Position numbers and translations under genes: made by a program. Shown piece by piece: positions 1 to 52,704 of a stretch of 52,704 bases of DNA (position 1 is its first letter; each line of letters starts with the position of its first letter). The notes under the pieces were generated by a model. It made no database searches, was not told the DNA's origin, and was given only the letters and a program-made list of their open reading frames with translations. Source of the DNA: Bacteroidales bacterium (lineage in GTDB: Bacteria; Bacteroidota; Bacteroidia; Bacteroidales; ML635J-15); NCBI GenBank assembly GCA_028702675.1, contig JAQVOJ010000002.1, positions 34,293 through 86,996 on the forward strand. The letters run 5' to 3'.

Positions 1-62
1 CCGCATGAAATAAGAATGCTTGTTACTACCAAGAGCAGCGTAATCAATCGTAAAGTTTTCAT
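1..62 (-). CDS. Lipoprotein, N-terminal fragment only
   Basis: An ATG on the minus strand at 62 opens a frame that runs off the left edge of the window. Its 20 complete codons encode a basic start (MKT-R), a hydrophobic stretch and the lipobox LISC, followed by Gly (last codon cut). This is a type II signal peptide, so the product is probably a lipoprotein anchored through the Cys. Nothing can be said about the mature protein. The 148 bp between this gene and the next one (63-210) show no gene. Confidence 0.6.
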   Translation of the reverse strand, partial: MKTLRLITLLLVVTSILISC

Positions 63-210
63 AATAATAGTTTTAATAAATGTTTATAATTTTCACAAAT
101 ATATAAAATGCAGAATAAAACTAACATTCAAATTTATATTTATAATACTCTTAGACTTTAATACACGGATTTACCTGAGTTTTAAAATGTAATGCTTTTT
201 ACAGAACAAT

Positions 211-2565
211 TTATTTTTTAATAATTTTTTCAGTAATAATCTCTGTATCAGTAATAATATTGATTAAATAAATTCCATTGGAGTAATTAGAGAAATCTAA
301 ATTTACCTGTTGATTGGTTATATCTTTTTTCATAATTATTTTTCCTGCTATATCAGAAATTTCAATTTTACGAATAATTTCAAAATTATTAGAATTTATA
401 AAATCAATACTTACATGTCCGGTTGTTGGATTTGGATATATAGAGATATCTTTTCTTTTCAATGTTTCAATTCCAACCCAAGCATTAACGGTAATATCGA
501 AACTGCAAGTATTTTCATTGCCTGCGATATCGGTTGTTGTCCAAGTTACTGTAGTAGTTCCGATTTCAAAGCTGGCATCATATAAAGATTCAGTATTTGT
601 ATAATCATTGATTAAATTTGCTATTTCGCAATTATCATTAACTATTGCATCCAATCCTGTATTTTCGACCATAAAATTAGTTTGTCCTTGTTCAAGCTCA
701 ATGATTTGGTTTTCAACACAATTTATTGTTGGGTTTATAATATCCTCTTCAAATGTTATCTCAATGTCATCTGAATTTTGACAGTTTCCGTTATCAAGAG
801 TCCATGTAAGAGTATATGTACCGATAGCATCTGCTGTAAATATAGCATTAGGTAAATATTCGTTATCAAATGAACCTGTACCTCCCGATGAAATTGTCCA
901 TATTCCAATTTCACTGTTAGTAGGGCTGTTTGCATCAAGTACATATTCTAATGAACAAGTTTGGGTGTCATCTTCGCCTGCAATAGGATTGGGTAATTCA
1001 TTTACTTCTATATAAATATCATCAGAAGTTTCGCATAAATATTCGTTAGACACGGTAACCGAATAAGTGTTTTCTGTTTGAATTTCAATAGTTTGAGTAT
1101 CTTCAGAATTGCTCCATAAATAAGAAGTATAATTTGTCCCTGCATCAAGCATCACTGTTTCGCCATTGCAAATTACTGTATCATTGCCTAAATTTACAGG
1201 AATAGGTAGTTGTGTTTCATAAGCACCTAAATCGTAGGCGCCATTTACAAGACGGGGTACACCAATAATATCAAGACTAATCTCTGATAGAAGCGTGTCA
1301 ATATCAATGCCGTAGTCAATACAAGGAGACCCGCAAGTAAGGCGAAAATCTCCGCCAGCAGGGTTTATCCATAATGGGTCAGTATTTATATTATTGGAAA
1401 TTGTAATATACGCCTCATATAATGTTAACCCATTTTCAATATTATTATTATAGAACTGCATATATTCATCAGGAGAATCAATATAGATTTGTGCATAACC
1501 TCCTTGATCGGTGTTGCCACCTATAATATTATTAGCAAAGAAGCAACTATCATTATAGCACCCAATAGAATAAGCGCCTCCATAATTTCCTGAATTATTA
1601 GATACAACAGTATTATTAATGTGGTAACCGCCTGCATAATATTTTATGCCAACTGCAGCACCATTATGATCGGCAGAATTTTCAAAAAACAGATTATTAA
1701 TAACATAGGGATGTGCATATCCACTTACTATCATAGCTCCTCCTTGTGTAGTTGAATAGTTTTGGGTAAATGCACAATTCATAACCAAAGCATCACTATG
1801 TCCTGATATTTTTATTGCACCACCGCCATGCCCTGACTCATATTCATTAGCATCATAAAACGAGCTATTCTTATAGAAATAACAATTCGAGATAATAGTT
1901 TGGTCAAATAATTCAATATCATTTTCGCAACCGATTGCTATTGCTCCGCCTCCACAGGAATAACCGTTATATATGGCATTATTATGCAAAAAAATACAAC
2001 TGTCAATTATAGCTGTAGCATCAAACACTAATCCTATTGCACCACCCCATTGTAGAGTGGTATTATAAGCAAATGTACAATTAGTAAAACTTGCAAAAGC
2101 ATTATATCGTAGCTTTATTGCACCTCCGGTTCCTTCGTTCCAATCATTATCTTTGTTGTATCCAAAATAAAATCCGCAATATTTAAAACACGAAGTATCG
2201 TTGTCTGCCATATTACCTGTTTCATTGTCAAATTCAATTCCATCCCATCCTGTGTGGTCATATAAATGATAACCTGTAGTGTCGCAAACAGTATAGATAA
2301 TTGAATCTGCAGGGGTTCCTATTGATTGTATAGTTCCTTCTACCATAATTTTGTGAAAACCACGGAATACAATTTTTGATCCCGGTTCAATAGATAATAT
2401 AACATTATCGAGGATGATTAATGAAGTGTCAACAAATACAGTATCGTAAGCCCAAGTAGTACTTACATCAATGGTATCAGTCATTTCATTCACAAAATAA
2501 TTCTGTGCATTTGTATAATAAGAAAACCAGCACATGATTATTAAAATTAAAGATAGTTTTTTCAT
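211..2565 (-). CDS. T9SS-exported right-handed beta-helix protein
   Basis: This 784-residue protein starts with a Sec signal peptide ending near residue 20 (TNAQ). Residues of about 100-400 form Asn- and Gly-rich rungs of a parallel beta-helix, with phrases such as GGAI and NNTV recurring at rung spacing. A segment with IDYG and later DLGAYE follows, which is the ending of the choice-of-anchor Q domain. Two Ig/PKD-like domains and a HYR-like domain (TTDIAGNENTC) come next. The last ~75 residues, from ISIYPNPTTG, are a T9SS type A sorting domain. The protein should therefore cross the outer membrane and be anchored or released at the surface. Beta-helices of this kind occur in polysaccharide lyases and in adhesins. 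No catalytic site could be picked out, so an enzymatic role is open. Confidence 0.85.
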   Translation of the reverse strand: MKKLSLILIIMCWFSYYTNAQNYFVNEMTDTIDVSTTWAYDTVFVDTSLIILDNVILSIEPGSKIVFRGFHKIMVEGTIQSIGTPADSIIYTVCDTTGYHLYDHTGWDGIEFDNETGNMADNDTSCFKYCGFYFGYNKDNDWNEGTGGAIKLRYNAFASFTNCTFAYNTTLQWGGAIGLVFDATAIIDSCIFLHNNAIYNGYSCGGGAIAIGCENDIELFDQTIISNCYFYKNSSFYDANEYESGHGGGAIKISGHSDALVMNCAFTQNYSTTQGGAMIVSGYAHPYVINNLFFENSADHNGAAVGIKYYAGGYHINNTVVSNNSGNYGGAYSIGCYNDSCFFANNIIGGNTDQGGYAQIYIDSPDEYMQFYNNNIENGLTLYEAYITISNNINTDPLWINPAGGDFRLTCGSPCIDYGIDIDTLLSEISLDIIGVPRLVNGAYDLGAYETQLPIPVNLGNDTVICNGETVMLDAGTNYTSYLWSNSEDTQTIEIQTENTYSVTVSNEYLCETSDDIYIEVNELPNPIAGEDDTQTCSLEYVLDANSPTNSEIGIWTISSGGTGSFDNEYLPNAIFTADAIGTYTLTWTLDNGNCQNSDDIEITFEEDIINPTINCVENQIIELEQGQTNFMVENTGLDAIVNDNCEIANLINDYTNTESLYDASFEIGTTTVTWTTTDIAGNENTCSFDITVNAWVGIETLKRKDISIYPNPTTGHVSIDFINSNNFEIIRKIEISDIAGKIIMKKDITNQQVNLDFSNYSNGIYLINIITDTEIITEKIIKK

Positions 2566-2935
2566 AAAGATAAAAATTAAGTTTATTTAATGTGGTTTTA
2601 ATTATAGTTCAAATATACTAAATTATTCGAAAAGAAGCTTTATAGTATTAACTAATTACATTGTTTTAATTGCATCTATTGATTAAGATTGCTTAGTAGA
2701 ATTTGGTTCAATTAATGGGAGATAATAACTTGATTCTTTTTATTAATGGTCTTATTGAGAAAATCTGCAAAAAGAAGTATTTGTTTTATTAGTTTTAATA
2801 TAAATGTATAATATGCACATAATGAGCAAATTAGCGTGTATTTGCTGCATTTAGTATCTTTTTAATTGCTAAGTTATTGCTTACATATTTGTGAGCTATT
2901 AGCTGATGAAAACTTACCAATACACAAAGATATAT
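2566..2935. other. 370-bp intergenic region without a gene
   Basis: No reading frame, RNA gene or strong hairpin was seen. Just upstream of the beta-helix gene, on the minus strand, 2617-2610 reads TATATTTG, a match to the Bacteroidota -7 element TAnnTTTG, with TTTTCG at 2633-2628. This is the probable promoter of that gene. The rest is AT-rich and featureless to the eye. Confidence 0.4.
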
Positions 2936-3484
2936 TTACAATACCTTAAAAGAATTTATTATGTTTTGTAGATCGGGATTGTAGATGTTTTTATTCTCGA
3001 GAGTAGTCCAGCTAACCATAAAATAGAGATTCTCTGAGCTTTCGAAACATGCCAATTTATAAAAAATATCATATTCTTCGAGATAACTTACAATATCGAG
3101 TTGCCTTGCTTTAAGTCCGTTTATTTCAAGGTATTCCAAATTATTATCAAAGTCTTCGTCAGTAGCAAACGTGGTGAATTGTAGATAAGCATAAACATCT
3201 AAAATATCGTCTTCGGTAAACTGAGTGTCTTCAAGAAGCTCATTAACAGCATCGATAAATTCTTTTTTGTCTTCATCGATAATTATAAGATACATTTCTT
3301 TATCAACATTCTCACATTGAAGTGATGCTTCAGAGTTTAAATCATTTGTGTCATACAAATAATCAGGAATATCTACACTGTAGAGTTTGTTTATTTTCTT
3401 AGTTTGCCACTTTTGGGGGACTGCAAAGGCACTAATAAAAATACTTGCTATCAAGATGATACTTATGCTTACAATTTTTTTCAT
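2936..3484 (-). CDS. Small secreted protein of unknown function, possibly PsbP/DcrB-like
   Basis: The 182-residue product has a clear signal peptide (MKK, then a hydrophobic run ending SAFA). The mature part is acidic and of mixed alpha/beta character. It begins with a phrase like KLYSVDIPDYL and ends with IINSFKVL. That opening and ending resemble PsbP/DcrB-type periplasmic domains (a 'sv.iP' first strand and a closing 'i..SFk' helix), but this is a pattern impression, not a firm assignment. There is no lipobox and no T9SS sorting domain, so a periplasmic location is likely. The gene lies 85 bp after the M23 peptidase gene and may be read through from it. Confidence 0.6.
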   Translation of the reverse strand: MKKIVSISIILIASIFISAFAVPQKWQTKKINKLYSVDIPDYLYDTNDLNSEASLQCENVDKEMYLIIIDEDKKEFIDAVNELLEDTQFTEDDILDVYAYLQFTTFATDEDFDNNLEYLEINGLKARQLDIVSYLEEYDIFYKLACFESSENLYFMVSWTTLENKNIYNPDLQNIINSFKVL

Positions 3485-3569
3485 TATAATAAATTTTAGT
3501 TTATATTTATAACATATCTCAACTTCTTTTAGTTTAATATTAAAACCAATAATGTTTTTTTTAGTCTAA

Positions 3570-4832
3570 TTAAATTTCAAGAGTAGGAAATTCGATTTTA
3601 TTAATTTCATCAATCCATTTTTGTTTTTCTTTGTTAAATCTGTCCATTTGTTCTGGTGGGACTGGTTCTGCAGGAGGAGCTTCAAACAATAATGGATCAA
3701 TTTTGTACCCGTTTTCATGAATTTCGTAGTGCAAATGAGGTCCTGTACTCCATCCGGTGCTTCCAACATATCCAATAACATCACCCATTTTCACATAATC
3801 TCCAACATTATAATCCCCAAACCTCGACATGTGCATATATACAGTAGAATAGACAGAATTATGTCGAACTTTAACCATGTTTCCGGCACCGGTTCCCCAG
3901 CCTCTAAAAACAATAGTACCGTCGCTGGCTGAATAAATAGGAGTGCCCATAGGTGCAGAATAATCTACAGCGAGATGTTCGGTTACCTTATGAAAAATCG
4001 GATGCATGCGGGCATGACTGTATCGGCTGCTAATTGCAGTGTATTTTAGAGGTGCTTTTAAGAATGTTTTTTGTACAGAATTTCCTTCTTTATCGAAAAA
4101 CATTTGGTTGCAGCTATCCATAGTAAAGGGGATTGCCCAAAATTCACGTTCGTTATGAATAAACAAACCTGCTTTTACTTCATCGATACCAATACTATTA
4201 TCTTCAACAAAAAGCTCTGTATATAAGACTTTAAACGCATCACCTTTTTGTAAACCATAAAAGTCAATTGTCCATGCAAAAGTTTGCGACATAGCTATTG
4301 CAAGTTGCCAATTTATTCCTTGATCGTTAAGAGTATTCCACAATGAATAATCGATTATTCCTGATGCCGATTTCTGTAATGTATCAACATTTTTACGCAA
4401 TTTTAGTGCATGAATTGTATCGGCTTTAGAAAAATCATAGAGAGTATAAACGACGTTTCCATTTTCGTAAACAAAATATTTAGTTTTGGCGATACTATCA
4501 CATAAAGTATCTTGAAAAACTGTATATGGTTGCCCAACATGCAACAAGGTAAGATTGAAAGTGTCGCAAGACATTTTAGATATTCTATCAACCTCTATGG
4601 CTGTGATACCATATTTACTCATAATTGTTCCAAGTGTTTCTCCCGGACGTACAGTATCGCTCAATATTAAAAATGAGTCAACTACAAAGCCATATTTTTT
4701 TTCAAGTTCGGGTTCTACAAATTCATCAATCTTTTTAGAAATTTCTTTAGGATTAACTTTTGTATTATATAAATATATTATTGCTACAACAATTATACTT
4801 GCAATTATTACTAAAAAAACATCTTTTTTCAT
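3570..4832 (-). CDS. M23 family metallopeptidase (murein endopeptidase)
   Basis: The protein probably cleaves peptidoglycan cross-links in the periplasm. One N-terminal membrane segment (residues ~4-22) anchors it. A LysM-like region follows (SDTVRPGETLGTIMSKYG, about 60-105), then a Csd3-like middle domain, then the M23 domain (about 280-375). The zinc ligands are visible: His and Asp in HLAVD, and HLH in GPHLHYEI, with a further His in YMHM. The order of domains matches DD-endopeptidases of the MepM/Csd3 type. The start was set at the ATG at 4832. An in-frame TTG at 4838 directly after the leuS stop would add two residues (Met-Pro), which is less likely. The 6-bp gap to leuS argues for cotranscription. 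Confidence 0.9.
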   Translation of the reverse strand: MKKDVFLVIIASIIVVAIIYLYNTKVNPKEISKKIDEFVEPELEKKYGFVVDSFLILSDTVRPGETLGTIMSKYGITAIEVDRISKMSCDTFNLTLLHVGQPYTVFQDTLCDSIAKTKYFVYENGNVVYTLYDFSKADTIHALKLRKNVDTLQKSASGIIDYSLWNTLNDQGINWQLAIAMSQTFAWTIDFYGLQKGDAFKVLYTELFVEDNSIGIDEVKAGLFIHNEREFWAIPFTMDSCNQMFFDKEGNSVQKTFLKAPLKYTAISSRYSHARMHPIFHKVTEHLAVDYSAPMGTPIYSASDGTIVFRGWGTGAGNMVKVRHNSVYSTVYMHMSRFGDYNVGDYVKMGDVIGYVGSTGWSTGPHLHYEIHENGYKIDPLLFEAPPAEPVPPEQMDRFNKEKQKWIDEINKIEFPTLEI

Positions 4833-4838
4833 CGGCAA

Positions 4839-7616
4839 TTATTTAACTACGATATTAATTATTTTTTTGGGAACTACTATAGTTTTAATAATAGTTTTTC
4901 CTTCAATCCATTTTTTTGCTGCTTCGTTGCTAAGAGCTGCTTCAATTATTTCATCTTTAGAAGCATTAGCCGGCATTTCCATTTTGAATCTCATTTTACC
5001 GTTAAACGAAACAGGATATTCAAAACTATCTTCGCGAAGATATTTTTCGTTGTATATGGGCCATTCTGCATGCGAAACACTATAATTATTTCCCAATTTA
5101 TTCCACAGTTCCTCAGCGATATATGGAGCATAAGGAGAAATTAAAACTACCAATGGTTCAAGTATTTCACGTTTATTGCAATTCCCGAGTTCGTTAATGC
5201 AAATCATAAAATTACTTACACCTGTATTAAACGAAAAACGTTCAATATCGTCGGTAATTTTCTTAATAGTACGATGCAAAATTTTACGCTCTTCTTCGCT
5301 TGCCTGTTCGTTGCTAAGATAAAACTCTCCATTGGCATTGTGGAATAGTCTCCAAAACTTCTTCAAAAATCTAAATACACCTTCTATTCCGTTTGTGTCC
5401 CAAGGTTTTGCTTGTTCTATCGGACCGAGAAACATTTCGTACATACGCAAAGTGTCGGCGCCGTATTTATCGATTAAATCGTCAGGATTAACTACGTTAT
5501 AAAGCGATTTTGACATTTTTTCGATTTCCCATCCACAAATATATTTCCCATTTTCAAGCATAAAGTCTGCATCTGAGAATTCAGGTTGCCATTTTTTAAA
5601 CGCTTCAATATCCAACTCATCGTTATCAACGATATTAACGTCAACGTGCAAAGCCTGAGTATCATAATCTTTCTTCAAATTTTTAGAAATAAAAGTGTTT
5701 TTACCTTTAATTCTATAAACAAAATTTGATCTGCCTTGTATCATTCCTTGATTTATCATTTTCTGGAATGGCTCATCTTTAGGAGTAAGTCCGATATCGT
5801 ATAGAAATTTATTCCAAAACCGAGCATAAAGTAAGTGTCCGGTAGCGTGTTCTCTTCCTCCCATGTAGAAGTCCACATTTTGCCAATAATCTATTGCTTC
5901 TTCTGAAAAATATCTTTCGTTGTTGTGAGGATCCATATATCGGAGATAATATCCGCTTGATCCGGCAAATCCGGGCATTGTGTTGGTTTCGAGAGGATAT
6001 CCTTCTTTTGTTTTCCAGTTTTTTGCACGAGCCAAAGGTGGTTTGCCACTTTCGGTAGGTAAATATTTATCTACTTCGGGTAATTCAAGCGGCAAATCAT
6101 TTTCGCTAAGAGTATATGGAATTTCATTTTTGTAATAAACAGGGAATGGTTCGCCCCAATATCGCTGGCGGCTAAAAATAGCATCTCTCAAACGGTAATT
6201 AATCTGCCCATGCCCAATGCCCATTTCTTCGATTTTAGAAGTTACGGCGGCAATTGCATCTTTAACGTCCATGCCAGTAATAAATCCGGAATTTATTGCT
6301 TTTCCCTCTTTTGAATCGTAAGAAGTTTCCCATGTTGATGTATCGGTAGGTTCGTCGCCATCAGCAAGAATAACCTGAGTAATTGGAATATCGTATTTTC
6401 GTGCAAATGCAAAATCTCTGCTATCGTGAGCAGGAACAGCCATAATTGCACCTGTTCCGTAACCGATAAGTACGTATTCGGCAATATAAACAGGAATTTT
6501 TGCCCCGTTTAGAGGATTTATTGCATAAGCACCTGTAAACTGTCCGCTTACTTCTTTGTTTGCCATACGGTCAACATCCGATTTACTTTTGGTTTTTAGG
6601 ATGTATTCCTCTACTTTCTCTTTGTATTTATCTGTAGTAATATGTAAAGCAAGTTCGTGTTCGGGTGCCAGAACCATAAAAGTTGTTCCCCAAAGTGTAT
6701 CGGGTCGAGTTGTAAATATTTCGATTGGTTGATTACTTCCTTCGATTGAAAAAATAACCGAAGCACCTTCGCTACGTCCAATCCAATTAGTTTGAATATC
6801 TTTAACCGGTTCGGGCCAATCAATTTTATCTAGCCCATCGAGCAATCGTTGTGCATATGCTGTAATTCTGAGCGACCATTGACGCATGGTTTTGCGTTCT
6901 ACCGGATGTCCTCCACGAACCGATAAGCCTTCGCTAACTTCGTCGTTAGCAAGTACAGTACCTAATGCAGGGCACCAGTTTACCATAGTATCGGCAAGGT
7001 AAGCTAAACGGTAGCACATTAAAATTTCTTGCTGTTGTTTTTCATCAAACTGTTTCCAATCTGATGAAGAAAAATCTTCATGTTCGTTATGTGGAGCATT
7101 AATCTTGGAAGAACCATTTTGTTCAAAATGCTTTATAAGATTTTCAACAGGCATAGCTTTATCAGCATCATTATCGTAATAGTGATGAAAAAGCTGAATA
7201 AATGTCCATTGTGTCCATTTATAATAATTTGGGTCGCTTGTACGAACTTCTCTGTCCCAATCGTAATTAAATCCGATGCGGTCTAACTGTTCACGATATC
7301 GCTTAATATTTTTTTCTGTAGTAATTGCCGGATGAGTTCCGGTTTGTATTGCATATTGCTCGGCAGGTAATCCGTAAGCATCGTAACCCATAGGGTGCAA
7401 TACATTAAAACCTTTCAGTCGTTTGTAGCGGCTATAAATATCAGAAGCAATATATCCGAGAGGATGTCCTACGTGTAAGCCTGCTCCTGATGGATATGGA
7501 AACATGTCTAAAACATAAAATTTGGGTTTGTTATGGTCAATTTCTACTTTGTAGGTTTTATTTTCTTGCCAATAATTACGCCATTTCTTTTCAATATCGT
7601 TAAAATTATATTCCAT
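4839..7616 (-). CDS. leuS: Leucyl-tRNA synthetase
   Basis: This class I aminoacyl-tRNA synthetase charges tRNA-Leu in the cytoplasm. The first catalytic signature is HVGH near residue 47 (with [16 protein letters not shown] around it), and the second is KMSKS near residue 702. The CP1 editing domain is present and has its threonine-rich TTRPDTLWG motif (~305) and the conserved Asp in [10 protein letters not shown]. The length of 925 residues is longer than the ~860 of the E. coli enzyme. Extra sequence lies around residues 155-200 and between the editing domain and KMSKS, which is common in this phylum. The M23 peptidase gene follows after 6 bp. The gene is single and looks intact. Confidence 0.98.
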
Positions 7617-7917
7617 ATTTTACATTTCTATTTTAAGCTTGCGAATTTATAAAATATTATTGAGTGGAGGAAAATTGATTTTTAAGCTAGTCAAGAGCTT
7701 ACATTAAGTCTGAAATAATTATGATTTTTCGGTTTTTTGAGTATATGTGCGTTGTGGTTTTCTCATTCCGGTAATCTTGATATATTTCAGTTCTTTTTAA
7801 ATAATGTCGAAGACTCAAAATCTAGTCATTTCAAATATTAGAATACATTAAACAAAATTTAAACATTTTATTAGCGTGATTGTTAAATAAATATCAAATA
7901 AAATAAAACAAAAGCCT
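7617..7917. other. Divergent intergenic region between leuS and the dehydrogenase gene
   Basis: This 301-bp stretch separates two genes that point away from each other, so it should hold both promoters. No full TTTG-N19-21-TAnnTTTG match was found on either strand, no RNA gene was recognised, and no conserved hairpin upstream of leuS (such as a T-box) could be identified by eye. Confidence 0.3.
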
Positions 7918-8727
7918 ATGCGTGTTAAGCAAAAAACAATAGTTGTTACGGGTGCTGCCAGCGGAATTGGTCGAGAATTAAGTTTGGCACTATTAAAAAA
8001 AGGAGCCAGAGTTGCCGCTCTTGATATTAATGAAGAAGGATTACAGGAAACATTATCTCTGTCTAATGATAATGGGGAAAATATGTCGTTGCATACAATA
8101 AATATTACTGATAAGGATGCAGTTTCTGCACTTCCCGAAAAGATTATTGAAAAGCATGGCAGTATTGATGGATTAATAAATAATGCAGGAATAATTCAAC
8201 CATTTGTTAAGGTAAACGATTTAGAATATGATTCTATTAAAAAAGTAATAGACATTAATTTTTGGGGAGTGATTTATTTAACCAAAGGCATTTTGCCATA
8301 TTTATATAAACGAAGCGAAGCCCATATTGTAAATGTATCGAGTATGGGGGGATTTTTGCCAGTTCCAGGACAAACGCTATATGGTGCATCAAAAGCAGCA
8401 GTAAAACTTTTAACGGAGGGATTATATTCAGAACTTAGAGATACAAATATAAGAGTAACTATTGTTTTTCCGGGTGCCATAGCAACAAATATAAGTTCCA
8501 ATTCGGGTTTAGTTGACAAAGAAGCAGAAAAACAACAAACAGAAGAATCTAGTTTCAAAGCTTTACCGGCGCCAAAAGCTGCAGAGATTATAATTAAAGC
8601 GATAGAAAAAAACAAGTTTAGAGTATGTGTTGGAAAAGATGCCAGAACAATGGATTTACTTTATCGTTTATTTCCAAAATATGCAACTAATATGATAGCA
8701 AAAAAGATGGCTACTTTACTTGGATAA
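7918..8727 (+). CDS. SDR family NAD(P)-dependent oxidoreductase
   Basis: The product is a 269-residue classical short-chain dehydrogenase. It has the nucleotide-binding motif TGAASGIG (residues 12-19), the NNAG motif (~90), the catalytic Ser in VNVSSMGG (~141) and the catalytic YGASK (Tyr ~155, Lys ~159). An Asp at the end of the second strand (ALDIN) suggests a preference for NAD over NADP. The C-terminal helices (MDLLYRLFPKYATNMIAKKM) are of the type seen in SDRs that act on lipophilic substrates, but the substrate is unknown. The gene stands alone between leuS and the giant adhesin gene, with which it is convergent (6 bp apart). Confidence 0.9.
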   Translation: MRVKQKTIVVTGAASGIGRELSLALLKKGARVAALDINEEGLQETLSLSNDNGENMSLHTINITDKDAVSALPEKIIEKHGSIDGLINNAGIIQPFVKVNDLEYDSIKKVIDINFWGVIYLTKGILPYLYKRSEAHIVNVSSMGGFLPVPGQTLYGASKAAVKLLTEGLYSELRDTNIRVTIVFPGAIATNISSNSGLVDKEAEKQQTEESSFKALPAPKAAEIIIKAIEKNKFRVCVGKDARTMDLLYRLFPKYATNMIAKKMATLLG

Positions 8728-8733
8728 TGCAAA

Positions 8734-11700
8734 TTAATAAATAACAGTTACCACTCCATTATAAGTATCAGTTCCATTGCCTAAATTAATAATATACAAA
8801 TATGATCCTGTAGGCACCGGAGAATAATTATGAGTGCCATCCCAAAAACCTTCTGAGGCAAGACTTTCGTAGATTAATTGCCCCCATCGGTTATAAACTT
8901 GAATAAATGCTTTTGGAAAAAGACCTATATTTCCAATCTCCCAAGTGTCGTTGAAGCCATCATCATTAGGAGAAAAAGCACTTGGTATTTGCAAACAATC
9001 AACATGATTATCCTCTAATTCTATCTCTTCAAATACAAGTTCGCAGCCATGGTCGTCAACAATTATTAATTCATACAATCCTTCGTACAGGCTATCTATA
9101 GGTTGAGTATTATATTGATTGCCATTTACTAAAAATGTGTATGGTTCGGTACCCCCACTAACATCAAGCATGATGTTACCATCGTAATTCCCTATGCATG
9201 AAGGATTGATAGGAATATATTCTGCTTTTAAAGGTCGTGGTTGACCAATGAATATATTAGAGTCTGTTACACAGCTGTTTGCGTCAGTAATGGTAAGAAA
9301 ATAAACATCTTGCCCAAGGTTTCTGACAATTTGAGTATTTATAAAATGATCATCAACAAACCAGTGATATTGGTAGGGTGGGGTGCCTCCTGCTCCTGAG
9401 GCATTTATAACACCATCTTGGTCTCCATAGCAACTTATTGGTGAAATATTCAAATCAATATCTAATGGAGCTTGAGGTTGAGAAATAAAACATGAATCTA
9501 TAGCCTCACAGTTATTATTGTCGGTGATTGTAACAAAATAGTCTCCTGCCGGCAATCCGCTAATCTGAGAGCTTGAAGCTCCATTTTCCCATAATATAGT
9601 ATATCCTGGCGAACCTCCACTTATATTTATTATAGCACTACCTGAAGAATTTCCATAACATTTTACGTTTGATGTATTAATCTGTGTAATAATTTCTGGT
9701 GGTTGGTTAACATTAACAACATTGCTGCCACTACAACCCCATGAATCTGTAATAGTTAGAGAATAATTTCCTGCGGCAAGATTCTGATTTTCTGATTCGT
9801 AAACTCCATTACTCCAAATATAATTAAATTCAGCAAAACCTTGAGGCATTGTGCCAATAAGAGTTGCAGTATTGTCTCCAAAACATTCAATAAAATCTGT
9901 TTGTGAAATAAGAACCTCATTGGTTCCTTCGGGATCAATTCTAAAAGTTTGTTCGTAGAAGCAATTATTTGCATCCGTTATCGAAAGAGTATATGATCCG
10001 GCAACAAGATTTGAATTAATAGCTTCGTTACTTTCTCCTTCGCTCCACTCATAGTTGTAATCTTGAGTTCCGCCGGTAACTATTACTGCAATTGAACCTA
10101 AGGAGTTTCCGCAGTCAACATTTGTAATATTTGCAGTAATTTCAATAGGATCGGGGCTTGTAATATTTACTTGATGCTCACTTTCGCATCCTGCATCATC
10201 GGTAATAGTAAGCTCATAAATACCTGCTTGAAGGTTTTCAAGATTTGTGTTATTACCACCCGGAGGATTTTGCCACGAATAAATATATGGTTCTGTACCA
10301 CCCTCGGCATGTATGCTTACAGAGCCGTCGTCAAAGCCATAGCAAGAAACCGGTTCAATATTATCAATAATCAAATGTACTGCTTCGGGTTCGCTTACTG
10401 TAATACTTTCTACGGCAATACAATTATTATCATCTGTTACAGTGAGCGTATAATCACCTGCCGATAGGTTATTTGGAGAAGGATTATTTCCGATATTTTC
10501 GTCGTCCCAAATATATAAATAAGGAGGAGTTCCACCTGTAACATCAGTAGTAACTGCTCCATCTGAATATGCATTACAAGTAACATTATTAAGTAAATCA
10601 ATATTTAATTGAAGTGCATCCGGCTCTATTAGGGTTGCACTATCGTTTACGGTACAGCCTCGAGCATCGGTAACTTGAATATAATACATGTCAGTATAAA
10701 GAGCTGTAATATCTTGATTTACAGACGTAGTACCTCCTGACCAATAATAAATATAATTTGGAGTTCCTTCGCTTATGCTTATATATATGCTTCCATTGTT
10801 TAATCCGTTGCACGAAGGATTATTTATGCTGTCAAAATTTATTTCGGGTATTGAATGAACTGTAACATCAAAATATGCAGTATCAGTGCAAGAATTATTA
10901 TCGGTATAATGATAAATTACAGTGTGTGTTCCTACTCCGGCATTTTCGGGAATAAAACTATTTCCATTAATACCCTGTCCTTCGAAAATTCCACCTGCAG
11001 GAGTCCCTGTTAATAGGCTACTATTTTCATTTAAACAATAATCTGTATCAAGTCCTGAAAAACTACTTCTCGGTAAGTCATTAACAGTAATTGTAGTGTA
11101 GATTTCAGAAATACAAGAATTTACATTTGTATATGAGTAAAAAATATCATGAGTACCAATACCGGCATCTTGGGGGATAAACATGTTTCCTGATAATCCA
11201 TTCCCTGTAAGTATACCTCCCGAAATATTTACATTAATTTCTTGAGCAGATTCATTTAAACACATAGAATTATCAAGTGCAATAAACTCAACAAAACTAG
11301 TATCGTTTACAACAATATCAATATTATCGGTAGCAGAACAAGTACCATTAATAATATTATATGTAATGTTATGATTTCCTACGCCTGCCTGCATGGGGTC
11401 AAATTCACCGGTTGAGGCATCAGTGATACCGCTACCTGACCAAGTTCCGCCACTTATTGCAGCACTTAGCATAATTGGATTTGAGTTTATACATACTGCT
11501 CCTGGAACTGAAATACTTGGGTCGGGATATTCATCTACAACTACATCATAAGTATCAGTGTCGGAACACGAACCATTTTGCACTGAATATTGAACAGTAT
11601 AAGTGCCGGCACCAACCTGAACAGGACTGAATAAGCCTTGATTAACATTGGTAATTCCTGTGCCGCTCCAGATTCCACCGGGGCTTGCTGCCGATAAGTT

Positions 11701-14700
11701 TACACTTGATTGTGTTTCACAATACGGTCCGGTTTCGGTAATACTTGCGTCAACTGCTTCGTCAACTACAATTATCTGGTTGTCGCTTGCATTACAACTG
11801 CCATTATTAATGGTGTATGTAATATTATGTGAACCTGCTCCTGCAATTTCAGGATCGAAAGCTCCGGTAAGTTCATCTACAATGCCATTACCACTCCAAA
11901 TTCCACCGGCATTAGCTGCGTTTAGGTTTACTATACCATTACTAATACAATAAGGTCCTGTTGAAATAATTGTAGCATCAGGGAAATTGTCAACTTGAAT
12001 AATTTCTGTATCAGTATCAGAACAATAGTCATTTATTACAGTATATGTAATTGTATGATTTCCAACTTGAGCAACTGCCGGAGAAAATATTCCATTCTCG
12101 GTATCAATAATACCCGTTCCCGCCCATGTTCCACCTGGGCTTACTGCATTTAAACTAATACTTGATTGGGTTTCGCAGAATGGTCCTGCCGAAGTAATTG
12201 TGGCATCAACACTTTCAGAGATCACAATGTTAGTAATATCTTCTGCGACACATTCTCCGTTTGTAATTGTATAAGTAATTTCATGACTCCCTGCCTGAGC
12301 TATTGAAGGGTTGAATGCACCTGTTGCAGGGTCTGTAATTCCGGTTCCACCCCAAACCCCACCGGCAGTAGCAGAATTAAGATTTATCGGGCTATCATTT
12401 TCGCAGAATGTATATGTTCCAATAATTGATGCATCAGGAACATCATCAACATGTATTACAATATTATCACTATCGGAACATGCACCATTTGTAATACTGT
12501 AACTAATTGTATGACTTCCTTGTCCTTCAATACCGGGGTTAAATAAACCTGAATTAGCATTAGTAATCCCGTTACCGCTCCACACTCCACCATTATCGAT
12601 TGCAGAAAGAGTTATTGGGCTGTCGGTTTCGCAAAATGGTCCGGCAGATGTAATTGAAGCATCTACTGAACTATCAACAATAATGATTGTAGTAGTTTCT
12701 GCAAGGCATGTTCCGTTTCCAACAGAATATGTTATTGTATGATTTCCTTCTCCGGCCACAGAAGGATTAAATATTCCTGCTGAAGCATCTGTAATACCTG
12801 TTCCACTCCAAGTTCCACCGGGCACATTTACATTTAGGTTTACAGGACTTTGTGTTTCACAGAATGGTCCGGCCGGTGTAATTTGCGGATCAGGATTTGA
12901 GTAAACTGTTATTGTAATATTGTCATTATCAGCACATTCGCCATTGCTTACGGAATAAGATATTATATGATTACCGCCTGTAGCAATACCCGGATGAAAT
13001 ATTCCTAATGAGCTATTAATTATTCCCGTTCCACTCCAGGTTCCACCGCTACTTACTGCATTTAGTGTTAGAGATGGGTCTGTTTCGCAGAAAGGTCCGG
13101 CAGGTGTAATTGTTGCATCTACAAGCTCATCTACATGAATTGTAATATTTGATGAATTTGAGCAAGCTCCTTGATTTAAGCTATAGGTAATTAAATGATT
13201 TCCGGCACCTGCAAGCGTTGGGTCAAAAATTCCTGCTGAAGGGTCAATAATTCCATTCCCACTCCATAAACCTCCGGGGGTTGCAGCACTAAGATTTGTA
13301 GCAGGATCTGATTGGCAAAACGGGCTTACAGGATTAATTGTAGTGTTTGGAATAGCATCTACTATAAAGTTTTCTGTATCTATATCGTTACATTCGCCAT
13401 TAATTACCTCGTAAGTAATAGAATGGTCGCCCACGCCGGCAACTGCGGGAGTAAAAGCTCCGGTATTTGTATTAGTAATACCTGTTCCCGACCATGTTCC
13501 ATTTGGAGAGGCTGCAGTTAAAATCACAGAAGCTTCGTCAATACAGAAAGGCCCGTCAGGATTAATTTGTGCACTAACATTCCCGTCAACATGTATTTCT
13601 ATTTCATCATTATTTGTACATACTCCACTAGCAATACTATACGTTATAAGATGATTTCCTTCACCTGCTGTGGTTGGGTCAAATATACCGTTAATAGCAT
13701 CAGTAATGCCATTTCCGCTCCATGTTCCCCCAGCACTTGCAGCATTTAGATTAATTGCAGGATTATTTTCACAGAATGGTCCGGCAGGAGCAATTGTTGC
13801 AGGCAAAGTATCATCTATTTGAATACTCGTACTAGCAGCATCGAAGCAGGCTATATTACCTACTTCGTAATTAATCGTGTGATTACCCGACCCCGCTACT
13901 GATGGGTCGAAGATACCTTCATTAGGATCTGTAATACCTACACCACTCCATATTCCTCCGGGTGTGGCAGCCGTAAGTACAATTTCATTTTCGGTAATAC
14001 AAGTAGTTGGTACGGGAGTAATACTTGCATCAACTACAGTATTGTAAACAAATACAGAAATTTGGTCAATTGAAGTACAGCTACCATTATCAATTGAGTA
14101 TGTGATTATATGTTCGCCACCGCCGGCAGTAGTAGGGTCGAATAATCCTGTATTTGTGTCGATTATGCCATTTCCACTCCATGTTCCACCTGAAGTAGCA
14201 GCCGTAAGATTAAAAGCCGGATCGGTAATACAAAGGGGGCCGGGACTTGTTATGCTTGCATCAAAAGCTTCATCAACCTGAATGTCTTGTGTATCTGAAT
14301 CGTTGCAAGTACCATTAACAACATTATAAGTAATAGTGTGAGTTCCTATTCCGGCAATAGAAGGAGTAAATTCTCCTGTTGCAGAGTTTGTAATTCCAGT
14401 ACCACTCCAAACACCACCTGAAGAAACGGCAGATAAAATTACCGGCGGGTCAAATTGACAATATGGTCCTAAAGTAAGAATATTGGCATCTACTGCTGCA
14501 TCTACTGTAATAGAAATATTTGTATTATTAGAGCAAGCACCGTTTGAAACAGTATATATAATATTAAAAACTCCATCTCCTGAAACTAAGGGGTCAAAAA
14601 TGCCTGCATCAGTATCTGTAATTCCTGTACCCGACCAAGTACCACCTGCCGGGCTACCATTTAGGTTAATAGTTCCTGATGATTCACAAATATTTCCAAC

Positions 14701-17700
14701 AGGAGTGATTACGGGATTTGTTTCATCGTCAACAACGATGTTCTCAGTATCTATATCGCTGCAAGCCCCGTTAATGATTTGGTAAGTAATAGTATGAATT
14801 CCGGGTCCTGCAAAAGCAGGCTCAAACAAACCTGTAGCAGAATTAATAATTCCATTACCACTCCATGTTCCACCATTATCTGCAGCTATTAAATTACTTG
14901 CAGGTGAGTTAATACAGAATGGTCCTGCCGGGGATATTGTTGCATCTACATCATCGTCAACATGAATTACAATTTGGTCATTATCGTTGCAAGAGCCATT
15001 TACAATATTGTAAGAAATGATATGATCACCTGCTCCTGCCATGTTAGGTTCAAATAATCCGTTAACAGGGTCGGTAATGCCTGTGCCACTCCATACACCT
15101 CCTGCTGAGGCAGCATTCAAATTTACAGGCATGTCTGTAATACAAAATGGAGAAACCGGAGTAATTGAGGCATCAGGTTGAGCTTCCACTATTATTATTT
15201 GAGTATCGCTATCGCTGCAAGTGCCATTGCTTACGCTGTAAGAAATTGAGTGATTACCTGCTCCGGCAATAAATGGGTCGAAAAGTCCTGTGTTTGGGTT
15301 AACGATTCCCGAACCACTCCAAACGCCTCCGGCAGTATTTGCTGATAAAATAACGGAGGCACCGGTTTCACAATATGGACCGGAATTTACGATACTAGCA
15401 TCCACATCTTCATCAACAACAATGAGTGTGCTATCTGTACTTTGGCATACGCCGTTAGTAAGTGTATAATAAACATAATGATTTCCTTGTCCTGCCAGAG
15501 AAGGGTCGAATTGGTTTCCTGTTACACCTGTTCCACTCCACACTCCACCGGTGTTATTAGCATTAAGATTTACTAAACCATCAGCTTCGCATACATCCGG
15601 CACTGGAATTATTGATGCATCAGGGATACAATCTACATGAAAAGTTTCTGTGTCAGTATTTGAACATGTGCCATTATTTAGCTGATAAGATATTATAAAA
15701 TCGCCACAACCGCTAATTTGGGGATTAAAGGTACCTGTACTGGCATTTGTTATACCTGTACCACTCCAAGTTCCACCTGAATGGCTAGCTGTAAGAGTAA
15801 CTGGATTATTGTTTTCGCACCAAGGACCGGCAGGGTTTATTATCGGGACAATATTTTCGTCAACTTGGATTGTTGTATTTGCAGAGGCTGTGCATGCTCC
15901 ATTAGTTACAGTATAAGTAATAGTAAAACTACCAAAAGAAGAAGCGGAGGGGTCGAAAACACCATTATTTGGGTCGGTAATACCGGTTCCACTCCACAGT
16001 CCTCCGGCAGGGCTAGCATTAAGATTAATCGGAGTTTCGTTTTCGCACAAAGGTCCTGCACCAGTTACAGAAACAGAAGGATATGAATCTACATGTATTA
16101 TTGTAGTTTCTGTATCGCTACAAGCACCATTTTGAATACTATATTGAATCGTATGATCTCCCACACCTGCCATACTGGGGCTGAACAATCCTGTAGATTG
16201 ATTAACAATGCCACTTCCTGACCATTCTCCACCCGGATCGGCAGCTGTTAAAGTAGTTTCAGCATCAATAATACAAAACGGACCGGCAGGTGTAATACTT
16301 GCATCCACTTCATCGTAAACTACTACTTGAACACTATCAGTGCTTGCACAAGTTCCATTTACAAGAGTATAATAAATTGTATGAGTACCAACTCCTGCTG
16401 TAACAGGGTCGAAAGTTCCATTAGTATTATCAATAATTCCATTTCCGCTCCAAATCCCACCCGGATTTACAGAAATCAAATCTTGAGGAGAGTTTGAGAT
16501 ACAAAAAGTTGGCGGTGCACTAATACTGGCATCAGGAATATAATCTACATTTATAATAATGTTATCAGAATCATTACACGGACCATTACTTACCTCATAA
16601 GTTATAGCGTGGTTTCCGGGACCGGAAACAGTAGGATCGAAAATGCCGTTATTTATATCAGTAATACCTGTTCCTGACCAAATTCCACCATTAGAAACTG
16701 CGTTTAGAGTAATTGGTAAATCATTTTCGCAAAGAGGTGCTTCGGGAGTAATTGTAGCATCTACCTCTTCAAATACTTCAATAAAAATACTATTTTCTGA
16801 CAAACATGCTCCCGATATAACCTGATATGTAATTTCATGACTTCCGGGACCGGCAAGTCCGGGGTTAAACAATCCTGATGAAGCATTTGTAATTCCATTT
16901 CCTGCCCAAACTCCTCCGGTTGTGGTAGCAGAGAGAGTAATTTCGGGATCAGATTCACAAAAGGGTAAAACAGGATCAATGCTTGGATCAGAAACAGCGT
17001 CCACATGTATCAGAACACTATCAATATCGTAACATGAACCATTTCCAATTTCATAATAAACATAATAATCGCCATTACCTGACACATTAGGGGTAAATTC
17101 TCCGGATGAAGAATTAGTTATTCCTGTTCCACTCCATGTACCACCTAAAGTAGCAGCATTAAGAATTATTGGATCATCTGTTTCGCATAAATCATCAACA
17201 GGGGTAATACTGGCGTCAACATCTGCAAATACGTGAATGATTACCGAGTCTGTTAATACACAGACGCCATTTTCGGTGGTATGATAAACTACATTTTCAC
17301 CAATATTTGCCATTGCAGGAGAAAATTCGCCGGTATTAGCGTCTGTAATACCAGGTCCGCTCCAAATTCCGATTCCTGCAGCAGTTAATATAACCGGTGC
17401 ATCTGTATCACAAAAGGAACCTGGATTATCAATATCGGGAGGTATGGCTTCATCAAGGTTAATTTGGATAGAATCAATATCGTTACAAGCCCCATTTTCG
17501 ACAAAATATTGTATCCAATGTGAGCCGTATCCTGCAATTTCGGGATTAAAAATCCCATTATTTATATTAGTAATACCATTTCCACTCCATATACCGCCAG
17601 GGCTAACAGTTTCTAATACTAATTCATCATCATTTTCACACAAATCCGGTAACGGAGTAATACTTGCGTCAGGGATTGTATCTACAATTAGTTCTATGCT

Positions 17701-20127
17701 TATACTATCTGAGCATGCATTATCGGTAACAGTAATAGAATAAAGTCCGGCATTAATTGTTTCTGCATTTGGTATTTCAATAAGACTATCAGTATCAGTA
17801 AATGAATTAGGTCCTTCCCATATATATAAGCTTCCACCCGAAGCTTCTAAAAATACAGTATCTCCTTCGCAAACAGGGCTTGTAATACTAATATTAGGAA
17901 TAGGAATAGGGAATACATTAAAGTTTACATCGTCTGTGCCTCTACATAAATTTTCGTCTAATACTAAAACCTGGTATAGTCCGCTGTTATCAACTGTTAC
18001 GCCGTTTATTTGAGGGTTGTTGTCAGTGCTGGTAAATCCATTGGGGCCTATCCATTGGTAAGAATCATAATTGCCGGTATTTAATATTAATGTGTCGCCT
18101 TCGCATAAATCGAATGGACCTAAGATTTCGGGTGTTGGATTTGGGTTAACTTCAACTACAGTATTTGTTACTGCTTTGCAGCCATTATTATCGGTAACTG
18201 TTACCAGATAATTTCCAGAATAATCTAATCCGGCTTCGTTAATAACAGGATTTTGTTCGGTACTTACAAATCCATTTGGTCCTTTCCATCTGTACGAAAA
18301 TGCATTACTAACCGATAATTCGATGTCGTCTCCTTCGCAATAAGGGCCTGTATTTGAGGCTATAGGTTCCGGTAGGGGTGCAATATTAACAGTAGTGCTT
18401 AATGATTTGCTATTACAGGGATACTCAATAGTAAGATCATAGGTTGTTTGGGTTTCGGGAGAAACATAAATTTCAGAACCGACCATTCCATTACTCCATG
18501 TAATTACAGCAGTATCGGGTAGTGGATTCATATCCACAGTAAGTAAAATAGAATCACCAAAACAAACATAATCATCGTGAACAATAGAAGCATCGAATTC
18601 AATTTCGTCATCAATTCTAATTGAGTCGGTAGAAATTTGCACACTACATGGACAACCGTTATATATTGAAATTACTATATATTCATTATCATCAGGAAAG
18701 TTATCGGCAATAGCTTCGTAGTCAATAGAAATGTATTCCTCACCTGCTGGAATTACATAAAAAGTATTTATGGTTGTATAATCATCTCCCATAGTAGCAC
18801 TACCTGTAATAGTAATATCCACATCCATAGGTTCGTTGATATTAGAAGTGTCTGAACGACTGAATATTAATTGGTTTTCGCAAGCTTCGTGAATACTGTT
18901 TAGGTATCCCCATGCATTAAAGTTTTTCATTACTACACTTGCTCCCGAAACAAAGCTACCGGCTTTTAGGAATACTCCGCTATCCAATATTCTATCTGAT
19001 ACATCGGCAATTGCAAGTTTCATGTGGTAAGTTTCGCAAGGAGTAACGTCTGCTTCGGCAGTAAGAGTAACTGTTAATCCGTCGAACTGAAGATATAGCC
19101 CCCCATTGTTATTAATATAATAATCAGAGTTAATATTTTGATTTACATTATTAATGCTAACAGGAGTAGTAGTCCCCGGTATTAATGCAATGTTTTGGTT
19201 GTTATATCCCTCGGGACCTCCACTTATAAAAAACGCAAATACATCGTTAAAGGCAGACCCTACATACTCTTCGTATTCTTCTGAAGCAAAAACATATTGA
19301 AACTCTACATGATCGGTACTTGGGATAAAGTCAAACTCCAGTACAGCAGCATCTCGTGTTTGTCCACCAATTACATCATTAAGATCAGAATCGCCGGGAG
19401 CTTGCATATTACCACTTTCGGATGTATTATCGTTTGGTCCTACAACTTGCTGTGCAAAACCAGTACTCATTACAATTCCTTCCTCAAAATCTAGTCCGGG
19501 TGTCCCTGACGAGAAATACCCAATGCTTTCGGGGTTCCCAGAATATTGAATATTAATCGCCTCTACACATCCCGATGTAAGTATCTGAGAAACAAGCTGT
19601 ACGGGAGTAAAAGATGTTGTGTTAATTATGGGTGGGGTATCGTCTGCCCGAGATGAAAAATCTGCAGATTCGGTTTTTATTCGAAAAACACCACCCGCAT
19701 TTGTTTCATTTATCCACAAACGCACTAAAACAGTTTCGTCTTTATTGAATGTTGAATCGGGAACAAATAGTTTTATTTCTTTACTTTTGGTTTGTGTATA
19801 TACTTTTTCGGTTAATCCTTCGTCTGTAATACTATATAGTGATATTCCGGCATTAGTGTTTTGTTGAAAATTTATGTTCAAAAAATACGATTCAGAAGGA
19901 TTATGTGTAAAACTCATGAAAAAGTCTTTGCCCATGTAGTCGCGGGCTATTTCAGAAGGGGGTAAACTTGATGTAGTTTGATGATTAAAAAACAATAGCT
20001 TGTTTGTGCTTATATCTTCTATATAAGTTGGTGCATTAATGTCCTGACTCACATAATCCTGCGACAATGAAATATTTGTAAAAAAAAGTACAAATAGAGC
20101 AAAAATTAGTATTTTATTGAACTGCAT
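8734..20127 (-). CDS. Giant T9SS type B adhesin with 30 tandem units and 8 SprB-type repeats
   Basis: The 3797-residue product has these parts in order: signal peptide (1-22); choice-of-anchor L domain (~170-395, with GIVMSTG and FASEEYEEYVG); a Calx-beta-like region (~400-520); four Ig-like domains (~520-810); 28 canonical ~76-residue units with the core GG-WSGTGI and two degenerate units (~820-3094); eight SprB-type repeats (~3095-3710, e.g. SCYGFDDGSV, GGTEPY, ITDDAGC); and a gliding-motility-associated type B sorting domain (~3715-3797, AFSPNDDGFNDTW, YNRWGQLIYE). SprB of Flavobacterium johnsoniae is the mobile gliding adhesin, so a role in surface adhesion or gliding is plausible. Export by T9SS and surface attachment are expected. 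The gene lies 69 bp after the FnIII protein gene and probably shares its transcript. Confidence 0.93.
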   Translation of the reverse strand: MQFNKILIFALFVLFFTNISLSQDYVSQDINAPTYIEDISTNKLLFFNHQTTSSLPPSEIARDYMGKDFFMSFTHNPSESYFLNINFQQNTNAGISLYSITDEGLTEKVYTQTKSKEIKLFVPDSTFNKDETVLVRLWINETNAGGVFRIKTESADFSSRADDTPPIINTTSFTPVQLVSQILTSGCVEAINIQYSGNPESIGYFSSGTPGLDFEEGIVMSTGFAQQVVGPNDNTSESGNMQAPGDSDLNDVIGGQTRDAAVLEFDFIPSTDHVEFQYVFASEEYEEYVGSAFNDVFAFFISGGPEGYNNQNIALIPGTTTPVSINNVNQNINSDYYINNNGGLYLQFDGLTVTLTAEADVTPCETYHMKLAIADVSDRILDSGVFLKAGSFVSGASVVMKNFNAWGYLNSIHEACENQLIFSRSDTSNINEPMDVDITITGSATMGDDYTTINTFYVIPAGEEYISIDYEAIADNFPDDNEYIVISIYNGCPCSVQISTDSIRIDDEIEFDASIVHDDYVCFGDSILLTVDMNPLPDTAVITWSNGMVGSEIYVSPETQTTYDLTIEYPCNSKSLSTTVNIAPLPEPIASNTGPYCEGDDIELSVSNAFSYRWKGPNGFVSTEQNPVINEAGLDYSGNYLVTVTDNNGCKAVTNTVVEVNPNPTPEILGPFDLCEGDTLILNTGNYDSYQWIGPNGFTSTDNNPQINGVTVDNSGLYQVLVLDENLCRGTDDVNFNVFPIPIPNISITSPVCEGDTVFLEASGGSLYIWEGPNSFTDTDSLIEIPNAETINAGLYSITVTDNACSDSISIELIVDTIPDASITPLPDLCENDDELVLETVSPGGIWSGNGITNINNGIFNPEIAGYGSHWIQYFVENGACNDIDSIQINLDEAIPPDIDNPGSFCDTDAPVILTAAGIGIWSGPGITDANTGEFSPAMANIGENVVYHTTENGVCVLTDSVIIHVFADVDASITPVDDLCETDDPIILNAATLGGTWSGTGITNSSSGEFTPNVSGNGDYYVYYEIGNGSCYDIDSVLIHVDAVSDPSIDPVLPFCESDPEITLSATTTGGVWAGNGITNASSGLFNPGLAGPGSHEITYQVISGACLSENSIFIEVFEEVDATITPEAPLCENDLPITLNAVSNGGIWSGTGITDINNGIFDPTVSGPGNHAITYEVSNGPCNDSDNIIINVDYIPDASISAPPTFCISNSPQDLISVNPGGIWSGNGIIDNTNGTFDPVTAGVGTHTIYYTLVNGTCASTDSVQVVVYDEVDASITPAGPFCIIDAETTLTAADPGGEWSGSGIVNQSTGLFSPSMAGVGDHTIQYSIQNGACSDTETTIIHVDSYPSVSVTGAGPLCENETPINLNASPAGGLWSGTGITDPNNGVFDPSASSFGSFTITYTVTNGACTASANTTIQVDENIVPIINPAGPWCENNNPVTLTASHSGGTWSGTGITNASTGTFNPQISGCGDFIISYQLNNGTCSNTDTETFHVDCIPDASIIPVPDVCEADGLVNLNANNTGGVWSGTGVTGNQFDPSLAGQGNHYVYYTLTNGVCQSTDSTLIVVDEDVDASIVNSGPYCETGASVILSANTAGGVWSGSGIVNPNTGLFDPFIAGAGNHSISYSVSNGTCSDSDTQIIIVEAQPDASITPVSPFCITDMPVNLNAASAGGVWSGTGITDPVNGLFEPNMAGAGDHIISYNIVNGSCNDNDQIVIHVDDDVDATISPAGPFCINSPASNLIAADNGGTWSGNGIINSATGLFEPAFAGPGIHTITYQIINGACSDIDTENIVVDDETNPVITPVGNICESSGTINLNGSPAGGTWSGTGITDTDAGIFDPLVSGDGVFNIIYTVSNGACSNNTNISITVDAAVDANILTLGPYCQFDPPVILSAVSSGGVWSGTGITNSATGEFTPSIAGIGTHTITYNVVNGTCNDSDTQDIQVDEAFDASITSPGPLCITDPAFNLTAATSGGTWSGNGIIDTNTGLFDPTTAGGGEHIITYSIDNGSCTSIDQISVFVYNTVVDASITPVPTTCITENEIVLTAATPGGIWSGVGITDPNEGIFDPSVAGSGNHTINYEVGNIACFDAASTSIQIDDTLPATIAPAGPFCENNPAINLNAASAGGTWSGNGITDAINGIFDPTTAGEGNHLITYSIASGVCTNNDEIEIHVDGNVSAQINPDGPFCIDEASVILTAASPNGTWSGTGITNTNTGAFTPAVAGVGDHSITYEVINGECNDIDTENFIVDAIPNTTINPVSPFCQSDPATNLSAATPGGLWSGNGIIDPSAGIFDPTLAGAGNHLITYSLNQGACSNSSNITIHVDELVDATITPAGPFCETDPSLTLNAVSSGGTWSGTGIINSSLGIFHPGIATGGNHIISYSVSNGECADNDNITITVYSNPDPQITPAGPFCETQSPVNLNVNVPGGTWSGTGITDASAGIFNPSVAGEGNHTITYSVGNGTCLAETTTIIIVDSSVDASITSAGPFCETDSPITLSAIDNGGVWSGNGITNANSGLFNPGIEGQGSHTISYSITNGACSDSDNIVIHVDDVPDASIIGTYTFCENDSPINLNSATAGGVWGGTGITDPATGAFNPSIAQAGSHEITYTITNGECVAEDITNIVISESVDATITSAGPFCETQSSISLNAVSPGGTWAGTGIIDTENGIFSPAVAQVGNHTITYTVINDYCSDTDTEIIQVDNFPDATIISTGPYCISNGIVNLNAANAGGIWSGNGIVDELTGAFDPEIAGAGSHNITYTINNGSCNASDNQIIVVDEAVDASITETGPYCETQSSVNLSAASPGGIWSGTGITNVNQGLFSPVQVGAGTYTVQYSVQNGSCSDTDTYDVVVDEYPDPSISVPGAVCINSNPIMLSAAISGGTWSGSGITDASTGEFDPMQAGVGNHNITYNIINGTCSATDNIDIVVNDTSFVEFIALDNSMCLNESAQEINVNISGGILTGNGLSGNMFIPQDAGIGTHDIFYSYTNVNSCISEIYTTITVNDLPRSSFSGLDTDYCLNENSSLLTGTPAGGIFEGQGINGNSFIPENAGVGTHTVIYHYTDNNSCTDTAYFDVTVHSIPEINFDSINNPSCNGLNNGSIYISISEGTPNYIYYWSGGTTSVNQDITALYTDMYYIQVTDARGCTVNDSATLIEPDALQLNIDLLNNVTCNAYSDGAVTTDVTGGTPPYLYIWDDENIGNNPSPNNLSAGDYTLTVTDDNNCIAVESITVSEPEAVHLIIDNIEPVSCYGFDDGSVSIHAEGGTEPYIYSWQNPPGGNNTNLENLQAGIYELTITDDAGCESEHQVNITSPDPIEITANITNVDCGNSLGSIAVIVTGGTQDYNYEWSEGESNEAINSNLVAGSYTLSITDANNCFYEQTFRIDPEGTNEVLISQTDFIECFGDNTATLIGTMPQGFAEFNYIWSNGVYESENQNLAAGNYSLTITDSWGCSGSNVVNVNQPPEIITQINTSNVKCYGNSSGSAIINISGGSPGYTILWENGASSSQISGLPAGDYFVTITDNNNCEAIDSCFISQPQAPLDIDLNISPISCYGDQDGVINASGAGGTPPYQYHWFVDDHFINTQIVRNLGQDVYFLTITDANSCVTDSNIFIGQPRPLKAEYIPINPSCIGNYDGNIMLDVSGGTEPYTFLVNGNQYNTQPIDSLYEGLYELIIVDDHGCELVFEEIELEDNHVDCLQIPSAFSPNDDGFNDTWEIGNIGLFPKAFIQVYNRWGQLIYESLASEGFWDGTHNYSPVPTGSYLYIINLGNGTDTYNGVVTVIY
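10846..17670 (-). repeat. Tandem array of 30 coding units of about 228 bp in the adhesin
   Basis: The array encodes 28 canonical units and, at its C-terminal end, two degenerate ones in which WSG is replaced by LTG or FEG. A canonical unit runs: D-A-S-I-T-P-A-G-P-F-C, a Leu-Asn-Ala strand, GG-WSGTGI, a D/N-rich turn, F-P, AG-G-H-ITY, NG-C-D, and an IHVD strand. Nearly every unit has one Cys near position 11 and one near 62. Unit 9 has two extra Cys, and unit 10 lacks four residues after TGV. The DNA copies differ at many sites, so the array is not a recent expansion. Confidence 0.9.
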
Positions 20128-20154
20128 TTATTAATTTTTTCTTTATAACATGAC

Positions 20155-20200
20155 GTAAATAAAACCTGCATGTTGTGTGTTTAACATAACTTTTATTTAC
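20155..20200. terminator. Inverted repeat after the FnIII protein gene
   Basis: GTAAATAAAA at 20155-20164 pairs perfectly with TTTTATTTAC at 20191-20200. Inside the loop, ATGTT (20170-20174) can pair with AACAT (20183-20187). The right arm includes the stop codon of the FnIII gene. The stem is AT-only apart from its end pair, so it could be a weak terminator or processing site between this gene and the adhesin gene, or chance in AT-rich DNA. Confidence 0.3.
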
Positions 20201-23200
20201 TCAATCATTAATTTTTTAATCCAAGTTTTTGTCTCTGTTCTTAATTCAACTAAATACAGACCTGCATCAAACTTGTTAATATCTATTTGAAATGATTTTG
20301 ACTCTTTGTAATTATTTAAATCAAATTCTCTGTAAATCTTACCTTGCAAATCATATAGTTTTAAATAAACAAAAGTTTCTGCCTCGTCTATGAATTCAAT
20401 AGTGATATTATCTTTTGCAGGATTAGGATAAATAATGAATCCATTATTTTTTATATAATTTTCTATATCAGTATAATAATATACATAAACCGAATCGGTT
20501 ATAGCACAAGCCTCTGATGTAATTACGCAAGAGTACCAACCATTAGCCACTACATCGATAGAATTTGATGTACTAATTCCATCTTCCCAATAAAACGAAT
20601 GGTTAAGACTTGAATCAGGACTTACAAGCAAATACGCTGAGACAATAGCAGGGAAGTAATCAATTGCTAATGAATCGTTTTCGGCTCCCGGGAATACAAT
20701 TTCTTGATTGACACCTACAATTGTTCCACTTAATGTGTCGTTAGAAGGAAGAATGTCAGCAGGTGCTTGAATTATTAAATTATAGTTATGAGCACCTATA
20801 TTATCAAAATTGACAGAATTTTGCAAAGTACCAGAGATTTCTTCTCCAGGATTTAATGGGTTGTTTAATACAAGAGTTTCATGTAAGGCAGTTGTTTCTA
20901 TTGGATATTCGACTTTAATGTGAATATTAGTATTTTCGGGGATAATATTTTCGCCTGTATTTACAAAGGCATACTCAAATTGTTGATTATTTAAATCATT
21001 AATGCAAACATATTTAATATCAGGAACAGGAGAAAGATTTGCAATATCTGTCATGTTTTTAAAATCAATAACCATATTATTCTGCTCTGCGTTTAAAACA
21101 ACTTCGGCATTGTTTCCCGTAAAAGCATTATCAGTAAAACTGATATTCAAATTATTAATGTCATGTGAGTTTGCGTGCAATTCAGCGTTTCCTGTAAAAT
21201 ATATGTTTGCTTTGGTATTGTTTTCGGTTTGTATAACTAGTTCTAATCCTTCCGGCACACCAGATACGATATAATCTACTCCCTCTTGAAATATTCCTTG
21301 AGTTGCAAATGTTTCGTTAAATAATTCTACATTAATTATTGTCCCTATACTACCATCATTTGCAGTTGATTCAATAAAAATATTATCGCTCCACATCATG
21401 TATTTTTGGGGAGCAAAAACCAATTCAACATATTGCAAACTGCCGGTAAAAAAAGCAGCATCATCGCATATCAGGAGAGTCCAATAGCCATTTGGATTAC
21501 TGCCATCGTATAATTCATTAAAATTCCCTTCGGGAATATATGTGCCAACAAAAGGATAATTTGCATTATTAATATTTCCATCTTCGCCATACATATTCAG
21601 ACTTGTATATTGTGAACAGGTACCATCAACAATTCCAAACCCACTAGCATCATTTCCTACATCACTAAATAGTAGTGTTTGTTCTCCAGAAGGACTAATA
21701 AGCCAGATATCAATATCATCGTTAAACTCATGCTCAATAATTAATCGTACTTCTTCTAAAGCTACATCCATACCAAGAGAAGTATAGGGAATTGCTGATA
21801 CTTCAATACTTGCCGAGATACAATCATGATCAGGAATATTAATATCTATACTACATTCAGAAGGATTATCGAGATTAAGACTTGCAGTAGTAAAATGGAA
21901 TGGACCTGTCCAGTTACTTGTTCCAAGATTGCAAATTGAGCTTATATATACATTATAATCTGTATCAGCGATTAGGTCTTGTAAAATGTAAAAATCTGAT
22001 TGAATATCATTAACTATTGTTCCTTCTTCTGGTAAAATTCCTTCTAATCCATAACTTATTGTTACACTTGAAGATTCTAAATACGGTAAGAAATTTACTT
22101 TTGCACTTTGCGAGCCAATATTGTCGATATAAACATTAGAAGGAGGGTAACAATCGGGTTCTTCACATGTTCCGTTAAAACTTGTTAGTGTTTGTTGTAA
22201 ACCACTATTAGGAATGCTGCCCGGACTTAAACTAAATATACTTTCACCATATGGATTAAAAAGCTCTAAGCCAATTTCGGATGCATAAGTAGTTGGAGTA
22301 ATTTTTAATTCTACTAAAGCACCCTCGCAAATATAAATATCCTCATATTCTGAGGCTCCATTTATTAAAGTGTGAGAAGAAGTAAGTTCGCCATTTTGAA
22401 ATACTTCAATATAATTGTTACCCCAACCATCTCCCCAAGTATCAGTCATTAATAAATTATAATTGCAGCCGTTGTTGCAAGGCAGAGTTTTTAATTCAAA
22501 AACGTTAGACCATAGGGAGCTTCCAAATTGTTCTCCACAATACGATTGGATATATACATCGTAATCAGAATTTGTAATTAAATCATTAATAACAATAGAG
22601 TTTTCGGGATGATTTTCGATAAATGTTCCCGTTCCCTGTATAAACCCGCTAAGTCCATATTCTATATTCCATTCTTCTTCACTTCCTGCCGGCGACCAAG
22701 AAATCTCTACCGATTCTGAGTTGAGTTCATTAATGTATATATTTGTTACTTGTTCGCAACCATAAGGTGTTGTAAAACTTACAGGACCTGTCCACGAACT
22801 GTTTTGTTCTGTGCAATTACTTCGCACATACACTTGATATGCAGTATTTGGAGTAAGGTCGTTTAAAATATATGTAGGATTTTCGGTATTAATAATTGTT
22901 CCTTCGTTTGGCGAAAATCCATTCAGTCCGTATGAAAGTGTCCATTCATCTTCGTTGCCAACAGGGACCCAATTTATATGGGCACTTACTGCTGTAATGT
23001 TTTCGGCTACAAGATTTTCGGGTTGTGGGCAAGTTGGTGGAATACGAATCTGAAGATTGTCGATATATAAATAATACTGAAAGACTGTATTATAATGGAT
23101 TACGACATGCTTTACTCCTTCGGGTAGCATCATGCTATACAATTGCCATTGTGGACTTGCGTATGTTATAAAGTTTGTCCATGTAAAATCGGTAGTTAGA

Positions 23201-24327
23201 TTATCGCCAGTAGTACTGTACCCGACTCTAAAACTTTCGCTACCCGAACTGTATCTTCGGAACCAAAACCTAAATTCTCTTTCGCCGCTATAATTTTGAA
23301 TTTCGGGACTTATCAGATACTGGTCGTATGGAGGTCCCGGAGCGTATGAACTAAATCTAAAGCTTTTTTCTCCCTCGAAAGCTTGAGTTGTGGTTAACGA
23401 AACAATATTTGCGGCAGGTGGGTTTGAATTAGTATAATAAATGTTCCAACACGATGGTGGAGCAAAATTTCCTTCAAATCCTTCAAAATAATTATTTACA
23501 ACCAGTGGATAACAGTTTGTTGTAAAGTTTAAGGGTCCTATCCATTCAGAGTAATTTCCGGAACATACCGAACGAACATAGCAATCATAATTTGTATTTT
23601 CTTCCAAACCCGAAATAGTGTATTGTTGGTTGACAATATTATTAATCATAATACCCTCGCTTTGATTAAAACCGCTTTCACCATATTCGATTTGCCACAA
23701 TACTGCATCCGAAGTCCAAGCAATACTAACTGATTCGGTAGATGTATTTGTGATTTCCACATTTTGAGGTTCGGGGCAATCAGGGGCATCATCAATCATT
23801 AATTCGTCAATTACTACTCCATAGCCGTAGCCTGATTTTGCTTTGAACCCAATAAATACTGAACTATAGTTTGAATTAATTTCTAAACTACGTTGCGTCC
23901 ATGTAGTTACAGCATTTGTATAAGAACCAATTTCAATCCATTCGCCTTCTGCACCATTCTTAAATAATACAACTAGTTCGTCTTGGTCATCATCCCAATT
24001 GTACTGAGCATGATAAAAGCTTATTCTGGGATTTTGAGTGTTACTAAAATCAAATTCAGGGCTTATTAAAACTGTTTCGTTTTCGTCGTAGTTAGGGCTG
24101 CTAAAAAGAGCATTTCTATTTCCGGCATAAGGCAGAGGCGGTGTGTTTAAAAAACCTCCTTGTGCAGTGATCCATAGTGCTTCTCCACTTATTGGCTCTT
24201 GGCTCCAGGTTGTGGGTATTTCTATGTCATCAAATGATTCGTAATAAGGAAAATCATTGATTTGTGCATAAGAGAAGTTGTACAATAATAGTATTACGAC
24301 AAGCAGTAAGAGTGTAAGATTTTTCAT
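20197..24327 (-). CDS. T9SS-exported multidomain FnIII / P-domain surface protein
   Basis: A signal peptide (1-21) precedes two choice-of-anchor J (MAM-like, cleaved-adhesin) domains that bracket the first of four FnIII domains. FnIII domains are marked by phrases such as WEIEYG/WTLSYG and YDVYIQSYC. A Cys-bounded domain with the motif DTWGDGWGNNYIEV lies between the third and fourth FnIII. A proprotein-convertase P domain follows (~850-985, DDIDIWLISPSG and NPNGYWTLLICDD), then CARDB-like beta-sandwich sequence. The T9SS type A sorting domain starts at IIYPNPAKDN. No protease domain is present. The parts are those of gingipain-like and other surface adhesins, so binding to protein or glycan is the likely role. 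The gene lies upstream of the giant adhesin gene and downstream of the polysaccharide operon. Confidence 0.88.
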   Translation of the reverse strand: MKNLTLLLLVVILLLYNFSYAQINDFPYYESFDDIEIPTTWSQEPISGEALWITAQGGFLNTPPLPYAGNRNALFSSPNYDENETVLISPEFDFSNTQNPRISFYHAQYNWDDDQDELVVLFKNGAEGEWIEIGSYTNAVTTWTQRSLEINSNYSSVFIGFKAKSGYGYGVVIDELMIDDAPDCPEPQNVEITNTSTESVSIAWTSDAVLWQIEYGESGFNQSEGIMINNIVNQQYTISGLEENTNYDCYVRSVCSGNYSEWIGPLNFTTNCYPLVVNNYFEGFEGNFAPPSCWNIYYTNSNPPAANIVSLTTTQAFEGEKSFRFSSYAPGPPYDQYLISPEIQNYSGEREFRFWFRRYSSGSESFRVGYSTTGDNLTTDFTWTNFITYASPQWQLYSMMLPEGVKHVVIHYNTVFQYYLYIDNLQIRIPPTCPQPENLVAENITAVSAHINWVPVGNEDEWTLSYGLNGFSPNEGTIINTENPTYILNDLTPNTAYQVYVRSNCTEQNSSWTGPVSFTTPYGCEQVTNIYINELNSESVEISWSPAGSEEEWNIEYGLSGFIQGTGTFIENHPENSIVINDLITNSDYDVYIQSYCGEQFGSSLWSNVFELKTLPCNNGCNYNLLMTDTWGDGWGNNYIEVFQNGELTSSHTLINGASEYEDIYICEGALVELKITPTTYASEIGLELFNPYGESIFSLSPGSIPNSGLQQTLTSFNGTCEEPDCYPPSNVYIDNIGSQSAKVNFLPYLESSSVTISYGLEGILPEEGTIVNDIQSDFYILQDLIADTDYNVYISSICNLGTSNWTGPFHFTTASLNLDNPSECSIDINIPDHDCISASIEVSAIPYTSLGMDVALEEVRLIIEHEFNDDIDIWLISPSGEQTLLFSDVGNDASGFGIVDGTCSQYTSLNMYGEDGNINNANYPFVGTYIPEGNFNELYDGSNPNGYWTLLICDDAAFFTGSLQYVELVFAPQKYMMWSDNIFIESTANDGSIGTIINVELFNETFATQGIFQEGVDYIVSGVPEGLELVIQTENNTKANIYFTGNAELHANSHDINNLNISFTDNAFTGNNAEVVLNAEQNNMVIDFKNMTDIANLSPVPDIKYVCINDLNNQQFEYAFVNTGENIIPENTNIHIKVEYPIETTALHETLVLNNPLNPGEEISGTLQNSVNFDNIGAHNYNLIIQAPADILPSNDTLSGTIVGVNQEIVFPGAENDSLAIDYFPAIVSAYLLVSPDSSLNHSFYWEDGISTSNSIDVVANGWYSCVITSEACAITDSVYVYYYTDIENYIKNNGFIIYPNPAKDNITIEFIDEAETFVYLKLYDLQGKIYREFDLNNYKESKSFQIDINKFDAGLYLVELRTETKTWIKKLMIE

Positions 24328-24442
24328 AAAACATTTTCTAAGACATCAGACTAATCAACAAAGTTACAAAATACAGACGTAAAATTGTCTTGAAAAGATG
24401 CACATTAATACGAAAAATATACTACGGCTTAGTAAATAGTAA

Positions 24443-25903
24443 TTATTCTGCTTGCTTATTGTGGTAAATATCAATAGCAACAATAATTGCTATAAAACTC
24501 CAGAAAGGGGCTGAAGCTTTATCAGTATCAAGAAAATTATTTAAAAATCCATGAGCAAAATAGGTAGTTAATCCACAAATTGTAGCAAGTGTTAAGTTTT
24601 TAAGTTTTTTATCTTTTAAGGTATAATAATTTTTAATGCCGATATAGTAAACTACAATAACAATAAGTAAAATGCTAAGCATTCCTAATATTCCTGATTC
24701 TGATAAAGGTCCGAAATATTCGCTATGAGCATTTCCCATATCACCTGCATTAGTACTGATAATAGTTTTTTCGTAAGAAAACTGGAAAGGAGCGTAATTA
24801 AACTGATAAGTGCCGGGTCCCCACCCAAGTATAGGTTTTTCTTTAAACATTCTGAAAGCACAGTTCCATCTGTTAATACGCTCTAAGTTGCTGGCGTCAG
24901 TAGCTACATTAGAAATTGACTGAACGTGTTCTTTAAAATTGGTTGAAGAATCTTGATTATTACTTTCTAAAACCATCATAATTTTCGACTGATAAATCAA
25001 GAATACCGACCCTAGTGCAATAGCTACAATTAAAATATATTTAAACGGGACTTTTAGTTTTAATATTATAAAGAACATTGCTGCTGCAATTAAACTAAGC
25101 CATGCTGCTCGTGTATAAGAAAAAATTGTAGCAAGGATAAAAAGGGCAAAAACGACAAAGCTTATTATTCTGTGCTTAAAAGAAAATGTTTTATCTGAAA
25201 CTATTCCCAATAAAATGGGTATATACATTGCCAAAATAGCTCCATAAGATGTGTGGTCTTTGTAAAATGGAGACATAACGAAATTTGCCGAATGTTGACT
25301 AAAATAATGAGGGGCATGATTAATAAGGGTGTATGCTATAACCCCAATAAAAGGAATAATATACAACCAAAAACTTAAATAAATATTATTTACTTTTTTA
25401 AATAATACTACCATTAAAAAGAAAAACGGAATAATGAACCATAGTTTTGAAACAAAATATTTCAATGAGACTAATGGAAGAGTACTTGTTATTGTAGTAA
25501 TAACCATCCATGCTAAATAAAAATAAATAATATACGATATGGGGTGTTTTACTATTCGTTTATCTAAATCTCTGTCGCGTATTTGTTTAAAAATAAATAA
25601 TAATAGTATCCCCAACAGAATGGGTTCGGTAGGTAAAGATAAGTCATATTCAAGACTTGGAAAGAATTCTGTTAATTGAATACTTATTGGAACTAAAGCA
25701 AATGTAAATAATAATAGTTTATCCATTGCAAAAAATGCAAAAAACACTATTAATAAAAACATTGGCAATAAACTTAGTAAAATTGATTCATAAAAAAGCA
25801 GAAGTAATCCGTTAATAATTATAAACAGAAAAGAGATAACATAAAACCCTATGAGTTTTTGTTTACTAATCAAGAGAATTGTTTTTTTGCTTTTGGCTTT
25901 CAA
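24443..25903 (-). CDS. O-antigen ligase / polymerase family membrane protein
   Basis: This 486-residue protein has about twelve hydrophobic segments and the large loop typical of the Wzy/WaaL superfamily. The loop near residue 350 holds GWGPGTYQFNY and then NAHSEYF, with the conserved His. Family members join or polymerise undecaprenyl-linked glycans on the periplasmic side of the inner membrane. Whether this one is a ligase or a polymerase cannot be told from sequence. No ATG lies at a suitable place. The start used here is a TTG at 25903, which overlaps the upstream Wzz gene by 38 bp. A second TTG at 25873 would reduce the overlap to 8 bp and is an equally good candidate. It is the last gene of a three-gene operon. 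Confidence 0.85.
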   Translation of the reverse strand: MKAKSKKTILLISKQKLIGFYVISFLFIIINGLLLLFYESILLSLLPMFLLIVFFAFFAMDKLLLFTFALVPISIQLTEFFPSLEYDLSLPTEPILLGILLLFIFKQIRDRDLDKRIVKHPISYIIYFYLAWMVITTITSTLPLVSLKYFVSKLWFIIPFFFLMVVLFKKVNNIYLSFWLYIIPFIGVIAYTLINHAPHYFSQHSANFVMSPFYKDHTSYGAILAMYIPILLGIVSDKTFSFKHRIISFVVFALFILATIFSYTRAAWLSLIAAAMFFIILKLKVPFKYILIVAIALGSVFLIYQSKIMMVLESNNQDSSTNFKEHVQSISNVATDASNLERINRWNCAFRMFKEKPILGWGPGTYQFNYAPFQFSYEKTIISTNAGDMGNAHSEYFGPLSESGILGMLSILLIVIVVYYIGIKNYYTLKDKKLKNLTLATICGLTTYFAHGFLNNFLDTDKASAPFWSFIAIIVAIDIYHNKQAE

Positions 25904-26807
25904 TAATTGAAATTACTAAAACTCCTCCGAAGAATGCTCCGAGAACTGAAAATAAAACAATAAGCCAACGTACAGGCCATGACTTTTTATCGGCAGGAAA
26001 TGGCTTAGTAACTACATGTGCATATGTGAGTTCCTTTTCGTAATGTTTAACAGATTCGTCAAATATTTTCTTTTCTATATGATAATCTTTCATAGCAAAC
26101 CAAAGCAGGGAGTCGGTTTTTCGATATTCACTTCCCATTTCTTTCCAGCTCTCTAATATTTCACGCGATTCGTTTAGGTTTTTACCATCTTTAATAGCTT
26201 CGGAATAAACTTTAACTTGCGATTTGTAATCGAGTAGTCCATATTCTGTTCTAAAACTATCGATTATCTTTGTAAGACTATCAATTTCAGCTTGTCTTCT
26301 ATCCATCTGGATACGCTGCAATATAATAACTTCCTTTGATTTTTGTTTCTGTAAATCACGCAATTTTTCACTAAAATAAGTAATAATAGAATCAGCAATG
26401 TTGCTAGCAATTTCGGGGTCTGTATCCATTACAGAAATTTGAACAGCCTCATTAGGAGTTTTTTGAAAGCTTACATTGCTTTCAAATTTTTTATTGAGAT
26501 TTGTTAAATAGTAAGGGTGAGCAGTATCTATTTCGTAATGTTCGGCAAGATTAAACGAATTAAACACTCGCTCTCTGATATCCATTGATTGCAGTATCTC
26601 CAGCATCTGTTCTGTTTCAGATTCTTCAGAAAATGGAATAATATTAGCAGGGTAAAGTACCGCAGTTGATTTATATTTAGGTTTCATTACTAAAGGAGAT
26701 GAAATTAATACTCCGGCAATTGCAGCAACAACCACAATAGCAAGTAAATGCCATTTCCATTTGAAGACCAGACTGAATATGCTTTTTGTTCTAAAGAATG
26801 TTTCCAT
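25866..26807 (-). CDS. Wzz-type polysaccharide chain-length determinant, second copy
   Basis: The protein has two membrane segments, one near the N-terminus (HLLAIVVVAAIAGVLI) and one near the C-terminus (WLIVLFSVLGAFFGGVLVI), and between them a coiled-coil-rich periplasmic region. This is the Wzz/polysaccharide co-polymerase topology, without the cytoplasmic kinase domain of Wzc. The start was set at the ATG at 26807 (METFFRTK), which gives the short N-tail usual in the family. Farther upstream ATGs at 26855 and 26957 would add residues, and the second would overlap the previous gene by 88 bp. It is a paralogue of the gene just upstream (compare EQMLEILQSMDIRERV with EQMMQVLQSSEIRDRI). It should set glycan chain length with the downstream ligase/polymerase. 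Confidence 0.85.
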   Translation of the reverse strand: METFFRTKSIFSLVFKWKWHLLAIVVVAAIAGVLISSPLVMKPKYKSTAVLYPANIIPFSEESETEQMLEILQSMDIRERVFNSFNLAEHYEIDTAHPYYLTNLNKKFESNVSFQKTPNEAVQISVMDTDPEIASNIADSIITYFSEKLRDLQKQKSKEVIILQRIQMDRRQAEIDSLTKIIDSFRTEYGLLDYKSQVKVYSEAIKDGKNLNESREILESWKEMGSEYRKTDSLLWFAMKDYHIEKKIFDESVKHYEKELTYAHVVTKPFPADKKSWPVRWLIVLFSVLGAFFGGVLVISIIESQKQKNNSLD

Positions 26808-26869
26808 AATCTCATATTTTGGTATTAATCCATCTAAATTGAAATGGATATACATAACTTTTTTAAACC

Positions 26870-27871
26870 TTATTTTTTTTTTACTGAATCTATTATTAAT
26901 AAAACAAACAAAGCAAATAAAAATGCAGATAATGTACTTATGGCTACTATAAGCCATCTTATAGGTTTGCTTTTACGTTCTGCTATTTCAGCTTTACTAA
27001 CTACATACTTGTGGGGCAAGGTTTGTTCCATGTCAATTTTTGCCTCAGAATACTTTGTTTCTAAAACTGTTAATTTTTTTAACTCTTCTTGAAGCTGATC
27101 ACGTAATCGTGTAATAGTACTGCCATGTTGAGCTAAAATATCAAGTTTCTTTTCTAATTCATTTGCGCCACGAAGGTTTCCTTCTGCTATAGCCGTTGCA
27201 TATTGGTCATTAAAAACTTCTGATTGGGATTCAAAATCAAACACACCTAACTTGTGGATTTCTTCAATACTGTCTTGCATATTTCTGATAAGAGACTTTT
27301 GCTCTTGGTATTTATGCTCAACAAGTTCAAAAGCCTTAACAGAACGCTCACGCTGCATCCTGTTAATAGTGCTATCGAATAAATCAGCTATATTGTTGGC
27401 GATATTGGCTGCAATTTCAGGGTCTTCATCGTAAACGTCAACTTTTACCGACATAAATTCGGTGCGAACAACTTTAACATTCTTTTTATATGTACGATAC
27501 AAAGTTGTAAACGGGTATTTACTGTTTAAATCAATTTTGTAATGATCTATCAAGTTGTATTTCTCAATTATTCTATCTCTAATTTCGCTAGACTGAAGAA
27601 CTTGCATCATCTGTTCTACCTCTTCTTGTTCTCCAAATTTTAATATGTCTTTTTCGGCAAAGCTTTCAGATAATAAGCTTTGCGAAATGCTGGAAGATGA
27701 TGCCGGAAATAAAATTACTGTGGATTTGTACTTTGGGGGTATTACAAGGCTTACTAATATAGAAGCTATTAGGGCAGTTATCACAATAATAAGTAGATAT
27801 ATCCTTTTTTGGATAATAAATTCGAGTATGTTACTTGCCTCAAAAACAGAATTTCTCTCGCTTTCTGACAT
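26870..27871 (-). CDS. Wzz-type polysaccharide chain-length determinant, first copy
   Basis: This 333-residue inner-membrane protein has a first membrane segment near residues 25-48 and a second near 306-328 (RWLIVAISTLSAFLFALFVL). A periplasmic region with heptad-like helices lies between them. The conserved PPKYKST after the first membrane segment is typical of Wzz proteins. There is no Walker motif after the second segment, so it is not a tyrosine kinase. It opens the operon wzz-wzz-ligase. A candidate promoter lies at 27909-27938. The two tandem copies may form a mixed oligomer or serve two glycans, but the sequence does not decide this. Confidence 0.87.
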   Translation of the reverse strand: MSESERNSVFEASNILEFIIQKRIYLLIIVITALIASILVSLVIPPKYKSTVILFPASSSSISQSLLSESFAEKDILKFGEQEEVEQMMQVLQSSEIRDRIIEKYNLIDHYKIDLNSKYPFTTLYRTYKKNVKVVRTEFMSVKVDVYDEDPEIAANIANNIADLFDSTINRMQRERSVKAFELVEHKYQEQKSLIRNMQDSIEEIHKLGVFDFESQSEVFNDQYATAIAEGNLRGANELEKKLDILAQHGSTITRLRDQLQEELKKLTVLETKYSEAKIDMEQTLPHKYVVSKAEIAERKSKPIRWLIVAISTLSAFLFALFVLLIIDSVKKK

Positions 27872-27908
27872 TATTTACAGATTAAACCTGAATTATTTAT
27901 AAGAACGA

Positions 27909-27938
27909 CAAAAATATAAAAATATTCTTATATTCAAA
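27909..27938 (-). promoter_or_regulatory. Candidate Bacteroidota promoter for the wzz operon
   Basis: Read on the minus strand, TTTG at 27938-27935 is followed after 18 bp by TATTTTTG at 27916-27909. The Bacteroidota consensus is TTTG, 19-21 bp, TAnnTTTG, so the spacing is one base short. The expected start of transcription is about 30 bp ahead of the ATG at 27871. Confidence 0.4.
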
Positions 27939-28154
27939 ACCATAAAGTTGTAGGCTATACACATAATAAATATTTATATTGATGATGTTTAATATGTTTT
28001 ATTTTTTTGAGAACATAGTGAGTCATGATGATTCAGAAGATTACTACAATAAAGATTGATGCTTGTTGCCTTGTATTAATTATATAATGATTAAGTGTTT
28101 TCGTTTTTTCCAGTATATTTGTCCTTATTTTGGAATAATTAAGTTTTAGATACA

Positions 28155-29432
28155 ATGAAATATTTCTCCCTTTTTATTCTCATAATGTTTTTGTCTTCTG
28201 TTGCAATAAATGCTCAAGATACTATTAGGATTATGACATACAATTTGTTGAACTACAGTTACTATCCGTCGTATTGTAACGAAAGCATTAACGATATAGA
28301 TGAAAAAAATAATTATATCAATACTATAATAGATTACACCTTGCCTGATATTGTAGGTTTTGTTGAAGTTTATAATAGCGAAGCTGTAAAATATTCATTA
28401 CTTGGAGTTATGAATAGTAATGGCAGAGATTTTTATAAGCCAACTTCTTTTAACACCCCCAATCCTCTGTCAGGAATTGTTTACTACAACAAAAATAAAT
28501 TCGAAGAAGTTGCTTCAATAGATGTAAATGTTGATGGCTTAAGAAATTTAAAAATCTATTCTTTAAAGCTTAAAGAAACTACACCCGAAATACATGTACA
28601 TATAGTTTTAGGGCATTTAGCTACAAGCCAAAGTGGTGAGCAAGACCGCGCTCTACAAATTGCAGCTTTATACGATAAACTTGAGCAATATGGCAATAAT
28701 GATAACTACATTATTATGGGCGATTTAAATGTGTATCACGAGGACGAAGCTATGTTTGATGATATTTTGAGGCATAGCAACCAAGAGTTGCGTTTTTACG
28801 ACCCTGTAGAAATGATGGATAATGAGGGAGAAATGGTTGATTTGGGCTCATACGAGAATAGATTTTATCATACTCAATCAACGAGTGCCTATGACAATCC
28901 TAATCATAACGAATGTTTTGCTACAGGAGGTCTAGACGACCGTTTTGATATGATTTTGGTGGATGATGATATTATTTCAGGTGAAGGTAAAATATTGTAT
29001 ATCGAAAACTCTTATACAACTACGGGGCAAGATGGCTATCATAATAACACATATCTTACCAATGGAGCCAACAATTCTGCTCCGCCAACTGTAATTGAGG
29101 CACTTCAGAAAAATAGCGACCATTTACCCGTTTATGCTGATTTTATTTTCGGCGAACCGGCAGGTATTTCTAGCTTCTCAAGTAATAATCTAAAAGTATC
29201 TTGTAATAGTCCGGCTACAGATAATCTCGACTTATCAATAAAATTATCCTCACCTGATGAAGTTGAAATTTGTATTTTTAATGTGTTAGGAAATCAATTA
29301 TTAAAAACTTCAAGATTAATTACAAGGCGAGAAAATTTACAAATACCCATAAGCACTTTTCCAAATGGCATATACATTGTAAGTGTAAAAACAAGCTCCG
29401 AAATTAGGACTTTACGATTTGTAAAAGAATAA
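28155..29432 (+). CDS. T9SS-exported endonuclease/exonuclease/phosphatase-fold protein
   Basis: The 425-residue product has a signal peptide (1-21, ending INAQ), an EEP (DNase I-like) domain to about residue 335, and a T9SS type A sorting domain at the end (SPDEVEICIFNVLGNQLL, PNGIYIVSVKT). Catalytic motifs of the EEP superfamily are present: Asn in MTYNLLN, Glu in VGFVEV, GDLN (~190), DDRFDMILV (~270) and the closing SDHLP (~328). The enzyme should hydrolyse phosphodiester or phosphomonoester bonds outside the cell, for instance in nucleic acids, but the substrate cannot be read from the sequence. A -7-like element TATATTTG lies at 28114-28121 ahead of the gene. Confidence 0.9.
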   Translation: MKYFSLFILIMFLSSVAINAQDTIRIMTYNLLNYSYYPSYCNESINDIDEKNNYINTIIDYTLPDIVGFVEVYNSEAVKYSLLGVMNSNGRDFYKPTSFNTPNPLSGIVYYNKNKFEEVASIDVNVDGLRNLKIYSLKLKETTPEIHVHIVLGHLATSQSGEQDRALQIAALYDKLEQYGNNDNYIIMGDLNVYHEDEAMFDDILRHSNQELRFYDPVEMMDNEGEMVDLGSYENRFYHTQSTSAYDNPNHNECFATGGLDDRFDMILVDDDIISGEGKILYIENSYTTTGQDGYHNNTYLTNGANNSAPPTVIEALQKNSDHLPVYADFIFGEPAGISSFSSNNLKVSCNSPATDNLDLSIKLSSPDEVEICIFNVLGNQLLKTSRLITRRENLQIPISTFPNGIYIVSVKTSSEIRTLRFVKE

Positions 29433-29441
29433 AGTCAAGCT

Positions 29442-29482
29442 AGTCAGTCAGGGCTTCACTCTAAGTGAAGCCCTGACTGACT
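29442..29482. terminator. Perfect 19-bp hairpin with a partial third arm
   Basis: AGTCAGTCAGGGCTTCACT (29442-29460) and its exact complement (29464-29482) are separated by only CTA. A further copy of the right arm with one mismatch follows at 29482-29500 and could compete for the left arm. The hairpin begins 10 bp after the stop of the nuclease gene, so it may end that transcript, but there is no T-tract. It could also be a small interspersed repeat element. Confidence 0.5.
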
Positions 29483-29591
29483 GACTGAAGCCCTGATTGA
29501 CTGAAACGAGGAGGAATTGGGGTTTTCCAAAAACAAAGTGTTTATAAATTGGTTAATAAAATAATATATAATCGTAAAAAAACGGAAGCAA

Positions 29592-29930
29592 ATGAAAATA
29601 GTCAATTACAAAACTCTTGACACAGTAGAAACTCCCCATAAAGTTGATGTTAAAAAACTGTATGATTACGACAATGCTCAAGTAATGCACATAAGCCTAA
29701 AGCCCGGCGAAGCATTAAAACCACATATTACGCCTGTAGATGTTTTCTTTTATATCTTAGAAGGAATTGTAAATGTAAGAGTAGGCAACGAAACGCTCAG
29801 TATTACTGCTGATAATTTGGTAGAAAGCCCTAAGGATATTGTTCATAATCTTAGTAATAATTCCGATAAGCCGGCAAGAATTTTAGTTGTAAAAGCACCA
29901 AAACCAACAAAAAGCACTAGAATCCTGTAG
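29592..29930 (+). CDS. Small cupin-domain protein
   Basis: This 112-residue cytoplasmic protein is a single cupin barrel. Motif 1 is GEALKPHITPVDVFFYILEG and motif 2 is VESPKDIVHNLSN. The first motif keeps one His, but the second His and the Glu of the usual HxH-x3-4-E pattern are replaced, while the His of motif 2 is kept. Metal binding may thus be weak or use other ligands. The family includes enzymes and sensors, and no substrate can be named. The gene is alone between the hairpin at 29442 and the convergent fabH gene. Confidence 0.8.
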   Translation: MKIVNYKTLDTVETPHKVDVKKLYDYDNAQVMHISLKPGEALKPHITPVDVFFYILEGIVNVRVGNETLSITADNLVESPKDIVHNLSNNSDKPARILVVKAPKPTKSTRIL

Positions 29931-29959
29931 CCTTTAATCTGGCGACTAAATCCTGTAAG

Positions 29960-30964
29960 CTATCTCTTTCCGTCATAAGCCCATTTAATATAAGTAGCTC
30001 CCCAAGCAAAACCAGCACCAAAAGTTGAAATTATAAGATTGTCTCCTTTTTTCAATTGGTTTTCGTATCCCCACAAAAGGAGAGGAATTGTTGCGGAGGT
30101 TGTATTCCCATATTTATCAATATTAATCATTACCTTATTTTTATCTTTAATCCCCATCATTCTAGCAGTAGCTTCTATTATTCTCATATTAGCCTGATGC
30201 GGTACAAACCAGTCAAGAGTTTCAGGAGTAAGATTATACTGTTTCATTATTTTAATCGAAACATCAGCCATATTAGAAACAGCAGCCTTAAATACAGGTT
30301 GACCTTCTTGATAAATATAGTGTTGACGACGTAAGATTGTTTCAAAACTAGGAGGATTTAAAGAGCCGCCGGCTAATTGATGTAAATGTTTACGTCCAGA
30401 GCCGTCAACGTGCATTAATGAGTCATGCATTCCATATTCGTCTGTTGTGGGTTCTAGCAATACAGCTCCGGCACCATCTCCGAATATTGGACAAGTTTTT
30501 CGGTCGGAGTAGTCGGTTATCGACGACATTTTATCAGCACCTACAACAATAACTTTTTTACGATTGCCTGTTTCAACAAATTTAGAGGCTGTAATTAATG
30601 AAAAAAGAAAAGAAGAACAACCTGCATTAATATCGTAGCCAAATGCATTTACAATTCCAACTTTATCGCAAATAATATTTGCTGTAGCAGGAAATTGCAT
30701 ATCAGGAGTAACCACCCCACATATTAACATATCAATATCATCAGGCTTACTATTAGTTTTTTCAAGAAGCTGTTTAACGGCTTCTGCTGCCATATCCGAT
30801 GTGGCTTTGTCTTCATCTTTTAATATTCTTCGCTCTTTAATCCCAATACGGCTCATTATCCATTCATCCGAAGTGTCAACCATTTCAGATAATTCTTGAT
30901 TAGTAAGTACATAGTCGGGGACATATCCACCTACACCTGTAATTGAAGCTCTAATTTTTTTCAT
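29960..30964 (-). CDS. fabH: 3-oxoacyl-ACP synthase III (KAS III)
   Basis: FabH condenses acetyl-CoA (or another short acyl-CoA) with malonyl-ACP to start fatty acid synthesis. The 334-residue sequence carries the full catalytic triad: Cys in NAGCSSFLF (~114), His in PHQANMRI (~253) and Asn in YGNTTSA (~285). The C-terminal GAGFAWG motif is intact. It overlaps plsX by 14 bp and ends the yceD-rpmF-plsX-fabH cluster, a gene order conserved widely in bacteria that links lipid synthesis with ribosome supply. Confidence 0.97.
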   Translation of the reverse strand: MKKIRASITGVGGYVPDYVLTNQELSEMVDTSDEWIMSRIGIKERRILKDEDKATSDMAAEAVKQLLEKTNSKPDDIDMLICGVVTPDMQFPATANIICDKVGIVNAFGYDINAGCSSFLFSLITASKFVETGNRKKVIVVGADKMSSITDYSDRKTCPIFGDGAGAVLLEPTTDEYGMHDSLMHVDGSGRKHLHQLAGGSLNPPSFETILRRQHYIYQEGQPVFKAAVSNMADVSIKIMKQYNLTPETLDWFVPHQANMRIIEATARMMGIKDKNKVMINIDKYGNTTSATIPLLLWGYENQLKKGDNLIISTFGAGFAWGATYIKWAYDGKR

Positions 30965-31904
30965 AACGAAACATCTTTTTTATGTTAGCCAATATTGCTG
31001 TGTCATGCAATTTTTTTGTTTGAATAATCATGTTTTTTACGGCAATATCATTACTTATACCATGTCCTATTATCAAATTATGATTAATACCTAAAACAGG
31101 TGTGCCTCCATATAATTCATAGTTAAACTTATTAATAAAACTATTCTCATTACTATTTTGGTATGCTAAGTTAAAAAAAGATTCTGCTTGTTTTAATAAA
31201 ACATTACCGGTAAATCCATCAGTAACTATTACGTCAGCTTTATTAATGTCAAATATTTCATTGCCTTCAATATTTCCGTAAAAATTAAAATCGTTTGAAC
31301 TTTTCATTAATTCAAAAGCTTGTCTTACGATTCTGTTACCTTTAATTTCTTCGGAACCTATGTTGAGTAATCCAACTTTTGGGTTTGGAATGTTATTAAT
31401 CAAATTTGCATATATGCTCCCGATTATTCCAAATTGATATAATTGTTCTGGGGCACAATCAACATTAATTCCTACATCAAGCAGAACATTAAATGAATTA
31501 TTTGTATTTGGAATTAAAGACGAAATGCAAGGGCGAATAATTCCCTCAATAGTTTTAGAAACTTTAGTAGCTCCTACCATAACAGCACCTGAATTACCTG
31601 CACTAGTAAAGCCCTGTATCTCGTTGTTAGTTAATAGTTTAAAGCCTTTAACAATGCTGGAGTCTGTTTTTGTTGTAAAGGCTTTTACAGGGTTTTCGCA
31701 CATTTCTATTACTTCAGAACAATGCTCTATTGAGAAGCAATTTGGTTCTGTTTTGTGTTTTTTTAGTAATTCAGTAATAATATTTTGGGGACCGAATAAT
31801 ACAATTTCGGCAGAGTTTTTTAACTCCTTGTAAGCCAAAATTGCTCCTGAAATTATTTTTTCAGGAGCATAATCTCCGCCCATTACATCTAGGCCAATCC
31901 GCAT
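30951..31904 (-). CDS. plsX: Phosphate acyltransferase PlsX
   Basis: PlsX makes acyl-phosphate from acyl-ACP for the first step of phospholipid synthesis with PlsY and PlsC. The N-terminal signature GLDVMGGDYAPEKI is clear, as are SAGNSGAVM and the downstream VTDGFTGNVLLK. The length of 317 residues is normal. It starts 13 bp after rpmF and overlaps fabH, so translation of the two is probably coupled. Confidence 0.97.
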   Translation of the reverse strand: MRIGLDVMGGDYAPEKIISGAILAYKELKNSAEIVLFGPQNIITELLKKHKTEPNCFSIEHCSEVIEMCENPVKAFTTKTDSSIVKGFKLLTNNEIQGFTSAGNSGAVMVGATKVSKTIEGIIRPCISSLIPNTNNSFNVLLDVGINVDCAPEQLYQFGIIGSIYANLINNIPNPKVGLLNIGSEEIKGNRIVRQAFELMKSSNDFNFYGNIEGNEIFDINKADVIVTDGFTGNVLLKQAESFFNLAYQNSNENSFINKFNYELYGGTPVLGINHNLIIGHGISNDIAVKNMIIQTKKLHDTAILANIKKMFRYEKN

Positions 31905-31917
31905 GGGATATATGTTA

Positions 31918-32103
31918 TTAGAGGCTTACTTCTTTTTCGATAACGAGTTTGCCTCTGTAATGTCCACATTCGGGACATACTCTGTGATACTGAATTGTTG
32001 CACCGCAGTTGCTACATGCAGATAATTGTGGAATTTCTGCCTTGTAATGTGTGCGGCGTTTATCCCTACGCGTTTTCGATGTTTTTCTTTTAGGATGTGC
32101 CAT
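31918..32103 (-). CDS. rpmF: 50S ribosomal protein L32
   Basis: This 61-residue protein has the L32 opening MAHPKRKTSKTRRDKRR and a zinc ribbon formed by C-SNC and C-PEC (CSNC around residue 31 and CPEC around 44). All four Cys are kept, so it is the zinc-binding form. It overlaps the end of yceD by 14 bp. Confidence 0.97.
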   Translation of the reverse strand: MAHPKRKTSKTRRDKRRTHYKAEIPQLSACSNCGATIQYHRVCPECGHYRGKLVIEKEVSL

Positions 32104-32629
32104 TTTCTTTATTTTTTAATTCATTTAATACTTCCCATCGGGGGTCTATTTGTTCTCCCTTTAATTTAAGACCTTCAAGTATTTTGAGCATATTTTTATT
32201 ACAGGTTCGTTTACCATTTGCATCTCTTGGATGTTCGTGTTTCATTGGTAAACTCAAAACTATCAACTCGTTTAGTAATAATGAAATGTTAATTTGATTA
32301 TCGTCTTTACCTAAAATTATGTAATCTTCTAAGGTATCAAATTCTGTTGACGCACCAAATTTAGCATTTATAGTTTCTGAAATTGTTAATTCATGATTGT
32401 ACCAATCTAAACAAATATCGCACTGAATAATAACTGTTCCCGTAATGCTAAAATTAAGTAAAAAGTCATTCGAATCACGAGTAATTACTAATGTAACATC
32501 AAGATTGCCTCCTTTTATTAGTTGTTGCTCAAAATAATCAAAGAACTTATCATCTATTTTTAACTCAAAACTTTCTTGCCCATTCTTAATACTCTGAAAA
32601 GGCAATTCATATTGCGATAAATAATTCAC
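32090..32629 (-). CDS. yceD: YceD family protein (DUF177)
   Basis: The 179-residue protein belongs to the YceD/DUF177 family, which nearly always precedes rpmF and has been linked to 23S rRNA accumulation. The family's paired Cys (QCDICLDWY) and a later Cys (RTCNKNML) are visible. The start codon is GTG at 32629, with no ATG in frame nearby. A -7-like element (TAAATTTG on the minus strand, 32653-32646) lies just upstream, so the lipid/ribosome cluster probably has its own promoter. Confidence 0.9.
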   Translation of the reverse strand: MNYLSQYELPFQSIKNGQESFELKIDDKFFDYFEQQLIKGGNLDVTLVITRDSNDFLLNFSITGTVIIQCDICLDWYNHELTISETINAKFGASTEFDTLEDYIILGKDDNQINISLLLNELIVLSLPMKHEHPRDANGKRTCNKNMLKILEGLKLKGEQIDPRWEVLNELKNKENGTS

Positions 32630-32693
32630 GCTAAAAAATTTCGTGCAAATTTAAAAAAACAATTCAAAACAACGGCTTCTTTTTATGTTTAAA

Positions 32694-33866
32694 TTATCGG
32701 AGTGTATTTTTAAACTGTTTTTTAAGTATTATTCTAAAGGTTGAGCCTTGATTAATCTCAGAGGATTTTAAGAATATCTTACCTCTATGATATTGTTCTA
32801 TTATACGTTTTGATAAACTTAAACCTAAGCCCCACCCTCGTTCTTTTGTTGTAAATCCAGGTTGAAAAATTGTTTTATGTTTAGATTTTGCAATTCCCTT
32901 GCCTGTATCCGAAATATCAATAATTGTATTTTTGATGCTTTCGCTTATGCTAATTGTAATGTTGCCACGTCCTTCCATAGCATCAATTGCATTTTTACAG
33001 ATATTTTCGATTACCCACTCAAAAAGTTCTTGATTTATAGGGACTAAACATTCTTTTTCTATATCAAAATCTAATGTGAAGTTAACTTTTTTGCTTGCCC
33101 TTGCTTTTATGTAATTTACAGAGCTAATAATAATTTCGTGTAAATTGTTTTCTGTTAATACCGGTTCAGAACCAATTTTAGAAAATCGAGCTGTAATTTT
33201 TTCTAAACGTTTAATATCTTTTTGAAGTTCAGAAATTAGTTCGGGATGCTCGTTATTTTCTTTTAGTATTTCTATCCATGCCAATAATGACGAAATGGGT
33301 GTTCCTAACTGATGAGCTGTTTCTTTTGACATTCCTAACCAAACTTGATTTTGTTCTGCTCGTCTGCTAGTGCTAAAGGCAAAATACGAAACAAGTATAA
33401 ACAAGAAAATAATTCCTAATTGTACAATAGGATAATACTGTAGTTGTGTTAATAAATGAGAATCTTTGTAGTAAATTAAATTTTTATTTCCATCATACAG
33501 CTCAATTACAATTGGGTCGTGTCCCTCTTTCATTTTTGCTAATACTTTGGCGGGATATTCGCTTGAATTTGCAATTCGTACAGAATCTAAGTTTCTATGG
33601 GCGAGGATGCTATCGTTTTCGTCAACAAGTATTACAGGAATTGTTGTATTGTTGCGCAATACTTCAAATGGAAAACTTACATCCTGATTAGGATCAATAT
33701 TTGCCAGTTTCTTAGTTGCCTGAGCCCATAGTTCTACTCGTTTACGCTCTTCTTTCGAAAGCTTATCCATCAACTGTCCGGTATAGTATAACGAAGCAGA
33801 ACCTATTACAATTGCTGCAAAGAACAGAATTAATTTCCACCGACGTTTTTGTTGATATATCTTCAC
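32694..33866 (-). CDS. Membrane sensor histidine kinase without an adjacent regulator
   Basis: Two membrane segments (about 10-30 and 145-168) enclose a ~110-residue periplasmic sensor region. The dimerisation helix has the phospho-acceptor His in TAHQLGTPISSL (~182), where HQLGTP replaces the common HELRTP. The ATPase domain has the N box (ENICKNAIDAM), DTGKGIAKS and GWGLGLSLSKRI. The protein starts with GTG at 33866. No response regulator gene is close by, so its partner must be elsewhere. It lies 40 bp after the membrane protein gene and 64 bp before yceD, and may be read from the purD side. Confidence 0.9.
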   Translation of the reverse strand: MKIYQQKRRWKLILFFAAIVIGSASLYYTGQLMDKLSKEERKRVELWAQATKKLANIDPNQDVSFPFEVLRNNTTIPVILVDENDSILAHRNLDSVRIANSSEYPAKVLAKMKEGHDPIVIELYDGNKNLIYYKDSHLLTQLQYYPIVQLGIIFLFILVSYFAFSTSRRAEQNQVWLGMSKETAHQLGTPISSLLAWIEILKENNEHPELISELQKDIKRLEKITARFSKIGSEPVLTENNLHEIIISSVNYIKARASKKVNFTLDFDIEKECLVPINQELFEWVIENICKNAIDAMEGRGNITISISESIKNTIIDISDTGKGIAKSKHKTIFQPGFTTKERGWGLGLSLSKRIIEQYHRGKIFLKSSEINQGSTFRIILKKQFKNTLR

Positions 33867-33906
33867 TTTAATATTTTTGTTTTAACGAAACAAACTTACA
33901 TTTATT

Positions 33907-34908
33907 TCAAAATTCGATGTTAAGATAATTAAACATTTGAATTATTTGGGATGCTATAACATTTATTATTAGTAGATATGAAATAAATTTTCGCATAAAG
34001 CGACTCTTATTATTTACCATAAAAAAAGATAGAATTAAACTGATAGGTATTAGCAAAGTAAAAAATTCATTAATAAAACTATTAATAGGGATAATTAAAC
34101 TAATACTTGATAAAATAAAGAAAATGGATATTACAGATAATTGTTTTCGAGTTACATTCTTCTTTAACGAAGATTCAGAAGCCATAAATAACAGACTAAA
34201 GTATCCGAGCAAAACAATGGGAATATAGCTAATAATATTAATGAAGTTAAATTTTTCAGGATAGTATTTAATTGGAAAAAACCTATTGAAATTATTAAAA
34301 AATAATTGTTCTTTATCAAAAAGGAATAGCACGGCTATAAATAATAGTATTGGTGTTGCTATACCTATAAAGATAGTTAGATATTCTCTGATTTTAAAAG
34401 GTCTTATAATTAGAATAGCTAGCATTAAAAAAATTGTATATGTTATAGCCTGAGTATGAATTAAGCTTGCAAGAGCAACAAAAAATCCTGCATCGAAACA
34501 GTTTGCCAAGACATTAGATTTTTGATAAGTATCAATTATTCGTTTAGTTGCCAATACAATTAGAAGAGTAGATATTAATCCTGGTGTAATTTGTTGACAA
34601 GAGAAGCTCAATCCTGAAAGAGTAATTAATAACACTCCTGGTAGTTGATACGAACCATTGATGATAGCAAGCTTTTGATTTATATGAATAAGATAAACCG
34701 ATAAAATATAAACAATGGCAAATGCAATAGCTTTATTTACATATATATCAAGAGAATTTATATTAAGCGATTTAAACAAAAGAGAATAATGTTTTGAAAT
34801 TATTTCGATTTCGGGAATTGCAAAAAAGCCCGGCAACCAAACAATTATCCCGATAATAAATATTATCAGATAATTTGAAGGATTATTTGTTTTAAGGATA
34901 TTACTCAT
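33907..34908 (-). CDS. Polytopic membrane protein, probably DUF6427 family
   Basis: The 333-residue protein has about nine or ten hydrophobic segments and short loops, with no soluble domain. It resembles the DUF6427 proteins found beside purD in this phylum. I base this on the opening (NPSNYLIIFIIGIIVWLPGF) and the location, so the name is tentative. The stop of purD overlaps its start by 4 bp (ATGA), so the two are translationally coupled. The function is unknown. The topology is like that of glycosyltransferase or lipid-handling membrane proteins, but no active-site residue can be named. Confidence 0.65.
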   Translation of the reverse strand: MSNILKTNNPSNYLIIFIIGIIVWLPGFFAIPEIEIISKHYSLLFKSLNINSLDIYVNKAIAFAIVYILSVYLIHINQKLAIINGSYQLPGVLLITLSGLSFSCQQITPGLISTLLIVLATKRIIDTYQKSNVLANCFDAGFFVALASLIHTQAITYTIFLMLAILIIRPFKIREYLTIFIGIATPILLFIAVLFLFDKEQLFFNNFNRFFPIKYYPEKFNFINIISYIPIVLLGYFSLLFMASESSLKKNVTRKQLSVISIFFILSSISLIIPINSFINEFFTLLIPISLILSFFMVNNKSRFMRKFISYLLIINVIASQIIQMFNYLNIEF

Positions 34909-36176
34909 TTTAAATCAAAGCCAATATCTTTTCGAAAATATACATTTTCGAATTTAATTTTTTGTGCCATCTGATACGATTTTTTTAGCGCATCCTTTAT
35001 GTTATTGCCAAAAGCACTTACAGCAATTACCCTACCGCCGTTAGTTACTATATTATTTCCCGAAAACTTAGTTCCTGCATGAAAAGTAATACAATCTTTA
35101 TCATTATTTGGCAATTCAATAGTTTTGTTTTTCTGGTATGCTTCGGGGTATCCTCCCGATACCAGCATTACTGTTGATACAGTGCGAGGGTCTGTTTCAA
35201 TTTTAATTTCATTTAGCTTTTGATTGCAGCATGCTGTAAATAATTCAATAAAATCTGTTTTAATCCTTGGCAAAACAACTTCCGATTCAGGATCACCCAT
35301 TCTAACATTATACTCAATTACGTATGGATTTCCATCAACATTCATGAGTCCGAAGAAGATAAAACCTTTATAATCAATATTTTCTTTTATTAGCCCTTTT
35401 ATAGTTGGTTTTATAATTCGTTCTTCAACTTTTTCAATAAACTCCTTATCGGCAAATGGTACTGGCGAAACCGCCCCCATGCCTCCTGTGTTTAAGCCTG
35501 TATCATTTTCTCCAATCCTTTTATAATCTTTTGCTTCGGGCAATATGCAATAGTTTTTACCGTCGGTAATTGCAAATACTGAAACTTCAATGCCTTTAAG
35601 AAATTGTTCTATTATTACAGTTTTGCCGGCTATACCGAATTTGCCGTTAAGCATTGATTCAATTTCGTTTTCGGCTTCGTTAATATTATTAAGTATAACA
35701 ACTCCTTTGCCTGCTGCCAGACCGTCTGCTTTTAAAACATAAGGCGGATTTATAGTTTGTAAATATTTTAATCCTTCTTTAATATTATTTTTGGTAAGTT
35801 TAAAATACGATGCTGTTGGGATATTATATCGTAGCATAAATTCTTTAGCAAAGTTTTTGCTCCCTTCTAGCATAGCACCTTGTTTGCCTGGTCCAATTAT
35901 TTTTATATGTTTTAATTCTGATTTGCTTTCAAAATAATCTCTAATACCGTCAACAAGAGGGGCTTCGGGTCCAACTACAATCATGTCAATATAAGAATCA
36001 ATTACAAAATTGGCAACAGCAGCAAAATCTGAAGTATCGATTAGAACATTCTTACCCAAATTGGCAGTACCTGCATTTCCGGGTGTTATAAACAGATTAT
36101 TTAGTTTTGTACTCTGTGATAGTTTGTAGGCTAAAGCATGTTCTCTGCCTCCTGAACCAATAATCAAAATATTCAT
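34905..36176 (-). CDS. purD: Phosphoribosylamine-glycine ligase
   Basis: PurD catalyses the second step of purine synthesis, the ATP-dependent joining of glycine to phosphoribosylamine. The 423-residue ATP-grasp protein shows the N-terminal GSGGREHALAYKL, the ATP-binding LKADGLAAGKGVVI, GGMGAVSP, and the metal-binding EYNVRMGDPESE. All parts are intact. It lies 10 bp after the aspartate kinase gene and overlaps the next gene by 4 bp. Confidence 0.97.
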   Translation of the reverse strand: MNILIIGSGGREHALAYKLSQSTKLNNLFITPGNAGTANLGKNVLIDTSDFAAVANFVIDSYIDMIVVGPEAPLVDGIRDYFESKSELKHIKIIGPGKQGAMLEGSKNFAKEFMLRYNIPTASYFKLTKNNIKEGLKYLQTINPPYVLKADGLAAGKGVVILNNINEAENEIESMLNGKFGIAGKTVIIEQFLKGIEVSVFAITDGKNYCILPEAKDYKRIGENDTGLNTGGMGAVSPVPFADKEFIEKVEERIIKPTIKGLIKENIDYKGFIFFGLMNVDGNPYVIEYNVRMGDPESEVVLPRIKTDFIELFTACCNQKLNEIKIETDPRTVSTVMLVSGGYPEAYQKNKTIELPNNDKDCITFHAGTKFSGNNIVTNGGRVIAVSAFGNNIKDALKKSYQMAQKIKFENVYFRKDIGFDLK

Positions 36177-36186
36177 GTGTTTTCTT

Positions 36187-37431
36187 TTATTCTGTTACCA
36201 TTCTAATTGTTAATCTACTGCGTTGCTCCAGCAGTAAAGTTTTTTCAGCTATCATTTTATCAATAGCTTCATCATTATAATGTCTTATAGTTATAAGTGT
36301 TAAGCCATTATTATATTTTACTGTGTATTCTTTACTCAATTCTTTAATTAAATCTTCAATTTTATTGCTATTATCAATACTTGCAGTAAAACTTATTGCA
36401 GAATTTTGTATCATGTTTACTTTAATTCTATGTTTTGCAAATTGCGAAAATATTTTGCTTATGTTTTCTTCAACAATAAACGAAAAGTCTCGGGGTGAAA
36501 TTGATAATAGTATTTGATTTTCTTTTAAAATGTAAACTGGAATTAATTTAAGTTTATAGTCAATGTTTTTAATTATTGTGCCCTCTTCGTTAGGAGCAAC
36601 AAAAGATTTTACTCGTAGTGGTATGTTCTTGTTTTGTAGTGGTTTAATAGTTTTAGGATGTATTACTTTGGCTCCGAAAAATGATAATTCAATGGCTTCT
36701 TGATAACTTAAAACGTCAATTTTTTCGGCAAACTTGCACCATGCTGGGTCTGCATTCATAATACCTGGTACATCTTTCCATATTACAACTTCTTGTGCGT
36801 CTAACATATAAGCTAAAGCTGCAGCTGTGAAATCGGAACCCTCACGACCAAGTGTTGTGTTTATCCTTTCGTGTGTGCTGCCGATAAAGCCTTGAGTAAT
36901 AATGGGTAACTTATTATTATTAACAAAATCACTTATAAGATATTTTGAGGTATCCCAGTCAATATTTGCTTCTTTATAAATATTGTCAGTTCTTAAAACC
37001 GTTCTAATATCAAGAAAATTAATTATATAATCTTGTCCGTTTAGATATTCATATACAATAGTGCTACTAATTAGTTCGCCAAAAGAGACAATTTGGTCGT
37101 ATTCGTAATCTTTATTAAGCGAAGGATTAGTTTTAAGCTTTCTTTTTAATTCATCGAAATACTTATTTACAGATGCAGGAGTTTTATTGTTGTTGAATAA
37201 AGCAGAGCAAATACTGTCATGAAATGAATAAAGATCATCAAAAGTTTGCCAAATTTTTTCTTTATTTTTTTGTAGATAAAAAACATGTAGTTTTTCAAGT
37301 ATATTCGTTATTTTGTCCATTGCAGAAACAACAACAATAACAGGTGTAGAAGATTTAGTAAGAATATTTTTAAGATTCTTTACGGCTGATGCATTTTTTA
37401 CCGAAGCTCCACCAAATTTATATATCTTCAT
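36187..37431 (-). CDS. Aspartate kinase
   Basis: The enzyme phosphorylates aspartate, the entry step to lysine, threonine, methionine and diaminopimelate. The 414-residue sequence has the amino-acid-kinase opening KFGGASVKNASAV, the substrate motif VSFGELISS, TTLGREGSDFTAA and WKDVPGIMNADP. The C-terminal ~130 residues fit the ACT regulatory domains. There is no fused homoserine dehydrogenase, so it is the monofunctional form (lysC-like). It overlaps the AI-2E transporter gene by 14 bp and precedes purD. Confidence 0.93.
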   Translation of the reverse strand: MKIYKFGGASVKNASAVKNLKNILTKSSTPVIVVVSAMDKITNILEKLHVFYLQKNKEKIWQTFDDLYSFHDSICSALFNNNKTPASVNKYFDELKRKLKTNPSLNKDYEYDQIVSFGELISSTIVYEYLNGQDYIINFLDIRTVLRTDNIYKEANIDWDTSKYLISDFVNNNKLPIITQGFIGSTHERINTTLGREGSDFTAAALAYMLDAQEVVIWKDVPGIMNADPAWCKFAEKIDVLSYQEAIELSFFGAKVIHPKTIKPLQNKNIPLRVKSFVAPNEEGTIIKNIDYKLKLIPVYILKENQILLSISPRDFSFIVEENISKIFSQFAKHRIKVNMIQNSAISFTASIDNSNKIEDLIKELSKEYTVKYNNGLTLITIRHYNDEAIDKMIAEKTLLLEQRSRLTIRMVTE

Positions 37432-38578
37432 TTTTTTGTTTTTTTCTTCGTTTTTCTTGATCTACATTAATGTTTTCGGTAATTTTTTGAACAATTTTTG
37501 CTTGACTAAAGAACTCTTTTGCTATTACTCTTAAAACTGTGTAAGCAGGAATTGCTAACATCATTCCAATTATTCCTGCAATAGAACCTGCAATTATAAT
37601 TACAAGAAAAATTTCTAATGGGTGAGCTTTTACACTTTTAGAATATATTAAAGGTTGAAATAAAATATTGTCGGTTAATTGAGCAGTAAGAAAAACAAGT
37701 ACTATATAAAAGCTCATTGGTAACAGCTCTGCGTAAAAGTCAAGATTAAGATTGGCTGCAAGTGCGAGTATAATTCCTATTGTAGCTCCAATCCATGGAC
37801 CTAGATATGGTATAACATTAAATAATCCGGCAAGTAATCCAATAAGTATAGCTAACGAAAAGTTTAATCCAATAATCATTAAACCGGAACTTATTAAAGT
37901 CATCATAAAAAATATTTCGAGTATTAATCCAATAAAGTACCTTGAAGTAAGTCGTTTAATGCTAATAAGAGCATTTTTGGTTTTTTCTTCGGAGTTTGCA
38001 GGAACCATTGCAAGTACTCCTGTGTCAAAAAGAGTTTGTTCCTTTAGAAAGAAAAATGAAATAAATATTATTGAAAATACAGCCATTAATAAATTGCCGA
38101 GTTTAGAAAAAATATTGCTTACAAGAGTTCCTATATCACCGATGTTTATAAGTGACTGTAATTTATTACTGACAAGCTCCTCAATAGAAAAATCCTCTTC
38201 GCTTACAAGATTATTGTCTATTATAAAAGCATCTATTTGTTTAATGGGTTCGTCAAGACCCGTTGATATTGCGTGTGTGTCTAATTTTTGAAACTCGTTT
38301 ACCTGACTTGCAATAAGCGGAATTAAGAACCTAAAAAAAAGGAATATAACAAACATAAATGTTAAAATTGTAATAAGGGCAGCTAACCATCGTGGAAAAT
38401 GAAATTTTCTATAACGAATTTTAGTCATTAAATTTACAAGTGGTCCACCAATCATGGCAACTACAACTGATATCAATATCCACCCAACAATGTTAGGGAA
38501 AAACATGATAAATAGAATCATAATTATTAAGCCCGCCGAGCCTAATAAATACTTATATATTCCGGATAAACTTTTCAT
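37418..38578 (-). CDS. AI-2E family transporter (PerM-like)
   Basis: This 386-residue inner-membrane protein has the usual seven or eight membrane segments of the AI-2E/PerM family. These lie in an N-terminal group of three, a soluble part (~75-150) and a C-terminal group. Family motifs include FNVIPYLGPWIGA and, near the end, the LEIFLVIIIAGSIAGIIGMMLAIPAY region. Members export varied small solutes or ions, and the substrate here is unknown. It is the first gene of the AI-2E / aspartate kinase / purD operon. Confidence 0.92.
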   Translation of the reverse strand: MKSLSGIYKYLLGSAGLIIMILFIMFFPNIVGWILISVVVAMIGGPLVNLMTKIRYRKFHFPRWLAALITILTFMFVIFLFFRFLIPLIASQVNEFQKLDTHAISTGLDEPIKQIDAFIIDNNLVSEEDFSIEELVSNKLQSLINIGDIGTLVSNIFSKLGNLLMAVFSIIFISFFFLKEQTLFDTGVLAMVPANSEEKTKNALISIKRLTSRYFIGLILEIFFMMTLISSGLMIIGLNFSLAILIGLLAGLFNVIPYLGPWIGATIGIILALAANLNLDFYAELLPMSFYIVLVFLTAQLTDNILFQPLIYSKSVKAHPLEIFLVIIIAGSIAGIIGMMLAIPAYTVLRVIAKEFFSQAKIVQKITENINVDQEKRRKKQKNEDI

Positions 38579-38720
38579 AAGTACGAAAATAGCAATAATC
38601 GTTGAGAGTGCAAGTTAATACAAATAAAATTTCAAATTGTGGTTTCTTATTTAATAGAAACAAAGATATAAGGGGGGTAGATTATTTATTATGCAACTGT
38701 AATAACACAACGGAAGGGTT

Positions 38721-38767
38721 TTTGGCATGGTGTTTTGCATCGAAGAAAAGCAAAAACACATGCCAAA
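38721..38767. repeat. Imperfect inverted repeat in the divergent intergenic region
   Basis: TTTGGCATGGTGTTTTGC (38721-38738) and GCAAAAACACATGCCAAA (38750-38767) can pair along their whole length with one bulged base on each side, around an 11-nt spacer. The region between the AI-2E gene and the LiaF-like gene (38579-38898) holds nothing else apart from the promoter at 38831. The repeat could be an operator, a terminator-like hairpin or the remnant of a small mobile element. Confidence 0.4.
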
Positions 38768-38830
38768 CACACATTTACTTAAAATAATTCTCCATTCGCA
38801 GTATTATTTTCTCTATTCACCGATTTTTGT

Positions 38831-38862
38831 TTTGACAATACTGATAGCGGTATGTACTTTTG
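38831..38862 (+). promoter_or_regulatory. Bacteroidota-type promoter of the LiaF-like / LytS / LytTR operon
   Basis: TTTG at 38831-38834, a 20-bp spacer, and TACTTTTG at 38855-38862 match the Bacteroidota consensus TTTG-N19-21-TAnnTTTG without a mismatch. Transcription should begin near 38868-38870. This falls after the in-frame ATG at 38860 and so supports the ATG at 38899 as the true start of the first gene. Confidence 0.65.
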
Positions 38863-38898
38863 AACATAAATTTTAAAATTAAATTTAAACTTATTGTT

Positions 38899-39669
38899 AT
38901 GGAAAAGAAATCAAAATACGAGTTTAAAACTCATATGGAAAGAAATAATAAACATTCGAGTATGTCATTACGAGTAAGAAAATATCTTATAGGATTAACA
39001 TTTATTATTGCTGGTGTTTTACTTATTTTAGGTAGAACAGGTATATTATCAGGAATGTATATGCACTATATTTTTAGTTGGCAGATGTTGCTTATAGTTA
39101 TCGGATTAATAAGTTTTTTGAGTGGTACAAGATCATACTTTTTTAGCTTATTGATGATTTTAATCGGTGGGTTTTTTATGGTAACCGAAATATATGATAT
39201 TCCTATAGAAACACAGCGTTTATTTTGGCCAATAATTTTAGTAATTGCGGGCTTACTTATAATATTTAAACATAAAAATCATGAGCAGTGGAAAACAAAA
39301 TTTAAAAAAGGAGAACAACACGGTGAAGCGTATTTCAAGAGAGATTACGTATTTGGAGGTGGAAAAAACATCATTACCTCAAAAGATTTCGCAGGAGGAG
39401 TTGTCTCGGTGGTCTTTGGTGGCTGTGAATTGGATTTTACGGAAGCTGAACTAGCCGAAGGAATTAATATTCTTGAAATTAATGCAGTATTTGGAGGCGT
39501 TGAAATAAAAGTGCCTAAACATTGGGAGGTAGAAGTTGAAGTAACCGGTATTTTAGGTGGCTTTAGCGACGAACGTAGATATTTCAATACTAACGATTTA
39601 GATAAGACACGCAAACTTATTATTAAAGGAAGTGCTATATTTGGTGGTGGGGATTTAAAGAACTTGTAA
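38899..39669 (+). CDS. LiaF-like envelope-stress membrane protein
   Basis: The protein has a hydrophobic N-terminal half with four membrane segments (~35-135), of the LiaI/LiaF transmembrane type. Its C-terminal soluble half is beta-rich and has the repeated FGG motif (VFGGGKNIIT, VVFGGCELDF, AVFGGVEIKVP, GGFSDER, AIFGGGDLKN), the mark of the LiaF/YvqF domain. In Firmicutes LiaF restrains the LiaS kinase. Here the gene is followed at once by a LytS-type kinase and a LytTR regulator, so it may play the same part. The start at 38899 is preferred over the ATG at 38860 because the promoter lies too close to the latter. Confidence 0.85.
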   Translation: MEKKSKYEFKTHMERNNKHSSMSLRVRKYLIGLTFIIAGVLLILGRTGILSGMYMHYIFSWQMLLIVIGLISFLSGTRSYFFSLLMILIGGFFMVTEIYDIPIETQRLFWPIILVIAGLLIIFKHKNHEQWKTKFKKGEQHGEAYFKRDYVFGGGKNIITSKDFAGGVVSVVFGGCELDFTEAELAEGINILEINAVFGGVEIKVPKHWEVEVEVTGILGGFSDERRYFNTNDLDKTRKLIIKGSAIFGGGDLKNL

Positions 39670-40713
39670 ATGCATACTATAATCGATAATAAAGATTACT
39701 TAAAAATCTATTTGCTAAGTTGGCTCCTGATTATGGGAGCTCATTTTGCTTTATTATTTTTTGTGTTAAGTACATCATGGCAGTATGCTATTGCTGATAG
39801 TTGTGTTTACAATATTAGTTTTGCTTTTATCGGATTTTCTATAGCGTTCATTACAAAATATACACAGCACGATAAAAGATTTCATTTGATATTTATAAAT
39901 CATGCTTTGGCTCTAATTATTGTTATTGCAATTTGGTTGCTAATTTCTTTCTTTATTTTAAAAATAATTGGAGTTACTACTCATATTGATTTGCCCGAAA
40001 ATATCAAAAAATGGTATCCGTTTAGAATAATGTCAGGTGTATTGTATTATTCTGTAATTGCTTTAATACACTATCTGATTTTATATATAGAGCAAGTAAA
40101 TGAAGAAAAATTGATACATGAAAAAACCCAAAATACACTAAAAGAAACAAAATTAAGAGCATTGAAATCGCAAATTAACCCGCATTTTCTTTTTAATAGT
40201 TTAAATTCAATATCGTACCTTATTGGTAGTGAGCCTAATAAGGCTAAAGATATGATTTCGGTACTGTCGGATTATTTTAGATATAGTATTAAAAGTAAAA
40301 ATACTACAACAAAATTGAGTGTGGAAATTGATAATTGCAAAAAATACCTTGAAATTGAAAAAATCCGCTTTGGTAATCGATTGGTTATAAAAGAACAAAT
40401 TGATTTAAAGTGTTTAGATTATGAGGTACCTTCAATGATTTTGCAACCAATTTACGAAAATGCAATAAAGCATGGAGTTTACGAAAGTACCGAACCGGTT
40501 TGCCTCGAAACAATAGTGAGTAAGCATAGCGATTATATTGCTATACGTATTATAAATGATTTTGACGAAGATGCGATTAGCCGAAAAGGAGAAGGTGTGG
40601 GGCTTAAAAATGTTGCAGATCGATTAAGTTTGATGTATAATAAAGAAGGATTGCTTAATTTTGAAAGATATGATAATAAGTTTTTAGTAAAAATTATAAT
40701 TCCAAAAATTTAA
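39670..40713 (+). CDS. LytS-type sensor histidine kinase (His_kinase family)
   Basis: Four membrane segments (about 14-145) have almost no loops. A coiled stretch follows, then the His_kinase domain with the phospho-acceptor His in LKSQINPHFLFNSLNSI (His ~170). The ATPase part has IYENAIKHG and GVGLKNVADRL. The ATG follows the stop of the LiaF-like gene with no gap, and the response regulator starts 7 bp after its stop, so all three are one operon. With such short loops the kinase probably senses a signal in the membrane or through the LiaF-like protein. Confidence 0.93.
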   Translation: MHTIIDNKDYLKIYLLSWLLIMGAHFALLFFVLSTSWQYAIADSCVYNISFAFIGFSIAFITKYTQHDKRFHLIFINHALALIIVIAIWLLISFFILKIIGVTTHIDLPENIKKWYPFRIMSGVLYYSVIALIHYLILYIEQVNEEKLIHEKTQNTLKETKLRALKSQINPHFLFNSLNSISYLIGSEPNKAKDMISVLSDYFRYSIKSKNTTTKLSVEIDNCKKYLEIEKIRFGNRLVIKEQIDLKCLDYEVPSMILQPIYENAIKHGVYESTEPVCLETIVSKHSDYIAIRIINDFDEDAISRKGEGVGLKNVADRLSLMYNKEGLLNFERYDNKFLVKIIIPKI

Positions 40714-40720
40714 GAAATAT

Positions 40721-41467
40721 ATGATTCGGTGCATAATTATTGAGGATGAGGAACCAGCACAAAAGCTAATAGCAGAATATTTAAAAGCATATCCTGATTT
40801 TGAAATTATAGCTGTTTGTAATAACGGTTTCGATGGATATAGAGAAATTACAAACTTAAATCCTGATGTGATATTTCTGGATGTGCAGATGCCAAAACTC
40901 ACAGGGATTGAAATGCTTGAGCTTGTTGAAAATCCACCACTTGTAGTTTTTACTACTGCTTACGAACATTATGCAATAAAGGCTTTTGAGTATAGTGCTA
41001 CAGATTATTTATTAAAACCATTTACTCAAGTAAGATTTAATGAAGCCATTGAAAAGATACGTAAAGCTTATAATAACAGGCACGAAGAAATTAATAGACT
41101 CAATAGTTTAATTGACGAAATCCGTCGAGAGCGAGGTGGAATTGATAGAGTGGTTGTAAAATCAGGAAATAAAATTAAAATTCTGAGTTTAGATGATATT
41201 ATTTGTTTCGAGTCAGCAGACGACTATGTGCTAATACACAGTACGGGTGAGCAGTATCTTAAACAAACAACTATGCGAGAATTTGAAGCTCATTTGCCTG
41301 ATTCTAAATTTTTGAGAGTTCATCGTTCGTGTATCGTAAACTTGTCTTATATTGAACTAATTGAACCATATACCAAAGATACTCACATAATAAAACTAGC
41401 TAAGGGTATTGAGGTAAAAACTAGTAAGAGCGGGTCGCAAAGTTTACGTAAGAAGTTGAAGATTTAA
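40721..41467 (+). CDS. LytTR-family response regulator
   Basis: The receiver domain (1-120) has the acidic pair in IIEDEEPA, the phospho-acceptor Asp in VIFLDVQMP (~53), the Thr/Ser switch (VFTTAYE) and Lys in LLKPF. The LytTR DNA-binding domain (~145-245) has IICFESADDYVLIH and FLRVHRSCIVNL. The protein is the partner of the LytS-type kinase just upstream. LytTR regulators bind direct repeats and often control envelope or surface functions. No such sites were identified with confidence in the window. Confidence 0.94.
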   Translation: MIRCIIIEDEEPAQKLIAEYLKAYPDFEIIAVCNNGFDGYREITNLNPDVIFLDVQMPKLTGIEMLELVENPPLVVFTTAYEHYAIKAFEYSATDYLLKPFTQVRFNEAIEKIRKAYNNRHEEINRLNSLIDEIRRERGGIDRVVVKSGNKIKILSLDDIICFESADDYVLIHSTGEQYLKQTTMREFEAHLPDSKFLRVHRSCIVNLSYIELIEPYTKDTHIIKLAKGIEVKTSKSGSQSLRKKLKI

Positions 41468-41470
41468 AAG

Positions 41471-41498
41471 AAGTCAACGGATACTTTTCCGCTGACTT
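41471..41498. terminator. Bidirectional hairpin between convergent genes
   Basis: AAGTCAACGGA (41471-41481) pairs with TCCGCTGACTT (41488-41498) around a 6-nt loop. The single mismatch is A-C in the plus-strand RNA but a G-U pair in the minus-strand RNA. On the minus strand it is followed by CTTTTAAA. It lies just after the stop of the LytTR gene (41467) and just beyond the end of the convergent gene (41517), so it can serve both. Confidence 0.65.
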
Positions 41499-41516
41499 AT
41501 TTACTATTAAAAAATT

Positions 41517-42506
41517 TTACTCATTAATATTGTTACAATTCATTTCGCCTTCGGTGTAATAAATATTTAGGTATTTTTCCCCATAAATTCCGCCTCCTTC
41601 ATGTTTTTGAGCTACTGAGCCTTTTACATAATAGCATTTACCGTCATCTTTCTTTGTTGCTATATCAACCTTTACAAATTTTAGCTTTGGCAAATCGTAA
41701 TCATTTTTCTCGATTTCCCATGTTTTACTAGTAATAACAACCCGTTGAGGTGTGCCATATTTTTCTTTGTCAATTTTTGTGAAAACAACATCAACTACTG
41801 ATTGATCTTCCATTCCCGCATCATGTAATCGTCTTTTTTCTACTAAACGTTTTTCTACTTCAGCATTACGTTTTTCTAATCCGCCTTCATCAAGATAGGC
41901 TTGAATTTTTGATTTTTGGTCAATTAATGATTTCTCAAATTGATTTAAAGTTGGGTCTTCGTCAGTTAAATATGCTTTTGCTGTTTTTATTTCTTTTAAT
42001 GCTATATCAATATCTTTCATCCTATCGGTTGGATATACTCTCCAGTCTTCTTCGTTGAAGCAGCGTTCAGTTTTTTTCTTTATTGAACTCATTGCTTCAT
42101 TAGATACTGAATTAGAATAATAAGAATCTATCTCGGTAAGCATATTTTTGGTATAGCTGTCGCTATGTGCCTTTTTATTTTTCGCTAGGTAAGCACTACT
42201 GTATTTTTTATAAAACTCATTGTATTCTGCTTTCTTCTGATTATACTCAGAATATGTTAACATATCCCATTTTTTTTGTAACCGTTCAAAAGTAGAAGTC
42301 CATTCCATTTTTTGAGATTCTAATTCACTAAAATCAAGACTTGAGTTTTCAGAAGAATTTGAATTAGACTTTTTTGAATTAGTGCTATTTTTTACATTTT
42401 CTGTTGTGCTTTTTGCTTTTTCTTTAAGCTTATTAAATTGTGCAAAAGTACTTGCAGAAAATCCTAAAAAGATAATGCAAATAAAAATTGTGTTTAGTCT
42501 TTTCAT
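41517..42506 (-). CDS. Secreted protein of unknown function with coiled-coil region
   Basis: A signal peptide (1-22, ending TFAQ) is followed by a Ser/Asn/Lys-rich linker (~30-55), then a long charged helical region (~60-220), and a C-terminal beta-rich part (~230-329) with VVITSKTWEIEKN and KCYYVKGSVAQKHEGGG. There is no lipobox and no T9SS sorting domain, so it is probably periplasmic. I do not recognise the family. The helical part could mediate oligomerisation or binding to the envelope. Its gene follows the lipoprotein gene at 42595 after 88 bp. Confidence 0.65.
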   Translation of the reverse strand: MKRLNTIFICIIFLGFSASTFAQFNKLKEKAKSTTENVKNSTNSKKSNSNSSENSSLDFSELESQKMEWTSTFERLQKKWDMLTYSEYNQKKAEYNEFYKKYSSAYLAKNKKAHSDSYTKNMLTEIDSYYSNSVSNEAMSSIKKKTERCFNEEDWRVYPTDRMKDIDIALKEIKTAKAYLTDEDPTLNQFEKSLIDQKSKIQAYLDEGGLEKRNAEVEKRLVEKRRLHDAGMEDQSVVDVVFTKIDKEKYGTPQRVVITSKTWEIEKNDYDLPKLKFVKVDIATKKDDGKCYYVKGSVAQKHEGGGIYGEKYLNIYYTEGEMNCNNINE

Positions 42507-42594
42507 AATAACATTTTTAAATTAAACATATTGACATAATAAGTCATTTTTTCCTCGCTAGTTTTTTCTAATTATATTAGAAAGAGAAATATTT

Positions 42595-43284
42595 TTACTC
42601 CTCTACAACTTCAACTTCTCTAACAGCTGTTTGGTATATCCCGTGAATTTCTCCTCCGGCGCTTGTAGCTTCCTGAATATCAGGTTTGTAGTTGCGTTTT
42701 AAATATGCATTATTGTTACCCAATGATAATTCGGAGCTAATATTTGCCGGAATTAATACATAATTTGTCCCTGTGTTGGTTTGAATTATTGGAGTAGCAT
42801 CTTCTTCCAAAGGTCCGTTAATATATAGGCTGGCAGTTTCGTTGGATGCAAGTGCATTGCCACTCCAATAAAGCTCATTTGCCAAACCTTTGATTATTGG
42901 CTCTATTGTTTCAGTAAAACCAATTTCATGTATGCTTACACCATTAATAAATACATTCTCGTCAGTATCTGTCCACTCAAAACTTAAAGTATCTTTAAGT
43001 CCGGCAAATGATGTTTCGTAATATGCTAATAATGGTTTCCATGTTAGTTCCTGACCGTCAGCGCTTATTTGGCTGGGTTCTGTTAATTCTAATCTTGTGC
43101 CTGTAATGCCTCCGAAAAAAAATGTAGCCCTTGCATAAGTAATGTCTTGAGTGGCATTATATACAAGTTCATAATAAACATAAATACGATCTTGGTTTAC
43201 GTCTTCGGAGTTTTCTCTTTCGCATGCAGTAAAAACAATTGCAAATAAGAACGTAAAAACAAATGGTAAAGCTAATACTTTCAT
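42595..43284 (-). CDS. Lipoprotein of unknown function
   Basis: The 229-residue product has a type II signal peptide with lipobox FTAC (Cys ~20), followed by ERENSED, an acidic stretch that can act as a lipoprotein export signal to the surface in this phylum. The rest is predicted beta-rich, with no family recognised. The gene lies 28 bp after prmC. A -7-like element (TAATTTTG on the minus strand, 43315-43308) at the very end of prmC could serve as its own promoter. Confidence 0.7.
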   Translation of the reverse strand: MKVLALPFVFTFLFAIVFTACERENSEDVNQDRIYVYYELVYNATQDITYARATFFFGGITGTRLELTEPSQISADGQELTWKPLLAYYETSFAGLKDTLSFEWTDTDENVFINGVSIHEIGFTETIEPIIKGLANELYWSGNALASNETASLYINGPLEEDATPIIQTNTGTNYVLIPANISSELSLGNNNAYLKRNYKPDIQEATSAGGEIHGIYQTAVREVEVVEE

Positions 43285-43312
43285 AAAAAAGTGTTTTTAT
43301 TGTTTTACAAAA

Positions 43313-44182
43313 TTAAGAAAATTTAGCAAAAATAAATCTATTTTTCTTTGCAAAATCCTTTATTATAGTAGTTTGCATACCACAATCTTCAAATATATTT
43401 GCTGTTTCTACTCCAAACAGTTCGTTTATTTCTAAATAAACCATAGCTTTTGTATTTAAAATCAGTTTTGAGTGTTCTGCAATGCTTTTATAAAATAAAA
43501 GGGGGTTATCGTCAGGAACAAATAGTGCTATTGCAGGTTCAAAATCTAAAACATTGGGTAAAATTTGTATTTTCTCTTTATTTGTAACATACGGTGGATT
43601 ACTTATCAAAACATCAATTTTTATATCAACAGGTATTTTTACCTTCGATAGTATATCATGTTCCAGAAATGTAATATTTGTATTATGTTTTGCTGCATTT
43701 GTTTTTGCAATACTTAATGTTTTTTTGCTAATATCAGTAGCATAATAAGAGTTTTTGTTTCCTAGTATTTTAGCTAAACTTGTTATGATACACCCTGAAC
43801 CGGTTCCAATTTCCAGAATATTAAGATTATTAGATTTCTCGATATCCTTAATAATTATTGAAACTAATTCTTCAGTTTCCTGGCGTGGAATAAGAACATC
43901 GGGGTTTACGTTAAAGCTAAATCCATAGAATTCAGTGTGTTTGGTAATATATTGTATTGGTTTATATTCTAACAGTTCTTGAGTATATTTCTTAAGTTGG
44001 CTTAATTGTCTATCGTTAGGATATAACTCAAGAGACTTTATGTATTCAATTCCAGTTTTATTTAGGATATCTTCAATTGCCAGTCTTGCTATAGATTCTG
44101 ACTCTTCTTTAGAATATATTTCAGTAAGCTTATCCCTTAATTCGTTGCGGGAATCTTTAAATGATTTTTGTGTTGATGGCAT
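43313..44182 (-). CDS. prmC: Release factor glutamine methyltransferase
   Basis: PrmC methylates the Gln of the GGQ motif in release factors RF1 and RF2, which speeds termination of translation. The 289-residue protein has an N-terminal helical domain ending in PIQYITKHTEFYG, and the motif PRQETEELV. The SAM-binding EIGTGSGCI (~120-128) and the catalytic NPPY (~194) are intact. The length is normal for the family. Confidence 0.95.
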   Translation of the reverse strand: MPSTQKSFKDSRNELRDKLTEIYSKEESESIARLAIEDILNKTGIEYIKSLELYPNDRQLSQLKKYTQELLEYKPIQYITKHTEFYGFSFNVNPDVLIPRQETEELVSIIIKDIEKSNNLNILEIGTGSGCIITSLAKILGNKNSYYATDISKKTLSIAKTNAAKHNTNITFLEHDILSKVKIPVDIKIDVLISNPPYVTNKEKIQILPNVLDFEPAIALFVPDDNPLLFYKSIAEHSKLILNTKAMVYLEINELFGVETANIFEDCGMQTTIIKDFAKKNRFIFAKFS

Positions 44183-44222
44183 TAATAATAATATTTATAA
44201 ACAAAAATAGTCTATAATAAAA

Positions 44223-44246
44223 AAATCCTGCATAAATACAGGATTT
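44223..44246 (-). terminator. Rho-independent terminator of the superoxide-reductase-like gene
   Basis: In the minus-strand direction AAATCCTG and CAGGATTT form an 8-bp stem around an 8-nt loop and are followed by more T residues (GGATTTTTTTATT). The hairpin lies 17 bp after the stop of the gene that ends at 44264. Confidence 0.7.
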
Positions 44247-44263
44247 AATTAGTAACTAATATA

Positions 44264-44608
44264 CTATTCTACTTTATATTTGCCTTTCTTTTTCCCGAAA
44301 ATATTGCAACTGGCTTTCACTTTAATTTTAGTTCCTGATTCTAGATTAGGCATATTTAAAACCACTTTATGCCCTTCAAGACTAGTCTGTTCTTCATACG
44401 CAATTACTTCAACTTCATCACCGTTAATGTAAACCCATATTTTTTCAATAAAGTGCTTTGACGCATCTTTTACAGGATGACTAAATTCAATTGTTAAATC
44501 GCCAGTTTTTTTATTGTAAGAAATTTCAGGTTTTCCTGGTGGGTGTGCAAATAAGGCAGTACCCATGAAAATCATACTTATTAGAATTACAAAAAATTTT
44601 GTTTTCAT
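44264..44608 (-). CDS. Secreted superoxide-reductase-fold (desulfoferrodoxin-like) protein
   Basis: This 114-residue protein has a signal peptide (1-21, ending LFA), so the mature chain starts HPPGKPE. The body resembles the iron-binding domain of superoxide reductase: SHPVKDASKHFIEKIWVYING matches the HP-x-HxI-W segment, and the closing KASCNIFGK matches CNxHG. In active enzymes four His and one Cys bind iron. Here the Cys and two His are kept, but the His of CNxHG is Phe. It may bind another metal, use the N-terminal His as a ligand, or have lost metal binding. The fold call is by pattern only. The gene stands between prmC and the anti-sigma gene and has its own terminator. Confidence 0.6.
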   Translation of the reverse strand: MKTKFFVILISMIFMGTALFAHPPGKPEISYNKKTGDLTIEFSHPVKDASKHFIEKIWVYINGDEVEVIAYEEQTSLEGHKVVLNMPNLESGTKIKVKASCNIFGKKKGKYKVE

Positions 44609-44669
44609 TTTGGTTTATTTTTAATATTTAAGGTTTACTTAATTAATATCTATAACAGAATTACCCTGA

Positions 44670-45884
44670 TTATTGTTCAGAAGGATGTTCAATATTTTCG
44701 GTTAGTATAGAACGAGAATGCATGTTAGTTGTTTTACTGCTTTTTGCTGGTTTTAATACAATAAGTTTTTCAGTTCTTACTTTAATTACACGTATATCAT
44801 CAATATAATAATAGGCAAAATTAAAGTCAGTAGTATTAATCATCCTGTAAAAGGTTTCGTTATTGTGTCTGAAATTTCCGATTGTGATATATTCTTCGCC
44901 GCCAACAGCAGTAAACACTCCTTCAATTTTTACCCAGTAGTCTTGATTGTCAAGTATATTGCCTCTTTGATTTTCGATTTGCGGATAAAAATCAATTACC
45001 CCTTTTTCTTTTAAATAAACTTCTTCGTTGCTAAGTAGAGCTCCCATTCCATCTGTTGCAAATCTTGACTTATTAGCCATTTGAACATAGAAACATATTT
45101 TATAATCTTCGCCCTTTTCGAGAGGATTGTTTAATTTAGCCTGTATGTATTCGCGATATTCTAAAGGTTTTTCTCCTGTAATTCGATTGTCTTTCGTAAA
45201 ATTCTGTCTCGAAATTAGTCCTACATATCCTTTTCCTGTTTTTGGGTAAGCTGTCCCTGCAAAATTATTAGGAACACTTACATTTCCTCTCGAACATTTG
45301 TTGAAATAATCAGGAGTACCTTTACTTGCCATTTTCCATTCGGGAATAAATCTTTTCGAAGCTTTTTTGTTAAAGTCTTTGGGGCAAGTTCTATATTCCT
45401 CGAAAGAATGATTTGGAACTAGGTTTGCACCAATCTCATGATAAACTATTTGTGTGTCGGCAATTAACTCAGGTAATTCAATTTGTGGTAAGTATTCGGT
45501 TTCAATTATTTGGTCAATCTTTTCCGAATTTGGAACAGTTATGGGCTTAAAGATTGTTTTGTTGCTATTATCGATATATTCTGCTGAATTTAGTTCTGCA
45601 AACAAATTTTCCGTTTCTTCTGCGTTTGTAATGATTTCTTTTTCATTTTCAGAAATTAATTGAGATGGTACTAGTTCAAGATTGGATTTTTGTTCGTGGG
45701 GAATAAATAAAACAAGACCTGTAGCTATTGGCAATAAAAGAATTAACCAATAATATTTTTTTCTTTTGTTGGGTAAGTTACGTTCAATGCTGTGCCATAT
45801 ATTTGGGGATTCAATTTCAGGCAAATCTTTAATAGCATTCTGTAAGTTTTCTTTATTATGCTCCTTGTATTCCATAGTTTTCAT
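44670..45884 (-). CDS. Anti-sigma factor-like membrane protein with an adhesin-type outer domain
   Basis: The first ~40 residues are cytoplasmic and helical (NIWHSIERNLP), as in anti-sigma factors. A single membrane segment follows (~44-62), then a linker of ~90 residues. The outer domain (~150-375) has LVPNHSFEEYRTCPKDF, TPDYFNKC, VPNNFAGTAYPKTGKGYVGL and ICFYVQMA. This pattern is found in large surface or OmpA-type proteins of this phylum and is probably a jelly-roll binding domain. The gene overlaps the sigma-factor gene by 29 bp, so it should restrain that sigma factor in response to a periplasmic or surface signal. A start at the ATG at 45875 is also possible. Confidence 0.75.
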   Translation of the reverse strand: MKTMEYKEHNKENLQNAIKDLPEIESPNIWHSIERNLPNKRKKYYWLILLLPIATGLVLFIPHEQKSNLELVPSQLISENEKEIITNAEETENLFAELNSAEYIDNSNKTIFKPITVPNSEKIDQIIETEYLPQIELPELIADTQIVYHEIGANLVPNHSFEEYRTCPKDFNKKASKRFIPEWKMASKGTPDYFNKCSRGNVSVPNNFAGTAYPKTGKGYVGLISRQNFTKDNRITGEKPLEYREYIQAKLNNPLEKGEDYKICFYVQMANKSRFATDGMGALLSNEEVYLKEKGVIDFYPQIENQRGNILDNQDYWVKIEGVFTAVGGEEYITIGNFRHNNETFYRMINTTDFNFAYYYIDDIRVIKVRTEKLIVLKPAKSSKTTNMHSRSILTENIEHPSEQ

Positions 45885-46386
45885 GTTTTTTAATAAAGTT
45901 CCTTAATTTGCGTTTTGCGTAAAAAAGCTGTGATTTACTTGTGCCCTCAGAGATATTGAGCATTTGGCTAATTTCGCTATGGCTATATCCTTCTACTTCG
46001 TAAAGCAAGAATACGGTTCTGTATCCATCGCTAAGGTTAATAATTGCCTCGTGCAATAAATCGCCGGTAAGATTATCGTCCCAGGTAATGCTGTCGGTAA
46101 TTTTGGAGGATTCGATGAAGTAGATTTTTTTGCGTTTTAATACCTTGATTGCGTTTCTAATCATAATAGTTCGTATCCAACTCCCTATTCCTGATTCGCC
46201 TCTGAATTTTTTTAATTCAGTAAATACTGTAATAAATCCTTCTTGCAAAGCTTCTCTTGCATCGTCCTGATTAGAAGTAAACCTTAAACAAATACTGTAC
46301 ATTGCGTCTTTATATTTGTTGTACAAAGTTTCCTGTGCTTTACGATTCTGCTTCAGGCATTGTTTTATTAGCTTTTTTTCGTGCAA
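45856..46386 (-). CDS. ECF RNA polymerase sigma factor
   Basis: The 176-residue protein has sigma region 2 (QETLYNKYKDAMYSICLRF, then QDDAREALQEGFITVF) and region 4 (DGYRTVFLLYEVEGYSHSEISQML, SEGTSKSQLFYAKRKL). Regions 1 and 3 are missing, as in the ECF group. The start is a TTG at 46386. No ATG or GTG precedes region 2 in this frame, and a later start would remove part of it. The next gene overlaps by 29 bp and encodes the likely anti-sigma factor. Regulon members cannot be named from the window. Confidence 0.92.
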   Translation of the reverse strand: MHEKKLIKQCLKQNRKAQETLYNKYKDAMYSICLRFTSNQDDAREALQEGFITVFTELKKFRGESGIGSWIRTIMIRNAIKVLKRKKIYFIESSKITDSITWDDNLTGDLLHEAIINLSDGYRTVFLLYEVEGYSHSEISQMLNISEGTSKSQLFYAKRKLRNFIKKHENYGIQGA

Positions 46387-46588
46387 AACAGTGTTTCTTT
46401 ATCAGTAAAGTGCAATTTACTTAAACTATGGTTGTATCTGAATATAAAAATATGCAAAAAAAGCCCCAAACTATTTTTTGTATCTATATTTTTTCGATTG
46501 CTTTTAAAAATTTAGTAAATTTACATGTCTTGAGTCATTATAGATAGTATTTATATATTTTTATTAGATATTAATAGAACCACTAATT

Positions 46589-48796
46589 ATGAAAAAATGT
46601 ATATTCTTCTTATTCTTATGTTATACCCTAATTGCTTATAATCAAGAGTGTAGCCCTTATGCAGGTGATGATGTTACTATTTGCGGAAGTTCCACGGTTC
46701 ATTTACATGCCGAAAATGTTGGCAATGGTTATTGGTCAGCTTATAATGATGATGTGCAAATTTATCCGGTATGGTTATTTAGTACAAGTTATTCTGATCC
46801 TAATGCTGTATGCTTTATTCCCCAATATGTGGGTAATTATTGTATTATTGATTTTGTGTGGACTGATGATTGTAATTCTTATAACCCTCCCATATCTGTT
46901 ACTGATACAGTTGTAGTAACTTTTGTACGTCAACCACTGGCAGTAATTAGTACTGAAACAAACGAGTCGGTTTGTGGTAATGAATTAGAGGTGTATGCAG
47001 ATACAACAACATCTGGCTGGGCAGAAGGACACTGGGAGTCAAACTATTCAGAAATAAATTTTGATGATATTTACTCTATTAATCCAACTATACTTGTAGA
47101 TAATCCCGAATTATTTGGTGATTCAGCAAGTATAAATGTTAGGTTTTATTGGATAATGGATTATATGACTTGCGTTGACATTGATAGCATTGATGTTCAT
47201 TTTTATCAGTTTCCAGATGCTATTGTGCAAAATGATACTAGTATATGTGGAAATGAGTTTGTATTGAACTCTATATTTAGTATTCCTGAAACATCAAATT
47301 ATTGTCCAAGCGGGCAATGGGTATTATACGATGGACCTATAGGGTGTAATGTAAATATTGTGGAGCTTAGCGATACAACTACCAAAGTAGTTGTTGATAA
47401 AACCGGTGAATATAGTTTTTTATGGACAGAATATAATTCTAATATGCCATATTGTGTTTCTAAAGATACTGTAAAGATTATTTTTTTAATAAACGAAATT
47501 AATGCAGGTAGTGATATTACTATCTCAGATTGTGATTCGGCACAATTATTCGTAGAAACACAAGATTCTGAATATACTTTCGAATGGAGGTGTAATAATG
47601 ATGAAGAGTTTTATTCAGATATTCAAAATCCAATTGTTTGTCCTGAGATTTCGAGTGTGTATTTTGTTACTGTAACTGATCTTTCAACAGGTTGCAAAAC
47701 TTCTGATTATGTTTTAGTGTTTGTGCAAGACCTTATGGTTAATATAGGGAATGATACTTCATTAACTTGTGGAGAAACAATCCAGTTTAATAATGTTTTT
47801 AATAACTTTACCGGAGATGCAGAGGTAACTTATAGCTGGTTACCTAGTATAGGTTTGAACAATCCTGATATTATAAATCCAATTTGTACAATTACGGATA
47901 CTATAACTTATATTCTTAAAATGGAGACAGATAACGGCTGTATAGCCTATGATTCTATTACTATCAACTTATCCCCTAAAGCTAAACCAGATATTTGCTT
48001 TGTAACTGTTAACGAGAATAATAAATGTGAGATTAATTGGGCCGCTTCTCAATCAATTGAAACTCAGGTGTTTTATGTTTATAATAAAGATGAGTCTATA
48101 TTTGAGTTTGAAAAAATTGATACTTTGCTTTTTCAAAATTCAATTGTATTTATTGATGAAAGTTCAAAACCATTTCTTTCTCAAGAAAAATATAAAATTT
48201 CTTATAAGGATATGTGTGGTCTTGAGTCTTATTTGAGTGAGGAAAAAAAATCAATATTTTTAGGTATAAATCAGATTTCAGATAATTCTGTAAGTTTAGA
48301 GTGGAGTTCAATCCCCGAATATGTAATATGTAAAATATATATCTATCGAGGTAATACTCCGGATGAGCTTATTATTATTGATTCTTTACCATGTAACGCA
48401 GTAGAATATACCGATAATAGTATTATTGTATTAGACGAATACCTTTATTATAAATTAGGACTTAAAGTTGAAACAAATTGTATGAATTCAAAAAGCCTTA
48501 AAAATATTTTTTCAAATATAGCTACTAACGATCCTAATTTTTATGAAGGAAGTTCTTCGGAAATATTAGGTTTAAATAAATTTAAAATATTTCCAAATCC
48601 CGGCAGTAAAATTTTGTATTTTAAAGCTGATTTTAAGATTGATAAAATTTCAGTTTTTGACTCACATAGCAAGAAGTTACACTCCATTGCTTTATCCGAT
48701 AATTATATTGATATTTCGGGTTTAACTCCTGGTACATATTATATTATTGCCGAAGGAGAAAATAATAGAATTACAAAGAAGCTCTCGATTCAATAG
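46589..48796 (+). CDS. T9SS-exported Ig/FnIII-like repeat protein
   Basis: The 735-residue product has a signal peptide (1-19). Ig/PKD-like domains follow, opening with phrases such as AGDDVTICGSS, IVQNDTSICGNE, AGSDITISDCDS and NIGNDTSLTCGE. A region of two FnIII-like domains lies at about 470-650 (EINWAASQSIE, VSLEWSSIPEY). A T9SS type A sorting domain closes the protein (FKIFPNPGSKIL, ISGLTPGTYYIIAEG). No enzyme domain is visible, so a structural or adhesive surface role is likely. The gene is divergent from the sigma-factor operon across a 202-bp gap. Confidence 0.85.
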   Translation: MKKCIFFLFLCYTLIAYNQECSPYAGDDVTICGSSTVHLHAENVGNGYWSAYNDDVQIYPVWLFSTSYSDPNAVCFIPQYVGNYCIIDFVWTDDCNSYNPPISVTDTVVVTFVRQPLAVISTETNESVCGNELEVYADTTTSGWAEGHWESNYSEINFDDIYSINPTILVDNPELFGDSASINVRFYWIMDYMTCVDIDSIDVHFYQFPDAIVQNDTSICGNEFVLNSIFSIPETSNYCPSGQWVLYDGPIGCNVNIVELSDTTTKVVVDKTGEYSFLWTEYNSNMPYCVSKDTVKIIFLINEINAGSDITISDCDSAQLFVETQDSEYTFEWRCNNDEEFYSDIQNPIVCPEISSVYFVTVTDLSTGCKTSDYVLVFVQDLMVNIGNDTSLTCGETIQFNNVFNNFTGDAEVTYSWLPSIGLNNPDIINPICTITDTITYILKMETDNGCIAYDSITINLSPKAKPDICFVTVNENNKCEINWAASQSIETQVFYVYNKDESIFEFEKIDTLLFQNSIVFIDESSKPFLSQEKYKISYKDMCGLESYLSEEKKSIFLGINQISDNSVSLEWSSIPEYVICKIYIYRGNTPDELIIIDSLPCNAVEYTDNSIIVLDEYLYYKLGLKVETNCMNSKSLKNIFSNIATNDPNFYEGSSSEILGLNKFKIFPNPGSKILYFKADFKIDKISVFDSHSKKLHSIALSDNYIDISGLTPGTYYIIAEGENNRITKKLSIQ

Positions 48797-48952
48797 AAAA
48801 ATATAAAGATATTGAGTATCATTTCGGAATATGTTGACGAGAATATTATTTTTGAACAAAATTTTGCAGATAAATTTGCTTCGTCAGAGGTAGTAAGTAC
48901 CGAGAGGTGTGTTGAAGTATTAATAATTTATTAAAAACTAAATGATAATAAT

Positions 48953-49312
48953 ATGAAATTTTGTTGGAGTACATTAAGGGTTAGGGATTTAGATGAATCG
49001 TTAAAGTTTTATTCAGAATTAATGGGTCTAAAAATTAATTCGAGATTTAAGGCAGGACCTGATACCGAAATTGCTTTTCTTGGCGATGGTAATACACAAA
49101 TTGAATTGATTTGCAATAAAAATGGAGGAGATATTGAGTATAACGAAGATATATCTTGGGGTTTTCAGGTAGATTCTCTTAATGAAATGATGAATATTCT
49201 AAAAGAAAAGGGAATAAATATTTCAGGTCCCATACAACCTGTCCCTAATATTAAATTTATATTTATTAAAGACCCTAACGGATTTAAGATACAGCTTATT
49301 GAGAATTTATAG
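48953..49312 (+). CDS. VOC-fold (glyoxalase-like) protein with lost metal ligands
   Basis: The 119-residue protein has the two beta-alpha-beta-beta-beta halves of the vicinal oxygen chelate fold, with the usual RVRDLDESLKFYSELMGLK and KDPNGFKIQLIE. In metal-dependent glyoxalase I the ligands are His, Glu, His, Glu. Here the two His positions appear to be Trp (KFCWSTLRV, ISWGFQV), the first Glu is kept (QIELI) and the last is Gln. It is therefore probably a binding protein or a metal-independent enzyme. Its stop lies 33 bp from the end of the convergent efp gene. Confidence 0.85.
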   Translation: MKFCWSTLRVRDLDESLKFYSELMGLKINSRFKAGPDTEIAFLGDGNTQIELICNKNGGDIEYNEDISWGFQVDSLNEMMNILKEKGINISGPIQPVPNIKFIFIKDPNGFKIQLIENL

Positions 49313-49351
49313 GTAATACTCTTAGTTAAGTAAATATAATACGTATTACCT
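49311..49351. terminator. Inverted repeat spanning both stops of convergent genes
   Basis: AGGTAATAC (49311-49319) and GTATTACCT (49343-49351) are exact complements around a 23-nt loop. They include the ends of the VOC gene and of efp. The loop is long and no clear T-tract follows, so this is a weak candidate for a bidirectional terminator. Confidence 0.35.
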
Positions 49352-49909
49352 TACTCTTTCAGAATAAGCACGTGAACGTGTGTCAACTTTAATTTTATCG
49401 CCTGTATTAATAAACAGAGGTACCATAATGGTTGCGTCTGTTTCAATGGTAGCAGGTTTAAGAGCCGAGTTTGCAGTATCACCCTTTAATCCGGGTTCGG
49501 TATAAGTTACTTCCATTTCTACAAATGGAGGCAACTCGCAAGTTAATGGAGTTTCATTATCAGCATGAAAAACTATTTCAACTTCTTGTCCTTCTTTCAA
49601 TAAATCGTAATTATCAATAAGATACTGATTAAGAGCAATTTGCTCGTAGGTTTCAAGATGCATAAAATGAAAACCTAAATCGTCTTTATAAAGAAATTGA
49701 TAAGGCCTTCTTTCTATACGTATTTCATTAATCTTTGCTCCACTCGGGAAAGTGTTTTCAATTACTTTTCCATTTTCAAGGTTCTTTAATTTTGTACGGA
49801 CAAATGCTGCTCCTTTTCCGGGTTTTACATGTTGAAAATAAACTACCTGAAATAACTTACCGTTTAATTCAATAGTTAATCCATTCTTAATATCTGATGT
49901 ATTTGCCAT
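49346..49909 (-). CDS. efp: Elongation factor P
   Basis: EF-P binds ribosomes stalled at proline runs and restores peptide-bond formation. The 187-residue protein has the three-barrel layout and the tip loop KPGKGAAF, with Lys at position 32 as the residue open to modification. The C-terminal signature LKPATIETDATIMVP(L)FI is intact. No modification enzyme gene is nearby. Confidence 0.97.
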   Translation of the reverse strand: MANTSDIKNGLTIELNGKLFQVVYFQHVKPGKGAAFVRTKLKNLENGKVIENTFPSGAKINEIRIERRPYQFLYKDDLGFHFMHLETYEQIALNQYLIDNYDLLKEGQEVEIVFHADNETPLTCELPPFVEMEVTYTEPGLKGDTANSALKPATIETDATIMVPLFINTGDKIKVDTRSRAYSERVR

Positions 49910-50176
49910 TTTAAATTAAATTTTTTGCAAAAATAATAAATCGTTCCAACTATACTAATTACCTTAATGAATTTATCTAATTTTGCATAAATCAGTACAA
50001 TATATTGAAAAATAATTACTTCATTTTACCCCAGTTTGTTCAAATAAATTATATAGCAGGATTTTTACCCAAAGATTTTTACTAAATTTGTGTATTGATT
50101 TATGAAAAAAACTTTATGTTTGTTTTGAACAACCTAGTTTGTTCTTTATCGTTATTGATACAGTAAAAGGAGCATT

Positions 50177-52615
50177 ATGAAATATATAACTTTTTTAATT
50201 GCCATTCTATTCTCAGCTTTAATAGTTGAAGCTGATATCGTCTATACTGACGTTAACCCCGATGCTTTTGTTAATCCACTTGATCCTGATTATTTAATTG
50301 ATATTGACAATGACGGTACGCCTGAATTTGTACTTCAAAACTTAGTAGATGGTGCTACTGTTTTTGATATTATTTTAAATTGTGAGAATAATAATGCAGA
50401 TATAGTTGCAACTGATTTAGGCGGTGGCGTTTTTGGTATTAACGTTGTTGGGAATGGTACAACAATAGGTCCGGCAAGCTCATTTTCAGGTCAGTCAACA
50501 CCTTCTGCTTCATTTATTCGTAACGAAACATATTTGTCGTGGCAAGGGCAGAGTTTTAAATTTGTAGGATTAAGGTTTAATATTGATGGAAATACGCACT
50601 ACGGTTGGATAAGATTAAGCGTTTCTGCTGCTGATATTGTTGTAGTTGTTGATTATGCTTATAACGATATCCCCGATACTCCAATTGCTGCCGGTGATGT
50701 TGGTGGGAGCGGTACCGGTGATTTAGTTGCCGATTTTATTGCCAGTACTTATGTTATTAATCAGGGTGATTGTATTGATTTTTACGATCTTTCTTCGGGC
50801 GATCCTACATACTGGGAGTGGACTTTTGCCGGAGCAGAAACGAGTTATTCTTACGATCAAAATCCAACAGAGATTTGCTACTTCGAACCAGGTATTTATG
50901 ATGTAACATTAAATGTTCAAAACTCAACAGATACTGATACATACACGTGGGTAGAATGCATAACTGTAAATGAAGCACCAGATGTTCCTATTGCAGATTT
51001 TGAAGCCGATGTTGTTATTGTTCCAGTAGGTGAAACAGTTAATTTTACTAACCTTTCGTTAAATGGACCTTTCGTATCGTTTGCATGGGCTTTCGAAGGT
51101 GGATTACCTGCAATGTCATACGATGAAACTCCACAACCAATAACTTACTTGCAACCGGGAGTTTATGATGTTGAATTACGTGTAGAAAATGAAGCAGGTG
51201 GTCAGGATGTAGAACTCAAGGAGGATTATATTAAAGTTGTACCACAATCTAACGATTTGCCAACAGCTTTTTTTATCGCTGACAGAACTGTTATAGGACC
51301 CAACGAATCGGTTAATTTTCAAAGCTTATGTCAAAATAATCCATATATTTGGCAATGGATATTCGAAGGTGCTGATCCTGAACATTCAAATATGGAAAAT
51401 CCAGGTAGTATAAGCTATCCGGCCGAGGGTACTTGGGATGTAACACTTATTGTTAGAAACAATGTTGGTACAGATACTATTGTAAGAGAAGATTATATTT
51501 ATGTTGGTACTGAACCACCTCCATGTGTTTCGGCACCCGTTCCTAATTTTAGAGCTAACACAAGATTAATATCTGCCGGTACAAAAGTTTATTTCGAGGA
51601 TTTATCTGAAGGTAATCCAATTAACTGGACTTGGACATTACCGGGAGGATATCCTAGTACATCATATTTGTCAAATATTACTAATGGGATAGAATATAAT
51701 GCACCAGGAATATTTTATGTGAGTTTAGCTGTAAATAATTCTTGTGGGACCAATATTATTACTAAAGACGATTATATTTACGTATTTAGCGGACCTGTTT
51801 CAAAATATTGTGATACAATTACAAATATACGCCCAAATGAAGTACCAACCCGTAAGTGGGTAAATCCATGGGGCTATGTAGCAGGACACAATTCGGAGCG
51901 AATACGTACTTATGCCGATAAATACACAGTTCACAGTTTTACCCAAATCGATGGTTTAATAGTGCCTGTTTATACTTCAGATTATGCTCGCGAAACATCT
52001 TATGTTACATTTTATATTTGGGAAGGTAGTACCCCATATCCTGATTCGGTTTTGGCAGAAAAGAGAGTATTGATTAAAAATATTCCTCCTAATTATCATT
52101 CTGTAATCACTTTCGATGAGCCTGCTCAGGTTGATGGACCATTTTATGCCGGTTTTAGAATTAACTATATAGACATTAATGAAGATTATATTAGCGATGA
52201 TCAGTTTGTTGTAAGTATAGCTCCTCCGCGTGGTGCTGCTAATTCGCAAAATACAATGTTTATAGAAGCTAATGGAACTTGGCAATCATGTGTGCAAAAA
52301 TTTGGATATGCAACCTCGCTCGGATTAAGACCAATAGCTTGTCTGGTTGATGTAGAATCAATAGTTGCAGATATGGGTATTAATGTATATCCTAATCCTG
52401 CTCAAAATAATGTTACCATAGATCTGAGTGATATAACACAAAGATATATAACACTAGATATTTATGATATGACAGGTAGGCTTATTTCACGCGATGAATA
52501 TGAAAATACGGGTAAGATAAATTTAAATGTTAGCGACTATAATGATGGTATTTATATCCTAAATTTTTATTTAAGTGGAGTTAAAGTATCTAAGCGTTTG
52601 ATGATTATGAAATAG
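50177..52615 (+). CDS. T9SS-exported PKD-repeat protein
   Basis: The 812-residue product has a signal peptide (1-19). An N-terminal beta domain (20-175) contains IDIDNDGTPEFVLQN and GLRFNIDGNTHYGWIRL, a pattern also seen in other secreted bacterial proteins. Four PKD-type domains follow (~184-540), each with the cores F-DLS or similar, W-W-F-G, and PG-YDV-L-V-N. A jelly-roll-like region (~545-720) comes next, and a T9SS type A sorting domain ends the protein (NVYPNPAQNNVTIDL, YNDGIYILNFY). It should be displayed on or released from the cell surface, probably as a binding protein or structural component. No catalytic domain was found. Elements TAAATTTG (50083-50090) and TATGTTTG (50115-50122) lie upstream as possible -7 boxes. 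Confidence 0.88.
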   Translation: MKYITFLIAILFSALIVEADIVYTDVNPDAFVNPLDPDYLIDIDNDGTPEFVLQNLVDGATVFDIILNCENNNADIVATDLGGGVFGINVVGNGTTIGPASSFSGQSTPSASFIRNETYLSWQGQSFKFVGLRFNIDGNTHYGWIRLSVSAADIVVVVDYAYNDIPDTPIAAGDVGGSGTGDLVADFIASTYVINQGDCIDFYDLSSGDPTYWEWTFAGAETSYSYDQNPTEICYFEPGIYDVTLNVQNSTDTDTYTWVECITVNEAPDVPIADFEADVVIVPVGETVNFTNLSLNGPFVSFAWAFEGGLPAMSYDETPQPITYLQPGVYDVELRVENEAGGQDVELKEDYIKVVPQSNDLPTAFFIADRTVIGPNESVNFQSLCQNNPYIWQWIFEGADPEHSNMENPGSISYPAEGTWDVTLIVRNNVGTDTIVREDYIYVGTEPPPCVSAPVPNFRANTRLISAGTKVYFEDLSEGNPINWTWTLPGGYPSTSYLSNITNGIEYNAPGIFYVSLAVNNSCGTNIITKDDYIYVFSGPVSKYCDTITNIRPNEVPTRKWVNPWGYVAGHNSERIRTYADKYTVHSFTQIDGLIVPVYTSDYARETSYVTFYIWEGSTPYPDSVLAEKRVLIKNIPPNYHSVITFDEPAQVDGPFYAGFRINYIDINEDYISDDQFVVSIAPPRGAANSQNTMFIEANGTWQSCVQKFGYATSLGLRPIACLVDVESIVADMGINVYPNPAQNNVTIDLSDITQRYITLDIYDMTGRLISRDEYENTGKINLNVSDYNDGIYILNFYLSGVKVSKRLMIMK

Positions 52616-52629
52616 TTGGATTAAATATC

Positions 52630-52704
52630 AAATATCAAATTACAAATATCAAATTACAAATATCAAATTACAAATATCAAATTACAAATATCAAATTACA
52701 AATA
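52630..52704. repeat. 14-bp tandem repeat that runs out of the window
   Basis: The unit AAATATCAAATTAC occurs five times without a mismatch (52630-52699), followed by AAATA at the edge. A half unit (AAATATC, 52623-52629) precedes it. It begins 14 bp after the stop of the PKD-repeat gene. Its full length is not visible. Confidence 0.9.

What the first reader, a model, noticed from the sequence alone, without database searches (positions are those of the whole stretch)
44670..45884. Anti-sigma factor fused to a surface-protein-type binding domain
The gene overlaps an ECF sigma-factor gene and encodes a short cytoplasmic helix region, one membrane segment and a large outer domain. The outer domain has the NSFEEYRTCP / PDYFNKC / YVGL pattern typical of large exported proteins of Bacteroidota, not of FecR-type or zinc-finger anti-sigma factors. 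Such a protein could sense glycan, peptidoglycan or stalled surface cargo directly and release the sigma factor. I know of no described pathway for this architecture.
Basis: partly seen in the sequence, partly recalled or inferred. Interest (0 to 1): 0.6.

Follow-up and report, generated by a model that had tools for sequence, protein, structure and literature searches.

The report
Tethered anti-sigma factor with CBM-like sensor
This gene pair most likely lets a Bacteroidales bacterium hold back a transcription switch (an ECF sigma factor) with a membrane protein that ends, outside the inner membrane, in a sugar-binding-type domain normally found on exported envelope proteins; it looks like a new sensor variant of a recently described class of tethered anti-sigma factors.

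Summary
On the minus strand, 45884→44670 encodes a 404-aa protein that overlaps an ECF sigma gene (46386→45856) by 29 bp. It has a ~40-aa cytoplasmic part, one N-in/C-out membrane helix, a ~90-aa hypervariable tether and a ~220-aa outer domain. The full architecture occurs in 9 of 31 genomes of its GTDB family, always directly after an orthologous ECF sigma gene. Sigma and anti-sigma orthologues occur in exactly the same 9 genomes, behind an invariant promoter, ATACAAC-N18-CACTTTA. It was not found elsewhere (393 genomes of the order; GTDB contig scan). The outer domain recurs across Bacteroidota in exported proteins carrying OmpA or T9SS C-terminal domains. It models confidently (pLDDT 92) as a CBM4/22/16-like jelly roll, below the Pfam cut-off. 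It is the most conserved part (66% identity; tether 15%) and has a loop specific to the anti-sigma version. Related ECF sigmas in the family also precede membrane-tethered proteins, but with other outer modules: a T9SS type-B/CHU_C domain or a putative barrel (Dma-like). Best reading: an autoregulated, ligand-sensing tethered anti-sigma factor, a new outer-module variant of a Dma-like class. Sigma binding, the ligand and the regulon are not shown.

The parts
44670..45884 (-). putative tethered anti-sigma factor, 404 aa (start M1 at 45884 or M4 at 45875)
   Evidence: orthologues in 8 other species
45759..45857 (-). cytoplasmic part (~residues 10-42): two short helices around the motif LxxAIxxLPxxxAPxVWxxIE, the putative sigma-binding segment
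   Evidence: 52% mean identity among 9 orthologues; alignment A7; helices in fused model; weak profile similarity to the N-terminal repeats of barrel-type proteins
45699..45755 (-). single membrane helix, residues 44-62, N-in/C-out by positive-inside rule
   Evidence: hydropathy scan of 7 orthologues
45441..45698 (-). hypervariable tether (~residues 63-148), predicted disordered
   Evidence: 15% mean pairwise identity, 85-99 aa; pLDDT 25-42 over most of it
44775..45431 (-). outer domain, residues 152-370: CBM4/22/16-like jelly roll, also found in exported OmpA-domain and T9SS-cargo proteins
45165..45200 (-). loop 229-240 (FTKDNRITGEKP), nearly invariant in the anti-sigma version and different or absent in exported relatives
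45856..46386 (-). ECF sigma factor, 176 aa (TTG start)
   Evidence: orthologue only in the 9 genomes that have the anti-sigma gene; tree
46406..46437 (-). conserved promoter-like element ATACAAC-N18-CACTTTA, 19 nt upstream of the sigma start codon
   Evidence: identical boxes and spacing at the sigma gene in 9 of 9 genomes, flanks diverged; the only exact site in its own genome

Best explanation
The gene encodes a membrane-tethered anti-sigma factor for the ECF sigma factor encoded just upstream. The short cytoplasmic segment holds the sigma at the inner membrane. One helix crosses that membrane, and a flexible ~90-residue tether carries a CBM-like jelly-roll domain into the periplasm. A ligand there changes the tether or exposes it to proteolysis, the sigma is freed, and it switches on its own operon from the ATACAAC-N18-CACTTTA promoter. 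The ligand is most likely a conserved envelope component of the kind bound by the OmpA-type proteins that carry the same domain. Shown here by sequence or structure computation: architecture, strict linkage and co-occurrence, outer fold, conserved promoter. Inferred: sigma binding, topology, periplasmic location of the domain, autoregulation, ligand class, and release by proteolysis.
For: Nine of nine full-length homologues lie directly downstream of an ECF sigma gene; reading frames overlap in eight and are 1 nt apart in one. Sigma orthologues (184-197 bits, at least 52% identity) occur in exactly the genomes with the anti-sigma gene; the next-best sigma scores 121 bits. One TM helix with positive inside. 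Outer-domain model pLDDT 91.9; Foldseek matches CBM4, CBM22, CBM16 and gingipain cleaved-adhesin domains with E 4e-6 to 1e-4, TM up to 0.63 by target length. Conservation is 66% in the outer domain, 52% in the cytoplasmic part, 21% in the TM and 15% in the tether, the pattern expected if both ends bind something. Promoter boxes are invariant in 9/9. In an artificial sigma plus anti-sigma chain, the cytoplasmic segment forms two helices with pLDDT ~90 over the loop joining them, and the sigma2/sigma4 arrangement matches several anti-sigma-bound ECFs (SigW/RsiW TMt 0.60-0.67, CnrH/CnrY 0.58, rmsd ~6) better than RNAP-bound ones (TMt 0.30-0.42, rmsd 22-28). An M50 site-2-type protease gene is present.
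Against: No direct evidence of sigma binding. The fused model is one chain with an unpaired alignment of 17 rows and pTM 0.42; no contact map was available, the closed sigma arrangement might arise without the anti-sigma segment, and other anti-sigma-bound ECFs (RpoE/RseA, AlgU/MucA) match less well (TMt 0.46-0.50, rmsd 14-16). The cytoplasmic part matches no known anti-sigma family. The Pfam CBM_4_9 match is below cut-off (17.3 against 25.9 bits), so sugar binding is a fold-level guess. No regulon beyond the operon was detected, and no neighbouring gene was seen to be shared across all loci.
Confidence: 0.66

Rival explanations
1. The protein is a membrane-tethered receptor co-transcribed with the sigma factor that acts as a positive partner or accessory sensor rather than an inhibitor; the sigma is controlled mainly by expression level or by another protein.
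For: The cytoplasmic part has no recognised anti-sigma domain. PMC7406223 reports that only 6% of Bacteroidetes ECFs have a class I anti-sigma domain encoded nearby, so other controls are common there.
Against: Related ECF sigmas in this family are likewise followed by tethered proteins; in the Dma class of this build, effects of deleting dma2 require its sigma Das2 (PMC13088901). Weak profile similarity of the cytoplasmic motif to barrel-type proteins, above 200 column-shuffled nulls.
Confidence: 0.2
2. The protein is an anti-sigma factor, but the outer domain senses an external or nutrient polysaccharide, making this a PUL-like glycan switch comparable with RsgI/sigma-I of Clostridium thermocellum.
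For: CBM4/22/16-type fold. RsgI precedent of anti-sigma factors sensing substrates (PMC12203970). Glycan sensing is hypothesised for Dma2 (PMC13088901).
Against: No glycan-utilisation genes recognised next to the pair in the window ORF list or the loci read (not searched systematically). Strong conservation of the domain and loop across species fits a fixed intrinsic ligand better than a changing diet. Most relatives carry an OmpA C-terminal domain, which places them next to the peptidoglycan.
Confidence: 0.22
3. The protein is an anti-sigma factor whose outer domain reports on a protein partner or secretion state (for example T9SS traffic), as the sister proteins with a T9SS type-B/CHU_C domain might.
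For: Related sigmas in the same genomes are followed by tethered proteins that end in CHU_C / T9SS type-B domains. A T9SS cargo gene lies divergently at 46589-48796.
Against: The window protein itself has no CHU_C or T9SS sorting domain. The neighbouring cargo gene is not seen next to the orthologues.
Confidence: 0.15

Closest known systems
[quoted passage not shown]
   Same: N-terminal cytoplasmic segment, single TM helix, variable tether, C-terminal beta domain, gene adjacent to an ECF sigma gene, Bacteroidota only
   Different: Outer end is a soluble CBM-like jelly roll instead of an outer-membrane beta-barrel; homology of the N-terminal part only weakly supported; ECF21 membership of the sigma not tested
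RsgI anti-sigma-I factors, Clostridium thermocellum (PMC12203970, PMC4711584)
   Same: Membrane anti-sigma factor that senses substrates outside the cell
   Different: Not homologous: no RsgI domain match and the partner is an ECF sigma, not sigma-I; RsgI is from a Gram-positive
CnrY/CnrH class II anti-sigma system (4cxf)
   Same: Very short cytoplasmic segment of two helices before a TM helix; sigma arrangement in the fused model resembles CnrH bound to CnrY
   Different: No sequence similarity detected; outer part unrelated
RsiV/sigma-V, an anti-sigma factor acting as lysozyme receptor (PMC5014341)
   Same: Idea of direct ligand binding by the outer part of an anti-sigma factor
   Different: Different outer part and phylum
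OmpA-C proteins with the same N-terminal domain (e.g. L009 1369-2814, L012 1305-2936; own genome L002/L148)
   Same: Same outer domain, about 40% identity
   Different: Signal peptide plus peptidoglycan-binding OmpA domain, no cytoplasmic part, not linked to a sigma gene

Membership tests
[quoted passage not shown]
   AF2 model of the outer domain is a CBM-like jelly roll, pLDDT 91.9
[quoted passage not shown]
   one TM helix; tether 85-99 aa, 15% identity, pLDDT 25-42
[quoted passage not shown]
   hhalign against N-terminal repeats of barrel-type (putatively Dma-like) proteins: score 16.7, probability 30%, above all 200 column-shuffled nulls (max 14.7); authentic Dma sequences were not at hand
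[quoted passage not shown]
   adjacent ECF sigma: yes. ECF group not testable here; the sigma groups with sigmas of barrel- and CHU_C-type proteins (32 rows, 95/97), but those rows were chosen for similarity
FecR-type anti-sigma factors | FecR domain | tested here: not met
   no match in Pfam or NCBIfam up to E=1
Class I anti-sigma domains (zinc or RseA type) | recognisable zf-HC2 / RseA / ASD-I domain of ~4 helices | tested here: not met
   no Pfam match; cytoplasmic part only ~40 residues with two short helices
Class II (CnrY-like) anti-sigma | short two-helix cytoplasmic peptide clamping sigma2 and sigma4 | tested here: inconclusive
   two short helices in the fused model; Foldseek to CnrH in the CnrY complex TMt 0.58; contacts not available
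RsgI / sigma-I | RsgI N-terminal domain and sigma-I partner | tested here: not met
   no such Pfam match; partner is an ECF sigma
CBM_4_9 (PF02018) | Pfam gathering score 25.9 bits | tested here: not met
   17.3 bits for the window domain; 10 of 63 relatives match at all, best E 0.0011; fold-level match only

The most novel reading that the evidence does not exclude
Bacteroidota carry a modular class of ECF-linked, membrane-tethered anti-sigma factors in which the outer module is exchangeable: putative beta-barrel, PKD plus T9SS type-B/CHU_C sorting domain, or this CBM-like domain shared with PG-anchored OmpA-type proteins. Each sigma subclade would be matched to one module, so the cell would monitor different envelope layers (outer membrane, T9SS traffic, periplasm/cell wall) with one signalling design.
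Probability: 0.4. Interest if true: 0.75.

Novelty: new variant of a known kind. Interest (0 to 1): 0.57.

Why it matters
It would show that the Dma plan is not tied to a beta-barrel: the outer end of tethered anti-sigma factors can be swapped, here for a domain shared with peptidoglycan-anchored exported proteins. That gives a handle on what these sensors read, which is unknown for Dma too: the outer domain is predicted to be soluble, so it could be purified and screened directly. The sister proteins that end in a T9SS type-B sorting domain raise the testable idea that the cell monitors its own secretion system through an anti-sigma factor that imitates cargo.

Tried and rejected
A single-protein contig scan found nothing; the profile scan then did. 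The exact promoter pattern also hit other places in five genomes (L114, L117, L119, L120, L122, L125). Four of these (L117, L119, L120, L125) sit at the terminator hairpin of an unrelated ECF gene (GCCACTTTA...AGTGGC), so they were rejected as regulon members. One-mismatch sites are no more frequent than the reversed-pattern control. Three alignments for the fused model misplaced the anti-sigma N-terminus on the sigma and were discarded; A6 was used, in which helix 1 is covered by the query only. The PDB sequence search gave nothing meaningful. An ortholog of the neighbouring T9SS cargo gene was not seen at the other loci. Helix 1 of the cytoplasmic part weakly resembles sigma region 4.1 (5.5 bits, decoy maximum 2.8); too weak to interpret. 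The Dma1 paper (PMC10927553) was not held.

Full report
What is there. On the minus strand, ORF 45884→44670 (404 aa) follows an ECF sigma gene, 46386→45856, and overlaps it by 29 bp. The sigma passes Pfam and NCBIfam cut-offs for sigma-70 regions 2 and 4. The second protein has one hydrophobic segment, residues 44-62, preceded by five K/R and followed by one, so N-in/C-out. It has no FecR, zinc-finger, RseA or RsgI match; the only Pfam hint is CBM_4_9 below cut-off.

It is a conserved unit. Full-length homologues (about 40-45% identical) occur in eight further species; loci found by GTDB contig scan and by whole-genome search are the same or overlapping Bacteroidales/Bacteroidota MAGs. In all nine the ECF sigma gene is immediately upstream; frames overlap in eight and are separated by 1 nt in L006. 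A search of all 31 family genomes with the sigma gives nine orthologues (52-56% identity for the eight others), in exactly the nine genomes with the anti-sigma gene; the next sigma in any genome drops from 184 to 121 bits. In 393 genomes of the order no full-length match exists outside the family, while the outer domain alone is found in 65.

Promoter. Upstream of the sigma gene, all nine loci keep ATACAAC-N18-CACTTTA while the flanks diverge. The AAC in the upstream box is typical of ECF promoters (own knowledge). Other ECF genes of this genome with tethered partners appear to show xxCAAC with other -10-like boxes (read by eye). The exact element occurs once in the window's genome, at its own sigma gene. 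One-mismatch sites do not exceed the reversed control. This suggests autoregulation and gives no sign of a wide regulon, though targets with divergent promoters would be missed.

Outer domain. Residues 152-370 belong to a domain not covered by Pfam above cut-off. It recurs in Bacteroidota as the N-terminal domain of signal-peptide proteins ending in an OmpA peptidoglycan-binding domain (PF00691, e.g. L012, L022), or in what look like T9SS-type C-terminal domains (L066, L071, L075, judged by eye). With 63 sequences AlphaFold2 gives pLDDT 91.9 and pTM 0.89, an almost all-beta fold. Among the best Foldseek matches are CBM4, CBM22, CBM16 and gingipain cleaved-adhesin domains, behind an arabinanase. 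Among the nine anti-sigma proteins the outer domain is 66% identical, the cytoplasmic part 52%, the TM 21% and the tether 15%. A loop FT(R/K)DN(K/R)ITGEKP, residues 229-240, is nearly invariant in the anti-sigma version but different or absent in exported relatives; T230, N233, R274, L311, E321 and M348 are anti-sigma-specific. Strong conservation favours a fixed intrinsic ligand over a variable nutrient glycan; that is inference.

Sigma contact. An artificial single chain, sigma plus anti-sigma residues 10-404, was read from the window DNA with one declared four-letter word (GCAT=A) purely as a modelling device. The anti-sigma segment forms helices 178-186 and 197-203, with pLDDT ~90 over the linking loop. 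The sigma2/sigma4 arrangement matches SigW-RsiW (TMt 0.60-0.67), RpoE-NepR (0.58) and CnrH-CnrY (0.58) better than RNAP-bound ECFs (0.30-0.42); RpoE-RseA and AlgU-MucA lie between (0.46-0.50). With 17 rows, pTM 0.42 and no contact output, this is only suggestive.

A wider class. In the same genome, other ECF genes precede proteins of the same plan: C163 (L146), tandem W..I motifs, TM, tether and a C-terminal region ending in F, putatively a Dma-like barrel though with no Pfam or NCBIfam match; C121 (L147), CHU_C 58 bits; C184 (L031), PKD plus CHU_C. In 19 of 20 loci taken around next-best sigmas of other family genomes (the twentieth is cut by its contig end), the sigma gene is followed by a protein with an N-terminal hydrophobic helix. 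Of ten of these scanned, seven carry CHU_C above cut-off, and NCBIfam calls the one tested a T9SS type-B sorting domain above cut-off. A sigma tree gives one supported group of 32 sigmas (95/97) in which the CBM type (100/99), PKD-CHU_C type (100/98), CHU_C type (92/86) and two barrel-type sets separate. The rows were chosen by similarity, so the 32-row group is partly by construction; the match of module to subclade is not. The cytoplasmic motif of the window protein resembles the barrel-type repeats weakly but above 200 column-shuffled nulls.

Comparison with the known. Dma1/Dma2 of B. thetaiotaomicron have an N-terminal anti-sigma domain, TM, disordered tether, C-terminal beta-barrel and an ECF21 sigma; the phenotype of deleting dma2 requires Das2 (PMC13088901). 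The window protein is built like these but fails the barrel criterion, so it is not filed as a Dma. RsgI factors (PMC12203970, PMC4711584) are a functional analogue in a Gram-positive, not relatives. I found no paper on ECF-linked anti-sigma factors with this domain or with CHU_C domains in the held library, which misses many subscription papers.

Verdict. A membrane-tethered, ligand-sensing anti-sigma factor is most likely (0.66). What it binds, whether it binds the sigma, and what it controls remain to be shown.

Noticed in passing
L147 1882-3495, L031 183-1469, and L177, L179, L181, L182, L185, L188, L196 (related loci): Proteins directly downstream of ECF sigma genes with an N-terminal inner-membrane helix and a C-terminal CHU_C / T9SS type-B sorting domain: anti-sigma candidates that look like membrane-anchored T9SS cargo, which might report on T9SS activity.
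   Followed up: partly
L146 602-2212 and relatives L149-L166: ECF-linked Dma-like protein with two tandem short W..I motifs before the TM and a putative C-terminal barrel; in L146, L151, L154 and others it is followed by a PKD gene (with Por_Secre_tail where scanned, L146). Matches in 14 of 31 family genomes.
   Followed up: partly
L009, L010, L011, L022, L024, L094, L113: The OmpA-type protein carrying the same outer domain lies next to a GlsB (glycine lipid N-acyltransferase) homologue (467.7 bits, cut-off 300, for L009; the others by motif); a hint that the domain's ligand might be connected with envelope aminolipids.
   Followed up: partly
L148 2321-4170 (own genome contig C35): The OmpA-type paralogue has a repetitive NNSGDGSDDDLANK linker and a run of N in the assembly, with the OmpA domain in another frame, so it may be an assembly artefact or a broken gene.
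   Followed up: no
window 46589-48796: 735-aa T9SS type-A cargo protein (Por_Secre_tail above cut-off), divergent from the sigma gene; not seen next to the orthologues.
   Followed up: partly
window 44264-44608: 114-aa signal-peptide protein with sub-threshold desulfoferrodoxin/NEAT-like matches, directly downstream of the anti-sigma gene.
   Followed up: no
window 8734-20127: 3797-aa ORF, possibly a giant surface protein.
   Followed up: no
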